Of a stretch of 64,000 nt of DNA, positions 1 through 64,000 are shown one piece after another. Under the pieces are notes generated by a model. The model saw nothing but the letters and a program-made list of their open reading frames with translations. It was not told where the DNA came from and searched no databases. This stretch comes from Methanobacteriota archaeon (GTDB lineage Archaea; Halobacteriota; Methanomicrobia; Methanomicrobiales; Methanoculleaceae), in the NCBI GenBank assembly GCA_016841955.1, contig JAENYE010000002.1, positions 1 through 64,000 on the forward strand, written 5' to 3'. The position numbers and the translations under genes were made by a program. Each line of letters begins with the position of its first letter. Position 1 is the stretch's first letter.

Positions 1-828
<828 letters not shown>

Positions 829-854
829 AATATCCCCGTGGCGATTAACCGGCA

Positions 855-880
855 CATTATATTTAAATATTATTATAAAA
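855..880 (-). promoter_or_regulatory. TATA-rich promoter of the PKD surface protein
   Basis: An AT-only stretch in otherwise GC-rich DNA, containing TTTAAATA on the minus strand at 862-869. It lies about 35 bases upstream of the ATG at 828, which fits an archaeal TATA box with a short leader. Confidence 0.6.
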
Positions 881-1120
881 GTGCGACATGCCTGGTTGCA
901 CCCGGATGGATCTCCGGGAAGATCCCGGGAAGCTCGAAGTCCGAGCAGGCTCGTGATACGCCGGATCGCTCCGGGGGTACCCTCGCAGAGTCACGGCGAA
1001 GGGTCGCCCCGGCCGTGCTCTCCGGGGGATTCTGCTGCGGAAAGGGTGCGGTGCAGGAGAAGGGCTTTTGGGTACCGATCCTGTGCCGGACGGACGACGT
1101 TGCGTCCCCTTACCCGTACG

Positions 1121-1309
1121 TCACATCTGCGCAATCGCCGGATCGTCGAACGGAATGCCGCCCGGACCCTCGGAACACGCCAGCATCCCGACGATGAGGA
1201 AGATGAGGAGCGCAGGGACGCCGAGCCGCTCTGAGAACCTGTTTGCAACGATACTTCTCGGGAAGAGCAACGCTATGCCGACAGGCATGTGTTCGAGGGT
1301 GAGAATCAT
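1121..1309 (-). pseudogene. N-terminal stump of a CPA-type K+/H+ antiporter
   Basis: About 62 codons from an ATG at 1309 read like the start of a NhaP2/CvrA-type potassium-proton antiporter: a first membrane helix, then [19 protein letters not shown] and the family signature [16 protein letters not shown]. Directly after that signature the frame meets a TGA at 1121-1123. The roughly 350 or more residues that should follow are absent in all frames toward position 840. This looks like a gene cut by deletion. The stump could in theory be translated but cannot form a transporter. Confidence 0.75.
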
Positions 1310-1503
1310 CTGTGGATACTCTTCCAGGCCCATCGGCAGCAGCACCGCCTGCAGCCCGTCGGCGGCGGACCGGACGGTCCACTTCCCCATCCGTGCCGGT
1401 ATCCCGGCAGAACGGGTGCAAAGGCCACCGGAGACGTCGGTCTCGCGCCTCCGACGCATTTCGCGGCATTAATTATAGTTGCCGTTGAAACACGTCACTC
1501 AGG

Positions 1504-2589
1504 ATGACAGACGCTCCAGCTCTCCCCCGGTCCGCGATCAGCGTGCTCCTGCTGACGGCAGTGGTATTCCTCATCATCGGGATCCAGGCGATCTCGTATA
1601 TCATTACCATCATCGTCGTATCGTTGATCCTCGCCATGATCGTCTATCCCGCGACAAAAGCGCTCCGGTCGAGGGGTCTGCCGGAGATCGCCGCCGTCGG
1701 TGTGGTCGCCGTCATCGCCTGCCTTGCAGTCCTGCTGATCTGCTATCTCGTCTTCTTCTCGTTCGAAAACCTGATCTCGGCCCTCCCCCTCTACCAGCAG
1801 GAGTTGACCGCCAGGCTATCGGAGCTCCTCGCCATCCTGGACAGGTACGGGATCGATACGGGCTCGTTCTCCCCTTCTTCGGTTAACCTGCAGGGGTTTG
1901 CGGGATTCCTCTCTTCGTCCGCCGTAAGCCTCGCAGATCTCCTCCTCTACCTCTTCTTCATAGCAGTAACGACGATCTTCACGCTCCTTGAGGCACCGCG
2001 GATGCCTGAGCGCATACGGAAGGTGACGAACAGACCCGAGAGTGTCGAGGCGTTCTCCCGCATGAGCAGGTTCCTGATCGACTTCGTCATCGTCAGGACC
2101 GAGGCAAACCTCGTCCACGGCTTCCTCTTCGGCGCGGTCCTCGGGGTCATGGGGGTGCATGCAGCCGCACTCTGGGGAGTGCTGACGTTCCTGCTTGCTT
2201 ACATACCCTACATCGGCCTGATCGTTGCAGCACTCCCGGCGATCTTCTTTGCCTGGCTGCAGTTCGGGTTCTGGGGTGCGTTCACGGTGATTGCAGCCGT
2301 CGCCGTTTTAAACGCGCTTGTGGAGAACCCGATCTTTGCGCACTTCGCATCGAGGCGCTTCGATATCCCCGCCCTCGTGGTCATTCTCTCGGTCATCTTC
2401 TGGGGATGGGCTCTCGGCGTTGCCGGGATGATCTTCGCCGTTCCGCTCACCCTCGTCGTCCTGATGATCGCCCAGTTCAGCGACGACTGGGCATGGATAA
2501 ACACGATCCTGGGTGTCGACCACCTCTTTACGGGAGAGAGAACGCCTTCGGCGGAGAACAGGGAAGCCGACGCGCCAACGGTGAGGTAA
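1504..2589 (+). CDS. AI-2E family transporter (permease)
   Basis: A 361-residue polytopic membrane protein of the AI-2E transporter family (Pfam PF01594 type). Two hydrophobic helices lie at about 12-50 and a third near 65-85. A soluble stretch follows at about 90-125, then further helices at about 135-160 and 205-330, including the family's glycine- and proline-rich C-terminal region (LAYIPYIGLIVAALPAI, FWGWALGVAGMIFAVPLTL). Length is usual for the family. Substrates in archaea are not established; bacterial relatives include AI-2 exporters and Na+/H+ antiporters. It stands alone behind an AT-rich stretch at about 1468-1480. The C-terminal 25 residues are polar and variable. Confidence 0.9.
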   Translation: MTDAPALPRSAISVLLLTAVVFLIIGIQAISYIITIIVVSLILAMIVYPATKALRSRGLPEIAAVGVVAVIACLAVLLICYLVFFSFENLISALPLYQQELTARLSELLAILDRYGIDTGSFSPSSVNLQGFAGFLSSSAVSLADLLLYLFFIAVTTIFTLLEAPRMPERIRKVTNRPESVEAFSRMSRFLIDFVIVRTEANLVHGFLFGAVLGVMGVHAAALWGVLTFLLAYIPYIGLIVAALPAIFFAWLQFGFWGAFTVIAAVAVLNALVENPIFAHFASRRFDIPALVVILSVIFWGWALGVAGMIFAVPLTLVVLMIAQFSDDWAWINTILGVDHLFTGERTPSAENREADAPTVR

Positions 2590-2722
2590 GAAGGACTGCC
2601 CGCGTGCCGGCCGGGTGCTGTTCCTGCTGATGCCCGTAACCCGGCATCTCCCGGTTTTCGTGGCGCTGCCATGCCGGAAGATTGATATCCTCTTTGGGCA
2701 TGTTCTTTTCCGGGAACAGAAA

Positions 2723-2986
2723 ATGCTGCACACACGTGAGCTCGTCAAAAAGATCTGGGACGCACAGGGCTACGGAAATCTCGCCGTCTGGGAGGATGGA
2801 ACTGCCGCCGTCATCGCCCCGGGCGAGAACCCGGAAAAAGGCGGAAAAGCGCCGCTCGCGATCTTCAAGCCCATCCCTCTCGTGGCGGGTTTTTCACTGC
2901 TGGACTTTGCCACCCACGACACCGCTCTGCTGGAGCATATCGAGACGACGATCCGGGAGGCCGGCGGCGAGATCGAGCGGGACTGA
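2723..2986 (+). CDS. Small conserved-looking protein of unknown function, 87 aa
   Basis: I do not recognise this family. The ATG at 2723 was chosen because sequence before it in the same frame looks non-coding, while after it the codon use is typical of the neighbourhood. The product is a soluble mixed alpha/beta protein: an amphipathic N-terminal helix (HTRELVKKIWDAQG), a strand-rich middle (NLAVWEDGTAAVIAPG), a basic central patch and an acidic C-terminus. No cysteines, membrane segments or metal motifs are visible. It follows the permease by 133 bases and probably has its own promoter. Confidence 0.65.
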   Translation: MLHTRELVKKIWDAQGYGNLAVWEDGTAAVIAPGENPEKGGKAPLAIFKPIPLVAGFSLLDFATHDTALLEHIETTIREAGGEIERD

Positions 2987-3141
2987 CGGGGTCTCAGCGT
3001 TCGGGGCGGGCGCCTGCGGTATAAGGCGCACTGACCGGCAACCCGTATACGGCGGTGCAGTGCCGACAAGGGGTCCCGGGCAGCATGCCCCGGCAGCAAC
3101 GGCCGAAAAAAAGAGATCTTTTCGAGCGGTTCGAGGGAGAA

Positions 3142-3543
3142 TTACTCGGTCGTCTTCCCGTCGAAGTGCTCTTCCCGGGCCATGGCCTCCTCGCGGGTCT
3201 TGCGCACGACACCGTCCTGGTGCTCCGGCGGGGAGTAGATCGTGTAGAGCTTGAGGTCGGCGGTCTTTGACGTGTTCAGCACGTTGTGTTTCGCGCCGCT
3301 CGGCACGATCACGGCGCTGCCGTCCTTAACGGCGTGCTCCACGTCATCGATCACGACGGCCCCTTCCCCTTCCTCGAACCGGAAGAACTGGTCGACATCG
3401 TCGTGCACTTCCTCGCCGATCTCCTCGCCGGGCTTCAGGCGCATCAGCACGAGCTGGCTGAATTTTCCCGTATAGAGGACCCTGCGGAAATCGGTGTTCT
3501 TTACCGTCTCAGTCTCGATATCGGTTACAAATCCTTTCTTCAT
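3142..3543 (-). CDS. Small single-domain cupin protein
   Basis: A 133-residue protein made of one cupin beta-barrel (PF07883 type). Motif 1 is recognisable around residues 38-62 (PGEEIGEEVHDDVDQFFRFEEGEG) and motif 2 around 75-90 (VIVPSGAKHNVLN), with His and Glu residues at the usual metal-ligand places. Such small cupins bind a metal and often act as isomerases, sugar- or stress-related enzymes, so no reaction can be assigned. The start is firm: AGGAGGT lies just ahead of the ATG at 3543. The last 20 residues are a charged tail. A TATA-like GATTAAATACC lies about 70 bases upstream. Confidence 0.88.
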   Translation of the reverse strand: MKKGFVTDIETETVKNTDFRRVLYTGKFSQLVLMRLKPGEEIGEEVHDDVDQFFRFEEGEGAVVIDDVEHAVKDGSAVIVPSGAKHNVLNTSKTADLKLYTIYSPPEHQDGVVRKTREEAMAREEHFDGKTTE

Positions 3544-4032
3544 ACCTACAACCTCCTGACGAACAGGGTTACTCTGGGTTGATAACAGTATGCCAATGTG
3601 GTGACACAGGTATTTAATCGTTAGGCCGTTTCAGGGGGCCCGGTTGCGAAACGACCACGGAGCAACTCCCGGTGGTCATCCCGGCCCCTCTCAGGCAGCA
3701 AAATGCCCATCCCGCGGACGAGAGCCCGGGTTTTCCCGGTGCGGGCAGGTATCGACACCTTCCTGTCTCTTCACCCGGCCGTCATGCTGCCCCCGGCGCC
3801 CCCCTCGCAGGAACGACTTCCCCAAAGGGGAAGGAGTTTGAGCACCGCCAGGTGCGAAGTTTACGGGACCGGCGACTGCGTGGCCGCATATTGGCCTTCC
3901 CTCACGCTAGGGGATGGGCGGCATGGGTACACCGGCCGATATACCTTTGGGCTTGCAGCGACACCGCTCCCTCTGTTACCCGGAACCTTGATGGGCAGGC
4001 GGGAGAGACCTTGAAAAGGACCCGGGACCGCC
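3544..4032. other. Intergenic region without a recognisable gene
   Basis: Open frames here have no coding character. There is a perfect 7-bp hairpin with an AAA loop at 3817-3833 (CTTCCCC / GGGGAAG), and a weak TATA-like stretch (CCGATATACC) near 3936, about 90 bases before the glycosylase gene. I see no RNA gene. Confidence 0.5.
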
Positions 4033-4626
4033 ATGATCCTTCCGCCTGCATTCTACGAACGCGATACCGTGACCGTCGCAAAGGACCTGCTGGGATGCCT
4101 GCTTGTGCACCGTGAGGAGGCAGGAACTACGATGGGCTGGATCGTCGAGGTCGAGGCCTATCTCAGGGGGGACCCGGCGGCCCACTCGTACCGGGGAGAG
4201 ACGAGGAGGAACAGCGTTATGTTCGGCCCGGCAGGCCATGCCTATATCTACCGGATCTACGGCCTGCACACCTGTGTCAATGTCGTGACCGGAACGGAGG
4301 GTGCGGGGGAGGCTGTCCTGATCCGGGCTCTCGAGCCGGCTATCGGGATCGATCTCATGCAGGCGCGGCGGGGAATGAGCGACCGGGTCTCGCTCGCGAG
4401 CGGGCCGGGCAAACTGACGCAGGCGCTCGGGATCACCATGGACCTGAACGCGACTTCCCTTTATGACGGACCCCTCCGGATCCGGTCGCCCGACAGCCTG
4501 CCCGGCCGCCGGCCGGAAGGAATGCCGGGGGAGATCGTGCAGACGACCCGGGTCGGGATCACGAAGGCGGCGGACCTCCCTCTCCGGTTTTACCTGAAGG
4601 GGAGCCGGTACGTCTCGCGGCGGTAA
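4033..4626 (+). CDS. 3-methyladenine DNA glycosylase, AAG/MPG family
   Basis: A 197-residue protein of the mammalian-type alkyladenine DNA glycosylase family (PF02245), the usual length for prokaryotic members. It excises alkylated purines in base excision repair. The catalytic motif VEVEAY is present, with the water-activating Glu at residue 41. The family signatures HSYRGETRRNSVMFGPAGHAY, YIYRIYGLH and GPGKLTQALGI follow in order, including the Tyr that intercalates into the DNA in known structures. The gene ends 9 bases before the convergent gene at 4636. A second alkylation-repair gene, of the AlkD type, lies at 13774. Confidence 0.95.
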   Translation: MILPPAFYERDTVTVAKDLLGCLLVHREEAGTTMGWIVEVEAYLRGDPAAHSYRGETRRNSVMFGPAGHAYIYRIYGLHTCVNVVTGTEGAGEAVLIRALEPAIGIDLMQARRGMSDRVSLASGPGKLTQALGITMDLNATSLYDGPLRIRSPDSLPGRRPEGMPGEIVQTTRVGITKAADLPLRFYLKGSRYVSRR

Positions 4627-4635
4627 AGAGGACCG

Positions 4636-5247
4636 TCAACGGCGGCCCTGATGGCCCGGGAAGGTGCGGTGCCGGATCGTCCTCTCCCCCTCCTCCGCAA
4701 CCCGCCCGCTTATCAGTATGGTATGTTCCTTTACCGGGATCTCCTTCTCCGAGCGTTTCAGGGCCCGTTCCACGACGTACCGCACCCCGCTGCAACAGGG
4801 CACTTCCATGTGAAGGACCGTGATCGACCGGATCGCGTGCTGCGAGAATATCTCCGCGAGTTTCGTGACGTATCCCTCGACATTCGTATCCAGTTTCGGG
4901 TGGAAGAGGATCACGATCTTATCGCGCAGAAAGTCCCGGTAAAAGTCCGCGTATGAAAAGGGAACGCAGTCCCCGGAGATGAGGAGATCCGCGTCGTCGA
5001 AGTACGGGGCTGCGGGGTTCAGGAGCTTCAACTGGATCGGCCATTGCCTGAGTTCCGACTCCGTACGTCCGGCACGCTCCCCCTCCTTGGCCTCCCCTCG
5101 CGGAAGGCTCCTCACGGCGGAGCCCGGAACCCCGCACAGCACCAGGGTGACCACTGCGGACACGACGATGATCAACACGAAAGCAGTTATCCCTGAAACG
5201 ACAAATGCGTAAGATAATGTCCTCCTCCCCGGTCCGCCGCCCTGCAT
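4636..5247 (-). CDS. Membrane-anchored relative of ferredoxin-type proteins, without the 4Fe-4S domain
   Basis: Residues of about 65-190 match the C-terminal region seen behind two 4Fe-4S clusters in a common anaerobe ferredoxin family: WPIQLKLLNPAAPYFDDADL, ISGDCVPFSYADFYRDFL, the KLDT segment and MEVPCCSGVRYVVERALK. Where the ferredoxin cysteines should be, this protein has only one membrane helix at about 17-40 and a short charged linker. The remaining Cys (CVPF and PCC) may still bind a metal or cluster. The first ATG overlaps the divergent gene at 5205 by 43 bases; a GTG near 5183 inside the membrane helix is an alternative start. Function is unknown. Confidence 0.75.
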   Translation of the reverse strand: MQGGGPGRRTLSYAFVVSGITAFVLIIVVSAVVTLVLCGVPGSAVRSLPRGEAKEGERAGRTESELRQWPIQLKLLNPAAPYFDDADLLISGDCVPFSYADFYRDFLRDKIVILFHPKLDTNVEGYVTKLAEIFSQHAIRSITVLHMEVPCCSGVRYVVERALKRSEKEIPVKEHTILISGRVAEEGERTIRHRTFPGHQGRR

Positions 5248-6515
5248 CCTCCTTCGACGTCTTCAACGTCTATTTTGAACAGATCTACGATCCGACGATG
5301 CACGTCGTCTTCGCATTCGACGGCGAGGCCGACGCCGGGGTCATGAGGGAGGCGACGAAGAGGCTGATCGCGTCCGATCCCTACCTCAGGTCCAGGTACG
5401 CGGAGGTCGACGGCCGGCCCGTCTGGGAGGAGGTCCCGGAAGAACTATGGGAGGGAGCGTTCGGCCTCGTCCCGGCAGGGGAGGTTGAGGACCTGCCCCC
5501 GCCGCCGCTCGACGTCCGCTCCGGGCCGCAGGTGCGGGTCGGCCTCTACCGGAGAGAGGAAGGGGATCTCGTCGCCGTCACCTGCCACCACGGCTTCTGC
5601 GACGCCCACGGTGCCCTCACCCTTGCCCGGGACCTCTTTGCGATCTACCGGGGGATCGTGGAGGACCCGGACTTCCGGCCGGTCCCCCGCGTCCCCTACG
5701 ACCGGAGCACGGACCGGATCATTGCACACTACACCGGAGAGGAGCGAACGCAGGCGCTCGCCGGGGAGGAGCCCTTCGTCGACCGGTGGCGCTTCCCGGT
5801 CGAGCGGACCGGAAGGGGGACGCCCCGGATCGCCTGCCGGACGCTCCCGCCTGAGAGGCTCGGGCTCGCAAAAGCGTTCGGCAGACGGCACGGGGCCACG
5901 GTCAACGACGTCCTCATCGGTTCGTTCTTCCTCGCCCTCCTGAAGATCCGGGGCGACCCTTCGGACCGGGGTGCTCCCCGGTCGATCCTGACCTCGGCCG
6001 ACCTGCGCAGGAGGTACCCCGGGCTCCACGGCGAGTGCCCGCTCACGAACCTCTCCATCGCCTACGAGGTCACCCTCTCTGCCGGAGAGGAAGCCCGGCT
6101 CGAGGATATCATCGACCAGGTGGCGGCGATAACGGCCCGCCGCAAGGCAGGAAGCCTCGGCCTCGCGGCCATCCTCTTCTACGAAGAGATCCTGGCAGGC
6201 GGGATGGCGGCGGTGCGGGCGTTCTACGACGAGATGCTCGGGAGGTACCAAACATCCGGCCTGAAAAACCCGGTCCTCTCCAACATAGGAATCCTCGACC
6301 CCGGCGACTACCTGCCTGTCCCGGGGAAGAACGGTGCAGTGCTCGATCTGAGGGATATCCAGCTCATTCCCTGCCTCTCCTGGCCGTACACGTTTCTGAT
6401 GCTGGCCTCCACCTTCCGCGACCGCCTGACGATCACGACGGCCTACGAGGAAGGACCCTACTCGACGGCCGTCATGGAGCGGTTCCTTGAGTACGTGGAC
6501 GAGTATCTCCCGTGA
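5205..6515 (+). CDS. Condensation-domain / alcohol acetyltransferase-like acyltransferase
   Basis: A 436-residue protein with the fold signature of CoA-dependent acyltransferases and NRPS condensation domains. The active-site motif HHGFCDAHG (HHxxxDxxG) is intact at about residues 128-136. A second conserved region follows near 245 (ATVNDVLIGSFFLALL), and the late GLKNPVLSNIG region matches the DFGWG-like part only loosely. It stands alone, with no carrier-protein domain or NRPS modules, like PapA5 or AATase-type stand-alone enzymes that acylate an alcohol or amine. The substrate is not visible from context. The ATG at 5217 is an alternative start; neither has a clear Shine-Dalgarno sequence. 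Confidence 0.8.
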   Translation: MRKIMSSSPVRRPASSFDVFNVYFEQIYDPTMHVVFAFDGEADAGVMREATKRLIASDPYLRSRYAEVDGRPVWEEVPEELWEGAFGLVPAGEVEDLPPPPLDVRSGPQVRVGLYRREEGDLVAVTCHHGFCDAHGALTLARDLFAIYRGIVEDPDFRPVPRVPYDRSTDRIIAHYTGEERTQALAGEEPFVDRWRFPVERTGRGTPRIACRTLPPERLGLAKAFGRRHGATVNDVLIGSFFLALLKIRGDPSDRGAPRSILTSADLRRRYPGLHGECPLTNLSIAYEVTLSAGEEARLEDIIDQVAAITARRKAGSLGLAAILFYEEILAGGMAAVRAFYDEMLGRYQTSGLKNPVLSNIGILDPGDYLPVPGKNGAVLDLRDIQLIPCLSWPYTFLMLASTFRDRLTITTAYEEGPYSTAVMERFLEYVDEYLP

Positions 6516-6675
6516 GGTGTGCTGGAGCGGGGCGGCGTCGAGGGGCGCAGGGTTATCGCACCGGGGAGTGGCGACACGAACGGTTCACGCGATAATTCCG
6601 CGATTCGCCGGGTATCACGGGATTGATACCCAATCTGTCGAAATAAAATAAAAATACTTTTCTTACGGCCGGGTA

Positions 6676-8001
6676 ATGAATAACTGTGGTTTCATGGACT
6701 GTAAGGCGACGCGAGAGGGAAATATCATAGTAGTATCTGCAGTCGGGAGGCTGGACGGATTCGGTGCGGAGAAAATCAACGATCTGCTGCGCTCTTACAT
6801 GCATGAAAACGACAGGGCAGTCGTCGTCGACATGGACGGCGTGGACTTCATGAGCTCGGCGGGACTGCGATTCTTCCAGTCGCTCTATGTGACCATGAAG
6901 GAGCGGAACGGCAGGGTTGCCGTTGCCGGCCTCAGCGAGTACCCCCGCAAGATCTTCTCGATGGGCGGGTTTCTGAGAGTTATCGAGGAGTTTCCCGATC
7001 CCGATACGGCACTCGCGGCTCTCCGGCCGGCCGGTGGCGAGGCGGCCGAGAAGACCGTTGCCTTCACCGAGCGGGGAGGAGAGAGTGCGACCCTGCGCTA
7101 TGCAGGCAGCCTCCGGGCAGCGTATCTCGGGCCGTTCACCGAACAGGATATCACCGCGGTTCCTGCGCCGGTGAACGGATATACGGTCGGCATCGGAGCA
7201 GCCGCCCCGAGTCTCGTAGCAGCCGCCCCGCTCGTCGGAGAGATGCTCGGTATCCGCGGCACCGTCTACACCCTGCCGGCGGACGGAAACCAGACACCGG
7301 ACTACCTCCTTCCCGGGCACCTTGAGGGCGGCGAGATTACGCTCGCGAGCGTTTTTCATGCCGCCCTTGACGGCGGGTTCTCCACTCTCCTCACTATTGC
7401 GGCAGACGGCCCCGAAGGAATCACGGTGCAGGATATCGTCAAGCAAACTGCCGGTTACCTGAGCGGGAACCACTCCGAGTACACCGGCGTCTTTTCGTTC
7501 CTCCTGCGGGGGACCGTCCGGGGCATCTGCAGTGCGGACATCAAATCCTCGCTTCTCGCGGCGCACCGTGCCGCCGCCGACACGCAGAACCGGCAGCCCT
7601 CCGGTGAGGTGCATTCGATGTACTTCGGGAGGAGACCCGGCGCCCTCGTACCCGACGACGTCACCGCCACGCAGATCGAGCCGAGGTACGACGGAGAGAC
7701 TGTCATCGTGTTCGGCTACGCCATCGACCTTGAACGGGCAGGATCGGCGATCGACCCCGCACTCCTCGAACCGCTCTACTACACGCGACCCGGATCTCCG
7801 GCGGCTCCCTTTTTCATCTATGCGACAGGGGCGGTGTACACCGGGGTTCCTTTCGTGGGGCAGGGCGTCCTCGAAGAAGGGATTGCAACCACCCTCGATA
7901 CGGGGGAGTTCGTTGCGCTCCACCACCTCCTCCCCATCTCGAAACTCCGGAACGCCACGGTCGGGATTGCACCGGTCGCCCGGATCGACCGGACCGCCTG
8001 A
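6676..8001 (+). CDS. STAS-domain protein with a large unrecognised C-terminal domain
   Basis: Residues 1-115 are a STAS domain of the anti-sigma-factor-antagonist type, with the loop DMDGVDFMSSAGLRFF holding the Ser that is phosphorylated in RsbV/SpoIIAA-like proteins. Residues of about 125-441 form a second soluble region with several Gly/Ala-rich strands that I do not recognise. The total of 441 residues is about four times the usual length of a partner-switching STAS protein. The phosphatase gene at 8037 follows by 35 bases in the same direction, so the pair is probably one operon and the STAS Ser the phosphatase substrate. An AT-rich promoter lies at about 6640-6665. Confidence 0.85.
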   Translation: MNNCGFMDCKATREGNIIVVSAVGRLDGFGAEKINDLLRSYMHENDRAVVVDMDGVDFMSSAGLRFFQSLYVTMKERNGRVAVAGLSEYPRKIFSMGGFLRVIEEFPDPDTALAALRPAGGEAAEKTVAFTERGGESATLRYAGSLRAAYLGPFTEQDITAVPAPVNGYTVGIGAAAPSLVAAAPLVGEMLGIRGTVYTLPADGNQTPDYLLPGHLEGGEITLASVFHAALDGGFSTLLTIAADGPEGITVQDIVKQTAGYLSGNHSEYTGVFSFLLRGTVRGICSADIKSSLLAAHRAAADTQNRQPSGEVHSMYFGRRPGALVPDDVTATQIEPRYDGETVIVFGYAIDLERAGSAIDPALLEPLYYTRPGSPAAPFFIYATGAVYTGVPFVGQGVLEEGIATTLDTGEFVALHHLLPISKLRNATVGIAPVARIDRTA

Positions 8002-8036
8002 CACGGCAGGGGCGGTTACGCACCGGGTGAGAGGCG

Positions 8037-9956
8037 ATGAAACCTGCAGACGACCTGAACGGGAGCACCGGGATCCCCGGTCGCTCGATCCAGGCCATTC
8101 TTGCGGTCTCCACCGCCCTCATCATCATCGTCGTCATCGTTCTCGCGCTGACCGTCTCGTACCTGCAGGCGAGCGACGATGCCGCCCGGGAGTACGATGC
8201 CCTCCGGGGGTATACCGAGCAGAACGGCGTCGAATCCGTCCGGCTTGTCGACACGGGACTCGGTCTCATCGACGAAGAATTCAATCCCGCCATGAAGGAG
8301 GGGCTCTTAGAGTTTTCCCGGGCATACAGCGCGGCGAGCAACGACCCGTCTGCGGTCGACCTGGATACTCTCAAAGACGAACTCGCACCCGGATTCCCTG
8401 GCGAGGTCGATCTCTACATCATCGATACCGACGGGATCATCCGCTTTTCAACCGTCCCGGACGTGCTGGGGGTCGATTTCCGCCGATACCCTGCGTTCTA
8501 CACCCGGCTGACCGCCGTCCGCGAGGGGGACGCGTTTGCCGCCGACCGCGTTGTCCGCTCGATCGAGGACCAGAGCGACCTGAACGTCTCGGGGAGACTC
8601 CGGAAGTTTGCCTACCTCCCGTCGCCCGATCACCGGTTCGTCCTTGAACTCGGGATCGATACACCCGAGTTCGCGGATGTCCGTTCGCAGTTCTCCTACA
8701 CCGATGTCGTCCGTGTCCTGATGCAGAACAACCCGGACCTCGCCGGCGTCAGGATCGTCGATGTCTACGGCAACATCGTCGCCGGAAACGATACCGGGGA
8801 GATCGCAGGTGCCGACGTCATGCGCGTTCTCCAGAACCGCACCTCAACTACCTCCGATAACCCGGCAGACAGTACGACGAGCCGCCTGATCTATGTCGAT
8901 CTTCGGGACCCGCCGACGGTGACCGACGGCAGCATGGTGCTGGAACTGGTCTTCGACCGCTCCCGGCTCGATGCCGTCAGGGAGTACCTGCTGGTCACCT
9001 ACCTCGCCATCGGGCTTGCCGCCGCCCTGGTCGGCATCGCCCTCGCCTTCGGCCTTTCCCGTTACATCGGCACCGCCATCGGGGCCGTCATCGACGATGC
9101 CGACCGTATCGCCGCAGGAGATCTCGACCACACCATCCGGGGGATGAACACGGCGGAGTTTGTTCGGCTGGAGCGGAGCATCAACAGGATGGTGCAACGG
9201 ATCCGGCATTACAGCGAGGAGATCGAGCGGAAAGAGTCCGAGCTCCGGATCGCCGCCGAGATCCAGACCTCGTTCCTGCCCCGCACGACCCCGGAGATCC
9301 GGGGGTGCGAGATCGCCGCGTTCACCCACCCGGCGAAAGAGGTGGGAGGGGACTTTTATGACTTCGTCGACCTGGGCGAAGGGCGGTATGCCCTCATCAT
9401 CGCCGACGTGGCCGGGAAGGGCGTGCCGGCCGCGCTCTACATGGCGCTCTCCCGCACAACCGTGCGCACCGTCGCCCGCGGGTGCAACGTCGCCTCGGAG
9501 ACCGTCCGCCGGTCAAACGAGACCATCATCGAGGATGCGGGTTCCGTCAGTTTCGTCACCCTCCTGTATGCGGTCTTTGACGAGCAGGCACGCACCCTCA
9601 CCTACGTCAACGCCGGCCACAACCCGCCCGTCCTCCGGCGGCGGGACGGAGCGGTGGAGACCCTGGAGCCGACCGGACCGGTGATCGGGTTCCTCGAGGG
9701 TGTGGAGTTTGAGGAGGTCACGGTCCCGCTCCGGCCCGGCGACCTCCTCGTCTTCTACACCGACGGCGTGACCGAGGCGGAGAACGAGGACGGCGGGATG
9801 TTCGGCGAAGAGCGGCTCTGCGCCGTCATCGATGCCGCGGCCAGCCGCTCCGCCCCGGAGGTCGCAGGAGCCATCCGGGACGCTGTTGCGGCGTTTGCCG
9901 GCGACGCTCCGCAGTTCGACGATATCACGGTCGTCGTGCTGCGGATCGGCGATTGA
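8037..9956 (+). CDS. Transmembrane PP2C/SpoIIE-type Ser/Thr phosphatase with extracellular sensor and HAMP
   Basis: A 639-residue membrane receptor. A first membrane helix lies at about 18-42, an extracellular Cache-like sensor at about 45-315, a second helix at about 318-343, a HAMP domain and coiled coil at about 345-410, and a PP2C SpoIIE-type phosphatase at about 415-639. Phosphatase metal motifs are present: VGGDFYDF, IADVAGKGVPAAL, FYTDGVTEAEN and the terminal FDDITVVVL. In bacteria such RsbU/RsbP-like enzymes dephosphorylate a STAS protein on receipt of a signal. The adjacent upstream STAS gene fits that role here. No RsbW-like ATP-binding kinase is encoded next to the pair, and archaea lack bacterial sigma factors, so the output is unknown. 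Confidence 0.92.
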   Translation: MKPADDLNGSTGIPGRSIQAILAVSTALIIIVVIVLALTVSYLQASDDAAREYDALRGYTEQNGVESVRLVDTGLGLIDEEFNPAMKEGLLEFSRAYSAASNDPSAVDLDTLKDELAPGFPGEVDLYIIDTDGIIRFSTVPDVLGVDFRRYPAFYTRLTAVREGDAFAADRVVRSIEDQSDLNVSGRLRKFAYLPSPDHRFVLELGIDTPEFADVRSQFSYTDVVRVLMQNNPDLAGVRIVDVYGNIVAGNDTGEIAGADVMRVLQNRTSTTSDNPADSTTSRLIYVDLRDPPTVTDGSMVLELVFDRSRLDAVREYLLVTYLAIGLAAALVGIALAFGLSRYIGTAIGAVIDDADRIAAGDLDHTIRGMNTAEFVRLERSINRMVQRIRHYSEEIERKESELRIAAEIQTSFLPRTTPEIRGCEIAAFTHPAKEVGGDFYDFVDLGEGRYALIIADVAGKGVPAALYMALSRTTVRTVARGCNVASETVRRSNETIIEDAGSVSFVTLLYAVFDEQARTLTYVNAGHNPPVLRRRDGAVETLEPTGPVIGFLEGVEFEEVTVPLRPGDLLVFYTDGVTEAENEDGGMFGEERLCAVIDAAASRSAPEVAGAIRDAVAAFAGDAPQFDDITVVVLRIGD

Positions 9957-10026
9957 GGCCTTGAACGGCCGGGGCGAGGGCACGGCATGCATACATAGCT
10001 CCGCCCGGCCGGCAGGCATTATCAGC

Positions 10027-10869
10027 CTATTTTTCCGTCGTCCCGTTCAGCACTTCCTGCCAGACCGGGTGACTGAAGTTAGGGTAAACCCCTTGGGCAG
10101 CTTTATACATCCCGGACGCGGTCTGCCAGCCGCGAGAATCGCCGTAGTGGTACCATTCATAATAATCCCGATAAGAATTGCCCGCGCCGCCATCATATCC
10201 TTCCCGCCACGAATTGGAGCCGGATATCGAAGATGCAATTGTTACCCTGGTTGCCGGTGAAGCAGAATACTCGGCATAGATCGGGACCTGTTGCGAGACC
10301 GCGATCGGGGTTAATTGGTAATCGTATGAAGTTGAAGATGTGGAGTTTACAGGGATACCTTCGGTCGGTGCCGGAAGTGCGAAGTTCAACTTCGGCAGGA
10401 AGACGGTTTCGTTGAAGTAGGGATTGACGGTGTCGGCAAAGGAAAGAGGGCTCTTCCGGTCTGTAACATTGTAGATATATACAATGTATGCAGCATCTTG
10501 TGTTATATTCAGGTAGACCCAATCGGCACTGATCCTGAGGTATCTGGGTTCGTTGTCGACTATGGGATAAGCTCCCGTCAGGTTCATCTCAGGGGCCGAC
10601 GCGACGATCTCGACGGAAAGATTGTTCCATGCAAAATCGTTTTCGTGCAGAACGACCGGCCCCACCATGGGCACTCCGTGTTTGACCGGCAGCGGCAGGT
10701 AAATGGTGACGTCGGTTATTGGGCCGGTTGTATAGATCTCGAGATCGTAGCTGTAATACGAAAGAAACGACCTCGGATTTACGTCGAAATCGGAACACCC
10801 GGCGGCAAGAATGAACGCGATCAGGCAGATCGTCATGCCGAGAACCAGTTTCTTCGATGCACATCCCAT
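10027..10869 (-). CDS. Exported lipoprotein, paralogue of the protein encoded at 25773
   Basis: A 280-residue protein with a lipoprotein signal peptide (residues 1-25, lipobox ILAAGC) followed by an Asn-X-Thr/Ser-rich extracellular domain of beta character. The start of the mature domain, with YYSYDLEIYTTGPITDVTIY, aligns with YHYELQISTSGPIEDAVLLI in the protein encoded at 25773, followed in both by a Pro-rich strand, so the two are paralogues. No enzyme motif is visible. The start at 10869 is supported by GGCGG about 8 bases ahead and a TATA box. It is divergent from the secreted gene at 11095. A structural or binding role at the cell surface is a guess. Confidence 0.75.
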   Translation of the reverse strand: MGCASKKLVLGMTICLIAFILAAGCSDFDVNPRSFLSYYSYDLEIYTTGPITDVTIYLPLPVKHGVPMVGPVVLHENDFAWNNLSVEIVASAPEMNLTGAYPIVDNEPRYLRISADWVYLNITQDAAYIVYIYNVTDRKSPLSFADTVNPYFNETVFLPKLNFALPAPTEGIPVNSTSSTSYDYQLTPIAVSQQVPIYAEYSASPATRVTIASSISGSNSWREGYDGGAGNSYRDYYEWYHYGDSRGWQTASGMYKAAQGVYPNFSHPVWQEVLNGTTEK

Positions 10870-10919
10870 AGAACTTCGCCGCCGGATGACAGTCGCGTTA
10901 TCCTCTCATGGTCACCGGG

Positions 10920-10982
10920 CTATATTATAATTTCCGATCGTCCGGCCGGATGAAGAAATCGAAATATTCATAAATACGTAAA
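10920..10982. promoter_or_regulatory. Divergent promoter region
   Basis: Two AT-rich boxes lie back to back in the gap between the divergent genes. AATTATAATATAG on the minus strand at about 10922-10934 serves the lipoprotein gene. TCATAAATACG on the plus strand at about 10969-10980 serves the secreted gene starting at 11095. Confidence 0.55.
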
Positions 10983-11094
10983 TGCTTCCTTTCGATCGGA
11001 ATCATTTACCCTGGTCGGGATGTTCAGCGATACATCTACAACGAAGTCAGTGACTGCCCTGATTTTTGGAGATTCCAAAAAAGGATGCGATACC

Positions 11095-13230
11095 ATGAAA
11101 AATGCGTCACTGGCTCGTTTTGCGGCCTTGATGGTCGTTGTTCTCATTCTCGTCTCGGCTGCACCGGCCGTTGCTAAGGATACCGGTACAACGGAGACCG
11201 CAGGCCACGGTGGAGGAAATATCGATTGCCCGGCAGACAACGGGAACGGTCACGCCTACGGTGCGTGGGAGCATAACTGGAAGTGCCGATGCACTATTCC
11301 GACGACATTTTCCGAAGTTGAAAACCTGACAATCGACACCGCGATAATCGAGAGCACGCCGCACTGGATCTTCCTTGCCGCCGGAGCGGAGGAAAAGGAG
11401 GCCCTGCTCGACTATATCGACGGTGCAAACGTGTCCAACAAACAAAAAAACGAGTGGACGCAGTTCGTCAGGAAGATGTGGAATGAGTATCCCGTCGTAT
11501 TCGACAATTCAACCGGCAATCCCGCGCTCGTGCCGGGAAGATCTACAGATGAATTCACGCTGACACCTGCAGATAATGCGACGTTCCAGGAGATCGAGCG
11601 GTACATCGCCGAGGATATGGAGGCTGTTCGGGCGGGTGAAATAACTATTCGGTGGTATCGACAGCCGACGCATGAGCAGTTTATGGAAATTGCATTGATT
11701 CCTGAGGACTTGCCCAGAAGTCTAAAAGATATTGCAATACCCGCAGCACCTAAACCCGATGAGTGGTGCAATGGCGATCAATGGTGTCAGTCATGGAACC
11801 ATGGATTTATTCCAACCAGTATTGCTCTGCCCAATATAGCAGGAATACCAATTCTGGTGCTTCCCCCGCAGATCGTTGGTATCGGCATTGCACCGGACAA
11901 TTTCGGCCAGTATGCGGACCTGGCAAAACAGCAGTTCGATTCCCACGATTATTCCGGGGCGTTCACGAACATGGGCTATGCGAGCCACTTCATAACGGAT
12001 CTGGGGAACCCCTACCATACGCCGATGGCGCAGATCATCCCACTGGAACAGGTAGACATGCCTTATTCCCAGATAGTGTTCCCGAATTCGCGGATGATCC
12101 AGAATTATGAAGTACTCCATAATGAGTATGAAGGAATGGTCGCGAACCACTGGGATACGTTCTACACCGGCGATCAGGGCCGGTACGACATCTCCAATCC
12201 GACCTACTCGGCCAAGGTTCATGGAACCTACTCGTGGGCAACGAGTTATCCGTTAATCTACAACTGTTACTGGCACTTTGTCATAAATAGCAACTTCGAT
12301 TTTGAGGAAAACCCCGCAATCGTCGCCACGACGCAGAACCGCATCGGCGAGAGCATGAAGTACACCCGCGGCCTTGTCAACTACGTCACCGGCGGGCAGT
12401 ACCCGATGCTGACCATAACCGCAACTGCCGGGCCGGGCGGTTCGATCAGCCCGTCCGGAGCCGTGCAGGTGAGGTACGGTGAGAGTCAGTCCTTTACCAT
12501 AAGACCCGATTCGGGATATGTTATCGATAAAATCCTCGTGGACAACTCAGCAGTCACGCAGAATCCATACACCTTTTCTTCGGTCACCGCCGACCACACC
12601 ATCGAGGCGACCTTCAAAGAGCTCACCGGCTCCGGCAACGAATGGATCTGGTCGAGGGACGGATGGGACGGGTGGTCCCACGAGGCAACGTGGTCGGGAA
12701 CAGAGGTCGGACCCTGCTCCGAATACGGACCGGCGATCGTCGACGGCCATGGGGAACACGGTGCCAATATCAATCTTCGGAGAGGATCGACACAATCAAG
12801 CGTCTGGAAGACATTCACCGATTCCTCAGGAGCCGGATGGAATACCATCACGTTCAAAGGCTTGTTGACCGGCTCCGATGTGCCGAGCGGGCGGTGGATG
12901 ACCATCGAAGTGAACGGCCAGCAGGTGTTTGGCGGTACCGCGACACAGACCCCGCCGGGGAATGGTCAGGTATTCGAAATTACTCGTTCGTTCCCTCAGT
13001 CATCCACAGTAACGGTGAAAATTTCCAACGGCCAGAACCCGGCGTGGAATCCACGGTTTGCAATGCATTTCTATTCGTTGGAACTGAGCCGAAATACGGG
13101 TCTTATGACATCGGAGGTTAAGACCACGGAGTTTGTCGTCCCTGACGGTTCGATCATCGTTGGAAACGAGACCGTTCCTACACCCAGCCCGGTCTCGACG
13201 CCAGAGGTTACGGAGACAGACAGCCCGTAA
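11095..13230 (+). CDS. Secreted zinc-phospholipase C / S1-P1 nuclease-like protein with C-terminal binding domains
   Basis: The ATG at 11095 was preferred over one at 11020 because it opens a clean signal peptide (residues 1-28, cleavage near AVAK) and follows AGGATG. The 711-residue product has a helical catalytic-like domain to about 440 with YASHFITDLGNPYHTP near residue 295; this HxxxD...H pattern is the zinc-ligand region of phospholipase C/S1-P1 nucleases. Other His/Asp ligands are scattered (WEHNW, HNEYEGMVANHW). A beta repeat of the InlB/flagellar-repeat type follows at about 445-520 (GGSISPSGAVQVRYGESQSF), then a lectin-like C-terminal domain and a Thr/Pro-rich tail. The substrate may be phospholipid or nucleic acid. 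Confidence 0.75.
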   Translation: MKNASLARFAALMVVVLILVSAAPAVAKDTGTTETAGHGGGNIDCPADNGNGHAYGAWEHNWKCRCTIPTTFSEVENLTIDTAIIESTPHWIFLAAGAEEKEALLDYIDGANVSNKQKNEWTQFVRKMWNEYPVVFDNSTGNPALVPGRSTDEFTLTPADNATFQEIERYIAEDMEAVRAGEITIRWYRQPTHEQFMEIALIPEDLPRSLKDIAIPAAPKPDEWCNGDQWCQSWNHGFIPTSIALPNIAGIPILVLPPQIVGIGIAPDNFGQYADLAKQQFDSHDYSGAFTNMGYASHFITDLGNPYHTPMAQIIPLEQVDMPYSQIVFPNSRMIQNYEVLHNEYEGMVANHWDTFYTGDQGRYDISNPTYSAKVHGTYSWATSYPLIYNCYWHFVINSNFDFEENPAIVATTQNRIGESMKYTRGLVNYVTGGQYPMLTITATAGPGGSISPSGAVQVRYGESQSFTIRPDSGYVIDKILVDNSAVTQNPYTFSSVTADHTIEATFKELTGSGNEWIWSRDGWDGWSHEATWSGTEVGPCSEYGPAIVDGHGEHGANINLRRGSTQSSVWKTFTDSSGAGWNTITFKGLLTGSDVPSGRWMTIEVNGQQVFGGTATQTPPGNGQVFEITRSFPQSSTVTVKISNGQNPAWNPRFAMHFYSLELSRNTGLMTSEVKTTEFVVPDGSIIVGNETVPTPSPVSTPEVTETDSP

Positions 13231-13236
13231 CACACC

Positions 13237-13246
13237 ACTTTTTTCT
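13237..13246 (+). terminator. T-run downstream of the secreted protein gene
   Basis: Six consecutive T residues lie 9 bases after the stop codon at 13230. T-runs of this kind terminate archaeal transcription. There is no clear stem ahead of it. Confidence 0.4.
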
Positions 13247-13407
13247 GTCGCTTGTTATCGACTCTCTTGGGCAATTCGCAGGGGATACGTGTGTCCTCGC
13301 GGCCTGTCGCTATGTATCGGGCACTGCAGTACCGCTCCGGATTGGCAGAAAAATACCACCCAGCCCGACCCCGAGACATTATCACCCCCGGCGCCCAACC
13401 CCGGGCC

Positions 13408-13788
13408 ATGCCCGCGATGAGGATACTCGCGTTCAGCGATCTTGCGTGGGGGGCGAGGGAGCAAGGCTCACACGGCGGCCGGAAGGTCGACCGGGACTCG
13501 TTCCTCCGCCTGGCCGAGGAGACCAATCCCGAAATCGTCGTCTTCGCCGGAGATGCCGCTTACGACCGGTGTTCGCGATCGGGGCTCGACGAGACGGAAC
13601 TGTTCCTCGGCCTCCTCCAGCAGATTGCATCGGCGGGAGAAGCACTGCATCGTCGTCGAGGGGAACAACGACGACACCTTGGGCACCTACGGCCGCGTCC
13701 GGGACGCGGGGGTTGCCGGACCGCCGGGCACGGTAACGCATCGCTTATCTCCCGGCCCTCCGTACATCTACGTATGGACCTGGTCATA
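13408..13788 (+). pseudogene. Frameshifted, truncated calcineurin-like metallophosphoesterase
   Basis: From the ATG at 13408 or 13417 the frame encodes a typical metallophosphoesterase N-terminus (MRILAFSDLAWG, then EIVVFAGDAAYDR, the D-x-D and G-D motifs in altered form). At about 13625-13640 homology jumps to the +1 frame, where KHCIVVEGNNDDTLGTYGRV gives the G-N-N/H-D motif. The second frame stops at 13789. At most about 125 of some 250-280 residues remain, and the C-terminal His ligands are missing. The gene is therefore broken by a frameshift and a 3' deletion. Its end overlaps the start of the AlkD-like gene at 13774, which may have been joined to it by the deletion. Confidence 0.75.
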
Positions 13789-14487
13789 GAAGCGATACGG
13801 CAGGAGTTCGCGGCGCAGGCGGACCCCGAAATCCGGGAAAAAGGCCAGCGGTTCTTCAAGGAGGAGGTCCGTTGTTACGGGATGAAGACTGCAACCGCAA
13901 TCGCGATCGCAAAGAAGTACTGGAAGGAGGTCAAAACCCGCGACAAACAGGAGATCTTCGCCCTCTGCGAGGAACTCTATGCGTCGGGGATGATGGAGGA
14001 GGCGTTCGTCGTCTCCGAATGGGCCCCGCGGCTCGCCGACCGCTACGAGCCCGACGATATCGCCGTCTTCCGGCACTGGGTTGAAACCTACATCACCAAC
14101 TGGGCCACCTGCGACGGCCTCTGCAACCATGCCGTCGGGGACTTCATCGTCCGGTACCCGGAGCAGATCGAGGAACTGAAACGCTGGACGCAGTCTGAGA
14201 ACCGCTGGATGCGGCGGGCGGCGGCGGTCTCGCTGATCGTGCCGGCGAAGCACGGGGAGTTCCTCGACGAGGCCCTCGCGAACGCCGATCTTCTCCTGAC
14301 CGACCCGGATGACATGGTGCAGAAAGGCTACGGGTGGCTCCTCAAGGAGGCCAGCCGGAAGCACACGGACGAGGTCTTCCGCTACGTTATGGCGAACAAG
14401 AAGGCTATGCCCCGGACGGCGCTCCGGTACGCCATCGAGCTGATGCCGAAGGACCTGAAGGCCGAGGCGATGAAAAAGGATTGGTGA
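13774..14487 (+). CDS. DNA alkylation repair protein, AlkD-like HEAT-repeat glycosylase
   Basis: A 237-residue all-helical protein of the DNA alkylation repair family (PF08713). AlkD enzymes remove 3- and 7-alkylpurines without flipping the base. Residues known as catalytic in Bacillus cereus AlkD are kept: NWATCD gives Trp110 and Asp114 with the proper spacing of four, and WMRRAAAV near 145-152 supplies the Arg (147 or 148). The start is the ATG at 13774, which opens MDLVIEAIRQEF; the frame is open far upstream, but that part belongs to the broken metallophosphoesterase. There is no good Shine-Dalgarno sequence, so how it is now translated is unclear. Confidence 0.88.
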   Translation: MDLVIEAIRQEFAAQADPEIREKGQRFFKEEVRCYGMKTATAIAIAKKYWKEVKTRDKQEIFALCEELYASGMMEEAFVVSEWAPRLADRYEPDDIAVFRHWVETYITNWATCDGLCNHAVGDFIVRYPEQIEELKRWTQSENRWMRRAAAVSLIVPAKHGEFLDEALANADLLLTDPDDMVQKGYGWLLKEASRKHTDEVFRYVMANKKAMPRTALRYAIELMPKDLKAEAMKKDW

Positions 14488-14502
14488 GGGGGGGGGCGGG
14501 GC

Positions 14503-14931
14503 TCAGAACCTGACCCGGGGTGCCTCGGCTTCCCGCATGTTCTGTTCCATGGTCCAGAAATATGCCTCACCGTGGGCCACGCGGAACACGGCAAGCTTGG
14601 GGTCGTCCGCGCCGGAGACCCCGATCTGGAGAAGCCACGGCCGCTCCCCAACAAGCCGCTCTTTCAGGGCCGCGTCCTCGAGGAACTCGACCGCTCCCGC
14701 GACCCGCATCATGGTTCCGGTGCCTTCGGGCGAGTAGAAGCAGAGCTCGACCTTCGGGTTTTTGGTGAGCTGCTGCCAGACGGCCTTCGGGGTCCCGGTG
14801 TGGTAGTAGAACCCGGTCGCATCGGCAAACCACATGGCAAACGCCCGGACCCGGGGCTGGTCGCCGTCCATCGTCGCGATATAGGTCACCGGGTTTTCGT
14901 TTGCGAATTTCACGCAGTCGGAAAAGTCCAT
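14503..14931 (-). CDS. Pyridoxamine 5'-phosphate oxidase-like flavoprotein
   Basis: A 142-residue protein of the split-barrel FMN-binding fold (PF01243 type). Typical strands are visible: VTYIATMDGDQPRVRAFAMW at about 17-36, GFYYHTGTPKAVWQQL at about 42-57 and KVELCFYSPEGTGTMMRVAG at about 62-81. In methanogens such small proteins may use FMN or F420; neither can be told here. The start at 14931 (MDFSDCVKFA) is chosen because GAGGA lies 7 bases before it; ATGs at 14937 and 14952 are alternatives. Its start is 56 bases from the end of the flavodoxin-fold gene at 14987, same strand, so the two may be co-transcribed. Confidence 0.88.
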   Translation of the reverse strand: MDFSDCVKFANENPVTYIATMDGDQPRVRAFAMWFADATGFYYHTGTPKAVWQQLTKNPKVELCFYSPEGTGTMMRVAGAVEFLEDAALKERLVGERPWLLQIGVSGADDPKLAVFRVAHGEAYFWTMEQNMREAEAPRVRF

Positions 14932-14986
14932 TCCCATTCCTCGTACATCCATACGGAGAGGAAGTAAAAAATGGTTCCGGGCACAG

Positions 14987-15589
14987 TCAGGCAGAATCCG
15001 ACGGAAATACCTCGCGGGTCAGCCTCCGCACCTCGTCGAGCCAGGCCCTGCGCTGCCCGACGGTGCTCGTGACCATAACGGAGAACATCCGGCGGTGAAC
15101 GGCCGGAACCCCGCAGAACGTGCAGATACAGTCCTTCCAGAGCCGTTCGAGGGGATCGCCGAAGACCTCGAGTTCCCTCTGCCTCGGGGTGTTCGAGGTG
15201 TTGAAGACGAGCGCCGCCTCCACCTTGAGCAGGCCCACCGGAACGCCTTCCCCGGCATCTCCTTCGAGAAACCGGTATGCGACGCCCGGACGCAGGACCC
15301 GGTCGATCCAGCCTTTCAGGATTGCAGGGGGCATTCCCCACCAATCCGGGTGGACCACCACAAGACCGCCGGCGGCGGCAATCTCCGCGCAGTGCCCGGC
15401 AATAAACGGCGGGAGCGTTGCGTCGCGGGGTATCTCGTCGTAGGGCAGCAGGGGGTCGAAGTTCTCGGCATAGAGGTCGTGGAATGCAACGGTATGACCG
15501 CATTCCTCGAGGGCGGCGGCGACGGTCCGCGCTATCGCATGGTTGAAGCTTCCCTCGTGCGGGTGTGCGAGTATTACGGATACGAACAT
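14987..15589 (-). CDS. NAD(P)H-quinone-oxidoreductase-like flavoprotein (flavodoxin fold)
   Basis: A 200-residue protein of the NQO1/MdaB/KefF family (PF02525). The phosphate-binding first strand and loop (VILAHPHEGSFNHAIART) are at residues 5-22, and the flavin/quinone-site motif VVVHPDWWGMPPAILKGWIDR is near residue 77-97, as in the family. It would carry two electrons from NAD(P)H to a quinone-like or other acceptor in the cytoplasm. Shine-Dalgarno GGAG sits ahead of the ATG at 15589. It is the upstream gene of a likely two-gene flavoprotein unit with the gene at 14503. Confidence 0.9.
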   Translation of the reverse strand: MFVSVILAHPHEGSFNHAIARTVAAALEECGHTVAFHDLYAENFDPLLPYDEIPRDATLPPFIAGHCAEIAAAGGLVVVHPDWWGMPPAILKGWIDRVLRPGVAYRFLEGDAGEGVPVGLLKVEAALVFNTSNTPRQRELEVFGDPLERLWKDCICTFCGVPAVHRRMFSVMVTSTVGQRRAWLDEVRRLTREVFPSDSA

Positions 15590-15683
15590 CGAAAGCTCCT
15601 GTCCGATTACTTCTTCCCATTGCCTTAAAACAGATGGTATACGTGCCGGAACTGCTCTTTCTGCTGCCCGGACCAGCCCCGCC

Positions 15684-15770
15684 TCACGTTAGCGCCTCCA
15701 GCAGCGATTCCGCACACTCCACGCAGGCTCGCTGTCTTTGCAGAATAGCCTCGCTTATCTGGAAAGACAC
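15684..15770 (-). CDS. Possible 28-residue peptide with a C-V-E-C motif, divergent from the radical SAM gene
   Basis: A tiny frame on the minus strand runs from a GTG at 15770 to a TGA at 15684-15686. It ends RACVECAESLLEALT and reads as a polar, helix-forming peptide with two Cys. AGGAGGT abuts the GTG, which is closer than ideal, and a TATA-like stretch lies about 30-40 bases upstream. Its neighbour is a peptide-modifying type of radical SAM enzyme whose relatives are known to sit beside short Cys-containing peptides. That context, not sequence similarity I could confirm, is the reason for listing it. It could be chance. Confidence 0.3.
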   Translation of the reverse strand: MSFQISEAILQRQRACVECAESLLEALT

Positions 15771-15841
15771 ACCTCCTCAGGCCGCAGACTATGATAGCCA
15801 TATGAATAGGTTTTAACATCTTCAAAGAGAACCTCGGTACG

Positions 15842-16999
15842 ATGAAGAGCCCTTTTCACATCATGATCATACCCACGCTCGGTTGTCCGTCCAAGTGCCA
15901 CTACTGCTGGAGTTCTGATGAAGGGTCTCCGAAGATGAGTATCGAGACGGTCCGGGAGATAGCGGAGTGGCTCAAAGACTACCAGTCCGACCAGGTCACC
16001 ATCACCTTCCACGGCGGAGAGCCGCTCCTCGCCGGTGCGGACTTTTACCGGCAGGCCCTCCCCATCCTCTCCGAGAGCCTGCACCACCTTTCACCGACGT
16101 TCGCCCTGCAGAGCAACCTCTGGAGGCTCACCCCGGAAATGGCTCAGATATTTGCAGAATACAATATTCCCATCGGCTCCAGCATCGACGGTCCCGAGGA
16201 GATCAACGACCTGCAGAGGGGGAAGGGCTATTTTGAAAAGACCATGCGGGGCTACGAGATCGCAAAAGCGAACGGACTTGAGGTCAGGTTTATCTGCACG
16301 TTCACCTGCAGGTCGGTCGAGCGTAAGGAGGAGATTTTCAACTTCTTCCTGCAGAGCGGGTTCCCACTCAAACTACACCCGGCGCTGCCGTCTCTCCGGA
16401 GCAATGACCCGAAAGAGTGGGCACTCGAGCCGGAGGCCTACGGGGAACTGCTGGTGTACCTCCTCGATAAGTACCTGGAGAACCTGGGCAGGATCGAGGT
16501 CATGAACATCAACGACCTCTGCAGGTGCATCTTTATCCGGCGCGGCACGGTCTGCACGTTCGTTGACTGCATGGGAACCACTCTTGCCGTCGGGCCGGAC
16601 GGGAGCATATACCCATGCTACCGCTTCGTCGGGATGCCTGAGTACGTGATGGGGAACGTCTACGACCGCCCCACACGCGACGACCTCGCCCGATCGGACG
16701 CCTGGAAGCTCATGCACGCGTTCAAGGAGTACGTCGACCGTGAATGCGGAGAATGTCCCCACATCAGGTACTGCCGGGGCGGATGCCCCTACAATGCGAT
16801 AGCGCCCACGAACGGCGAGATCAGGGGCGTCGATCCCCACTGCATCGCCTACAGGCGGATATTCGACGAGATCACCGACCGGCTGAACAACGAGATGTTC
16901 GGAGCCGCGGATATGGAGATGGGCGGGTTCGGCTCGCCGTTCGGGCGGAGGGAAAAGCCGGGGATCATGTCGATCCTGCAGACGATGGCGACGAAATAG
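15842..16999 (+). CDS. Radical SAM / SPASM enzyme, putative peptide modifier
   Basis: A 385-residue enzyme. The radical SAM cluster motif is CPSKCHYC with Cys15, Cys19 and Cys22, followed by TFHGGEPLLAG (the GGEP SAM-binding motif) near residue 58-68. The C-terminal third is a SPASM domain with many Cys: CTFVDCMG, GSIYPCYRF, CGECPHIRYCRGGCP and a last DPHC. This matches anaerobic sulfatase-maturase-like enzymes that modify peptides, and specifically resembles the methanogen group I know as TIGR04083. The precursor peptide is not certain; see the small frame at 15684. It has its own promoter near 15803-15815 and is followed 69 bases later by a DUF998 gene. Confidence 0.9.
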   Translation: MKSPFHIMIIPTLGCPSKCHYCWSSDEGSPKMSIETVREIAEWLKDYQSDQVTITFHGGEPLLAGADFYRQALPILSESLHHLSPTFALQSNLWRLTPEMAQIFAEYNIPIGSSIDGPEEINDLQRGKGYFEKTMRGYEIAKANGLEVRFICTFTCRSVERKEEIFNFFLQSGFPLKLHPALPSLRSNDPKEWALEPEAYGELLVYLLDKYLENLGRIEVMNINDLCRCIFIRRGTVCTFVDCMGTTLAVGPDGSIYPCYRFVGMPEYVMGNVYDRPTRDDLARSDAWKLMHAFKEYVDRECGECPHIRYCRGGCPYNAIAPTNGEIRGVDPHCIAYRRIFDEITDRLNNEMFGAADMEMGGFGSPFGRREKPGIMSILQTMATK

Positions 17000-17068
17000 G
17001 CGCCAGGACTCGCTGCGACGACCGGTCCTGTGCAGGAACCATAAAGGGGGAGAGCCTACTTCCCCGCC

Positions 17069-17581
17069 ATGCACGGAACGGATCTCGCGGACAACAACCG
17101 GACAGCTGCAGGGGTGCTGCTCTTCCTGCTCCCGGTCCAGTTTATGACCGCTCTCATGGCCGGTGCGGCCATAGCACCCGGCTACAGCATCAGCCGGAAT
17201 GCGATCAGCGATCTCGGCGTGATCGACGCGACGGCGTGGCTCTTCAACGCCTCCCGGATCATAGCGGGCCTCCTGAACATCATCGGCGGCTACTTACTCT
17301 ACCGCTCCTACGGCAAAGGCTGGATTCTTGCCGTCTTCGTCCTCGCGGGCATCGGGGCAATCGGTGCCGCAGTCTTTACGCTGGATATTCCCGGCACCCA
17401 TGGCCTCTTTGCGGTCGGCCTCGTCTTCCTCGTGACGCATGCCGCGAGCGATTTCGGCATCATGAACCTCTACGGCCCTATCGGCCATGGCGGGTCGGAG
17501 AGGATGATTGTGTATCCCGCATTGCTCTGGCTCACGGCGTTCGGGGGATATCTCATGGCGCCGCTTGCAGAGAAGCGGTGA
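17069..17581 (+). CDS. DUF998-family integral membrane protein
   Basis: A 170-residue protein with five or six predicted membrane helices (about 12-35, 48-78, 82-105, 110-130, 145-165). The family's N-terminal extracellular signature is present as SISRNAISDLGV at about residues 40-51. Function of DUF998 proteins is not known. It follows the radical SAM gene in the same direction. A GGGGGAG stretch lies ahead of the start, rather far away, and a TATA-like CCATAAAGG is nearby, so it may have a promoter of its own. Confidence 0.85.
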   Translation: MHGTDLADNNRTAAGVLLFLLPVQFMTALMAGAAIAPGYSISRNAISDLGVIDATAWLFNASRIIAGLLNIIGGYLLYRSYGKGWILAVFVLAGIGAIGAAVFTLDIPGTHGLFAVGLVFLVTHAASDFGIMNLYGPIGHGGSERMIVYPALLWLTAFGGYLMAPLAEKR

Positions 17582-17607
17582 GATGGACGAGCAGGACCCC
17601 AGCCCCG

Positions 17608-18414
17608 TCACTTCTTTCCCGTCGCCTTGAAAAACGTGTAGCAGAAGACCCCGTCCGGCCGAGAGGTGCGGTAGAGGTCCCCTATCCCCCGTTCCCAGTC
17701 TTCCCGGCTCATCATGCCCCGGTTCACCACATCGTCCCCGACGCCCTCGACCATGGCAGTGAAGGTCAGTCTCGTGAACCCTTCCACGAGGTCCGGCCGG
17801 GACGCGTCCACGTAGACCATCCGCGGAGAGACGCGGACGTCGCGGTATCCGGCGCCGGCGACGAGCGGGTAGAGTTCTCTCCCGATCAGGGCGTTGCCGC
17901 CCATCTCCCGCTGGAGGTCGACAAGGCACCCGACTGCCCGGCGGGCATGGGCGCTGTCCGGGTGGAAGTACGCCGAGCCGTGGTCCCCCTCGATCGCCGT
18001 GATCGTGCCGCCTTCCCTGAGAAGCGGGCGAAGGCGTTCGAGCGCGCGTCGGGGCTCCGCCAGGTGCTCGAGGACGAAACAGAGAAAGATGTGGTCGAAA
18101 CTCCCCGGCTCGTACCGGAGGTCGAAGATATCCCCGGCCTCGAACGTAACGTTCGTGATTCCCTCGCCAAGCACGCGCTGTTTTGCCTCCTCAAGCGAGG
18201 CTTCGGAGATGTCGACCGACGTGATCCGGGCTTTCGGGCTGTTGTGCGCGAGGATTATCGTCTGGGCGCCGGTGCCGCAGCCGGCCTCAAGCACCCGCGA
18301 CCCTGCCGGGTACCGGGTGTCGTCGTGGAGGAGCCCGGTCAGGGTCTGTGCCTGGTCGCTCAGCCGATCCGATTCCCGCTCTGTATACCCGTGGACATAC
18401 TTCCTGCCGCTCAT
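17608..18414 (-). CDS. Class I SAM-dependent methyltransferase
   Basis: A 268-residue protein with a complete Rossmann methyltransferase fold. Motif I VLEAGCGTGAQT is at about 41-52, the acidic end of strand 2 is in ITSVDIS, and motif post-II (VTFEAGDIFDL) and motif IV (FDHIFLCFVLEHL) follow. The N-terminal KYVHGYTERESDRLSDQA belongs to a subgroup often annotated as UbiE-like or tRNA-like methyltransferases without a proven substrate. Start: ATG at 18414 opens the conserved N-terminus; a GTG three codons upstream is an alternative. It is convergent with the DUF998 gene, 27 bases apart. Confidence 0.88.
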   Translation of the reverse strand: MSGRKYVHGYTERESDRLSDQAQTLTGLLHDDTRYPAGSRVLEAGCGTGAQTIILAHNSPKARITSVDISEASLEEAKQRVLGEGITNVTFEAGDIFDLRYEPGSFDHIFLCFVLEHLAEPRRALERLRPLLREGGTITAIEGDHGSAYFHPDSAHARRAVGCLVDLQREMGGNALIGRELYPLVAGAGYRDVRVSPRMVYVDASRPDLVEGFTRLTFTAMVEGVGDDVVNRGMMSREDWERGIGDLYRTSRPDGVFCYTFFKATGKK

Positions 18415-18722
18415 CCCCAACACGCCTGCAGGGATCTATAGCATAAGTCCGGTATTAAGGGCATCTGCGGTAGCCGGATGCCCCGGGGTCCGGGGTGCGG
18501 ATCCCTTCCGACCAGCCGGTGCCGGATCATGCTGCCTCTTCCGGAACGTTGCACGCCGGCCGTATCGTGATATCCGCAGCACGAGCCGGAAGGCAAAGCG
18601 TTTTCAGGAAGGAGAGCAGAGCCATTATATCCACAACAGTCCTGCGACGAGATCTCACGATAACCGGGAACGGGACAGGATGGGCCGAAGCAAAACCGGA
18701 TGTTACAGGGGTGTGAGCGGCC
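18415..18722. other. Intergenic region with promoter of the 7TM kinase
   Basis: No gene is seen. CATTATATCC at about 18623-18632 is a plausible TATA box for the kinase at 18723. GGGGTGTGAG just before the GTG start at 18723 can act as its ribosome-binding site. Confidence 0.45.
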
Positions 18723-20513
18723 GTGTCTGATATCTTCACGATTCTCTTTCCAATCCTGGTTGGTTTCTGCGTTATCTCGGCGCTCACCACCTATGGCCTC
18801 GGGACGTATGTTTTGGCACGGAACCCCTCATCGGCAGTCAACCGCCTCTTCCTCGCGGTAACGCTCTCAGCAACCTACTGGGCCCTGGGCGAATTCTTCA
18901 TCTGGCATTCGGCTGGCTATGACGGTTGCCTGTTCTGGCTGAAGGCCAGCTCGTTCTGGCCCCTGGTCGTCGCGCTCACCGTCCACTTCACGCTCGCCTT
19001 CACCGGCCACCCCCTCTCGAAGGAGAAGAAGCACGGTGTCCTCTTCGCCGCCCTGTACCTGCCCGCCCTGTTCTTTGCCCTGATCGGGCTCTCCACCGAT
19101 CTGATCTATACAGTAGCTTTCCAGCCCGGAACGGGGTACGTCTACCTGCCGGCATCCGCAAATCCGGTCTACGTGGCCGGGAGAGCCTATGCCGCCCTGG
19201 CGATGCTCTGGGCGGTATACGTCGCCATCTCGTCCTGGCGGAGCGCGCGCCCCGGGAGGGTCCGGCGCCAGAACCGGCTCGTCAGTATCGGCATCGCAAC
19301 CGTCGTCGGTTTCGGCGCTCTCTCCGGACTGGTCCTTCCGGCCTTCGGGATCTACACCGTAAATCTCGTCTTCATCGGGATCGTCGTATTCTCCCTCCTT
19401 ATCGCCTATGCCGTCCACAGACACGGGCTGTTTACCCTGAGCCCCCAGACGGCGGTCCCGGAGATCCTCAAGACGATGCCCGACGGTCTGGTCCTTGCCG
19501 ATATGGACGGCAGGATCATCACGGCAAACGCGTCGGCTGCGGAGGTCTTCGGCGTGGCCGAAGCGAACCTTCCCGGACAACCGGTCGGGAGGTTCATCCC
19601 CGATACGGCATATGCCTCGATCAGGGCCGCCGTCACGGAGCAGGGAAGGTTTTCGGATCTCGAGGCGGTGCCCAACGGCAGGGGAGGCAGCGTCGTCAGT
19701 ATCGCAGGAGCACTTGTCAGGGACCCGGATCGGGAGCCTGCCGGCATCGTCCTGATCATCAGGGACATCACCGGCCGGAAAGGGGCCGAAACAGCCCTCC
19801 GGACAGCCAACCAGAAGTTATCCCTCTTATCCCAGCTGACCTGCCACGACATCGGCAACGATGTCACAGCCCTTTCCTGGTACCTGAGCCTCCTTTCAGA
19901 GGACGGGATGCATCCTGACGGCGACGGGTATCTCTCCCGATCGGTCGAGGCCGTAGAGAAGATCAAGGAGCATCTCCAGTTCTCCCGCGAATACCAGATG
20001 ATCGGCGTGTACGAGCCGGTCTGGCAACCGCTCGAACCGATGATCGCCCACGCCGTCAGCGGCATTCCACATCCGGGGGTCGAGATCCCCGCCCGGGTCG
20101 CTCCGGTGGAGATCTATGCCGACCCGCTTTCACCGAAAGCCGTGTACAATTTGCTCGAGAACGCACTCCGGCACGGGGGAGGCGTCACCAGGGTCCGTAT
20201 AACAACCAATGAGCGGACCGACGGGACGCTCGTTGTGGCATTCGAGGACGACGGCGCAGGGGTCCGGGACGAGGAGAAGGAAAGGATTTTTAGCTACGGT
20301 TACGGAAAGAACACCGGTTTCGGGCTGGCCTTTTCCCGGGATATCCTCTCCGCAACCGATATCGGGATACGCGAGACCGGGACGGCGGGCACCGGGGCAC
20401 GGTTTGAGATCCTTGTCCCTCCTCGGGCATGGAGGCCGGTTGCAGGGGGAGAGTCAGGTCCAGGCCCGACGGATAGCCGGTGCCGGGGGCAGGAGACCGG
20501 CGAGGAAGGCTGA
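18723..20513 (+). CDS. Membrane histidine kinase: 7TM sensor, PAS, H-box, HATPase
   Basis: A 596-residue kinase starting at GTG. Seven hydrophobic helices at about 1-230 match the HisKA_7TM sensor (PF16927). One PAS domain lies at about 240-350, ending with the usual IIRDITGRK. The phosphoacceptor helix has LTCHDIGNDVTALSWYL, His about residue 375, and the ATPase domain at about 470-575 keeps the N-box (YNLLENALRHGG), DDGAGV and GFGLAFS motifs. The H-D-I-G-N box is shared with the kinases at 31160, 53076 and 59639, but the rest of the catalytic half is more distant. No response-regulator gene is nearby. The signal may be a membrane-soluble or membrane-state cue. Confidence 0.92.
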   Translation: MSDIFTILFPILVGFCVISALTTYGLGTYVLARNPSSAVNRLFLAVTLSATYWALGEFFIWHSAGYDGCLFWLKASSFWPLVVALTVHFTLAFTGHPLSKEKKHGVLFAALYLPALFFALIGLSTDLIYTVAFQPGTGYVYLPASANPVYVAGRAYAALAMLWAVYVAISSWRSARPGRVRRQNRLVSIGIATVVGFGALSGLVLPAFGIYTVNLVFIGIVVFSLLIAYAVHRHGLFTLSPQTAVPEILKTMPDGLVLADMDGRIITANASAAEVFGVAEANLPGQPVGRFIPDTAYASIRAAVTEQGRFSDLEAVPNGRGGSVVSIAGALVRDPDREPAGIVLIIRDITGRKGAETALRTANQKLSLLSQLTCHDIGNDVTALSWYLSLLSEDGMHPDGDGYLSRSVEAVEKIKEHLQFSREYQMIGVYEPVWQPLEPMIAHAVSGIPHPGVEIPARVAPVEIYADPLSPKAVYNLLENALRHGGGVTRVRITTNERTDGTLVVAFEDDGAGVRDEEKERIFSYGYGKNTGFGLAFSRDILSATDIGIRETGTAGTGARFEILVPPRAWRPVAGGESGPGPTDSRCRGQETGEEG

Positions 20514-20629
20514 ACGCAGGCAGGCGTGTGCGGGGACGTTCCCGCAGTCCATCCTCGAGGGCGAATCTCCCGTACGCGGCATCGTCTTCACACCCAGCCA
20601 TACTCCGGGCCGGACAGACGAACCGGCTC

Positions 20630-21151
20630 TTACGGCCGGATGACGTACTCTTCGATGAGCCTCCAGGACCCGTCCTCCGTCATGATCTCGTTGGTCCAGG
20701 TGATCGCACGCGGATCGGTCGCATCCCGGATGAAACGCAGGTTGACCGCCGGATCCCCCATGGACTCCATGATGAGCCGGTCACCTTCCAGCCTCCCCCT
20801 GAACATCATGGAGATGCCGTTGCTGTCGACGGCCATGCCCCGGTACTCCTCTGCCCTCGCATCCCATCCCGCAATCCAGTGAGCCTTCCAGGCAACCACC
20901 TTCTCTCCTGCGACAAACTGGTCCTGCTCGAACCTGCAGGAGCGCCAGAGGCCGTTTATTATCCACTCGCAGTCCGCCCTGCCTCTGGCCTCCATCTCGG
21001 GCGACCCGGGACCCATACCGCCTGCTTTCACCCTGCCCGTCCAGGTCCCGTTCGGGTGGAACCGGGCAAGCGCCTCGGTCTCAGGTCCGGGTTCGTGTAC
21101 TGTGGGCTCCCACCGGGCAGTCGTTCCCGCCGGTGTTTCTCTCTCGGTCAT
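20630..21151 (-). CDS. DUF1579-like protein
   Basis: A 173-residue soluble protein similar in pattern to DUF1579: RFHPNGTWTGRVKAGGMG at the start of the domain, then CEWIINGLWRSCRF, a W-rich middle (WKAHWIAGWDARAEEYRGM), and a closing strand pair ITWTNEIMTEDGSWRLIEEY. These are lipocalin/calycin-like barrels of unknown function. The ATG at 21151 was chosen because GGTGAT, a perfect part of the anti-16S sequence, lies 4 bases ahead; the ATG two codons upstream is possible. The longer frame back to 21331 has no coding character. Confidence 0.7.
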   Translation of the reverse strand: MTERETPAGTTARWEPTVHEPGPETEALARFHPNGTWTGRVKAGGMGPGSPEMEARGRADCEWIINGLWRSCRFEQDQFVAGEKVVAWKAHWIAGWDARAEEYRGMAVDSNGISMMFRGRLEGDRLIMESMGDPAVNLRFIRDATDPRAITWTNEIMTEDGSWRLIEEYVIRP

Positions 21152-21351
21152 TCGCATCACCGCCCGGAGACGGGAACGTCGGCCCATATAAAGATCTGCC
21201 CGGACCGCATGCCGCCGGAAGCGGTCACAGGAGAGTATCGAAGGGGGCTCAGGGCATGCGATCGCCACGCAGAAGAGGCTGCGGTCGACAACCGCGACCA
21301 CAAAGCACTTGGCGCTTCGCATGCCATCCATTTTACGGAGTCCAAGTCATT

Positions 21352-22446
21352 ATGAGCCAATCGACTTCCCGATGCGGACAGCAGCATCCCTATGCGCTTG
21401 AAGAGCTCGGCTGGACGGAAGAACACGATGCAGCATTCTCAAAGTACACCGGCCCGTATGTGCCGGGCCGCGTGGCCTGCCGGCAGAAAACCGTATGGGA
21501 CGTGCTCGTCGACGGCGGGTCCGTCACTGCCGGGATCTCCGGAGCACTGCGAAAACTCGGCCGCTTTCCCGCTGTGGGGGATTTTGTCGTATTACTCGAC
21601 CAGCCGGAGGCCGGCACCTCGACAATCGTTGATATCCTCCCGCAGAAGACCCGCTTTGCGCGGGGAACACCGGGACGCGAAGGCGCCGACCAGGTTATCG
21701 CGGCGAATATCGATACCGTCTTTATCGTCACGGCCACCGGCCGTGACCTCAACGCACGCCGGATCGAACGCTACCTAGCGGTCGCCCACGCATCCGGTGC
21801 CCGCCCGGTCATCGTGATCAACAAATCCGATCTGGCGGACGACCCCGCAACGCTCGCCGATGAGATCGTTTCGGTCTCTCCCGGCATACCGGTAATTCCA
21901 ATCAGCGCCGTGAGCGGGGAGGGAGTCGACCGGCTCGACCCGTATCTGTCGCCGCGAACAACGATCGCCCTCATCGGTTCATCGGGCGTCGGCAAGTCTA
22001 CCCTGATCAACCGGCTCATGGGCCGTCCGGTGCAGGACACCTCGGATATCCGGGACTACGACGGCAAAGGGCGGCACACCACGACCGTCCGCCAGCTCTT
22101 CATCCTCGCCGGCGGGGCGCTCATGATAGACAACCCCGGTCTGCGGGAGGTCGGCATTGGTAAGGCATCTGCCGGTATCGCCGATACGTTCCCCGAGATT
22201 CTCGAACTGGCAGAAGGCTGCAGGTTCTCAGACTGCCGGCACGAACAGGAGCCCGGCTGTGCGGTGCAGGCGGCCGTCGCGGCCGGAACTCTCTCTGCAG
22301 CACGGCTGGACAGTTTCCAACGGCTCATGCGGGAACTCGCATTCGAACGGGATAAAGCGGAAATCGGGCTTGTGCAGCTCGAGAAGAAACGCTGGAAAGG
22401 AATCGCAAAACTCGCAAAGGATCTTGAGAAGACAAGAGGGAAGTAA
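21352..22446 (+). CDS. rsgA: Ribosome small-subunit-dependent GTPase A
   Basis: A 364-residue circularly permuted GTPase of the YjeQ/RsgA family, which in bacteria checks late 30S maturation. An OB-fold N-terminus (about 30-100) is followed by the G-domain with the permuted order G4 (INKSDL) near 159, G1 (GSSGVGKSTLINRL) near 210, G3 (DNPGLREVG) near 260, then the zinc-binding C-terminal knuckle (CRFSDCRHEQEPGC). Archaea with this gene probably gained it from bacteria, and it is not universal among them. The ATG at 21352 follows GGAG by 11 bases; the longer frame upstream looks non-coding. Confidence 0.93.
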   Translation: MSQSTSRCGQQHPYALEELGWTEEHDAAFSKYTGPYVPGRVACRQKTVWDVLVDGGSVTAGISGALRKLGRFPAVGDFVVLLDQPEAGTSTIVDILPQKTRFARGTPGREGADQVIAANIDTVFIVTATGRDLNARRIERYLAVAHASGARPVIVINKSDLADDPATLADEIVSVSPGIPVIPISAVSGEGVDRLDPYLSPRTTIALIGSSGVGKSTLINRLMGRPVQDTSDIRDYDGKGRHTTTVRQLFILAGGALMIDNPGLREVGIGKASAGIADTFPEILELAEGCRFSDCRHEQEPGCAVQAAVAAGTLSAARLDSFQRLMRELAFERDKAEIGLVQLEKKRWKGIAKLAKDLEKTRGK

Positions 22447-22566
22447 CGGCTGTCCGGTGCAGCACCGCGACTGCAAACCGGCCCCGGCATCCCCGGCGGG
22501 AAAGGAGGTCCCGTCGGGAGAGGAAAGGGATCTGCACCGTGAAAAACCGCTTCCCAGGCAGGAAGG

Positions 22567-23316
22567 TCAGTCGTTCTTCCGCAGAATGAAGAACTCATAG
22601 CCGTACTCGTCGGCATGCTCCCGGTAGACGGCTATCTCCCGCTCGGCGAACTCAATTTGCGCTTCCGCCTCGGGATTGCCGGCAACTGCCGGCCGCAGGT
22701 CTTCTATCCGCTTGAGGACCGGCATATAGTAGTTCTCCCACCACGCGGATTTCGGGAGCGGGAAGGTCGCGACGACCTCGTAGCCGGCAGATGCTGCGAT
22801 CGCACAGGTCTCCGGAACGGTTTTGATATCCGGATAACAATCGTTCCAGAACGCCGCCGCCTCCGGCGAGGGATTTTCGGTGAACCACACGGCCTCTGTG
22901 AGGCAGAGATAGCCGCCCGGCCGGAGGAGCCGTTTCCACGAGGCCAGCCCCTTCGTAAACCCTATGATGAAGATCGAGCCTTCCGCCCAGAGGACGTCGA
23001 ACGATGCGTCGGGAAACGGCAGGTCGTCCATCGAGGCCCGGACCGTGGTGATCCGGTCGCCCACCCCGGCCGATGCCGCGCTCCGGGCAAGTTGATCGAG
23101 GAACGGCTGGTGTATGTCGGTGGCGGTGATACGGCAGCCGGGGCAGGTCCGGGCCAGTTCGACCGTCTGCATCCCGGCCCCGCACCCGATATCCAGGACC
23201 TCCGGCCGGGCCGGGAGGTCGGTCAGCATCGAAAAAGCTTTCCTCGTGCACGCGTTGCTTCCCGGCCCCTGGCGGGGCAGGCCCTCGTGCCTGGTAAAAA
23301 TGAAGGGTGTTTCCAT
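22567..23316 (-). CDS. Class I SAM-dependent methyltransferase
   Basis: A 249-residue methyltransferase. Motif I is EVLDIGCGAGMQTVELA at about 38-54, the acidic loop follows strand 2 (ITATDIHQPFL), and the motif IV region is FDVLWAEGSIFIIG. GLASWKRLLRPGGYLCLTEA is typical of UbiE/COQ5-like small-molecule methyltransferases. The substrate is unknown. The ATG at 23316 opens METPFIFTRHEG; it lacks a clear Shine-Dalgarno sequence, so the transcript may be leaderless or a further upstream start used. It is divergent from the M24 peptidase at 23450 and not closely similar to the methyltransferase at 17608. Confidence 0.88.
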   Translation of the reverse strand: METPFIFTRHEGLPRQGPGSNACTRKAFSMLTDLPARPEVLDIGCGAGMQTVELARTCPGCRITATDIHQPFLDQLARSAASAGVGDRITTVRASMDDLPFPDASFDVLWAEGSIFIIGFTKGLASWKRLLRPGGYLCLTEAVWFTENPSPEAAAFWNDCYPDIKTVPETCAIAASAGYEVVATFPLPKSAWWENYYMPVLKRIEDLRPAVAGNPEAEAQIEFAEREIAVYREHADEYGYEFFILRKND

Positions 23317-23449
23317 GACAGTAATGCGTCGTGCGATCCCATAAACCCGCAGGGCGACGGGAGGCAAGCGTTCCCGTGGATCCGCCGGCAAATACGGGGG
23401 AACAGAAGGCCCCGCCAGAGCTAAATACCACCACCGCCCAATAATCCGT

Positions 23450-24643
23450 ATGGAGCGAAAGACCCCCGCCTCAGAACTCCGGGACCGTATGGAACGGTTC
23501 CGGCTCCGTATGGACGCGGAGAGCCCCTCGTGGGAGTTCGCCGCAATCTTCGGGCGGACAAACCAGTTCTACTTCACCGGGACGATGCAGGACGGGGTTC
23601 TCCTGATCCCCCGCGACGATGAGGGCGTGCTCTGGGTGCGCCGGAGCCTTGAGAGGGCCGAGGACGAGTCGTCATTCGCCGACATCCGGCCGATGAAGAG
23701 TTTCCGCGACGCGGCAGCAGGGATGGGCGCATGCCCGGGAACGGTCCACGTAGAAGCGGAGACGGTGCCCCTCGCGCTGCTCGAACGGTTCCGGAAATAC
23801 TTCCCCTTCCGCGAGGTGAGACCGCTCGACGCACAGGCAGCGAAGGTCCGGTCGGAAAAGAGCGCCTACGAGATCGCGATCATGGAGCAGGCCGGCAGGA
23901 TTCACCGGCACGTGCTGGAAGACTGTGTCCCCGGGATGCTCCGGGAGGGGATGAGCGAGGCCGAACTGGGGGGCGAAGTCTTCTCCCTCATGGTCCGGGA
24001 AGGGCATCACGGCATCACCCGGTTCGGGATGTTCGGGACGGAAATGGTGCTGGGACAGCTCGGGTTCGGGGAGAACACCCTCTACCCGACCAGTTTCGAC
24101 GGGCCGGGCGGGTGTTACGGGATGGCCCCCGGCGCACCGGTGCTCGGCAGCCGTGACCGGACGCTCAGAGTAGGGGACCTGGTCTTCGTCGACTGCGGAT
24201 GCGGGGTGCAGGGCTACCACACCGACAAGACGGTGACGTATATGTTCGGGAGATCGCTCCCCGAGGAAGCGATAGAAGCCCATCGCCGGTGCGTGGAGGT
24301 CCAGAACGAGACGGCCTCGCTGCTGCGGCCGGGGGTCGCGCCCTCAGAGATCTACACGACGATACTCGACGGCTTAAGCCCCGGATTCCAGGAGAACTTC
24401 ATGGGGTTCGGGGACCGGCGGGCGCAGTTCCTGGGCCACGGCGTCGGCCTGCAGGTGGACGAGGTGCCGGTGATTGCCCGGGGCTTCGACGAGCCGCTCG
24501 ATGAAGGGATGGTGATCGCCCTCGAGCCCAAGAAGGGGATCCGGGGCGTCGGGATGGTCGGGATCGAGAACACCTTCGTGGTCACCCGCGGGGGCGGCCG
24601 GTGCATCACCGGGACGAACCCCGGGCTGATCCCGATTTATTGA
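23450..24643 (+). CDS. M24 family metallopeptidase (Xaa-Pro aminopeptidase/dipeptidase-like)
   Basis: A 397-residue cytosolic peptidase with the two-domain plan of creatinase/prolidase enzymes: a creatinase-like N-terminal domain (about 15-140) and a pita-bread catalytic domain (about 150-395). All five ligands of the dinuclear metal site can be placed: Asp in VFVDCGCG (about 246), Asp in YHTDKT (about 257), His in LGHGVG (about 330), Glu in IALEPKKG (about 358) and Glu in GIENTF (about 372). It probably removes residues next to proline. CTAAATACC about 30 bases upstream is a TATA-like promoter and suggests a very short leader. Confidence 0.93.
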   Translation: MERKTPASELRDRMERFRLRMDAESPSWEFAAIFGRTNQFYFTGTMQDGVLLIPRDDEGVLWVRRSLERAEDESSFADIRPMKSFRDAAAGMGACPGTVHVEAETVPLALLERFRKYFPFREVRPLDAQAAKVRSEKSAYEIAIMEQAGRIHRHVLEDCVPGMLREGMSEAELGGEVFSLMVREGHHGITRFGMFGTEMVLGQLGFGENTLYPTSFDGPGGCYGMAPGAPVLGSRDRTLRVGDLVFVDCGCGVQGYHTDKTVTYMFGRSLPEEAIEAHRRCVEVQNETASLLRPGVAPSEIYTTILDGLSPGFQENFMGFGDRRAQFLGHGVGLQVDEVPVIARGFDEPLDEGMVIALEPKKGIRGVGMVGIENTFVVTRGGGRCITGTNPGLIPIY

Positions 24644-24734
24644 GGGTGTGTAGCGGACTCTTCCGCAGATCACGCTCCTGCTCCTGTTTTTCTCCCGGAT
24701 CCGCCGCCTCCTGCCCCGGACGGCCGGCCCCCTC

Positions 24735-25607
24735 TTACGTGGGAGTCCCGGCAACCGGCTGCGCCAGCTTAACCCTCTGCCCGATAAAGTCCAGCAGCTC
24801 GCGGTTGACCATCCCGGCATGGGTCCAGGTGATCCCGTGCGGCCCGCCCTCAACCACCACGAGACGGCTTTCTTTCATCAGTTCGGGGGTGCGCTTGCCC
24901 GACGCGGGGAAGGGCACGATCCGGTCTGCATCGCCGTGAATCACCAGGACGGGCACGTCGATGCTCCGGAGATCGTTCCGGAAATCGGTCAGCCACGCAG
25001 GGACGCAGTCGAGAGTGCCCTTCGGGGAGGCAGCGGCCGCGATGTTCCAGCTGAGGCGGACGACCTCGTCGCTGACAAGGTCGCCCCCGAGGAGATCGAC
25101 GTTGTAGAAGTTCGAGAGAAATCCGGAAAGGAACGCCGGACGGTCGGCAACGATGCTCTCCATGATCCCGTCGAAGACACTCCCGTCCACGCCTTCAGGG
25201 TTGTCGGCCGTCTTCAAGAGGTACGGCGGGACCGCGGAAATGAAGACGGCTCGCTCCACGCGCTCGCTCCCAAAGGTGCCGAGATAACGGGCGACCTCGC
25301 CGCCGCCCATCGAGAACCCAACGAGCGTAGCGTCACGCAGGTCGAGGTCCGTCATGAGCGTGTTCAGGTCCCCGGCCAGCGTATCGTAGTCGTAGCCGAA
25401 GGTCGGTTTGCTAGAGTTGCCAAACCCCCTGCGGTCGTAGGTGACGACGCGGTAACCCGCGTCGAGCAGCGCCGGCACCTGCTTCTCCCAGGATTTGCTT
25501 GAGAGCGGCCAGCCGTGGATCAGGACGACCGGCTTGCCTGTGCCGTGGTCCTCGTAGTAGAGGTCGACGGTGCCCGAGTTTTCTTTACCGACGGTGATGT
25601 AGGACAT
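24735..25607 (-). CDS. Alpha/beta hydrolase, non-heme chloroperoxidase/esterase-like
   Basis: A 290-residue alpha/beta hydrolase of the cofactor-free haloperoxidase group. The nucleophile elbow GFSMGGG puts Ser at residue 99. The acid is in VIHGDADRIVP (about 228) and the His in GGPHGITWTHAG (about 258); the oxyanion strand is VVLIHGWPLSS. Family members act as esterases or perhydrolases, and the physiological substrate is unknown. The start is the ATG at 25607, with GGAGAT 4 bases ahead; an ATG four codons upstream lacks such a site. It ends convergently with the M24 gene, about 90 bases away. Confidence 0.9.
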   Translation of the reverse strand: MSYITVGKENSGTVDLYYEDHGTGKPVVLIHGWPLSSKSWEKQVPALLDAGYRVVTYDRRGFGNSSKPTFGYDYDTLAGDLNTLMTDLDLRDATLVGFSMGGGEVARYLGTFGSERVERAVFISAVPPYLLKTADNPEGVDGSVFDGIMESIVADRPAFLSGFLSNFYNVDLLGGDLVSDEVVRLSWNIAAAASPKGTLDCVPAWLTDFRNDLRSIDVPVLVIHGDADRIVPFPASGKRTPELMKESRLVVVEGGPHGITWTHAGMVNRELLDFIGQRVKLAQPVAGTPT

Positions 25608-25733
25608 GGAAATCTCCAACTCTATGGGCTCCCGGAACCCATCATACTATAAAAGATTGTGGCCCGGGAGTGTTCGTCCGGGCCCGGGAAGAGTCGGGTG
25701 GCCGGGATGGACAAACGGGGGCCGAAAACAGAT

Positions 25734-25768
25734 GAATATAATACTACCAACCCCTTGATCAATTGATC
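25734..25768 (+). promoter_or_regulatory. Promoter with a 12-bp palindrome before the anchored paralogue gene
   Basis: GAATATAATAC at about 25734-25745 is a good TATA box. A perfect 12-bp palindrome, GATCAATTGATC, lies at 25757-25768, between the TATA box and the ATG at 25773. That is where a repressor or the transcription start would be. Confidence 0.5.
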
Positions 25769-25772
25769 GATA

Positions 25773-26609
25773 ATGGGGAATATTCTTAAGAAAGTGCTCG
25801 TCGGGGTAGGTATCCTCGCAGCACTCCTGTTCATACTCGTGGTGTTGCTTGCAGGATTTCTGGGCCAGTCCGCATCCGAGAGTTTTGCGTCGGTGTATCA
25901 CTACGAGTTGCAGATCTCGACGTCCGGCCCCATCGAAGACGCGGTTCTCCTGATCCCCATCCCCTCATGTCACGACCTGGAGACCGGAGCGAACGTCACT
26001 CCCGTCGATCTCTCCCGTGCGAGTTTCACAAATTTCGACAGGAGCAATATATCGGTAAGGATCGAGCACGTCGACGGAGTCCCCATGCTGAATATCTCGG
26101 CCGACCGGATCGACCCTATCTATGAAAACCGCATCGAGCCGATCGCGATCATGCCGGGACAGAACGAGTCGAAACTGCCAAAACCAACCCATATCTACTC
26201 CGACAGGTATTCGGAAGAGACGCCGGTGCTCGTCGAGATGGAACTTTACATGCTCGATACCAGCCCCGGCCACGAGATAGACACCAGAACGCCGATAGAG
26301 GCCGAGCCCCTTTTTGCGCCCTACCGGATCGTCGGCAATCTCACCGGTTCCGGCGGACCCGTCGACGATTACTACGTGAGCCCCGGATCGTCCGGCTACG
26401 TCGTCGAGGTGCCGTTCATCCTCTCGTTCGACGCCGGGGACGAGAACGTCCTCACCATCTCCTCCAGGTTCCAGGGGGCAAACCAGTGGTGGATTCTCGG
26501 CTGGCAGTCGAATTCGTACAACGAGAGATTACGCCACGAGTTCACGGGCCCGTGCAACGGCACCTACCCGGTGAGGGGCATTCTCGTAACCGGCGAGGGC
26601 GTGTACTGA
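25773..26609 (+). CDS. Membrane-anchored extracellular protein, paralogue of the lipoprotein at 10027
   Basis: A 278-residue protein with one N-terminal membrane helix (about 7-32) and no lipobox Cys, followed by an extracellular beta-rich domain. It shares with the lipoprotein encoded at 10027 the opening YHYELQISTSGPIEDAVLLI (YYSYDLEIYTTGPITDVTIY there), a later NISADRIDPIYENR region matching RISADWVYLNIT, and a similar length. One copy is thus lipid-anchored and the other helix-anchored. No enzyme motif is visible, and the family is unknown to me. Acidic composition fits an extracellular location. Confidence 0.75.
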   Translation: MGNILKKVLVGVGILAALLFILVVLLAGFLGQSASESFASVYHYELQISTSGPIEDAVLLIPIPSCHDLETGANVTPVDLSRASFTNFDRSNISVRIEHVDGVPMLNISADRIDPIYENRIEPIAIMPGQNESKLPKPTHIYSDRYSEETPVLVEMELYMLDTSPGHEIDTRTPIEAEPLFAPYRIVGNLTGSGGPVDDYYVSPGSSGYVVEVPFILSFDAGDENVLTISSRFQGANQWWILGWQSNSYNERLRHEFTGPCNGTYPVRGILVTGEGVY

Positions 26610-26845
26610 CGCTCCGGAGCCCTCTTTTCCCATAGAAGTGCCTCTCCGTCCCGGGATCCAGGCATCCCGTCATTGAGTCCGGCTCATCCCGCGCTTATTC
26701 TCTCTGCGAAAACCTGCCCGGGTCCTGGAGATCGAGAAGAACGCTGTTCGGATACGGCAGGGGAATCCTCCTTGCACCGGGGGTAGAGGTGGCCACGGGG
26801 TCGACCGATACGTTTCCGCCAGAACAGTTCTGCCGGTGAAGCGCC

Positions 26846-27235
26846 TCAGCTGCGCAGCATCGGGGAGTCGAACCAGAGCCCGGAGAGTTGGTGCGATTCG
26901 TCGCCTTTCCGGAAGACGAACCGGAGACTCACCCCGTCCTCCCGCTCGAAGTCCGCCCTGTAGGTTACGGTGATATACTCACCCCTCTCCGTAACGACGG
27001 GATTATCTCTGGAGACATAGAGCCCTAACCTGGATGTGACGAATTCGCGGTACATCGTATAGTTGCCTTCACCGAAGCCCAGAAGGACGTTGTCGGCGAT
27101 TGGGTCCGCATACTCAAGCACCCGCGCCTTCTCCTTATCGGACACCACGGTCTCCTGGCTGATGCAGCCGCATGCGCAGACCACGGCAAGGATGACCAGA
27201 ACGGCAAGCGGCGATACCTGAGGGAGATCCATCAT
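26846..27235 (-). CDS. Lipoprotein with a shortened DUF3887-like domain (copy 1 of a repeated gene)
   Basis: A 129-residue lipoprotein: signal peptide with lipobox VVCACGC near residues 18-24, then EYADPIADNVLLGFGEGNYTMY, then EFVTSRLGLY and a beta-rich C-terminus. Compared with the second copy at 32762, it lacks about 20 residues directly after NYTMY, so the helix between these parts is missing. The two copies are almost identical in DNA over the last 150 bases. TATA-like AAATTAATC at about 27255-27264 is only about 25 bases before the ATG, so the transcript is probably leaderless. Frame open further upstream is not coding. The internal deletion may make it non-functional. Confidence 0.7.
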   Translation of the reverse strand: MMDLPQVSPLAVLVILAVVCACGCISQETVVSDKEKARVLEYADPIADNVLLGFGEGNYTMYREFVTSRLGLYVSRDNPVVTERGEYITVTYRADFEREDGVSLRFVFRKGDESHQLSGLWFDSPMLRS

Positions 27236-27499
27236 ACAGAGTCGAACCGGGGGATGATTAATTTGCGGGTCGGAACGCCGAGGGGTCGCATTCGGAGGGG
27301 GCGGCGCCACACTGATGACAGGAGATTTCCTGGCTCCCTTCAAAGCGCATTGAAAACCCTTATCGGACAGCCATCCCTTCGACATAAAACACCTCTTTTT
27401 AATCCCGCACCGTGAAAGATCTATCATGAGCGAAACCCTGAGCGGGCAGAGGCTTTCGTATCCTGCAGGCCTTTACCTGCCCCCGGAGGAGAGGCGGCC

Positions 27500-28036
27500 A
27501 TGACGGATCAGGACAGGTATACCGCCTCGTCCGATGTACCTCCCGTACCGCCCCGGACCTCACGAACCGAGTGGTACCTGAATATCGCGATCGAGACCGC
27601 CCGGCGGTCCACCTGCCTCCGGCGGTGCTATGGAGCGGTAGTGGTCAATTCGGCGGGGGAGATCGTCTCTACCGGGCACAACGGTGCGCCGCGCGGAGAG
27701 GCGCATTGCGATGAGTTGAACACCTGTATACGCAAGCAGTACAACATTCCTTCCGGCGAACGATACGAGTTCTGCCGATCGGTACACGCGGAGATGAACG
27801 CGCTCCTGCAGGCGGGAAGGGCTGCGGCCGGCTGTACGATGTACCTGGCCGGGTTCGAGCGTCTGACGGGAACGCCTTCGTACGACCCGCCCTGCCTGAT
27901 GTGCTCAAAGATGCTGGTGAATGCCGGCGTCAGCAAAGTGGTGGTCAGGACAGAAGAAGGGTTGCGGGAGCTCGACCCGCAGGAACTCTACAGGCAGCAC
28001 CTGAACAGCGTGATTGCAAAGGTTTCGGGGAAATAG
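27500..28036 (+). CDS. Deoxycytidylate (dCMP) deaminase-like zinc enzyme
   Basis: A 178-residue cytidine/deoxycytidylate deaminase family protein. The zinc site is His96-Ala-Glu98 in RSVHAEMNALLQAGR plus Cys132 and Cys135 in DPPCLMCSKMLVNAG, with the Glu acting as proton shuttle. The inserted loop with further Cys and His (EAHCDELNTCIRK, about 67-79) is typical of dCMP deaminases such as ComEB and T4 Cd, which carry a second zinc. It would convert dCMP to dUMP for thymidylate synthesis. GGAGAGG ahead of the ATG supports the start. Confidence 0.92.
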   Translation: MTDQDRYTASSDVPPVPPRTSRTEWYLNIAIETARRSTCLRRCYGAVVVNSAGEIVSTGHNGAPRGEAHCDELNTCIRKQYNIPSGERYEFCRSVHAEMNALLQAGRAAAGCTMYLAGFERLTGTPSYDPPCLMCSKMLVNAGVSKVVVRTEEGLRELDPQELYRQHLNSVIAKVSGK

Positions 28037-28108
28037 TTTACGTGCGGAGGAGGGGGCACCGGGACGGACCAGGTTGGCGAACCCAAAAGAAGAAAGATGT
28101 TCGAATCC

Positions 28109-29182
28109 CTACTGCTCCACGAGAACGACCGGTTTGATCAGGTCCCTGGGCTTCTCTTTCATCAGGAGAAGGGCCTCCTCCAGCCTGTCGAAACCCTTGA
28201 AGACATGCGTCGCCATGGGTGAAGGGTCCATGCGTCCGTGAGTCACGACTTCGGCCAGCCTCTCCATTCTCACCCTTCCGCCGGGGCAGAGTCCGGTCAT
28301 GAGGGTTTTGTCCGCAATACCGAACCCCCAGCCCACGCGGGGAAGGGGTATGAGATCCTCATCACCTATCCCCTGACCGAAGTAGTTGATGTTCGAGATC
28401 ACCGATCCGGGTTTAGCCACGTTTATGGCATCCATCATAACTTCAGCACCGCCGCCGGCAACGATTACGGCGTCGACGCCTGCTCCGCCGGTTGCGTTAA
28501 GGATCTGCTCTACGGTGTTTCCTTCCTTGTAACTGACGATATCCGTAGCACCATACTCCTTCGCCACTTTAATAGCGGCCGGCCTGGTGCCGACGGCAAA
28601 TATCCTACCGGCACCCCCCAGTCGTGCACCGGCGATGCCGCACAGTCCGACAGGTCCGATCCCTAAGACCGCTACGGTAGCCCCGAACTCGATTTTAGCG
28701 TTTTCAGCACCCATGAATCCGGTACTGAGCATATCCGGGAGCATAACCCCCGCTTCCAGGGACATGCCCTCCGGCAGATGCGCGAGGTTGCTGTCCGCCA
28801 GGTTCACGTGGAAGAACTCGGCGAATACACCGTCCTTGAAGTTCGAAAACTTCCAGCCTCCCAGGGGTCCGCCGGTCTGCGAGGGGAACCCGCGCAGTGC
28901 GGCTTCCGAGTCCCAGTCGGGGGTGATCGCCGGTACGATGACCCGATCACCGGGTTTGAAGTCCCTGACCTCGCTTCCCACTTCGTCCACTATCCCGAGC
29001 GCTTCGTGCCCCAGGATCATGTTATGCCTCTCACCGATTGCCCCTTCCCAGACGGTGTGGACATCGGAAGTGCACGGCGCGAGCGCCAGCGGTTTAACGA
29101 TAGCGTCTCTCGGACCGCAGGCAGGTCGGTCTTTCTCTATCCACCCGATCTCCCCGATCTTTAACATTGCCAGGCCTTTCAT
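28109..29182 (-). CDS. NADP-dependent secondary alcohol (isopropanol) dehydrogenase
   Basis: A 357-residue zinc-dependent medium-chain dehydrogenase, very close in sequence to Thermoanaerobacter brockii-type secondary alcohol dehydrogenase, with identical numbering of the catalytic zinc ligands: Cys37, His59 (GHE, Glu60) and Asp150. The nucleotide fold has GIGPVG at about 175-180 and Gly198-Thr199-Arg200 with Tyr218, the places that give NADP preference in the family (Ser199 is replaced by Thr). It oxidises 2-propanol or 2-butanol to ketones, which some Methanomicrobiales use to reduce CO2 to methane. The start at 29182 opens MKGLAMLKIGEIGWI, as in the family; longer frame upstream was rejected. 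Confidence 0.95.
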   Translation of the reverse strand: MKGLAMLKIGEIGWIEKDRPACGPRDAIVKPLALAPCTSDVHTVWEGAIGERHNMILGHEALGIVDEVGSEVRDFKPGDRVIVPAITPDWDSEAALRGFPSQTGGPLGGWKFSNFKDGVFAEFFHVNLADSNLAHLPEGMSLEAGVMLPDMLSTGFMGAENAKIEFGATVAVLGIGPVGLCGIAGARLGGAGRIFAVGTRPAAIKVAKEYGATDIVSYKEGNTVEQILNATGGAGVDAVIVAGGGAEVMMDAINVAKPGSVISNINYFGQGIGDEDLIPLPRVGWGFGIADKTLMTGLCPGGRVRMERLAEVVTHGRMDPSPMATHVFKGFDRLEEALLLMKEKPRDLIKPVVLVEQ

Positions 29183-29236
29183 GTTCTTTACCCCGTTCGA
29201 TTCGGGGCGTAAGGGCACAATACTATAAAAGAATGG

Positions 29237-29492
29237 TCACCGAAAATGGTTACAATTCATTTGTTTTAAATTACAATCTCCTAAACCGCCCCCATAAGAC
29301 GTTTCCGGCGCGCTTGTGCGGCCCACGGGAACCGGCAGGTCATCCTCGCTACCGGCTGCCACATTCATGACGATGGGATACTCTTCGGTCAGTTCATCCA
29401 GCCCCTTGTGGGCCCGGAGTGCGATCTCACCGGACATATTTTCGGGGACGTGACCTCCGTAGAGAACGAAGTGCTGATGGTCGGCCGGGATC
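29237..29492 (-). pseudogene. Coding-like remnant of unknown family
   Basis: On the minus strand the frame from 29492 to 29237, bounded upstream by TAG, reads smoothly: ADHQHFVLYGGHVPENM, then SGEIALRAHKGLDELTEEYP. It then fades into low-complexity and AT-rich sequence. The only ATGs are internal, so this looks like the middle of a lost gene rather than a gene. I do not recognise the family. Twenty-one bases of it (29417-29437) recur exactly at 37406-37426. Confidence 0.4.
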
Positions 29493-29499
29493 TATGGAG

Positions 29500-29640
29500 T
29501 AACTATATCATCCCGATCAACGTTTTTTAGATACAGTAGCAGTGAGCGGCACTGATCGGTCCTGATTTTACCAGGGACTACCTGTGAAAAATTCGCTGTA
29601 ACTTCGATGGGGTGACAATCACAATCTTATGCGCAGGATC
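29500..29640. other. Gap between the two remnants
   Basis: AT-richer spacer with no recognisable gene. ATACAGTAGC and a GGGGTGA stretch near 29610 are present, but no convincing promoter is seen. Confidence 0.3.
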
Positions 29641-29645
29641 GCTGT

Positions 29646-30090
29646 ATGGGATCTCTCAAGCATCACTGTAGATCCATCCGCTCTATCCGGGCCGACCTGA
29701 TCAACGAACGCCTGGGCGACGAGGAGGCCGTTTGGCCCGCGCAAAGAGGGCAGCGGCTGTACAACGTGATGATCTGCAGAACCGACCGGGCTGCGGCTCA
29801 TCCGGCGACGATGGCGAAGTTCTCGAGATCGCTCGGAGAGGCAGAGGGCTATCTGCCGGGTCATCCCGCAGAGGCAGAAGCGATCGTCCAGCGACGGCTG
29901 AATCACACGAATTCCTGCATGGCGACAGTCCGGTCGAAGGATCAGCTCTCGTGGGACCGATCGCCCGTCACCGCGATGGAGGACGGGACACAGTGGGTTA
30001 TTGGAAATAGCCCTACGAATGCAACTGCAATCCCCGGTTTGGGGAATTCCATCTCCACGAACGGTATTGAGACAGTCAAACAGGAAAGCG
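29646..30090 (+). pseudogene. Decayed C-terminal part of an ABC substrate-binding protein
   Basis: The frame is open but the protein is a worn copy of the last 150 or so residues of the binding protein encoded next at 30146. Matching stretches include DLINERLGDEEAV against SARDRLGANAVVL, SLGEAEGYLPGHPAEAEAIV against SLAQAEEYSHTHPVESRAIV, and WVIGNSPTNATAIPGLGNSI against WMIANNLTNATTIPDFHDYI. Signal peptide and the whole N-terminal lobe are gone, so it cannot bind substrate. It is best read as the relic of a tandem duplication of the binding-protein gene. Confidence 0.75.
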
Positions 30091-30145
30091 ACGCGGATCA
30101 CTCGGCGGCGGGAGGAGTCATGAAGAAAACCTCCGGAGCACGACT

Positions 30146-31153
30146 ATGAAGAAAATTGTCGGTATACTCGCCGTGATTGTGCTGGTGGGGTCTGGCACAT
30201 GGTTTTCATGTGACTTCCAGAAGACCGGCCCGGAAGAGATGGATTCTATCGTCGTGGCGTATTCGCCGTTTGAGTCAACCGCACTTTTCTGGATTGCCGA
30301 AGACCGGCATTTTTTCGAGAAGAACGGCATCGGTATATCCCTGCGTGAATACGATTCCGGAGCGGCTTCGCTGGATGGAGTAGTGAACGGTGAAGCGGAT
30401 ATTACCGTGGGAGTATCCGAGTTCCCCCTCGTCAGAAAGGCGTTCCAGAACGCAAACATAAGCGCGATAGGAAACATCGACAAGGGGGGTTTTATCTATC
30501 TTGTCGCACGGAGAGACCGGGGAATCACGAACATATCCGACCTTAAGGGTAAACGGGTCGGGACTACGATAGGAACCGTAGCAGAATTCCATCTCGGAGG
30601 GCTTCTCACGCTGCATGGTATGACACTGCAGGACATAACCCTCGTTGACGTCAAGACTCCGGCAGGATGGGTGAACGCTGTTGCGGACGGAGATATCGAT
30701 GCCATTTCAACCGCCCAGCCGTATGCCGATTCGGCCAGGGACCGGTTGGGCGCGAACGCTGTTGTCCTGCTGGCGCAGGGCAGCCAGCCCGTTTTCGCGC
30801 TGATCGTCTCCACCGACGACTGGATAAGAGATCATCCCGACATCGCGGCCAGGCTCCTTACGTCGTTGGCACAGGCTGAGGAGTACAGCCACACTCATCC
30901 AGTTGAATCCCGGGCTATCGTGCAGAACCGGTTGAACCTCGATGCCGGGTACATGGATACGGTCTGGCAGCAGAATCAGTTCTCACTCTCGCTTGACCAG
31001 TCGCTCATCACCGCGATGGAGGGCGAGGCACGGTGGATGATAGCCAATAACCTCACGAATGCAACGACTATCCCGGATTTCCACGATTACATCTCCACGG
31101 AGAGCCTTTCAAGCGTGAAACCGGCATCGGTGAACATCATCGGGATACAGTGA
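30146..31153 (+). CDS. NMT1/SsuA-type substrate-binding protein, partner of the downstream kinase
   Basis: A 335-residue exported protein of the NitT/TauT/SsuA substrate-binding superfamily. A signal peptide covers about residues 1-22 with Cys22 as a possible lipid-attachment site (GTWFSC). The two lobes are recognisable: VVAYSPFESTALFWIAEDRH at about 36-55, GEADITVGVSEFPLV near 85-98, and the hinge-region DLKGKRVGTTIGTVAEFHLG at about 132-151. GGAG lies 7 bases before the ATG. The histidine-kinase gene starts 6 bases after its stop, and no permease or ATPase gene is near, so it probably senses a ligand for the kinase rather than feeding a transporter. Confidence 0.88.
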   Translation: MKKIVGILAVIVLVGSGTWFSCDFQKTGPEEMDSIVVAYSPFESTALFWIAEDRHFFEKNGIGISLREYDSGAASLDGVVNGEADITVGVSEFPLVRKAFQNANISAIGNIDKGGFIYLVARRDRGITNISDLKGKRVGTTIGTVAEFHLGGLLTLHGMTLQDITLVDVKTPAGWVNAVADGDIDAISTAQPYADSARDRLGANAVVLLAQGSQPVFALIVSTDDWIRDHPDIAARLLTSLAQAEEYSHTHPVESRAIVQNRLNLDAGYMDTVWQQNQFSLSLDQSLITAMEGEARWMIANNLTNATTIPDFHDYISTESLSSVKPASVNIIGIQ

Positions 31154-31159
31154 GCGACC

Positions 31160-32638
31160 ATGAAGATCAGGACGCAGTTGATCATCAGCACCGTGGTCTT
31201 CGGGCTGGTTCTGCTCATCATCGCCGTTTCGGTGGTCGTCACGGACCAGCAGCTCGATCACCTTAACCGGCAGGAGCAGATCGCAAGTACACTTGCCCAG
31301 GAAGCGAACGATCTCAGCTACCTCTCAACCGAATACCTCCTCTACCGTGAGGACCTGCAGCGCACGCGATGGGAATCAGTGTACACCTCGTTCTCATCCG
31401 ATCTCTCAGAGATCGACCCCCAGACTCCAGAACAGCAGGCATTGGTCACCAATATCCAGGGTAACCAGAACCGGCTCAAAGAAATCTTTGACAACGTGGT
31501 CCCGGTCTATACGACCTCCCCCGGATCGCCTGATCCGGCAGCGGATCCCGCCCTGGGGGTGTTGTGGAGCCGGATGGCCGTCCAGACGCAGGGTATGGGT
31601 GCCGACGCCACGCAACTCGCACGCATCATTCATCAGGAGACGGGGCAGCTGGAACTGGCCAGCAACCTCCTGATCTTCGCCCTGATGGGCACCTTCGCCG
31701 CGTACCTCTTCACCAGTTACTTCCTCTTCTACCGGCGCACTCTGGTGGCGATCGAGAGTCTCCAGACGGGGGCACGGATCATCGGGTCCGGCAACCTCGA
31801 TTACGCCATCGTCGAGACCGCTGATGACGAGATCGGTGAACTGTCACGCTCGTTCAACCGGATGACCGCAGACCTCAAAGGGATCACTGCTTCGAAAGCG
31901 GATCTGGAACGAGAAGTCGCCGAGCGCAGGCGGGCCGAGGAGACTCTTGTGCGCCGCACCGACGATCTCATCAGGCTGAACCGGGACCTGGAGTCCGCAC
32001 ACCGGGAGGCGAACCTGTACCTGGATATCCTGACCCACGATATCGGGAACACCGAGAACGTTTCGAATCTCTATACCGAGTTGCTTATCGATACCATGGA
32101 CGGAGAGGCTGCCGGGTACATAGAGAAACTTCGGCGGAGCGTCACTAAAAGCATCGAGATCCTGGGCACCGTCTCGAAGATCCGGCGGATCCACCATGGG
32201 CTACCTGAGATAAGAGCGGTCGAACTCGAGGCAGTCATCCGGGAGGAGGCCGGCCACTATCCCGACAGCAGCATCCGTTACGAGGGTGCTCCGTACCTGG
32301 TGTGTGCTGACGATCTCCTCCCGGAAATCTTTGCAAACCTGATCGGCAACGCGGTCAAGCACGGCGGTCCCGACGCCGCAATCACCGTCCGGACTGAAGA
32401 GGAGAACGGGTTCGTGCGGGTAACGGTCGAGGATACCGGCCCCGGCGTGCCGGATGAGGAAAAGGAGGCGATCTTCCACCGGTACGAGCAGAAGAAGCGG
32501 GGCGTCGGCGAAGGTCTCGGACTCTACCTCGTGCAGATCCTCGTGGAGCGCTACGGAGGACGGGTCTGGGTCGAGGACCGGGTGCCCGGGCACCCGGAGG
32601 AAGGCGCAGCGTTCCGGTTCACGCTCGAAAAGGCGTGA
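31160..32638 (+). CDS. Transmembrane histidine kinase with four-helix sensor and HAMP
   Basis: A 492-residue kinase. Membrane helices lie at about 6-28 and 170-192 and enclose an extracellular helical sensor (about 30-168, four-helix-bundle type). HAMP follows at about 193-245 and a coiled coil to 280. The phosphoacceptor box is YLDILTHDIGNTENVSNLY, His about 293, and the HATPase domain at about 375-490 has the N-box (EIFANLIGNAVKHGG), VEDTGPGVPDEEK and GLGLYLV. From the H-box on it is highly similar to the kinases at 53076 and 59639. It is likely co-transcribed with the binding protein at 30146, whose liganded form may touch the sensor bundle. Confidence 0.93.
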   Translation: MKIRTQLIISTVVFGLVLLIIAVSVVVTDQQLDHLNRQEQIASTLAQEANDLSYLSTEYLLYREDLQRTRWESVYTSFSSDLSEIDPQTPEQQALVTNIQGNQNRLKEIFDNVVPVYTTSPGSPDPAADPALGVLWSRMAVQTQGMGADATQLARIIHQETGQLELASNLLIFALMGTFAAYLFTSYFLFYRRTLVAIESLQTGARIIGSGNLDYAIVETADDEIGELSRSFNRMTADLKGITASKADLEREVAERRRAEETLVRRTDDLIRLNRDLESAHREANLYLDILTHDIGNTENVSNLYTELLIDTMDGEAAGYIEKLRRSVTKSIEILGTVSKIRRIHHGLPEIRAVELEAVIREEAGHYPDSSIRYEGAPYLVCADDLLPEIFANLIGNAVKHGGPDAAITVRTEEENGFVRVTVEDTGPGVPDEEKEAIFHRYEQKKRGVGEGLGLYLVQILVERYGGRVWVEDRVPGHPEEGAAFRFTLEKA

Positions 32639-32761
32639 GGTGCGGAGAGACCCGGGAATTCCCGGCCTATTCGGCCGGGGGACGATGTTACGAAGCAAGC
32701 AGGGAAACTCGCCCGGGCCGGCCAGGACGTTCCCGTCAGGCAGTTTTGCCGACGGGGCGTT

Positions 32762-33241
32762 TCAACTGCGTAGCATCGGGGAGTCGAACCAGAGCCCACA
32801 GAGCCGGTGCGATTCGTCGTCCTTCCGGAAGACGAACCGGAGACTCACCCCGTCCTCCCGCTCGAAGTCCGCCCTGTAGGTTACGGTGATATACTCACCC
32901 TTCTCCGTAACGACGGGACTCTCTCTGGATCTGTAGACCCCGAGCCTAGATGTGACAAATTCACTGTAGAGTCCGATCCGGGATGTGACAAATTCACGGT
33001 TCTGCTCAAACGCGCCCTCATCCAGGCTTCCTTTCATCTCCTCGCCGAAATCCCGGGATTACATCGTATAGTTGTCTTCATTGAAGCCCTGCAGGAGGCT
33101 GTCGGCGATTGGTTCCGCGTATGCAAGCACCCGCATCTTCTCCTCATCGGACACCACTGTCTCCTGACTCATGCAGCCGCATGTGCAGACCCCGGCGAGG
33201 ATGAGGAGGGCGGCGAGGAGTGGGATTTTGGGGAGATTCAT
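32762..33241 (-). pseudogene. Lipoprotein gene broken by an in-frame TAA (copy 2)
   Basis: From the ATG at 33241 the frame encodes a lipobox signal peptide (GVCTCGC) and EPIADSLLQGFNEDNYTM, then meets TAA at 33061-33059. The same frame continues without another stop to 32762: SRDFGEEMKGSLDEGAFEQN and so on, ending like copy 1 at 26846. Copy 1 has TAC (Tyr) at the stop position, so one base change explains it. Copy 2 keeps the helix that copy 1 lacks. It also has a small internal duplication (EFVTSRIGLYS then EFVTSRLGVY; 16 identical bases near 32945 and 32981). The intact domain would be DUF3887-like. Confidence 0.8.
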
Positions 33242-33340
33242 AGGAGATAGTCGGATTTTGGGGTAATTAAGGTAGGGGTTGGATAGCGGGAGGGGAGGAC
33301 GGCGAGGAAGGTAGATGAGTCAATAGATGACGATCAGCCT

Positions 33341-34378
33341 TTATCCATTTCCTTCCTGCAGCAGGGTGGAGATGTCTTTCTCGGTCTTACAAAGACGCAC
33401 CATCGATTGTGCAATCCAGTAAGGGTCAATCTCTTCCCCGAAGAAGAGCTGAAGCCTCGTCCACCCAAAAGAGTCGGTAACCAGCTCAGTCCGTTGCGTG
33501 TTCGGGATAACTGTGGGGAGATGATCGCGGAGTTTGGGCAGGAAGTCCGCAACCTTCGGGTACTCTTTATGTTTGACCTGTATCTCGATACTGATCGAAT
33601 CCTTCCAGTCGCTGAACTCGTAGTGCACCGCTGTTGGCCACCCTTCGCGGTATACGCGGACGTTCTCCTTCCCGGTCGCGTGTGTTGAGAATATGGGCGC
33701 CTTCATCTTTGAGAATTTCTCGACTATCAATCGAAGCCGAAATCTCTGTCTCTTTATCTCCGGATCCGCCTCTCCCGATACCAGGAAGCGGGAATGATAG
33801 AAATACTCATTCCTGCTAAGCCGGTAGCGCTCAACCACCAGCAACCGGAGGTCGAGATCGCTGTGTTCGTTGAGGTAGCTGAACTCCCTGATAAGGTCGT
33901 CGGGGGCAGCGTCGAGGACGATAATACCCCGGATCTGTCCGGCTCTCAGGTACGAGGCAACGTTGCTCTTCATCAGAGCGAGCCGGTCCTCGGGATTCTC
34001 TTCTCCCTCGGCATCAGCCATGAATTGAAGATTTTCTTCGAGAAGGCCTGCAGACCTTGCATTCGCCTCGTCAGGCGTAAGGTTACGCATTGCAGAGAGG
34101 TAGTCGCATAACTGACCGACTACTTCACGCCGCGACTCCCCGTTGCGGGCCAGTTTCACCTCGACGATAACCGGCAGCCCGTTATTATCGATGAGAAAGA
34201 TATCGGCGAATCCGCCTTCAAACGGAAACTCCCGGCTGATCGTGACGAGTGCGGAATCGCCCCGGTCAACAAGGAGCACCGGATGCCCGGCAAGTATCTC
34301 CTGCAGCTCGTACTCGTTCCTGAAGGGTTCCGGTTGCTGAGCCAGTTCGCTTCCTTCGCCTATTCGTAGTGCGGGCAT
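33341..34378 (-). CDS. PD-(D/E)XK nuclease-like protein (DUF91/NucS-like N-terminal region)
   Basis: A 345-residue protein. Residues of about 22-100 carry a restriction-endonuclease-like core: LQEILAGHPVLL, then FEGGFADIFLID with the motif Asp, then LPVIVEVKLARNGESRREVVGQL with E-V-K, spaced as in NucS/DUF91 and archaeal Holliday-type nucleases. The rest (about 100-345) is a long alpha/beta region with no further motif that I recognise. GGAGAGAT ahead of the ATG at 34378 sets the start. It could act in repair or in defence. The neighbouring decay zone and the defence island at 36-51 kb favour an accessory role, but that is inference. Confidence 0.78.
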   Translation of the reverse strand: MPALRIGEGSELAQQPEPFRNEYELQEILAGHPVLLVDRGDSALVTISREFPFEGGFADIFLIDNNGLPVIVEVKLARNGESRREVVGQLCDYLSAMRNLTPDEANARSAGLLEENLQFMADAEGEENPEDRLALMKSNVASYLRAGQIRGIIVLDAAPDDLIREFSYLNEHSDLDLRLLVVERYRLSRNEYFYHSRFLVSGEADPEIKRQRFRLRLIVEKFSKMKAPIFSTHATGKENVRVYREGWPTAVHYEFSDWKDSISIEIQVKHKEYPKVADFLPKLRDHLPTVIPNTQRTELVTDSFGWTRLQLFFGEEIDPYWIAQSMVRLCKTEKDISTLLQEGNG

Positions 34379-34444
34379 CGAATCTCTCCATAGCGAATAT
34401 CGACGGAGAGGTTGATAGATGTTTATCAATAAGACTGCCGGCAA

Positions 34445-34473
34445 TGCGAGCATGAGCGAGGAAGCTCGCCCGG
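34445..34473. repeat. 29-bp dispersed repeat with hairpin (copy 1)
   Basis: These 29 bases recur exactly at 52591-52619. The unit contains a stem GCGAGC / GCTCGC around a 12-base loop (34446-34467). It lies between genes in both places. Confidence 0.7.
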
Positions 34474-34579
34474 CCGCACGACCAAAAGAGGTGACGTTGT
34501 CTTCACCGCCCCCGGCGAGGAAGTCCGCCGCCTGCGTATCGAGGCAGAGCTCAGCTTTGATACGCAGCGGACGATCCGG

Positions 34580-35020
34580 TCATGCCGGAATCGGGATTCC
34601 CGGTATCCGTTCGATGCCGAGCTGCTGCATCAGACCGGCGGACTCCCAGATAATCCATTCCTCTGCAATTTTGCCGTCGGCGACCCGGGAGACCGCTATT
34701 CCCTGGATCGAAAATTTCCGCCCGGTCGGCGGCCGGCCCCAGAGCCCGGTTCCCGAATCGGTTCCGCTCGCGGTCCAGCAGGTCGTCACCAGATCACCTT
34801 CGGCGACCTGGCCTCTGACGGTGACGATCTGGTCGGGGAATGCCTTCCAGTACGCCGCATTGATCCGTTTCCAGCCCTCCGATCCTCCGCTGAATTTGTT
34901 CATCGGATCGTGCATCACGTAATCACGGCTGAGCATCGATACACCCATGTCCAGATCATGGGCTTTATAGACCTGCTCGTAAAACCTGCGTACAAGTACC
35001 TTATTCTCCTCTATCGACAT
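34580..35020 (-). CDS. SnoaL-like / ester cyclase-type protein
   Basis: A 146-residue protein of the NTF2-like fold, closest in pattern to the SnoaL-like ester cyclases (PF07366): NKVLVRRFYEQVYKAHDLDM at the N-terminus, YVMHDP, an FPDQIVTVRGQVAEGDLVTTCW strand pair, GRPPTGRKFSIQGIAVSRV and EEWIIWESAGLMQQLG at the end. Members vary widely in reaction and many are of unknown function. AGGTGG lies 6 bases before the ATG at 35020; a GTG three codons upstream overlaps that site and is rejected. Confidence 0.87.
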   Translation of the reverse strand: MSIEENKVLVRRFYEQVYKAHDLDMGVSMLSRDYVMHDPMNKFSGGSEGWKRINAAYWKAFPDQIVTVRGQVAEGDLVTTCWTASGTDSGTGLWGRPPTGRKFSIQGIAVSRVADGKIAEEWIIWESAGLMQQLGIERIPGIPIPA

Positions 35021-35275
35021 TGTTACCACCTTTTCACCCTGTCGGGCGGTCCGCTGCGACGGCCGTGACCGCTTTCGTCCGGGTACTCCCGCACGTGAAC
35101 GACCGCGTGTCTCCCGTTCACGCCGGTCCTGCAGGATGTCTGCTGTCGTCGATCCAGCGTGCTCGATGAATGCCAGGAGGTACCCCGTCGTCCGGATGTC
35201 GCAGCTTGCGCGCTGTAGGAATATCCACTCCTATTAATGGTTTCCGGACCGGGGTCCGGTGTAATCCCGGCCGGA

Positions 35276-35758
35276 TCACCGCACCTTTGCGGCCATCTCG
35301 ATCTCGACCCTCGCCCCTTTCGGGAGGCCGGCGACCTGCACCGTCGCTCGTGCGGGGTAGGGCTCCTGTAATTACTCCCCGTAGACGGCGTTGACCGCAT
35401 CGAAGTCCGCGAGGTCTGTGAGGTAAATCCGGGTCTGGACGACGTCCGGGAAGTCGAGGCCGCCTTCGGCAAGTACGGCCCGCAGGTTCTCCATCGCCTG
35501 CCTCGCCTCGCCAGCGGCGGTGCCGGAGAGGTTGCCGGTGGCCGGGTCGAGACCGATCTGCCCCGACATAAAGAGGTAGTCCCCGCACTGCACGGCCTGG
35601 CTGTACGGCCCGATAGGCTCCGGCGCGTTCTCCGTGTAGAGAGCGATCTTTCCCGGAGCGGGCGGGGCGGAGGATATGATCGCGTATACGCCGAATCCCG
35701 CAAGGATACCGCATGCAAAAACGAGAGCCAGCATCGGGGTCTTCACGGTGCCGTTCAT
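35276..35758 (-). pseudogene. ridA: RidA-family gene broken by an in-frame TAA, with N-terminal membrane anchor
   Basis: The frame from the ATG at 35758 encodes a membrane helix or signal peptide (about 8-30) and then a RidA/YjgF domain (GPYSQAVQCGDYLFMSGQIG, then VVQTRIYLTDLADFDAVNAV). A TAA at 35374-35372 follows VYGE. The same frame then continues as LQEPYPARATVQVAGLPKGA and ends at a TGA at 35276-35278. The lost part holds the Arg in PARAT that is catalytic in RidA enamine/imine deaminases, so the short product should be inactive. A single base change in a Tyr codon would explain the stop. Exported RidA proteins are unusual. Confidence 0.82.
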
Positions 35759-36061
35759 GACCTATCCCTGCCCATCGAGACCGGAGCGTCCATACAGGGT
35801 GTTCGATGCGTCGATACGTATATCTTTGGAGGAGATCGGCGGGGGCTGGTGCCGGGAGACAGAGAGAGCGAAAAGGATATCTCTGATATACCGGTTAACC
35901 TGTCGGTCGATTCATCGGGCAAACCGGTGGAGCCTGGCAAGGTGTACCTATCTCATTCATAAGGCCAATAAGCAGGGGGATGCGAAATATATAAATATTA
36001 TGAATACCTTGCTGCGTTCATGCAGTATTTAGATACTGCAACTTAACAATGGGGGAAGCAT
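35759..36061. other. Intergenic region with a strong TATA box
   Basis: No gene is seen. GAAATATATAAATATTA at about 35984-36000 is the best TATA-like sequence of the window and probably drives the two genes at 36062 and 36682. The leader would be about 35-40 bases and ends with GGGGGAAG, a usable ribosome-binding site, just before the ATG at 36062. Confidence 0.6.
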
Positions 36062-36679
36062 ATGTCTGAACCAGTTAAAGTAAAATGGAGTTTCCCGCTC
36101 TACCCTGATTTAGAGAGTCTTGTCGCCGAAAAAGACCCAAGCGGGCCTAAAAAGAGGCCTGGTTTGATCAACCGTACCGAAATTGTGGGTTACCTCACCG
36201 AGAACCGCTGTGGGATAGTCATTGATCCGGACAAGGATCCAGTCATGGGTTACTATCTAGTGGACGCTATCAGTATGATTGGACTTGAGCACTTTGGTGA
36301 TGAATGGGTCGACCACCTGTGGGACCGATACTCTAGCTTGCTGACGCTTATTTACATGGACGCAACAACGGAAGAGCCGGAAGTGGTCGGAGTATTTGAC
36401 CCCGCAACATGGGAAGAGGAGTGCCTCACAAAATCTACTGTAGCCCTAACCTACCGAGTGCCCGCACCGCACGGCGAGGAGTACCGGGAGAGAACTACAG
36501 AATACGATATATCTCAGGTTACTGCAATTAACGACGCAATATGGCACAAACTTCGACTTTGGAGAATTGATAGCTATACATCTAGAACTCCGAACCTTGT
36601 AATCCTCGGTAACGGCGAAGAATGGGAGCCAGACACCTCTATGAAATATTTGTCTATTCCCGAACACGCGGAGGTGTGA
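36062..36679 (+). CDS. Unrecognised protein, first gene of a low-GC two-gene unit
   Basis: I do not recognise this 205-residue protein. It appears soluble and acidic, with no signal peptide or membrane helix. Notable features are an N-terminal Pro-rich stretch (SFPLYPDLESLVAEKDPSG), a central helical part with MGYYLVDAISMIGLEHFGDE and WVDHLWDRYSSLLTLIYMD, and a C-terminal strand-rich region. The DNA is clearly less GC-rich than the chromosomal genes to the left, which suggests recent transfer. It precedes the gene at 36682 by two bases and shares a strong promoter with it. Position at the edge of the restriction-modification island suggests a defence or mobile-element role. Confidence 0.65.
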   Translation: MSEPVKVKWSFPLYPDLESLVAEKDPSGPKKRPGLINRTEIVGYLTENRCGIVIDPDKDPVMGYYLVDAISMIGLEHFGDEWVDHLWDRYSSLLTLIYMDATTEEPEVVGVFDPATWEEECLTKSTVALTYRVPAPHGEEYRERTTEYDISQVTAINDAIWHKLRLWRIDSYTSRTPNLVILGNGEEWEPDTSMKYLSIPEHAEV

Positions 36680-36681
36680 AG

Positions 36682-37116
36682 ATGGTTAAATCCTTTTTCG
36701 ATGTAGAACCATCCCCGAGGGAAGGCGAACACAACATTATCAGCGAGTATTATACACAACTGAAAAGCCGCAATTATATTGCAAAGGCCGATCCACGAAA
36801 AAAAGGCAGGTACTGGTTCAACTTCTATGAAAATAAGTTGATTAAGGAGTATATTACTCCTTATAGCAAAGATTTCAGCCTCATCATTAAAGGATCTGAT
36901 TCAGAGAGGATGGATTTCTTTGCAATCCCTTACCCTGCTCTCGAGCACGTCCTTACGCCGGAATTCATACACGTCGAGAAAAAAGAAAATAAAAGACGCT
37001 GGATGTTCGATATCCTTCCTGGACATGTTTTAGTAATTGAGGGCTGCTACCTCGATGTAAGCCCCTACTATGGTAACCTCTCATACGTTCCCGGGCTCCC
37101 CGAGGGGGTCAAATGA
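36682..37116 (+). CDS. Unrecognised protein, second gene of a low-GC two-gene unit
   Basis: A 144-residue protein that I do not recognise. GGAGGTGTGAAG lies directly ahead of the ATG at 36682 and decides the start. The sequence is rich in aromatic and basic residues (SEYYTQLKSRNYIAKADPRK, then GRYWFNFYENKLIKEYITPY), with later FAIPYPALEHVLTPEFIHVE and a C-terminal RRWMFDILPGHVLVIEG. That pattern recalls DNA-binding or modified-base-recognition modules in front of some restriction nucleases, but I cannot prove it. The base composition matches the preceding gene and differs from the flanking chromosome. Confidence 0.65.
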   Translation: MVKSFFDVEPSPREGEHNIISEYYTQLKSRNYIAKADPRKKGRYWFNFYENKLIKEYITPYSKDFSLIIKGSDSERMDFFAIPYPALEHVLTPEFIHVEKKENKRRWMFDILPGHVLVIEGCYLDVSPYYGNLSYVPGLPEGVK

Positions 37117-37536
37117 ATTGGTAGGACAAACTTGTATCTGGAAGAGTGTTGTCTATTTCCTTAATGGATTTGTAACCGAAACGCCATGTTCGGCTCTCCG
37201 TTCCATTCGATATCGGGATAAATCAATCCCAAAATAGATTTTTAACCTCACACGCACCGAACGCAGTCCTCTCTTATAGCCTCTCGCTCATCCCTTTTCC
37301 GCGTGGAGCTCTGCTGACGTCAGACTTGCCCGAGCCGGCAGACCGTTCTCACTACGAATTCCATGCCACTTGGATCTGTCCATTCCGTCCTCTGTGGGAA
37401 GACCTGAGTGCGATCTCACCGGACATGGGCCTAGGGGAACCAAGTAGGGACTAAGTCGGGACCAAGTAGGGGTGCTGTGTGCCTGTATGACAGAGAAGTT
37501 CATGCTCATGTTGGTGGATGTTGCCAGGACAGGTAG

Positions 37537-37734
37537 CGTAACGAAAGTTTCCCTGTTACTTCAACAGCATGCGATGAGGCTATAATAATTAATAGTAATA
37601 TTTATAGCACGACACACGGACTTTTTGATAAAGTAACTGCTATCAGTGGTAGATATTACAAATCAACCTGGAACAAAGTGATTAAAGAGTCAATTCCTAT
37701 GGATTTGAAGAGATCTGATCCAACAGGGCAGTAG
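37537..37734 (+). pseudogene. Possible 65-codon coding remnant without start codon
   Basis: Between a TAG at 37534 and a TAG at 37732 the frame reads as plausible protein: SFPVTSTACDEAIIINSNIY, then STTHGLFDKVTAISGRYYKS, then TWNKVIKESIPMDLKRSDPT. There is no ATG in a useful place. A short frame starting at 37487 (MTEKFMLMLVDVARTGSVTK) runs into it in another frame, which would fit a gene broken by a frameshift. An open frame of this length can occur by chance in AT-rich DNA. Family unknown. Confidence 0.25.
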
Positions 37735-37769
37735 AACAACACGCCTTCTGCGAATCGGTCATTGCCGGC

Positions 37770-37793
37770 TCAGTATAACTAAAAGGTTTAAAA
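37770..37793 (+). promoter_or_regulatory. Likely promoter/leader of the hsdM operon
   Basis: GTATAACTAAAAGGTTTAAAA stands just before the ATG at 37794. AAAGGT can act as a ribosome-binding site about 7 bases from the start. The AT-rich box at about 37582-37612 is a second, more distant candidate for transcription start. Confidence 0.4.
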
Positions 37794-39908
37794 ATGGCTC
37801 AATTGGAACATATCGAAGCAATCGAAAAACGGCTCTGGACTGCGGCGGACACATTGCGGGCGAACTCGAACTACGCAAGCAACGAGTACTTCCTGCCGGT
37901 CATGGGCCTGATCTTTCTGCGGCATGCATACAGCCGGTTCCTGGCGGTCAAGGATGTCGTTGAAGCCAACCTTCCAAAGCGCGGCGGCAAGACGCGGGCA
38001 CTGACCAAGGAAGACTTCTCACAGAAGAGCGCCATCTTCCTGCAGCCGAAGGCGCAGTTCGACCATCTCGTTTCCCTCACCGACAGCGACGATCGCGCGA
38101 GAGCCATCATCGAGGCGATGGAGTCCATCGAGGGCGACTACGCCAGCCTCAGGGGTGTTCTCCCCAAGAGCGAATACCAGGAGCTGGACAACGGTGTGCT
38201 CGGCCAACTCCTCCGCACGCTCAACCCCGATGAACTCAGGCATGTCTCCGGGGATGTGTTCGGCCGCATCTACGAGTACTTCCTCACCCAGTTCGCCGAC
38301 CAGAAAGCCCACGATGCCGGGGAGTTCTTCACGCCGGTCTCACTGGTCTCGTTCATCGCCAACGTGCTCGAACCCGAAGGCGGCACCGTTCTGGACCCGG
38401 CCTGCGGCTCGGGTGGCATGTTCGTCCAGAGCGCCCGATTTGTCGAGCGCCGGCACGAAAACCCGGTCGATAAGCTCACCTTCTACGGGCTGGAGAAGAA
38501 CGCCACCACCATCCGCCTGGCGAAGATGAATCTGGCCGTCCACGGTCTGGAAGGCGACATCCAGAAGGCCATTACTTACTACGAGGACCCTCATGAACTG
38601 CTGGGCAAGGCCAACTTTGTGATGGCCAATCCACCGTTCAACGTCGATGAGATCGACGCGGACAAGGTCAAGAAAGACCCGCGCCTTCCTTTCGGCCTGC
38701 CAGGGGTTAATCAGAAGGGCAAGGTCTCCAACGGCAACTACGTCTGGATCAGTTACTTCTACAGTTACCTGAACGAGCACGGACGGGCAGGCTTCGTCAT
38801 GTCCTCCCAGGCTTCCAGCGCGGGACATGCCGAAGCCAGGGTCCGGCAGAAACTGGTCGAGACGGGGGATGTGGATCTCATGGTCGCCATCCGCTCCAAC
38901 TTCTTCTACACTCGCTCCGTGCCGTGCGAACTCTGGTTCCTCAACAGGGATAAGCCTGAGGAATATCGCGACAAGGTGCTGATGATCGACGCCCGGAACA
39001 TCTACCGCAAGGTCACCCGCAAGATTTACGACTTTTCGCCCGAGCAGGAGCAGAACATCCTTGCCATCGTCTGGCTCTATCGCGGCCACACCGAGAAATA
39101 CCTCGATCTCGTAGCCGGTTACTGCCGTCGCATGCTGGACGAAGGGGAGGGCTGCTTCACTGCCAGGGACGATGATGGCGAAACGATAGAGCCGCTCCCG
39201 TCCTTCATTGCCTGCCTAGGCGCACTGCGAAAGGCGTTGCAGCCGTTCCTGGCGACGCTGCCCGCCGATGCCCCTCATGCCGGGGTGCTCAAGGAGCTCG
39301 ATGATGCCATGCCCGCATTCAGGGCCGACGTCGAGAGGTTCCGGACAGCGATATCCGGGCAGCAGACTGCGTGGCAGGAGCAGAAGACTACCAACGGCGA
39401 GCTCAAGAAGGCGGTCGACCGTCTCGCCCCGCTGGCCGAGTGCAGCCGCGACCTGATCAAGCAGAGCGACCTCCTCTACAAACTCGCCTGCCGTCTCATC
39501 GAGACCTGCGAGAATGAGTGCAACGCCCGGGATAGCGGCGCGTGGGTGGGCCGTGAGATCACCCGCGCCCGGAAGGGTGCCGACGAGGCGCGGCAGGTGG
39601 CCGTCGAGCAGCTCAAGCAGGTGCGCTACTTCTGGCGGCAGGCTCACTGGCAGACCGAACGTTTCCCCGAAGCGAAACTCTGCGATGTCGCAGGGCTGGT
39701 CAAACTGGTGGACAGGGCCGAGATCGAGGCCAACGACTGGTCGCTGACACCCGGCCGCTACGTCGGCGTCGCCCCCGAGGAGGAGGACGAGAACTTCGAC
39801 TTCGAGGAGGCACTCCGCGAGATCCACGTGGAACTGGAGGACCTCAACGCCGAAGCGGTGCGGCTGGCGGCGACGATCAAGAAGAACTTCGAGGAGCTCG
39901 GGATATGA
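37794..39908 (+). CDS. hsdM: Type I restriction-modification system, DNA methyltransferase subunit M
   Basis: A 704-residue N6-adenine methyltransferase. An HsdM N-terminal helical domain lies at about 1-150 (TAADTLRANSNYASNEYFLP). The catalytic domain has motif I DPACGSGGMF at about 201-210 and motif IV NPPF at about 278. An unusually long C-terminal helical extension (about 430-704) is mostly coiled coil, ending with an acidic EEEDENFDFEEALREIHVEL. HsdM acts in an M2S modification complex and in the R2M2S restriction complex. The next gene overlaps its stop by 4 bases. GC content is like the main chromosome, unlike the genes just upstream. Confidence 0.95.
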   Translation: MAQLEHIEAIEKRLWTAADTLRANSNYASNEYFLPVMGLIFLRHAYSRFLAVKDVVEANLPKRGGKTRALTKEDFSQKSAIFLQPKAQFDHLVSLTDSDDRARAIIEAMESIEGDYASLRGVLPKSEYQELDNGVLGQLLRTLNPDELRHVSGDVFGRIYEYFLTQFADQKAHDAGEFFTPVSLVSFIANVLEPEGGTVLDPACGSGGMFVQSARFVERRHENPVDKLTFYGLEKNATTIRLAKMNLAVHGLEGDIQKAITYYEDPHELLGKANFVMANPPFNVDEIDADKVKKDPRLPFGLPGVNQKGKVSNGNYVWISYFYSYLNEHGRAGFVMSSQASSAGHAEARVRQKLVETGDVDLMVAIRSNFFYTRSVPCELWFLNRDKPEEYRDKVLMIDARNIYRKVTRKIYDFSPEQEQNILAIVWLYRGHTEKYLDLVAGYCRRMLDEGEGCFTARDDDGETIEPLPSFIACLGALRKALQPFLATLPADAPHAGVLKELDDAMPAFRADVERFRTAISGQQTAWQEQKTTNGELKKAVDRLAPLAECSRDLIKQSDLLYKLACRLIETCENECNARDSGAWVGREITRARKGADEARQVAVEQLKQVRYFWRQAHWQTERFPEAKLCDVAGLVKLVDRAEIEANDWSLTPGRYVGVAPEEEDENFDFEEALREIHVELEDLNAEAVRLAATIKKNFEELGI

Positions 39909-40099
39909 CGGTCTCGAATCTGCCGGAGGACTACGGCTCGCTGCTTCTCGAAGTCAAAGAGCGCATTGGTGCCGGCCAGTACCAGGCGCTCAGGGCGGTC
40001 AACAAGGAACTGATCGGCCTGTACCGGGATATCGAGCGGCTGATCGTGGAGCGGCAGGCTCACCTGATCGAGAAGAGGTACGAGGTATCTGGCGTATGA
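39905..40099 (+). pseudogene. N-terminal fragment of a DUF1016/YhcG gene
   Basis: Sixty-four residues that match only the beginning of DUF1016 proteins: PEDYGSLLLEVKERIGAGQY and ALRAVNKELIGLYRDIERLI. They align with DLPADYAAVLGDIKERIQSE and so on at the start of the complete gene that follows. The frame ends at a TGA that overlaps the ATG of the complete gene (ATGA at 40096-40099), and its own ATG overlaps the stop of hsdM by 4 bases. It lacks the nuclease domain. It may be a relic, or a short protein kept for translational coupling. Confidence 0.75.
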
Positions 40100-41211
40100 A
40101 ACTGGAACCGCATGATGAGGACTCTGACGCCGGGAGGAAGTCGCGAGGACGGAGAAGGGAGAGCGCTTCTTTTCCGGTCCCCGTAGGCAGAAGCGATCTG
40201 CCTGCAGACTATGCTGCGGTACTCGGAGACATCAAAGAACGGATTCAGTCGGAGCGCCTGCGGATCACCCTTGCGGCCAATGCGGCCATGATCCTGCTGT
40301 ACTGGGATATTGGAAAGATTATCCTGGATCGCCAGAAAAGCGAGGGGTGGGGCGCGAAGGTGATTGATCGTCTCTCACACGACCTGAAGCTCGCCTTTCC
40401 TGATATGACGGGCTTCTCCCCTCGCAACCTGAAGTATATGCGTACCTTCTCCAGGTCCTGGCCTGACCGAGAATTCGTGCAACGCACCATTGCACAAATT
40501 CCGTGGCGCAGCAATATTGCCCTGCTCGACAGATTGAAAGATCCGGATTTGCGGATATGGTATGCCCAGAAAACCATTGAGCAGGGCTGGAGCCGTGAGT
40601 TACTCGATATTCAGATCGAAAAGCGTCTGCACGAACGGCAGGGTATGGCGCTGAACAATTTTGAGCAGGCTCTCCCCCCTGCCGATTCGGATATGGCCGC
40701 ACAGGCGTTCAAAGATCCGTATCTCTTCGACTTTCTAGGAACTGCCGATCCGCGGAAGGAACGTGAGGTTGAGCAGGCTCTGGTGGACCACGTTCAGCGT
40801 TTTCTTCTTGAGATGGGAACCGGATTCGCCTTTGTCGGGAGGCAGGTTCCCCTGGAGGTCGGTGATCGTGACTATTCTCTCGATCTGCTCTTTTACCACC
40901 TCAAACTGCGCTGTTTCGTAGTGGTCGAGCTGAAAGCAGTGCCGTTCGATCCGGCTTTTGTCGGGCAACTGAATCTGTATCTCTCTGCGGTCGACGACCT
41001 GTTGCGGCATCCCGACGATAAGAGAACCATCGGGCTGCTGCTCTGCAAGAGCAAGGACACCCTGGTTGTCGAGTACGCTCTCCGGGGATTGACCAGTCCG
41101 GTGGGCGTTGCGGATTGGGAGACTGAATTAACCAGGCGCCTGCCGGACGATCTGAAGGGCAGCCTCCCTTCCATCAAGGAGATTGAGGCGGAACTGGGGG
41201 ATGTCGAGTGA
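40096..41211 (+). CDS. DUF1016 (YhcG) family PD-(D/E)XK nuclease, inside the hsd operon
   Basis: A complete 371-residue YhcG-type protein. Residues of about 33-190 form the DUF1016 N-terminal helical domain (LYWDIGKIILDRQ, then GFSPRNLKYMRTFSRSWP). Residues of about 210-350 form the PD-(D/E)XK domain with Asp in DYSLDLLFYH and E-L-K in CFVVVELKAVPFDP, and the terminal region has VVEYALRGLTSPVGVA. Such proteins are commonly found in type I restriction loci and other defence loci, where the exact role is not settled. The gene is joined by 4-base overlaps on both sides to fragments of another DUF1016 gene. Confidence 0.9.
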   Translation: MKLEPHDEDSDAGRKSRGRRRESASFPVPVGRSDLPADYAAVLGDIKERIQSERLRITLAANAAMILLYWDIGKIILDRQKSEGWGAKVIDRLSHDLKLAFPDMTGFSPRNLKYMRTFSRSWPDREFVQRTIAQIPWRSNIALLDRLKDPDLRIWYAQKTIEQGWSRELLDIQIEKRLHERQGMALNNFEQALPPADSDMAAQAFKDPYLFDFLGTADPRKEREVEQALVDHVQRFLLEMGTGFAFVGRQVPLEVGDRDYSLDLLFYHLKLRCFVVVELKAVPFDPAFVGQLNLYLSAVDDLLRHPDDKRTIGLLLCKSKDTLVVEYALRGLTSPVGVADWETELTRRLPDDLKGSLPSIKEIEAELGDVE

Positions 41212-41393
41212 GTCTGAGCGAGTGCGGGGAGTTAGAAAAGTGCAACCGCACCATCGTCGAGTACGCCCTGCATTCCGTCAACAGCCCCATCGGCGTCGCC
41301 ACCTACCGGAGGGTCAGAGAACTGCCGGAGGAACTCAAAGGGGAACTCCCGGGCCCGGAGGAGATCGCGAGGCTGCTGGAGGATGTGAAATGA
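41208..41393 (+). pseudogene. C-terminal fragment of a DUF1016/YhcG gene
   Basis: Sixty-one residues beginning at a GTG inside the stop of the complete gene (GTGA at 41208-41211). NRTIVEYALHSVNSPIGVAT and LPEELKGELPGPEEIARLLE match the end of DUF1016 proteins and align with DTLVVEYALRGLTSPVGVAD and LPDDLKGSLPSIKEIEAELG of the complete gene. The nuclease domain is absent. Together with the N-terminal fragment at 39905 it brackets the complete gene. Confidence 0.75.
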
Positions 41394-41463
41394 GGAGTGG
41401 TTGGGTTTGCGGGGCAGTGCGAACGGCGGGGAACAACATGAGGAACTTTTGGGAGCCGGGGAT

Positions 41464-42585
41464 ATGAGTTGGGAGACTGTCCGCCTCGGGGACTTCTTGA
41501 CGCTGAAGAGAGGGTATGATTTGCCGTCATCGCAGAGAGAGAGCGGAGACATCCCTGTCGTGTCCTCTTCAGGGGTCACAGGTTATCACAACGTGGCAAA
41601 GGTCGAGGGACCTGGAGTAGTGACTGGGCGATACGGCACGCTTGGCGAGGTATTCTTCATTCATGAGGACTTCTGGCCATTGAATACCGCCCTTTACGTC
41701 CAAGATTTCAAAGGGAATGACCCGCGATTTTCAGCTTATTTCTTAAAGACTATCCTCACTGGTACATCGAGCGATAAGGCCGCAGTTCCTGGCGTGAACC
41801 GTAATGACCTTCACGCTCGCAAAGTAACCGTCACCAGAGATCTCGCTCAACAAAAGGCCATTGCCGCAATCCTCTCCGCCTACGATGACCTGATCGAGAA
41901 CAACCAGCGACGGATTGCACTGCTGGAACAGGCGGCGCGGCTGCTCTACCGGGAATGGTTCGTTCACCTCCGCTTCCCCGGCCACGAGCATGTTGCGATC
42001 AAAGACGGCGTGCCGGAGGGGTGGGAGGCACAAACACTTGGCGACTTGTGCGAAGAGGTTCGCGAAACAGTGAATCCGGAGGCGCTTGAGCCGGATACAC
42101 CATACATCGGCCTGGAACATATGCCTCGCCGTTCGATCTCCCTTGGTGAATGGGGCACAGCGGAGCAGGTAACGAGCAGCAAACACCGCTTTCACGAAGG
42201 TGACATCTTATTTGGAAAAATTCGTCCCTACTTCCATAAAGTCGGCATCACGTTTGTGGAAGGCATTGCATCGTCCGATGCGATTGTAATACGCCCTTGT
42301 GAGCACGATCTCCGCAACTTCGTGCTAATGACCGTGTCTAGCGACTCCTTCGTCGCAGTTACCGCACAGACGATGAAGGAAGGCTCGAAGATGCCTCGTG
42401 CCGATTGGAAACAAATGCGGGCATATCCCACACCACTTCCGCCGTCTGGCCTCCTCGATAACTTCGACAAATCTATCCAGACGATCATTGAGCAACTCAA
42501 GACTCTCACCCTCACCAATCAGAAACTCCGCGCTGCCCGCGACCTCCTCCTCCCCCGCCTGATGAACGGAGAGGTGACAGTATGA
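41464..42585 (+). CDS. hsdS: Type I restriction-modification system, specificity subunit S
   Basis: A 373-residue HsdS with two target-recognition domains (about 1-130 and 185-335), each followed by a conserved helix: QQKAIAAILSAYDDLIENNQ with RIALLEQAARLLYREWFVHL in the centre and the QLKTLTLTNQKLRAARDLLLP helix at the end. These helices fix the distance between the two half-sites of the recognised DNA sequence. The start at 41464 (MSWETVRLGDFLTLKRGYD) is preferred to an ATG 21 codons upstream, since homologous HsdS proteins begin with this strand. It overlaps the next gene by 4 bases. Confidence 0.95.
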   Translation: MSWETVRLGDFLTLKRGYDLPSSQRESGDIPVVSSSGVTGYHNVAKVEGPGVVTGRYGTLGEVFFIHEDFWPLNTALYVQDFKGNDPRFSAYFLKTILTGTSSDKAAVPGVNRNDLHARKVTVTRDLAQQKAIAAILSAYDDLIENNQRRIALLEQAARLLYREWFVHLRFPGHEHVAIKDGVPEGWEAQTLGDLCEEVRETVNPEALEPDTPYIGLEHMPRRSISLGEWGTAEQVTSSKHRFHEGDILFGKIRPYFHKVGITFVEGIASSDAIVIRPCEHDLRNFVLMTVSSDSFVAVTAQTMKEGSKMPRADWKQMRAYPTPLPPSGLLDNFDKSIQTIIEQLKTLTLTNQKLRAARDLLLPRLMNGEVTV

Positions 42586-43661
42586 AGAACACCATCCCAT
42601 TACCGACATTACCGAACCCCCCGCGAGCTTACGTAGATATAGTCACGATGGGCCCTCTACTCCTGCCGATCGAACGGATCAAACTTTACAATGGTACACA
42701 GTGGGAGGAGTTCGTGCTTGAGTGGGCTCATGGTCTCAAATCAAAATATTCGTTGGTAGAGCGTTGTGGGGGTGCCGGAGACATGGGACGAGACATCATA
42801 GCCTATCCCAATGAGAATGATACTAACGTCTGGGACAACTATCAGTGCAAGCACTATGAACACCCGCTACGCCCCAGCGAGATTTGGATCGAATTAGGTA
42901 AACTGGTCTACCACACCTATCATCGCGAGTTCACGTATCCCCGGCGGTACTGGTTTGTTGCCCCACATGGCGCTGGTACATCATTGGCGAAACTATTGAG
43001 AAACCCAGAACAGCTCCGACAGAAGTTTATCGAGAACTGGGATAGCCATTGCAGGAAGTTCATTACAGCCACGAAGGAGGTTCCCCTCACTGCCGACTTG
43101 TTGGCATACCTCAAAGGACTAGACTTCACTATCTTTGACTATATTACACCCCTTTGTCTGATTGACGGACACCGATCAACCGCATACTATCAGGTTCGGT
43201 TTGGTGGCGCGTTGCCTGTCCGTCCAAAATGTCCAGTCCCACCGGATACACCGGCTCCCACTGAGATGGGATATTTGCGAAAACTCTTCGAGGCTTACGG
43301 AGATCATCTTAATCGCGACGTGCGAAGCCATTCCGACATCGAAAAAGAGAAGGACCTGAAGGAACACTATGCGGACTCGCGACTTGAGTTCTACAGTGCC
43401 GAAGCACTTCGTAATTTCTCTAGAGACACCCTGCCTGAAGGAACATACGAAGAACTGCAAGAGGAAGTTCATGATGGAATACGTGACGTTATCAGAGACA
43501 AATACGATGACGGATATCGACGGGTTGTCGCTGTGGTCAGAGCAGCGAGAAATCTCCAACTAACTTCACATGCTCTTGTGCAAAGACTCCACACTAGAGA
43601 TCGTGGTGGCATTTGCCACCAATTGGCAAATGAACGAGATGATGTAAAATGGGTGAAATAA
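42582..43661 (+). CDS. ABC-3C system effector with restriction-endonuclease-like N-terminus
   Basis: A 359-residue protein. The N-terminal 160 residues look like a PD-(D/E)XK nuclease of the Mrr type: WEEFVLEWAHGLKS, then GGAGDMGRDIIAYP with the motif Asp, then WDNYQCKHYEHP with Q-C-K. The C-terminal half (about 225-355) is helical and resembles the shared C-terminal domain of ABC-three-component effectors. Gene order with a middle component and an SMC-like ATPase directly after it is the diagnostic of ABC-3C conflict systems described by Krishnan, Burroughs, Iyer and Aravind. It starts within the last codons of hsdS and its stop overlaps the next start. It likely cleaves DNA when the ATPase senses invasion. 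Confidence 0.8.
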   Translation: MKNTIPLPTLPNPPRAYVDIVTMGPLLLPIERIKLYNGTQWEEFVLEWAHGLKSKYSLVERCGGAGDMGRDIIAYPNENDTNVWDNYQCKHYEHPLRPSEIWIELGKLVYHTYHREFTYPRRYWFVAPHGAGTSLAKLLRNPEQLRQKFIENWDSHCRKFITATKEVPLTADLLAYLKGLDFTIFDYITPLCLIDGHRSTAYYQVRFGGALPVRPKCPVPPDTPAPTEMGYLRKLFEAYGDHLNRDVRSHSDIEKEKDLKEHYADSRLEFYSAEALRNFSRDTLPEGTYEELQEEVHDGIRDVIRDKYDDGYRRVVAVVRAARNLQLTSHALVQRLHTRDRGGICHQLANERDDVKWVK

Positions 43662-44167
43662 TGCCCATACCTAATGACCGATGCATAGCGCCATTCAACG
43701 GACCACTTGAAATCGGGCTCCGGATGATTGCCATCCTGAACGATGCATATCCGGATGCACACTCACTTCAGCGATTAACTCTCTTCGACTACTTGGTTGT
43801 ACATTCTGATGATATTGACGGTGGACCTAAAGGCCTCCACCCTAAGACCCCTCACCGGAGCGGAGAGCTTCTCGTAAGGCGGGATGTTATCCAGAAGGGT
43901 CTGTACCTTTACATGAGCAGAAATCTGGTAGAACGTAAGTTTCAGGATACGGGCATACATTATGCCGCCACTGAATGTACAGCCGCATTTCTCGACACAC
44001 TAGAAGCTGAGTATATTCATGCATTGAGGGAGCGTGCGGCCTGGTTAGTAAGCCATTTTGGATCAATGAGCGATGCTGATATGAAGGCCTTCGTAGACTC
44101 GCACATTGACAAGTGGGGTGCCGAATTTGAGATGGAATCGGTGCTCTGGTCGGAGGACCTCATATGA
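43661..44167 (+). CDS. ABC-3C system middle component 2
   Basis: A 168-residue protein with the features of ABC-3C middle component 2: RCIAPFNGPLEIGLRMIAIL at residues 7-26, LQRLTLFDYLVVHSDDIDGG in the centre, then LHPKTPHRSGELLVRRDVIQ and ALRERAAWLVSHFG near the end. It is thought to link the effector to the ATPase, with a winged-helix-like fold. The ATG at 43661 was chosen because GGGTGA lies 5 bases ahead and overlaps the stop of the effector gene (TAATG); an ATG four codons upstream is possible. Its end overlaps the ATPase gene by 4 bases. Confidence 0.88.
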   Translation: MPIPNDRCIAPFNGPLEIGLRMIAILNDAYPDAHSLQRLTLFDYLVVHSDDIDGGPKGLHPKTPHRSGELLVRRDVIQKGLYLYMSRNLVERKFQDTGIHYAATECTAAFLDTLEAEYIHALRERAAWLVSHFGSMSDADMKAFVDSHIDKWGAEFEMESVLWSEDLI

Positions 44168-46035
44168 CGCATCATGGATTTACAATTACTCGTCTGGTAC
44201 TGACCGGTCCTTCCGTTGAAACTGCAGAGTTACAATTTCGCGCTGGATTAAATGTAATCACCGGGCCATCTGACACAGGCAAAACATTTGCTTTTGAATG
44301 CATCGATTTCATGCTCGGTGCGCGCAAATCACCGAAGACAATTCCAGAGGCAGATGGATACGATTTTGTTTGCCTTGATCTCCGTGATCATCAAACCAAT
44401 AAGGAAATTTCACTCATTCGGAGTTTGAAAGGTGGCTCATTCAAAATCAGTATCGATGGCGAGGAAAGGACTTTCGGAGACAAACATAAGGCTGGCGACG
44501 AGGACACGGCATCTCAATTTCTTCTCAAACTCTCAAATCTTCAGGATAAAGTGATCCGAAAGAATAGAAACGGAGTAACAAGATCTTTTAGCTTTCGGGA
44601 TATGGCTCATTTATCTGTGATCTCTGAGAAGAAAATAATTCAGGACAAATCTCCAATCTTCTCAGGTCAGAATGTAAACGAGACCGCCGAGAAATCCGCA
44701 TACAGCCTTCTTCTGTCCGGCTCAGACGACTCTTCAATTATCGAAGTTCCAGATCCCAAAGATATCAAGAAACGCTTCGAGGCGAAAGAAGAGATGTTAA
44801 TCGAGGTAATTGCGAATACAAGATCAAAAATCGAGGCGATGAATATTGATGTTGATCTGCCGGGTCTCAATAAACAACTTGACAGGCTGGAGTATTCAAT
44901 CCATGAATGCGAAGCGTCTCTCAATGAGAGAATGGAATCAGCTGCGCCGTTTGAGGAAATTCGCCACACAGTCTGGGAAAAATTGAATAAGATAGAGTCA
45001 AGATTAGCGGTTCTATCTGAATTGCAGTTAAGGTTCTCCTTGCTCTACGATCAGTATCAATCAGATATACTACGTTTGCAGGCAATCGCAGAGTCCGGCA
45101 CGCGTCTTGGTGAAATGAGCCTGGACCGCTGCCCTGTTTGTGGCGCTTTACCGGAAGATCAAGATAAAAACTATCAGGTATGCCAAATCGAACCATTGGA
45201 TGTTGCCAGATCCTGTGTCTCCGAGATATCAAAGATAAAAGGGTTGATTTCGGATCTAGAACAGACTCGGGACGATATTAAAATTGAAGCCGATGAACTT
45301 AGTGGCTCAAGATCACAATATCAGGATGAATTGGTAAGGGCAACCCAGATACTAGAAGATTACCATAACCCTCGCATTAGTGATGCCATCAACAATCTGC
45401 GAGTACATCAGAATCAAAAAGAGCATCTTCTGAAGGCCATTTCCCTACATGAACAGTTAAATGAGTTCAAAGGGTTACTTGAAGAGCTTCAAGAAGAAAC
45501 TAAGAGCCAAAAACAAACCGCAAAGCCGACATTCGCCGGTCTTGGCGATCATCATCTTGAAACATTCACAAAAGCAGTTCAGGAGAGACTGGAAGCATGG
45601 AAGTTCCCAAATCTAGATAGGGTCACTTTTGACAAGCAGGACTGGGACATTGTCATATCTGGACGAAGCAGAAGCAGTCACGGTAAAGGGGTTCGCGCCA
45701 TAACACATGCAGCATTTACGCTTTCACTGCTCAGGTATTGCTTGGACAGTGATCTTCCCCATTCTGGGGTTGTTGTGATTGATTCTCCTCTTGTTGTCTA
45801 CAGACAGCCGGATGCAGGCGAGGAGGGTTTTTCTAGCGATGTCAAATTGGCCTTTTATTATGATCTTTCGCAGTCTTACCAAGATGCTCAGGTTATTATT
45901 ATCGAAAACGATGCTCCCCCAGATGACCTAGATATTGTCGACGCAGCCAATATTATCCGGTTTACCGGAACGGATCAGGGAAGGCGGGGTTTCATTCCAG
46001 TTCCATCGCAGTCAGATAAGGTGACATCTCAATGA
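44164..46035 (+). CDS. ABC-3C system SMC/Rad50-like ATPase
   Basis: A 623-residue ABC-class ATPase with long coiled coils. Walker A is GPSDTGKT at about residues 34-41. Coiled-coil arms cover about 200-330 and 345-470, with a CPVCG pair at about 323-327 at the tip, like a half zinc hook. The ABC signature region is near SSHGKGVRAITHAAFTLSLL and Walker B is VVVIDSPL at about 536, D-S in place of the usual D-E, as in the DUF3732 group. The protein probably senses or clamps foreign DNA and drives the effector at 42582. The DNA is lower in GC than hsdM and hsdR on either side, so it was probably acquired separately. Confidence 0.88.
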   Translation: MTHHGFTITRLVLTGPSVETAELQFRAGLNVITGPSDTGKTFAFECIDFMLGARKSPKTIPEADGYDFVCLDLRDHQTNKEISLIRSLKGGSFKISIDGEERTFGDKHKAGDEDTASQFLLKLSNLQDKVIRKNRNGVTRSFSFRDMAHLSVISEKKIIQDKSPIFSGQNVNETAEKSAYSLLLSGSDDSSIIEVPDPKDIKKRFEAKEEMLIEVIANTRSKIEAMNIDVDLPGLNKQLDRLEYSIHECEASLNERMESAAPFEEIRHTVWEKLNKIESRLAVLSELQLRFSLLYDQYQSDILRLQAIAESGTRLGEMSLDRCPVCGALPEDQDKNYQVCQIEPLDVARSCVSEISKIKGLISDLEQTRDDIKIEADELSGSRSQYQDELVRATQILEDYHNPRISDAINNLRVHQNQKEHLLKAISLHEQLNEFKGLLEELQEETKSQKQTAKPTFAGLGDHHLETFTKAVQERLEAWKFPNLDRVTFDKQDWDIVISGRSRSSHGKGVRAITHAAFTLSLLRYCLDSDLPHSGVVVIDSPLVVYRQPDAGEEGFSSDVKLAFYYDLSQSYQDAQVIIIENDAPPDDLDIVDAANIIRFTGTDQGRRGFIPVPSQSDKVTSQ

Positions 46036-49000
46036 ACCCCTACACCGAGGACACCCTCGTCCAGCAGACCACTGCTGATTACCTGGAGCAGGAGCTCGGG
46101 TGGGACTCAGTGTACGCCTACAACAACGAAGACTTCGGGCCGGAGAGCCTCCTCGGCCGCTCATCCGACCGGGAAGTCGTCCTGACGCGCTACCTCCGGG
46201 AGAAACTGGTCGAACTGAACCCCGGCCTCCCCCGCGAGGCCTACGACGACGCCGTCAGGCAGATCGTCGCGACATCGGCGATGCAGTCGATGGTAGCGAC
46301 GAACCGCGAGAAGTATGACCTCGTCCGCGACGGCGTCCAGGTCACGTTCCGTAACGACAGGGGCGAGCGGGTGCGGCAGCGGCTGCGGGTCTTCGACTTT
46401 GCCGAACCGGCAAACAACCACTTCCTCTGCGTGCGGGAGCTCTGGGTCCGGGGCGACCTCTACCGCCGGCGGGCCGACATCGTGGGATTCGTCAACGGCC
46501 TGCCGCTGCTCTTCATGGAGTTGAAAAACGTCCACAGGGATATCCGGGCGGCATACGAGCAGAACTTCAAGGACTACAAGGACACGGTGCCGCACCTCTT
46601 CCATCACAACGCCTTCGTCGTGCTCGCGAACGGCGTAGATGCAAAGATCGGATCGGTGACCAGCCGTTTCGAGCACTTTCACGAGTGGAAACGACTTGCG
46701 GAGGATCAGCCGGGCGTGGTGGACATGGAGACCCTGCTCAAAGGAGTCTGCCAAAAAGCGAACTTCATAGACCTCTTCGAGAACTTCATCCTCTTCGACG
46801 ACCCTCTCGGCGAACCGAAGAAGATTCTCGCCCGCAACCACCAGTTCCTCGGCGTCAACCGCGCCATCGAGGCGGTAAAAGACCGCAGGAACCGCCAGGG
46901 CAAACTGGGCGTGTTCTGGCACACCCAGGGGGCAGGCAAGAGTTACTCGATGGTGATGTTCACGCGGAAGGTCCACCGCAAACTCGGCGGAAACTACACG
47001 TTTCTCGTGCTGACCGACCGCGACGATCTGGACACGCAGATCTACAAGACGTTTGCCGGGTGCGGCGTTGTGGACAATGATCGTGACCCCTGCCGGGCAG
47101 AGAGCGGCGAGCACCTCAGCCGCCTGCTCGCGGAGCACAAGTCGTACATCTTCTCGCTGATCCAGAAGTTCAACCAGGAAGTCGAGCCTGAGCAACCCTA
47201 CAGCCCACGGGACGACGTCATCGTCATCACGGACGAGGCACATCGCACGCAGTATGGGACCCTGGCGCTGAACATGCGCAACGCACTGCCGAACGCCAGT
47301 TACATCGGGTTCACGGGCACGCCGTTGATGAAAGACGACGAGATCACACGGCGGGTCTTCGGAGACTACGTCTCAACGTATGACTTCCAGCGGGCAGTCG
47401 ACGATAAGGCCACGGTTCCGCTGTACTACGATGCTCGGGGCGAAAAACTCGGCGTGGCCATAGGTGACCTGAACGAGCGGATAGCCGAGGAACTCGAAAA
47501 ACTGGAGATCAACGACATCGATGTGGAGCAGCAGCTGGAGCGGGAACTCAAGCGAGACTACCACATCATCACCGCCAACAAGCGACTCGATCAGGTGGCC
47601 CGCGACTTCGTCAAGCACTATTCGACGGCCTGGGAGACCGGCAAGGCAATGCTGGTCTGCATCGACAAGGTGACCTGCGTGCGGATGCACGACCTTATCA
47701 ACACGTACTGGAAAAAACGCATCGCCGATCTGGAGACCGAGATCGCCCTGACAGCCGACGAGCAGGAGGAGATCTACCTGCGGCGGCAGATCGAATGGAT
47801 GCGCGAGACCCGCATGGCGGTCGTGATAAGCGAAGAGCAGGGCGAGATGGATAAATTCCGCAAGTGGAACCTGGACATCACTCCGCACCGCCGTCTAATC
47901 AAGGATGGGATCGACCTGCCGGAGTTCATGCGGGAACAACCTCAGTTCCGCAACATGCAGCGACTGGCACTGGACGACGCTTTCAAGGAACAAAAGCACC
48001 CGTTCCGGATCGCGGTTGTCTGCGCAATGTGGCTGACGGGATTTGACGTTCCGAGCCTTTCCACACTCTATTTGGATAAGCCGCTCAAGGCGCACACACT
48101 GATGCAGGCCATCGCCCGGGCCAATCGCGTGAACGAGGGCAAGAACAACGGCATGATCGTGGACTACTGCGGCATTCTCAAAAATCTGCGCAAAGCGCTC
48201 GCGACGTTTGCAGGAACCGGGGAGGGGAGGGAAATCGAACCCGCGAGGCCCGACGAAGAGTTGCTGGCTGACTTAGCCGAGGCGATCATGCTTGTCCGGA
48301 CGTTCCTGACCGAACGCGGCGCATCGCTGGACAATATCATATCCTGGACAGGCTTCGAGCGGAACGCAGCCATCGTTGCCGCCAAGGAAGCGGTCAATGA
48401 AAACGACGAGACACGTAAACGATTTGAGATCATGTGTCGGGCGGTGTTTACGAAATTCAAGGCATGCATCAACGTAGAGGGAATCAACGCTCATCGAGGT
48501 GATTACAACGCAATCACCATTGTTTACAGGAGCCTGCAACAGGACCGTGATAAGGCGGATATCACCGAGATCATTCGCCAGCTGCACGGGGTGGTCGATG
48601 AAGCAATTGAAACCCGGCCGGGTAGTATTACTGAAGAGACCACACCATATGACATCAGCAAAATCGACTTCGACCGGCTCCGGCAGGAATTCGAACGAAG
48701 CCCGGCAAAACGTACAACCGTGCAGGATCTCAAACAGGCTATCGATAAACGACTTCTGCGACTTCTGCAACAGAACCCGCTGCGCACGGATTTTCAGCGC
48801 CACTATGAGGAGATCGTAGCCGGGTATAATCGTGAAAGGGATCGGGTTACTATCGAGAAGACATTCGAGGTTCTTTTGCAATTCATGAACCAGATGGGAG
48901 AGGAAGAAAACCGGGCTGTGCGTGAAGGGCTTGATGAGGAGTCACTAGCAATTTTTGACCTCTTAAAGAAGCCGGATCTTTCGTCCATTGAAATCCAGCG

Positions 49001-49262
49001 TATCAAGAAAGTGGCCGTCAAGTTACTTGAAACTCTCAAGGCGGAGAAACTTCGCATCGATCATTGGCGTGACAAGGAGGCTACCCGCGACGCCGTTCGA
49101 CTTGCCATCCGCGATTTCTTGTGGAGTGACTCAACTGGCCTGCCTGTGGGTCACTACACTGAAGATGACGTACAGGTTAGAGCAGACGACGTGTACCGTC
49201 ATGTATACCGTGCCTACCCTACGGTTCCATCACCGTTCTACGAAAGGGGAGCAACGGCGTGA
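46032..49262 (+). CDS. hsdR: Type I restriction endonuclease subunit R
   Basis: A 1076-residue HsdR. The N-terminal nuclease has the PD-(D/E)XK pattern in RRADIVGFVNGLPLLFMELK at about 149-168. The two-domain SF2 motor has Walker A HTQGAGKS at about 297-304, DEAH in VIVITDEAHRTQYG near 401, FTGTPL near 434, and a late motif VI-like MQAIARANRVNEGK near 695. The C-terminal helical region binds HsdM. It translocates DNA and cuts at a distance from unmodified sites. Its ATG overlaps the stop of the ABC-3C ATPase by 4 bases, so it follows a foreign system rather than hsdS. Codon use and GC are like hsdM. Confidence 0.95.
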   Translation: MNPYTEDTLVQQTTADYLEQELGWDSVYAYNNEDFGPESLLGRSSDREVVLTRYLREKLVELNPGLPREAYDDAVRQIVATSAMQSMVATNREKYDLVRDGVQVTFRNDRGERVRQRLRVFDFAEPANNHFLCVRELWVRGDLYRRRADIVGFVNGLPLLFMELKNVHRDIRAAYEQNFKDYKDTVPHLFHHNAFVVLANGVDAKIGSVTSRFEHFHEWKRLAEDQPGVVDMETLLKGVCQKANFIDLFENFILFDDPLGEPKKILARNHQFLGVNRAIEAVKDRRNRQGKLGVFWHTQGAGKSYSMVMFTRKVHRKLGGNYTFLVLTDRDDLDTQIYKTFAGCGVVDNDRDPCRAESGEHLSRLLAEHKSYIFSLIQKFNQEVEPEQPYSPRDDVIVITDEAHRTQYGTLALNMRNALPNASYIGFTGTPLMKDDEITRRVFGDYVSTYDFQRAVDDKATVPLYYDARGEKLGVAIGDLNERIAEELEKLEINDIDVEQQLERELKRDYHIITANKRLDQVARDFVKHYSTAWETGKAMLVCIDKVTCVRMHDLINTYWKKRIADLETEIALTADEQEEIYLRRQIEWMRETRMAVVISEEQGEMDKFRKWNLDITPHRRLIKDGIDLPEFMREQPQFRNMQRLALDDAFKEQKHPFRIAVVCAMWLTGFDVPSLSTLYLDKPLKAHTLMQAIARANRVNEGKNNGMIVDYCGILKNLRKALATFAGTGEGREIEPARPDEELLADLAEAIMLVRTFLTERGASLDNIISWTGFERNAAIVAAKEAVNENDETRKRFEIMCRAVFTKFKACINVEGINAHRGDYNAITIVYRSLQQDRDKADITEIIRQLHGVVDEAIETRPGSITEETTPYDISKIDFDRLRQEFERSPAKRTTVQDLKQAIDKRLLRLLQQNPLRTDFQRHYEEIVAGYNRERDRVTIEKTFEVLLQFMNQMGEEENRAVREGLDEESLAIFDLLKKPDLSSIEIQRIKKVAVKLLETLKAEKLRIDHWRDKEATRDAVRLAIRDFLWSDSTGLPVGHYTEDDVQVRADDVYRHVYRAYPTVPSPFYERGATA

Positions 49263-49313
49263 GCTAGGTAAAAAACGAACGTTGACAACAAGCGTTGTGG
49301 CCGGAGGGTATCC

Positions 49314-50696
49314 ATGTATAGATTTAGAACAACAGAGGATTTATTAGATGCTCACAATGAACTCGAAAAACAAGAGATTTACTTTTCAGATATTGCCTCT
49401 TTGAATGATCCTATGGAGGGCTTTCGTGAGTTTTTTTGGTCAGGGGATCTAGTTGTTTGGAAAAACCTTCTGAGACATTATCTTCTTTGTCTTGAACAGG
49501 TATGTGCGTTAGCATCTGTGATTGAGGAAGAACTATTTAGACCCGAAGATATACCCATTTTCTTAGAAGAGGAAGAATTGCCCACGGACCAATATAAGCA
49601 AATGTTTCGTGAAATATGCGATCGATTTTTTGAGAATGAAGGGATCAATGAATACCTTGAATTTCTTGCAACATCACCGCGTAAAATTAGTCGTGAAGAA
49701 CTTTACATTCATTTAAGTTCCATGCATTTATGGGCATTTCATACAATAATTGAAATACATAGAAAATACTATGAATTACAGCCAGTACGTTCTACCTCGC
49801 ACCCAGATTTTTCAAACCATTTTAAGCGATCAGTTGAGGCATGGCATAAAATTGCCAATGGTGAAGAGGATCTAAAAAAAATAAGAGTTCTCTTCGGCAG
49901 ATCAACGGAACTAGAACTTATGAAGGGACTTGAGGACATACCTATTAGCAAAAGGAACTGGTTTGCTGTTTTGTCTAAGTTCCCAAATGCTTATTTGAGC
50001 GAAATCGTTAAACTCACCTATCCCGAAGGCTATGTAGCATGCTTTATGGATGATTGTACCAATGCTGCGATTTGGGCGCATTATGGTAACGGGCATAAGG
50101 GCGTATGCTTAAAATTTAAAACAACAGAGAAAAATGGTTGTTCGGCGATTGATCTTAAATGTATTACAGGGTGGCAGAGATCAGGGCCTGTAAATGGTTA
50201 CCGAACGTTTTTATTTCGCAAGATAAATTATTCAAATCAGTTTCCATCTATTGACTTTTTCAAATCTATCGGTCGTCTCCCTGTGCCCCAACTCCTGAGA
50301 CAATGGTACATTGATCAGGATGGGAATCGCAGTCAATGTGCGGATTACATGGAAGATAAGGACTCCATAGAAGATTGGCGCAAGGAGTATTGGGAGAATT
50401 ATGATAGTAGTTTTTTCATAAAGCTAAATGATTGGAAAGATGAGCAGGAGCAAAGGCTACTTTTGAGCAGCGGCATTGATACCTATAATGACCGCGAAAC
50501 TCGTAAACTTAACTATAATTTTGAAGACCTTGAAGCAATTATATTTGGGATGAAAACACGGGTGGAGGATAAGATGAAAATAAAGAAAATCATTGAATCA
50601 AAGTGCAAAGCAAATAATCGAAAGGACTTTGATTTCTATCAAGCCGATTACTCTCCAGCTTTAGGTAGGATGGGAGTAAATAAAATACAGTTGTAA
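49314..50696 (+). CDS. DUF2971-family protein
   Basis: A 460-residue soluble protein of the DUF2971 type. The family hallmarks are MYRFRTTEDLLDAHNELEKQ with EIYFSDIASLNDPMEGFREF at the N-terminus, and GYVACFMDDCTNAAIWAHYG followed by NGHKGVCLKFKT in the middle (about 240-270). Function is unknown; members recur in defence islands. The DNA is markedly AT-rich compared with hsdR, which ends 51 bases before, so this gene probably came from another source. It may share the operon transcript. Confidence 0.82.
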   Translation: MYRFRTTEDLLDAHNELEKQEIYFSDIASLNDPMEGFREFFWSGDLVVWKNLLRHYLLCLEQVCALASVIEEELFRPEDIPIFLEEEELPTDQYKQMFREICDRFFENEGINEYLEFLATSPRKISREELYIHLSSMHLWAFHTIIEIHRKYYELQPVRSTSHPDFSNHFKRSVEAWHKIANGEEDLKKIRVLFGRSTELELMKGLEDIPISKRNWFAVLSKFPNAYLSEIVKLTYPEGYVACFMDDCTNAAIWAHYGNGHKGVCLKFKTTEKNGCSAIDLKCITGWQRSGPVNGYRTFLFRKINYSNQFPSIDFFKSIGRLPVPQLLRQWYIDQDGNRSQCADYMEDKDSIEDWRKEYWENYDSSFFIKLNDWKDEQEQRLLLSSGIDTYNDRETRKLNYNFEDLEAIIFGMKTRVEDKMKIKKIIESKCKANNRKDFDFYQADYSPALGRMGVNKIQL

Positions 50697-50899
50697 TCAA
50701 GCAAAATCTCAGTCCTGCAGAGTTACGAGGCAAACTGATCGAAAGTGGTCGAAGGCACTCAGCCGTGCCGGGTTACCCGATCCACATCGGGGTCTCTTTT
50801 TCGGCGCTCTCGGGCTCGTCTTCGCCTTCTTCACCTTCAGGCACGAATATGTTATGCAGGGTTATAGACAAATGAAAAAATTAAACACTCTCCCCCGCA

Positions 50900-51439
50900 T
50901 CACTGCGTCACACGCTTCTGCTCCACCGGAGGATTCGTGATCGTAACCTCAAGCGACTCCGAATTCTTCCCGCAAACCTCCACCTTGTACGTACCCGGCG
51001 CCGGGAACTTATGCCCGAAGAACGTGTAGATATGTGAGCCGCTGCCAGCAAGGTCCTGTTTCTTGTCGACCAGCTCGCCGTTAATCCACAACTGCGCCTT
51101 AAAGGACGTGTCCCAGTTCGAGGAAGGGACGCCTTCGTTGTCTAACCCGTACCCGATACTCACCGACACGTTCGGGTAGTAGTACGGATTGCCGTTCTCG
51201 TCACGACCGCCGCCCTTACTCCCACTGACCGTAGCATATGCTTCTACGGCATTTATTGTTGCATCCCGATAGGTTGGTGCTATGCTGCAACATGTATAAA
51301 AAGCATATAATAAATTCCCAATCTGCCGCATTCTTGCTATCAGATTCATCAGCACCGCGGGCGAGAGCGTTTTGCCGCCAACCGGATGCGCATGCGAGTG
51401 TTGAGGATTCGTGAAACCCGCAATCCCAAGCGAGGGCAA
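50900..51439 (-). CDS. Hypothetical protein with Ig-like C-terminal domain, start uncertain
   Basis: A frame of 179 residues. From about residue 63 it reads as an immunoglobulin-like beta domain (VEAYATVSGSKGGGRDENGN, then WDTSFKAQLWINGELVDKKQ, then KFPAPGTYKVEVCGKNSESL), similar to domains in archaeal surface proteins. The first 60 residues look doubtful: they have no good signal peptide, and a promoter-like AT stretch (minus strand, 51301-51314) lies inside them with no in-frame ATG downstream. The gene may be the 3' part of a longer, damaged surface-protein gene. Confidence 0.45.
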   Translation of the reverse strand: MPSLGIAGFTNPQHSHAHPVGGKTLSPAVLMNLIARMRQIGNLLYAFYTCCSIAPTYRDATINAVEAYATVSGSKGGGRDENGNPYYYPNVSVSIGYGLDNEGVPSSNWDTSFKAQLWINGELVDKKQDLAGSGSHIYTFFGHKFPAPGTYKVEVCGKNSESLEVTITNPPVEQKRVTQ

Positions 51440-51748
51440 TGAGGAAGGACGCTCTCCGGTATCGTGTCCCGGGAACAGCGGTAGGAAATTTTGCTGCTCG
51501 GGCGGGAATGGCGGCTGGTTACGGGACGCGAGTAGAGGCTCGTCGCAGAGCGTTGCGAGTCCTGAGACACCTATTGCCTATTTTCGAGATCGTCTACACT
51601 GCCGTGTTTTATGCATTGATCCGCAGAAATTTGCCAGCAATTGTTTGGCAGGGTTAATTGCGCGAAATTCATGCCAGAATCATAATCAGAGGCTTAAAAT
51701 GAATTATTTGTCAAAAGTTTTTTCTATTTTCAGGAAAAAGAGTAAAAA
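51440..51748. other. Intergenic region upstream of the CPBP protease
   Basis: GC-rich sequence with no gene that I can support, turning AT-rich at about 51695-51745, where a promoter for the gene at 51749 probably lies. Confidence 0.4.
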
Positions 51749-52417
51749 ATGAAAAAACTCATTTTATCTATAGAACAGGTCCGAAAAGGCCTCATCCTCC
51801 TCGTTTTGTTTATCGTCATTAGGGCGATGCTGGCCTATATCACTGGGACAAACTTGCTTGCCACAAGCGATGCAAACTCTGCGTTATTCTTACTCAGTGC
51901 TTTCCTGATCCTCTCCGTTGGCGTGGTCTATCTTGGATTTTCCCGCTGGGTGGGTGTAAACCTGAATGACTGGTGGGGATTTGATCGCTCGCGGTTACCT
52001 GGTGATATCGGATGGGGATTGCTGGGTTTCATTCTTCTGTTTGTCGCGTCTGCTGCAGTGATGATCCCCGTTGCAATTCTTGGTCTGGTGCCCACGGACG
52101 TAACGAGCGCTCCTGGAATACAGACCTCCACAAGCTCGTTCGCGCTGACGCTCTTCTTTGGTTTTGCCATTGCCGGGTTCCAGGAGGAGACCATTTTCCG
52201 GGGATTTCTGCAAGGGGTTCTGTCGGAACGGCTCAGCGCATGGCCGGGAAATTTCCTGCAGGCAGCAATATTCTCGATAGCCCACATCGGCTACTATCCG
52301 CTCGATGCATGGCCGCTTTTCGTCCTAGCATTCATATCCGGAATTATATTCGGCTGGCTTAGGATGAAGAGGCAAAGTCTTGTGTCCCCCTGGATTGCTC
52401 ATGGATTATTCGGGTAA
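51749..52417 (+). CDS. CPBP-family intramembrane metalloprotease (Abi-type)
   Basis: A 222-residue membrane protein with six or more helices. The three CPBP motifs are present: FQEETIFRGFLQG near 143-155 (EExxxR), SIAHIGYY near 175-183, and SPWIAHGLFG at the C-terminus. The His and Glu residues form the zinc-site of CAAX-protease-like enzymes. The protein ends right after motif 3, whereas most relatives have 10-30 more residues, so the C-terminus may be slightly shortened. Bacterial relatives act in bacteriocin immunity or prenyl-protein processing; here the role is unknown. Confidence 0.88.
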   Translation: MKKLILSIEQVRKGLILLVLFIVIRAMLAYITGTNLLATSDANSALFLLSAFLILSVGVVYLGFSRWVGVNLNDWWGFDRSRLPGDIGWGLLGFILLFVASAAVMIPVAILGLVPTDVTSAPGIQTSTSSFALTLFFGFAIAGFQEETIFRGFLQGVLSERLSAWPGNFLQAAIFSIAHIGYYPLDAWPLFVLAFISGIIFGWLRMKRQSLVSPWIAHGLFG

Positions 52418-53075
52418 GATAATGTCTCAACCACTAAACAATGTGGTTTCTCGCAGCCCCGGGCATGCCCGGCGGTAGCCGGCGATGCGAGCGGCGGGCA
52501 GGAGCAGCCGTCACGAAGCGAGGGCGTAGGAGGTATCGGATACCGAGAGGAACCAGGGCGATGTTCCGACGACCGGCGGGAGTCTTCGACTGCGAGCATG
52601 AGCGAGGAAGCTCGCCCGGTCGTTCACCGGTTCAGACCCGCCTTCTCGCATTTTTCTTCCGGGTTACAGGTATCTCACAAAACAGGTTTGCAATTTTCAT
52701 GAACATCGCCGGGGTCGTCCCTGCGCCGACCGCGATATCACGAAAACCAGACCCTGCTTAACCGGTAAGCACGTTTCGTTTATTCCTGTTGTTGCTCCTG
52801 CCTCCGGGATTTTATCGCCACTCAGTATTTTGATGGACCGAGTTCGGTTCTCATGTACCTGAACCAGTCGGATCTCCTCGCATCCGGCGATCGATATAAA
52901 CACTTATGTTTTCACGAACGGATGATCGATCAATGCCTGACCACTCCCCGGAACAGAACAGGTATCACTCCGAAAAAGAGGAGGAATCACTTTATTTCTT
53001 CGAGTTGGTCGTTGATAGGTTTTATGAACCATCATTTATAAAATATGAATTCGATCCCGCAGGAGTACCCACACA
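52418..53075. other. 658-base intergenic region
   Basis: No gene is seen. It contains the second copy of the 29-base repeat (52591-52619), a TATA-like GATCGATATAAACACTT near 52889, and TTTATAAAATATG at about 53036-53048. The latter is about 28 bases from the kinase start at 53076 and the likelier promoter. Confidence 0.45.
52591..52619. repeat. 29-bp dispersed repeat with hairpin (copy 2)
   Basis: Identical to 34445-34473 over all 29 bases, including the GCGAGC / GCTCGC stem. It sits in an intergenic region, as the first copy does. Confidence 0.7.
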
Positions 53076-55034
53076 ATGAGTCCGGACCGCCCCTTCCCAC
53101 TCGAATTGCTTTCGGCATCGGTTATCCTCGATACCCTCGCTGAAGGCGCGCTCCTTATCGGCCAGGACAACACGGTAACCTGGATCAATACCGCGCTGGC
53201 GCGCCTTCTCGACATCGACCGGGATGCTCTTCACGGCAGCGACGTTAACGGATTTGTAATCCGCTACCTAGCATCGCTCATCACGGACGAAAGGTGCACG
53301 GAGCGGATCATGCAATCGCTCCATGACAGGATCGATCTCACATCTCTGGCATGCAACATCCATCCCTCCACCGGCGCCGAACACCGGGCCCTCGTCTCAA
53401 TCAATACCATGCAGGACGAGCCGTTCCAGGACATGCGGCTTGTCCGGCTCCATGCCGCACCGCTGGAATCCGAGCCGCACCCTGATGCCGAGCGGCAGAA
53501 GGTTCTCGGACAGGTGGAGAAGCATGCTGAAGAACTCACCACGGCAAACGAGGAACTCAAGACGACGAATGAGGAACTGGAGGTGGCGAACGAGGCGCTG
53601 CATGCCCGGACTGAAGAACTTCACACGATTCTTGCGAGTCTGAGCGAGGGCGTCTGGGCGATCGATAGCGAAGCAAGCACCACCTTCGTCAACGAGCGGA
53701 TGGCGGAGATGCTCGGCTACACCGTCAAAGAGATGGTGGGAAAATCCCTCATACAGTTCCTTCCTGAAGAGCACAGGGGCCGATTGGACAGGGAGGGGGA
53801 GCGCCTAAGGGCAGGGATGAGTGAGCAGCTGGAGTATACCTTCATCCGCAAGGACGGGAGCCATATCGATACCCTGCTGGTCAACTCTCCCCTTTACGAT
53901 AGTAAGGGGAATTTTACCGGCGCTATTGCAGGGGTGCTGGATATCACCGAGCGAAAGCAGGCTGAGGAGGCGCTGCGCCAGGAGAAGGAAAGAGTGGGTT
54001 CCATCCTGTCCGCACTGGATACGGGACAATCCCTTATCGACCCGGATATGACAATCGTCTGGGCAAACCAGAAGACTCGCGACTTTTTTCCCGAACTGGA
54101 GCCCATCGGCCAGAAGTGCTATCGTGTGCATGAAGGCGTGAGCGAACCGTGCGAGGTCTGTGCGGCACGGAAGGTCTTTGCAACGGGTGAGGTCACGAGC
54201 TTGGAGAAGTACGTTCCGATGCGTGGGCGCTGGTATGACATTATTGCCCAGCCGATTAAAGATGCATCCGGACAGGTAATTCAGGCTCTCGAGAGCTTCA
54301 CGGACATCACCGAGCGCAAGCACGCCGAGGAGGCGCTCATGCGCCACACAGAAGAGCTCGCCCGGCTTCACAGCGAACTGAAGACCGCGAACAGAGAAGC
54401 GAACCTCTACCTGGATATCCTGACCCACGACATCGGGAACACCGAGAACGTTTCGAACCTCTACGCCGACCTGCTTATCGACAGCCTATCGAGGAACGGG
54501 GAGGCAATCGGCTATGCGGAGAAACTCCAGCGGAGCGTCAGGAAGAGTATCGAGATCCTGGGCACCGTCGCTAAGATCCGCCGAATTCACTCCGGAATAC
54601 CGGAACTGCAGCCGACGGATCTCGATGCGGTTATCCGTGGAGAGGTCGGCCACTACTCCGAGGGGATCGTTCGGTACAGGGGTTCGGCCTATCCGGTCCG
54701 GGTCGACGACCTCCTCTCCGAAGTCTTTTCGAACCTGATTGACAACGCCGTGAAACACGGTGGTTCCGATGTCGAGATCACCATCCGGGTCGAGGAGCAG
54801 GACGGCGAGGTGCTGATCACGGTTGAGGATACCGGCCCGGGCATCCCGGACGATGAGAAGGATAATATCTTCCACCTGTACGAACAGCAGAAGCGAGGCG
54901 TCGGTGAAGGTCTCGGACTCTATCTGGTGCAGATCCTGGTCGAGCGCTACGGCGGGAAGGTCTGGGTCGAGGACCGGGTGCCGGGCAGGCCGGAGGAAGG
55001 GGCGGCGTTCAAGTTTACGCTGAGAAAGGCGTGA
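53076..55034 (+). CDS. Soluble PAS-domain histidine kinase
   Basis: A 652-residue kinase with no membrane helix. PAS 1 is at about 10-130. A coiled coil follows at about 145-185 (EELTTANEELKTTNEELEVA). PAS 2 is at about 185-300, PAS 3 at about 310-420 with several Cys (CYRVHEGVSEPCEVCAAR), which might hold a metal or cluster. The phosphoacceptor box THDIGNTENVSNLY is at about 450, and the HATPase domain at about 530-650 (VFSNLIDNAVKHGG, VEDTGPGIPDDEK, GLGLYLV). From residue 430 on it is nearly the same as the kinases at 31160 and 59639. The signal is cytoplasmic, perhaps redox. No response regulator is adjacent. Confidence 0.93.
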   Translation: MSPDRPFPLELLSASVILDTLAEGALLIGQDNTVTWINTALARLLDIDRDALHGSDVNGFVIRYLASLITDERCTERIMQSLHDRIDLTSLACNIHPSTGAEHRALVSINTMQDEPFQDMRLVRLHAAPLESEPHPDAERQKVLGQVEKHAEELTTANEELKTTNEELEVANEALHARTEELHTILASLSEGVWAIDSEASTTFVNERMAEMLGYTVKEMVGKSLIQFLPEEHRGRLDREGERLRAGMSEQLEYTFIRKDGSHIDTLLVNSPLYDSKGNFTGAIAGVLDITERKQAEEALRQEKERVGSILSALDTGQSLIDPDMTIVWANQKTRDFFPELEPIGQKCYRVHEGVSEPCEVCAARKVFATGEVTSLEKYVPMRGRWYDIIAQPIKDASGQVIQALESFTDITERKHAEEALMRHTEELARLHSELKTANREANLYLDILTHDIGNTENVSNLYADLLIDSLSRNGEAIGYAEKLQRSVRKSIEILGTVAKIRRIHSGIPELQPTDLDAVIRGEVGHYSEGIVRYRGSAYPVRVDDLLSEVFSNLIDNAVKHGGSDVEITIRVEEQDGEVLITVEDTGPGIPDDEKDNIFHLYEQQKRGVGEGLGLYLVQILVERYGGKVWVEDRVPGRPEEGAAFKFTLRKA

Positions 55035-55078
55035 AATATTGAAACATGTTCCCATTCTTCTTGTCGAGCGGTGAGAAT

Positions 55079-56650
55079 ATGAAAAACACAGAACTGGAAA
55101 ACCGGTCATCCGCCCCTGCGTGTGCAGAGGAGAGATTCGAGGGGGAAGATTTCAGGAAATTCGTGCAGTCGGAAATGAAAACCTGGAATGTTCCAGGGGC
55201 CGCGGTCGCCGTCGTCAAGGACGAGACCGTCATTTTTTCCGGAGGATTTGGTTACCGGGATGTGGAAAAGGACCTCGAAGTTACACCGGAGACGATCTTT
55301 CCTATCGCTTCCTGTACCAAGACATTCAACTCCCTTGCCGTGGGCCTGCTTGTGGACGAGGAGAGACTGGAATGGGACAGGCCTGCCAGGGAATATTACC
55401 CTGACCTGAGATTCTATGATGATTTTACCACCGGGCACATCACGCTCCGGGATATGCTCTGTCACCGCTCGGGCCTTCCGAGGCACGACAAGGTCTGGCT
55501 GTACGCAGGCTTGTCCCGAAAGGACCTGATGGCACGGATACAATACCTCCGGCCAAGCTGCGGGTTCAGAGAGATTTTCCAGTACAACAACATCGTTTAC
55601 GCCCTCGCCGGTGTGATTGTCGAGAAGATCTCCGGCATGCCATGGGAGGATTTTGTCAGGACACGGATATTGCTGCCCCTTGGGATGGAAAACAGCAGCC
55701 TGTTTCAACAGGAGATGCAGAGGACTGACAACTTCGCCCTCCCGTACAGGCTCAAAACCGATGATCCTTTGCAGCCGGTTGGCGAACCTTCAGAATTTCC
55801 TCTGGAAAGAGTTCCTTTCCAGCCTGTATCCACGACCGGTCCGTCAAGCTCTGTCAATTCCACCGTTCCGGATATGGCAAAATGGATCATGCTTCATATC
55901 AACAAAGGGGAGTTCGGCGGGAAACGCCTGGTAACGGAAAAGACCATGCACCAGATACACTCGCCCCAGATGGCGACCGGCGCCGAAGGTGAATTCAAGG
56001 CTTTTCTGTGTGAGGAAACCCCGTTAATTGACTACGGCCTTGGCTGGGTCGTCCAGCCGTACCGGGGCCATTATATGCTGAATCATTCGGGGGGAATCGA
56101 TGGCTTTTCTTCCATGATAAGTTTCATGCCCCGCGAAAAGATCGGTGTGGTGGTTCTCACCAACATGCATACCACGATGCTGCCCTTTGTCATCACGTAC
56201 AATGTGTACGACCGGCTCCTTGGCCTCGAGCAGGTTGACAGGAGTAATAAGTTCATCACCACGGTATCAGACATCATCAAGGCCGGGAGCGTACCTTCAG
56301 GCGGGCAGAATGAAATGGTGAAAAACGCTCCCCCGACCCACCCGCCTGGGGACTATACCGGGAAATATTCAGAGCCTGCGTACGGCGACGTGGTTATCGG
56401 CATGGAAGGCGGATGTATGGAGGTTATGTTCAGGAACACGAAAATGACCGCGGAGCATCTTCATTATGACACTTTTCGGACGCTTTTTGCGGCACCCGGC
56501 ACCAATTTCGAAATGAGGATAACCTTCCTGATGGACGAGCATGGTGATATAGACAGGCTTTCAATCCCCCTGCAGATGGGGGTGGATGATATCGTTTTCA
56601 GAAAAAGGGTGTTGACGAGCCCCCCTGGTAAGGGCAACGGGAATATTTAA
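55079..56650 (+). CDS. Class C beta-lactamase-like serine hydrolase
   Basis: A 523-residue penicillin-binding-protein-like esterase (PF00144) with the triad motifs SCTK (nucleophile Ser, about residue 87), YNN (about 170) and HSGG (about 338). A C-terminal beta domain at about 420-515 resembles DUF3471/PF11954. No signal peptide is seen, so it appears cytosolic. Archaea lack murein, so the substrate is probably an ester or D-amino-acid peptide. The ATG at 55079 has GGTGA 5 bases ahead and is preferred to one 11 codons upstream. It follows the kinase by 44 bases and may be co-transcribed with it. Confidence 0.9.
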   Translation: MKNTELENRSSAPACAEERFEGEDFRKFVQSEMKTWNVPGAAVAVVKDETVIFSGGFGYRDVEKDLEVTPETIFPIASCTKTFNSLAVGLLVDEERLEWDRPAREYYPDLRFYDDFTTGHITLRDMLCHRSGLPRHDKVWLYAGLSRKDLMARIQYLRPSCGFREIFQYNNIVYALAGVIVEKISGMPWEDFVRTRILLPLGMENSSLFQQEMQRTDNFALPYRLKTDDPLQPVGEPSEFPLERVPFQPVSTTGPSSSVNSTVPDMAKWIMLHINKGEFGGKRLVTEKTMHQIHSPQMATGAEGEFKAFLCEETPLIDYGLGWVVQPYRGHYMLNHSGGIDGFSSMISFMPREKIGVVVLTNMHTTMLPFVITYNVYDRLLGLEQVDRSNKFITTVSDIIKAGSVPSGGQNEMVKNAPPTHPPGDYTGKYSEPAYGDVVIGMEGGCMEVMFRNTKMTAEHLHYDTFRTLFAAPGTNFEMRITFLMDEHGDIDRLSIPLQMGVDDIVFRKRVLTSPPGKGNGNI

Positions 56651-56935
56651 GCAGGCATCCAAAGAAGCCCGGAAATCACTCATTTTATGCTCGCGCAGAA
56701 CTGCTGTTGAAATAGCGCACGGCAGGGATTCGTGACTCTGCGTCTTATCTGCGAGTTCCCGCCACGGATACGGTATCCCCGACAGGGGAATAATCGCCCG
56801 AGGCGGATAAAGCCGGCACCCGAACCTGCCGAGCTTCAGGACCGGTTGAGCATGGTACAGGCACTCCTTTTTTTATTCCCCGGAATTTTTCGCAACCGTT
56901 ATCATTCCTGTTGTGTCATCTTCCTCTGATCCACC

Positions 56936-58315
56936 ATGAAACCCAGGAGAGCCTTAATAATCACGATCACTCTTTCTATCACAATTTTTTTTGCCGCTTC
57001 GGCAGGCTGCATCGGGCTTGGTCAGCAATCGCCGGCTTCACCCGTCGTCACTCCGGTTGCCGCACCTGCCTGTGACTGCCCCCCGCTCGTGTTTACGGAT
57101 CGGGAATTTGCTTTCGAGCTCCAGCGGACACTTGGCGCCTCGTATTCGGGAGAGGCCGATATTGGCGAATGCCTTGCCACTGCGTCCCGGATCAAGGAAG
57201 GAGACTTTGAAAGTTGGTACAGCGAATGGAAAAAGACCGCGGACAACTTCAGGACAGCGGGTGACGAGAGTCTCGCAGCCGGGCACGGGGTTACCGCAAT
57301 GGAAGCATACTACCGGGCCGCAACGTATTACCGCACAGCCGAGTTCTTCCTGCACGGCAACCCCACCGATCCCCGCATCGTGGAGACGTGGGGAAAGAGC
57401 CGGGATTCGTTCCGCGATGCACTCTCGCTCGACGTCGTTCCTTACGAGATTGTCGCCATCCCGTACGGGAATACCACGCTGCCGGGTTACTTCTATACGG
57501 TCGACAACTCCGGCAAATCCCGGCCGCTACTCATCGTCCAGACCGGCTTTGACGGCTGCCAGGAGGAACTCCATCCGTATGCAATGGAAGGGATCAAACG
57601 CGGATACAACGTCCTGACATTCGAGGGGCCGGGCCAGGGCGAAGTGATACGGATCCAGCATATCCCGTTCCGTCCCGATTGGGAGAATGTGATCGGACCT
57701 GTCGTGGACTATGCGGTGAGCCGGCCCGACGTCGACGAAGACCGGATTGCACTATGGGGAATTTCACTCGGAGGCTACCTCGCCCCCCGCGGTGCTGCAT
57801 ATGAACCCCGGATCATGGCGCTGGTCGCGGACGCAGGCACCTACGATGTCGGACTGGCTCTCCTGCGGAACCTGCAGGAAGGCGGGGGAGCGGCCGCGAA
57901 CCTGACGGAAATTGAGCTGCAGGAGTGGTTGCAGACGGATCCTGTTGAGTTCAACGACGCCCTCCGCGACGCCATGGCGCACGATACCGGCACCCGCTTG
58001 CTGAACGAGAACGGGATGTTCGTCTTCAATGCGAGCTCGCCGGCACAGTTCTGGGCGAAATGGATGGATTTTTCACTTGTCGGAATTGCCGAAAAGATAC
58101 GGTGCCCCACGCTGGTCTGTGCCGGTTCGGCCGATCACGTCGACGCGGGCGGGGTGCAGGCAAAGGCACTCTACGACCACCTCACCTGTGAGCGGGAGCT
58201 TATGGTGTTCTCCGACGACTACGGCGCCGGGTCACACTGCCAGCTCGGGGCGTTCGCGCAATCGTTTGCCGCCAAGTTCGACTGGCTCGACGATCAGATG
58301 GGAATGAGCAAATAA
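56936..58315 (+). CDS. Exported alpha/beta hydrolase lipoprotein
   Basis: A 459-residue protein. A lipoprotein signal peptide (lipobox SAGC, Cys about 25) is followed by a Pro/Ala linker, a helical cap-like N-terminal domain (about 60-160) and an alpha/beta hydrolase domain (about 165-455). The nucleophile elbow is GISLGG, Ser about 283. The acid lies in CAGSADHVDAGG and the His in GAGSHCQLGAF. The plan, a helical N-terminal part plus hydrolase with a TFEGPGQGE strand, matches FrsA-like and C-C-bond or dipeptidyl-peptidase-type hydrolases. Anchored outside the cell, it may hydrolyse an environmental ester or peptide. Confidence 0.88.
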   Translation: MKPRRALIITITLSITIFFAASAGCIGLGQQSPASPVVTPVAAPACDCPPLVFTDREFAFELQRTLGASYSGEADIGECLATASRIKEGDFESWYSEWKKTADNFRTAGDESLAAGHGVTAMEAYYRAATYYRTAEFFLHGNPTDPRIVETWGKSRDSFRDALSLDVVPYEIVAIPYGNTTLPGYFYTVDNSGKSRPLLIVQTGFDGCQEELHPYAMEGIKRGYNVLTFEGPGQGEVIRIQHIPFRPDWENVIGPVVDYAVSRPDVDEDRIALWGISLGGYLAPRGAAYEPRIMALVADAGTYDVGLALLRNLQEGGGAAANLTEIELQEWLQTDPVEFNDALRDAMAHDTGTRLLNENGMFVFNASSPAQFWAKWMDFSLVGIAEKIRCPTLVCAGSADHVDAGGVQAKALYDHLTCERELMVFSDDYGAGSHCQLGAFAQSFAAKFDWLDDQMGMSK

Positions 58316-58642
58316 AGGGGCCGGGTCGGGGGATCTCGCCCCTCTTCTTCGGGGCCTCCAGGCACAGTACTTCGCTAATTTTGACATCAGACCTCGATCG
58401 GTGCAGCCTCGCGTGACGACTCAACACGGAGTTAGCAGCACCCGGACACCGGACTTCGCACCTGACGGTGCTCAAGCTCCGGATGTCCCATCCGTCGCAC
58501 TTCGCGGCTTCGCGTCTTTCGCGTGAGGCTCTATCACCCCCTGTGCTGAAAACTCACGCGAAGCCGCGAAGAACGCGAAGGGAAGTCGGTGGTGTGACCT
58601 CCTGGGGACTGTCTCAACAGTTTAGCGAAGTACTGAGGCAGG
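58316..58642. other. Intergenic region dominated by an inverted repeat
   Basis: No coding frame is convincing. The main content is the inverted repeat at 58500-58571 between the two convergent genes. Confidence 0.5.
58500..58571. repeat. Perfect 16-bp inverted repeat rich in CGCG
   Basis: CTTCGCGGCTTCGCGT at 58500-58515 is the exact reverse complement of 58556-58571. A second inner pair (CGCGTGAG / CTCACGCG, at 58520 and 58553) lies inside the loop. The element sits between convergent genes and can form a long hairpin in RNA from either side, so it might stop both transcripts. Confidence 0.7.
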
Positions 58643-59146
58643 CTACCGGCGAACACTGTATCCGGCTGCCGTGAGAATATTGATGACGGCGTCGTCCCAT
58701 TCCGTGCCGCAGAGCCCGTTTAACGTCGGTTGCACCTGTTCCCAGAGCCGGCTGAGTTCGTCATTGTCCGGGACGAAGGTTGTCTGATACATCACACGTC
58801 CGGCCCGCTTCCCCTGTGCATCGAGGATGAGAAGGCGCCAGCAGCAGTACTCGCGGCAGATGTCCGGGCGTGTCAGGTGGACCGTACACCATGCCTTCGC
58901 CGTCTTCCCGTCAAATCTCAGAAAGGGGCATGCGTCCGGCAGTCCCTCGATGCTGCTCTCATCATCGAAGAGGGCGATCTTGTCCGGGTCGACCCGCACC
59001 TCCTTCGCATCCCCGGTATAGGCGTTGTGCACGACAAAGGTGTGGTTGCCCCGCTCTTCGATAGTCGCGTGAACGTCCCGCATGTAGCTGCAGCAGCTGC
59101 CGCACTGACAGCACTTACAGGCGATGGTGACCGCCTCCCTGAACAC
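58643..59146 (-). CDS. YkgJ-family cysteine-cluster protein
   Basis: A 167-residue protein with the zinc/iron-chelatase-like pattern (PF03692): CKCCQCGSCC at residues 10-19, then CPFLRFDGKTAKAWCTVH and RPDICREYCCW with several further Cys. The cysteines probably bind a metal cluster. Function is unknown. The start is GTG at 59146; a GGGAGG lies just inside the gene, so the real start might differ, but there is no better in-frame start before residue 22. Confidence 0.8.
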   Translation of the reverse strand: MFREAVTIACKCCQCGSCCSYMRDVHATIEERGNHTFVVHNAYTGDAKEVRVDPDKIALFDDESSIEGLPDACPFLRFDGKTAKAWCTVHLTRPDICREYCCWRLLILDAQGKRAGRVMYQTTFVPDNDELSRLWEQVQPTLNGLCGTEWDDAVINILTAAGYSVRR

Positions 59147-59638
59147 CGGGCGGTTGGTGAACCGGCATGCTCATTATCCGGTAGTGCTCATCGCATTAAT
59201 AAAGTACCTGCCGGAGAACCGCCCGGACCACATCTGCAGCCGGGCCGTTCCGGATCTGCCGGAGCCGCCCGGGCTTTGGCAGGTTGCCTGGTTCCCGGAA
59301 AGAAGAAAAATTCTTCTCGAAAGGACCCATAGCCTGGCACCCTTGACTATCTGGACTGCCCTGGCACTGAACCCATCCTCGATCCGGTTCGGAGGAGTCG
59401 AAACTGGCCTCTGGCTCACGGTTTGTATGTACTGAGTAATGCAAGATCAGATTCTCGAACCGAAGACTGCGCTGCATCAAGAAAGATGCAGCAAACGGGA
59501 GCCGTTTCTGCTAAATAGAGATTGGGTCTTATTAATTCGTGAAAATCGAATCCTGCGTGACTGGCAGGTCTTTCCGTTACAGTTATTATAGCCTGAGTAA
59601 ATTCACTTGCACACTTTAAACCGGAGTTTCTTTTTCCG
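59147..59638. other. 492-base intergenic region with the promoter of the next kinase
   Basis: No gene is supported. GTTATTATAG at about 59582-59591 is a TATA-like box about 50 bases before the ATG at 59639. Confidence 0.45.
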
Positions 59639-61618
59639 ATGTCCACATCCCCAGGTACCACAGAGAAGCGAACCAGTCTCGCCAGTCGCGACGAGAAGCA
59701 GGACAACGCCGCCGAAGTCGAACGGCTCATCCGCGAACGGACTGCAGAGGTCCGGGAAGAGAATGACGCGCTTCGGCGGGAGAACGCAGAACTCCGCCAG
59801 ATCGAGATGATCTATGCCTCGGCGCCAGTCGGTCTGTGTCTGCTCGGTACGGATACTCGGTACCTGCATGTCAATCAACGGTTCGCGGAGATGAACGGGT
59901 TCTCCATCGAGGAGCACATCGGCAAGAGAGTCCGCGAGCTGGTGCCGGACCTTGCGGATGCGGCTGAAGAGCTCGCCCGGGCGGTTGTTACGACGGGGAA
60001 ACCCGCGCTTGATATTGAGGTACGGGGGGAAACACCGGCACAACCCGGGGTGCAGAGGTACTGGAACGAGTCCTGGCGGCCGGTAACCGATAGTCAGGGG
60101 CGCGTCATCGCGATCAGCATCGTCGCCGAGGACATCACCGAGCGTAAGCGGGCTGAGGAAGCCCTCCGGGAAAGTGAGGAACGGTTCACAGCGTTCATGG
60201 ACAACAGCCCCGCAGTTGCATTCATGAAGGACGAACAGGGGCGCTACATATACTTGAACAAGTTCAACGAGAGTCATTTTAATCTTCGACAGGGAGACTT
60301 GCGCGGTAAGACGGACTTTGAGCTATGGCCTTTGTATGTCGCCGAACAACTCTGGAAGAATGACCAAACCGTCCTCAAGGCAGGCAGTGCTATTGAAGTC
60401 GTGGAAGAGACGCCCAACCCGGAAGGAGACATTACCTATTGGTGGGCTTGCAAGTTTCCCTTCAAGGACGCGTCCGGGAAGAGGTATGTTGGAGGTATCG
60501 GAATCGATATCACCGACTGGAAACGGGCTGAAGCGGCCTTGCAGGAGAGCGAGGAGAAGTACCGGAACCTCGTGGAGCTTGCGCCGGAACCGATCGCGGT
60601 CCACTGCCAGGGTAACGTTGTCTACGTCAATCCTCCCTGCGTCACTCTTTTCGGGGCAGAAAAGCGGGAGGATCTCGTCGGCAAACCGGTCCTCCAGTTT
60701 GTCCACCCGGACGACCACGAAGTATTCAGGGGACGTAACCGCGAGATGACGGAGAAGGGTACGGCCGTGCCCCTGCGCGCAGAGAGGTTTGTGAGACTCG
60801 ACGGTCAGGCAGTCGATGTTGAGGTTGTTGCTACCCCCATCATGTATGAAAACCTGCCTTCGGTGATGGTCCTCTTCCGGGACATCACCGAGCGGAAGCG
60901 GGCTGAGGAAGCGTTTCAGCGATACGCCGAGAATCTGGGCCTGCTCCACCGCGATCTGGAGATCTCGAACCGGGAGGCGAACCTCTACCTGGACATCCTT
61001 ACCCACGACATCGGCAACACCGAGAACGTCTCGAACCTCTACACCGACCTGCTCATCGAGTCCCTTGACGGAGAGGCAGCCGGATACGCGAAAAAACTGC
61101 AGCGCAGCGTCCAGAAGAGCATAGAGATCCTGGGCACCGTCTCTACCATCCGCCGGATCCATCGGACAAAAACCGAGCTCAAACCAACGGACCTTGATGC
61201 AGCAGTCCGGCGGGTGATGGAAGACTATCCCACGAGTATCTTCCTCTATAACGGGGCAAACTACCAGGTTCAGGCGGACGATCTTCTCCCTGTGGTCTTT
61301 GACAACCTTATCGGCAATGCAGTCAAGTTCGGCGGTCCTGGCGTCGAGATCGCCATCCGGATTGAAGAGGATGATGGGTTCGTCCGGATATCGGTCGAGG
61401 ATACCGGTCCCGGTGTCCCGGACGATGATAAAAATGAGATCTTCCACTGCTACGAAATGAAGAAACGGGGCGTCGGCAAGGGACTTGGACTCTATTTGGT
61501 GAAGATCCTGGTCGAGCGATACGGCGGGACGATCTGGGCCGAGGACCGGGTGCCGGGCCGCCCGGATGAAGGCGCGGCGTTCAAGTTCACACTGAAACCT
61601 GCCTCGCAAACCCGTTGA
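59639..61618 (+). CDS. Soluble three-PAS histidine kinase
   Basis: A 659-residue cytoplasmic kinase. An N-terminal coiled coil (about 20-58) is followed by PAS 1 (about 58-180), PAS 2 (about 183-300) and PAS 3 (about 305-425), each ending with a D-I-T-x-R/W-K-x-A-E linker. The phosphoacceptor box THDIGNTENVSNLY is at about 456 and the HATPase domain at about 540-655 (VFDNLIGNAVKFGG, VEDTGPGVPDDDK, GLGLYLV). The catalytic half is nearly the same as in the kinases at 31160 and 53076, whereas the sensor halves are unrelated, so the gene family grew by domain recombination. No regulator gene is adjacent. Confidence 0.93.
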   Translation: MSTSPGTTEKRTSLASRDEKQDNAAEVERLIRERTAEVREENDALRRENAELRQIEMIYASAPVGLCLLGTDTRYLHVNQRFAEMNGFSIEEHIGKRVRELVPDLADAAEELARAVVTTGKPALDIEVRGETPAQPGVQRYWNESWRPVTDSQGRVIAISIVAEDITERKRAEEALRESEERFTAFMDNSPAVAFMKDEQGRYIYLNKFNESHFNLRQGDLRGKTDFELWPLYVAEQLWKNDQTVLKAGSAIEVVEETPNPEGDITYWWACKFPFKDASGKRYVGGIGIDITDWKRAEAALQESEEKYRNLVELAPEPIAVHCQGNVVYVNPPCVTLFGAEKREDLVGKPVLQFVHPDDHEVFRGRNREMTEKGTAVPLRAERFVRLDGQAVDVEVVATPIMYENLPSVMVLFRDITERKRAEEAFQRYAENLGLLHRDLEISNREANLYLDILTHDIGNTENVSNLYTDLLIESLDGEAAGYAKKLQRSVQKSIEILGTVSTIRRIHRTKTELKPTDLDAAVRRVMEDYPTSIFLYNGANYQVQADDLLPVVFDNLIGNAVKFGGPGVEIAIRIEEDDGFVRISVEDTGPGVPDDDKNEIFHCYEMKKRGVGKGLGLYLVKILVERYGGTIWAEDRVPGRPDEGAAFKFTLKPASQTR

Positions 61619-61941
61619 GCAGGCTAGCGCCAACGGTTGATGCCAGCATGACATCCGCACCCCAAGAACACCAGAGCGATTCTAACTTGACCTTCGGCTC
61701 CCGCATTTTTGTCTGTTATCTATAACCCAAAATCCGCATGCGGGGTTATAGGTATCTCGAAAAAATGCAACCGATGATCTACGATTGACAGATCAATTAA
61801 ACGATTTCAGATGGTCCCGCGCCACCGTCTCCGCACCCGCAGAAGGAGAGCCAGATCGGGATCGGTGCTGGCTTTGCGGGACGTCCACCTCGGACGTGGT
61901 CTCGGGCACGACCGTCGGCGCCGTCGGCGCGATCTCGGCGC
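61619..61941. other. Intergenic region between convergent PAS genes
   Basis: No gene is seen. It contains the palindromic element at 61721-61750. Frames in this region have no coding character. Confidence 0.5.
61721..61750. terminator. Palindromic hairpin between convergent genes
   Basis: TATAACCC at 61721-61728 pairs with GGGTTATA at 61743-61750, and CCGCATGCGG (61734-61743) is a palindrome between them. It lies between the stop codons of two convergent genes and may end both transcripts or bind a protein. Confidence 0.45.
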
Positions 61942-64000
61942 TCACGCCGACTCGTGCCGCTGGAGGAAGTCGCGGATCTTTCTCGACTCCATCCACCCTA
62001 TGTCCAGCTGCCGTATGATGTCGTTGATCCGGTCGACCTGGTCGTGAATGATATCCATCTCCTTCCCGCCCTCGGAGAGTTCCACCATGCCGAGGATCAC
62101 CTGGAGCGGCTGGCGGACATGATCCCCGAGGATCGCGAACTGCTCGATGTTCTGCTGGATCTGCTCGTAGGTCTGCCGCCGCAGGATATCCTCCTTCACC
62201 TGGGCGGTGATATCCTGGACGAGCACGACGTAGCCGCCCCGGGACGCCTCGTCTGCCTGCCGTATCTTCGTGATGAGCGTGTCAAGGTACCGGGTCCCGG
62301 AACGCGACGTGGCGTAGAGGTTCTGCCGTTTCACCAGTTCGAAATCGAACTCCGACGTGTAGTGGACGGTCTCGCCGCTCTTGAGCCGGGCCAGCTCCGG
62401 TTCCGGGATGTTGGGGTCCAGAAACAGATTGAAGCCCACGAGTTCGTCCCGGTCGAGGACGCCGAATATCCGGAGGGCGGCGGGGTTGATGTCGATGAGG
62501 TTTCCTGCCGCGTCGTAATACTCGATTCCGATGGGAGACTCATTAAAAATGCTCCGGAACCGCTCTTCGCTCTCCCGCAGGGCCTCTTCGATCTGTTTAC
62601 GCTTGGAGATATCCTCCACCATGCTGATGGCACGCAACGGTTTCCCGACGGGATCACGGATGAACGTGATGGTTATACGCCCCCAGATGACCCGGCCGTC
62701 CTTCCTGATATACCGCTTCTCGAGCTGGACACCGCGTTCCCTCCCTTCAGCCATCAATTCGTAGAGTGCCAGGGTCGGGGGAAGATCCTCCGGATGCGTG
62801 ATATCGGCGATGCTCCGGCCGGCAAGCTCCTCCGCGCTGTAGCCCAGCATCCGGTGGAGGGTTGCGTTGCTCCTGATGATAACGCCGCTCGGGTCGGCGA
62901 TCAGGATCCCGATTCCCGCCTCCTCGAATATCCGCCGGAACCGCTCTTCGCTCTCGCGGAGCTCCTGCTCTACCCGCTTCTGCCCGGATTGGTCCGCCAT
63001 GTTGAAGACGCGCAGGATGACCCGCCCACGGCTGTCATAGATGGGCACGGCGCTGTAACTGATGTATTTCTGTTCCCGGCTCTCGCACCTGATGAGGATT
63101 ACGTCGTATCCGCGGACGTATTCGCCACGCATGGCCCTGGACGTCGGCCAGTCCTCCAGCGGCATCGGTCGCCCGTCAGGATAGCGCAGCTCGAACTCCT
63201 CCGCGTACCTGTCGAGTTCCGCAAACATCTCGGCCTCCGACGAAAAGCCGTGAATCCGCAGTCCTTCCGCATTCATCGAAAGCGTGGTTCCTTCTGGATC
63301 GGTGATGCCGATGCCGACGTTGACGTTATCGATCACGGCTCGCAGCTTGTCACGCTCCAGGAGCAGGGCCTCTTCCACCCGCTTCTGGGCGGTGATATCG
63401 TAGACTACTCCCTGCAGGTGGGCCGGGACTTCCGCAGTGCCGGGGACGTTCTGGATCATCTCGCGGAGCCAGCGGACCTCCCCGTCCTTTCTGATGATCC
63501 GGTACTCTCTTTCGGTCGCATAACCGGGGACGGTCTGCACCATCTGTGAGGTCTCGGCGAGGCGCGGGCGATCGTCGGGATGGATTATCCGATTCCAGTA
63601 CCGCGGATCCCGGAGAAAATTCTCCCTCGAATAGCCGGTGATCTCCTCGACCGAGCCATAGATGAAGATGGGGCCGAATTCGAGGTCGGTCCGGAACGCA
63701 ATCCCCTGGAAGTTCTGAAGGAAGAGACGATACCGCTCCTCGCTTTCCCGCAACGCCTCTTCCATCTGTTTTCGCTCCGTGACGTCCCGGGCGATGCCTT
63801 CGATGGCAATGAGCAGCCCCTTCTCGTCGCGGATGGGAACGTTCTGCGATTCCACCCAGATTACTGCCCCGTCTTTCCGGAGCCACCTGAGCATGAGCGG
63901 CCTGTCCGGAACGAACTCTCCCCGAAACACCGCTTCCAGGAGCGGTAGATCGTCGGGATGGATAAAACGCAATGCGATCTCCGGATCCGCATAGACCTCT
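61942..64000 (-). CDS. Multi-PAS signalling protein with phosphoacceptor-like helix but no ATPase domain (N-terminus outside window)
   Basis: The frame is open to the right edge, so the first part is missing; 685 codons are visible. Five PAS repeats can be counted, each with a PAC-like end (IARDVTERKQMEEALRESEE, YDITAQKRVEEA, MVEDISKRKQIEEALRESEE, and similar). The last 100 residues form a helical pair with LGDHVRQPLQVILGMVEL, which resembles a HisKA phosphoacceptor, His about 70 residues from the end. Then the gene stops at 61942 with RDFLQRHESA. No HATPase domain follows, so it cannot phosphorylate itself and might take phosphate from, or pass signals to, another kinase. Confidence 0.9.
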   Translation of the reverse strand, partial: EVYADPEIALRFIHPDDLPLLEAVFRGEFVPDRPLMLRWLRKDGAVIWVESQNVPIRDEKGLLIAIEGIARDVTERKQMEEALRESEERYRLFLQNFQGIAFRTDLEFGPIFIYGSVEEITGYSRENFLRDPRYWNRIIHPDDRPRLAETSQMVQTVPGYATEREYRIIRKDGEVRWLREMIQNVPGTAEVPAHLQGVVYDITAQKRVEEALLLERDKLRAVIDNVNVGIGITDPEGTTLSMNAEGLRIHGFSSEAEMFAELDRYAEEFELRYPDGRPMPLEDWPTSRAMRGEYVRGYDVILIRCESREQKYISYSAVPIYDSRGRVILRVFNMADQSGQKRVEQELRESEERFRRIFEEAGIGILIADPSGVIIRSNATLHRMLGYSAEELAGRSIADITHPEDLPPTLALYELMAEGRERGVQLEKRYIRKDGRVIWGRITITFIRDPVGKPLRAISMVEDISKRKQIEEALRESEERFRSIFNESPIGIEYYDAAGNLIDINPAALRIFGVLDRDELVGFNLFLDPNIPEPELARLKSGETVHYTSEFDFELVKRQNLYATSRSGTRYLDTLITKIRQADEASRGGYVVLVQDITAQVKEDILRRQTYEQIQQNIEQFAILGDHVRQPLQVILGMVELSEGGKEMDIIHDQVDRINDIIRQLDIGWMESRKIRDFLQRHESA

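Follow-up and report, generated by a model that had tools for sequence, protein, structure and literature searches.

The window, by which we mean the whole 64,000-nucleotide stretch of archaeal DNA analyzed here (contig JAENYE010000002.1, family Methanoculleaceae), carries on its forward strand, at 15842-16999, an uninterrupted ORF of 385 amino acids. It is a full-length match of the NCBIfam family TIGR04083 (rSAM_pep_methan, "peptide-modifying radical SAM enzyme"), with 715.3 bits against a cut-off of 300 and model positions 1-375 of 376 covered, and both the Radical_SAM and the SPASM models of Pfam pass. The CxxxCxxC site, the SPASM domain and the family membership given in a preliminary description of this DNA are thus borne out. 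Orthologues that are 55-99% identical to the enzyme were found in methanogenic and methanotrophic archaea; going by the closest loci that have names, the window's genome is Methanoculleus-like. It is the single TIGR04083 copy above the cut-off in the window's genome; a second, distant TIGR04083-like radical SAM protein (G000:C3:195225-196337) reaches 136 bits, below the cut-off. The features of the locus are as follows.

15684..15770, reverse strand: 28-residue C-V-E-C frame with a GTG start, rejected as a gene (in-frame stops or absence at orthologue loci).
15802..15841, forward strand: short conserved stretch with a TATA-like sequence, 5' of the enzyme (comparison of Methanoculleus loci).
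15842..16999, forward strand: TIGR04083 radical SAM/SPASM enzyme, 385 amino acids, proposed McrA didehydroaspartate synthase (NCBIfam, Pfam, orthologues).
15884..15907, forward strand: CxxxCxxC (C15, C19, C22), ligands of the SAM [4Fe-4S] cluster (invariant in 36 orthologues).
16553..16843, forward strand: SPASM region with eight invariant Cys residues (238, 243, 259, 302, 305, 311, 315, 334) (36 orthologues, anSMEcpe alignment, fold match).
16850..16852, forward strand: codon of the invariant Tyr337, replaced by TAG in M. wolfeii (orthologue alignment).
16952..16996, forward strand: C-terminal KPGIM helix, with a disordered linker before it (AlphaFold model, alignment).

The nearest solved relative of the enzyme is the anaerobic sulfatase-maturating enzyme (anSME), as judged by both sequence (E 2.5e-29) and structure (TM 0.79 for an AlphaFold model with a pLDDT of 86.6). 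anSME (PDB 4k36-4k39, TIGR03942), which oxidizes one residue inside a large protein, has the same fold and two auxiliary clusters and is about 25% identical to the enzyme, which scores 174 bits against TIGR03942 and stays below its cut-off of 349. The eight Cys residues of the SPASM region would suffice to hold two auxiliary [4Fe-4S] clusters, the number present in anSME. At the position of Asp277 of anSME (YPCD), its catalytic base, the enzyme has the invariant Tyr260 (YPCY), which is in keeping with a different target. Among the 36 orthologues, Gly374 and Met376 of the C-terminal helix are nearly invariant. Within the gap 5' of the enzyme, the 40 bases directly upstream are the sole part kept in most Methanoculleus loci; because of this conservation, and because distant orthologues have TATA-like sequences in the equivalent place, about 30 nt upstream, this stretch is probably the enzyme's own promoter and leader. 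Further 5', a 26-base stretch (15651-15676) has counterparts in several other Methanoculleus loci (L003, L005, L009, and L035), where they lie some 150 nt 3' of the enzyme; this may be a chance likeness to the start of the DUF998 gene.

The flanking genes of 76 orthologues were clustered and their sequences then read, and the neighbors that recur proved to be those of the methyl-coenzyme M reductase (MCR) system; the names of neighboring genes come from this reading, and those of McrA are backed by PDB matches. Spacing between mcrA and the TIGR04083 gene was taken from the coordinates of the TIGR04083 and McrA searches in 391 Halobacteriota genomes. In about 20 genomes of several genera, mcrA was found closely upstream of TIGR04083 on the same strand. 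It lies directly 5', approximately 170-490 nt away, in each of the ten g58 genomes that carry TIGR04083 (G050, G060, G080, G113, G117, G124, G131, G158, G174, and G276), and directly 5' at 140-460 nt in genera g6 (G215, G230, G259, and G289), g8 (G101 and G277), and g13 (G110); two g6 genomes, G155 and G326, have mcrA within 1.4 kb. The gene order mcrBDCGA-TIGR04083 is borne out by sequence in L223 and L225. In L223, the mcr operon is flanked by Mmp10, the McrA methylarginine enzyme, on one side and by TIGR04083 on the other, and a relative of this locus (L224) keeps mmp10-mcrBDCGA without TIGR04083. Mmp10 lies 4-40 nt upstream of TIGR04083 in L064 and L065, AtwA (component A2) is upstream of the enzyme in six loci (L014, L016, L023, L025, L029, and L030), and mtrEDC flanks it in four (L014, L025, L066, and L072). 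One ABC-ATPase cluster (c4) was rejected as a single gene, as it mixes AtwA with ABCE1 (L068 and L069), and these two loci were left out of the AtwA-linked set. In Methanoculleus, including the window's genome, the TIGR04083 gene is unlinked from mcr, which counts against the reading that we prefer below.

The 391 Halobacteriota genomes were searched for TIGR04083 and McrA, both at E <= 1e-60. TIGR04083 was present in 168 of them (167 above the family cut-off), and 159 of these carriers also have McrA. The remaining nine (G125, G140, G238, G297, G320, G340, G349, G372, and G375) come from families of methanogens in which McrA is present in the other members. Counted by McrA, TIGR04083 was detected in 159 of 228 McrA genomes versus 9 of 163 others; since 69 McrA genomes do without it, TIGR04083 appears as a variable part of the MCR system. 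Both linkage to mcr and co-occurrence with McrA, as expected of an MCR-modifying enzyme, were therefore observed. In Methanobacteriota, 123 of 132 genomes carry TIGR04083. Among 14 named controls, it was found in M. acetivorans only; M. jannaschii, the sole member of Methanococcales covered, has McrA and no TIGR04083 above the cut-off, and the family was not found in genomes whose McrA is nearest to that of ANME-1 (3sqg). A near-complete genome of the window's genus (G003, a single 1.98-Mb contig) has two mcrA copies and no TIGR04083. Around TIGR04083, two genomes (G519 and G520; loci L175 and L176) are identical over about 2.1 kb though their McrA proteins differ, which suggests a recent exchange.

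Didehydroaspartate (ddAsp) has been reported in MCR of M. marburgensis, M. barkeri, M. acetivorans, ANME-2c, and ANME-2d (PMC7581889, PMC7058361, PMC8070964, PMC12413448), and its absence has been reported for M. wolfeii, M. shengliensis, and M. formicicus. Enzymes have been assigned to several active-site modifications of MCR (Mmp10, MgmA, YcaO-TfuA, and McmA). The literature searched, which excluded preprints and most subscription papers, gave no enzyme for ddAsp and no paper naming TIGR04083; an earlier identification of the former is possible, and the link of TIGR04083 to MCR is new as far as this search goes.

Genomes were matched to these species by McrA identity to PDB chains. The McrA of G519 is identical at 550 of 550 residues to 3pot, the M. 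marburgensis MCR structure, and its TIGR04083 gene is intact. The McrA of G526 is likewise identical at 550 of 550 residues to 5a8k, the M. wolfeii structure, and here TIGR04083 is stopped by a TAG at the invariant Tyr337. The gene is also intact in G348, whose McrA shows no difference from 1e6y (M. barkeri) across 547 compared residues, and in two other ddAsp-positive organisms, M. acetivorans and Ca. Methanoperedens BLZ2 (L076), the ANME-2d strain of the structure paper. In the ANME-2 locus L026, whose McrA has its best match in ANME-2c (9qm5), mcrA is directly upstream of TIGR04083 and adjoins it. For M. shengliensis McrA (7nkg), no match above 77% identity was obtained among the genomes searched. 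Presence of the gene thus follows ddAsp in a small sample: it is intact in the four named positives, broken in M. wolfeii, and absent from ANME-1-like genomes.

The TAG of M. wolfeii falls just after the last SPASM Cys and cuts off about 38 residues, among them the conserved helix at the C terminus. It is possible that the shortened product is partly active, or that the TAG, one stop in one assembly, is a sequencing error. Lesions of TIGR04083 were seen in two of eight Methanothermobacter-like genomes, so that, taken alone, the agreement in M. wolfeii might have arisen by chance, with a likelihood of about 25% within this group and of roughly 2% (about 3 of 123) across the phylum sample. A case from another strain, G524 (C1:71711-72825; L180), has lost one base of TIGR04083 near position 687 of the gene, which splits it; unless this is a sequencing error, the strain is predicted to have no ddAsp. 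The M. wolfeii match is weak by itself; what gives it weight is that linkage, co-occurrence, and fold agree with it.

A difference at the Asp site between carriers and non-carriers of TIGR04083 was ruled out, as the McrA motif DLQDQC is invariant in both. The presence of the enzyme, and not that of the site, would therefore decide on the modification. Other McrA modifications were considered as the product. M. barkeri, a carrier of the gene, lacks methylglutamine; hydroxytryptophan has been reported for M. formicicus and ANME-2 and not for M. marburgensis or M. barkeri; the enzyme for methylcysteine is McmA. These three, together with the methylhistidine of the gamma chain, were rejected because their distributions mismatch, and among the known variable McrA modifications ddAsp alone matches the TIGR04083 pattern.

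This match bears on the strongest alternative, namely that the enzyme belongs to the MCR system and acts, in a way not seen so far, at a different site of MCR or on one of its partners (McrC, McrD, AtwA, or Mtr). Such a role would fit the linkage, which is with the whole system (mcr, atwA, mtr, and mmp10), as well as the retention of the McrA Asp with or without the enzyme; however, no known variable McrA modification besides ddAsp fits, and we regard another MCR target as rather unlikely, though worth keeping in mind.

It is distinctly improbable that the enzyme serves to mature a small peptide with Cys residues whose gene lies elsewhere in the genome. The annotation of TIGR04083 as peptide-modifying speaks for this, and so do a weaker HMM similarity to RiPP maturases and the SPASM architecture that the enzyme shares with radical SAM maturases of this kind (5wgg, ChlB 9gm3, and PapB). 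Unlike these, the enzyme has no nearby conserved precursor peptide gene, and Pfam detected no leader-binding domain in it. Within 1.2 kb of the 76 orthologues, no small ORF conserved across lineages was found, a search that covers linked ORFs; moreover, about 65-74% identity is retained across orders, and TIGR04083, which is found in mcr operons, hardly occurs outside lineages with McrA. The other small-ORF clusters near the enzyme were discarded, being either shadow frames that accompany larger genes or ORFs limited to particular lineages. An AbrB-like DNA-binding small ORF with two Cys residues lies directly 3' of the enzyme (at about 6170-6350 of the locus) in five loci (L027, L034, L040, L049, and L076) and is limited to these Methanoperedens-type loci. 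Since it is the MCR system and not a small ORF that recurs beside the enzyme, a segment of McrA is more likely to be its substrate than a free peptide. The modified-peptide (RiPP) system proposed in the preliminary description is accordingly not upheld, and the word "peptide" in the name of TIGR04083 is not supported.

That proposal had centered on the 28-residue frame in the gap, with the translation VSFQISEAILQRQRACVECAESLLEALT. The frame is indeed open in the window's genome, with its GTG start, but it does not behave like a gene. The surrounding 11-kb stretch is overlapped by 135 ORFs of at least 25 amino acids, so frames like this one are expected by chance. The ribosome-binding sequence claimed for it, AGGAGGT, ends at 15771, immediately next to the first base of the GTG at 15770, so that the spacing a ribosome-binding site requires is missing. 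Nor is there the conservation that had been suggested as a check. The intergenic DNA of the Methanoculleus locus L003 is 94.9% identical, and an in-frame stop interrupts the frame there (RQ*ACSEY), with C-V-E-C changed to C-S-E-Y; a stop is likewise present in L001. In L002 and L071, no open frame aligns with it, and none of the other orthologue loci has a convincing counterpart. Thus, given these stops or its absence at orthologue loci, the chance that this frame encodes the substrate is negligible.

We consider it quite probable that the enzyme works on MCR as a protein oxidase of the radical SAM/SPASM type, most likely forming ddAsp in McrA. More specifically, and with nearly the same degree of belief, we infer that TIGR04083 is the MCR ddAsp synthase, which desaturates one Asp, and that its loss in single species explains the patchiness of ddAsp. 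This proposal is made because linkage, co-occurrence with McrA, the match between intact or broken genes and phenotype, and the SPASM fold agree. The target would be the invariant Asp of the McrA segment G-Y/F-D-L-Q-D-Q-C-G (Asp450 in M. marburgensis, Asp470 in M. acetivorans). The CxxxCxxC cluster would cleave SAM to give a 5'-deoxyadenosyl radical, which would abstract a single hydrogen from the Asp, either at its side chain or at the alpha carbon; the SPASM clusters would then take up the electron, and loss of a proton would yield the C-alpha=C-beta bond of ddAsp. Two radical SAM modifiers of McrA are already known, Mmp10/MamA for methylarginine and MgmA for methylglutamine, and the former is a direct or near neighbor of TIGR04083 (L064, L065, and L223). 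Both are cobalamin-dependent methylases, whereas Pfam detected no cobalamin domain in the present enzyme, which has SPASM. To our knowledge, desaturation of a protein aspartate by a radical SAM enzyme would be new chemistry.

MCR makes nearly all biological methane. If the proposal is true, it explains why the close relatives M. marburgensis and M. wolfeii differ in ddAsp, and it corrects the assignment of TIGR04083, a family now annotated as peptide-modifying. The role of ddAsp would become testable, and the heterologous production of MCR would gain a part.
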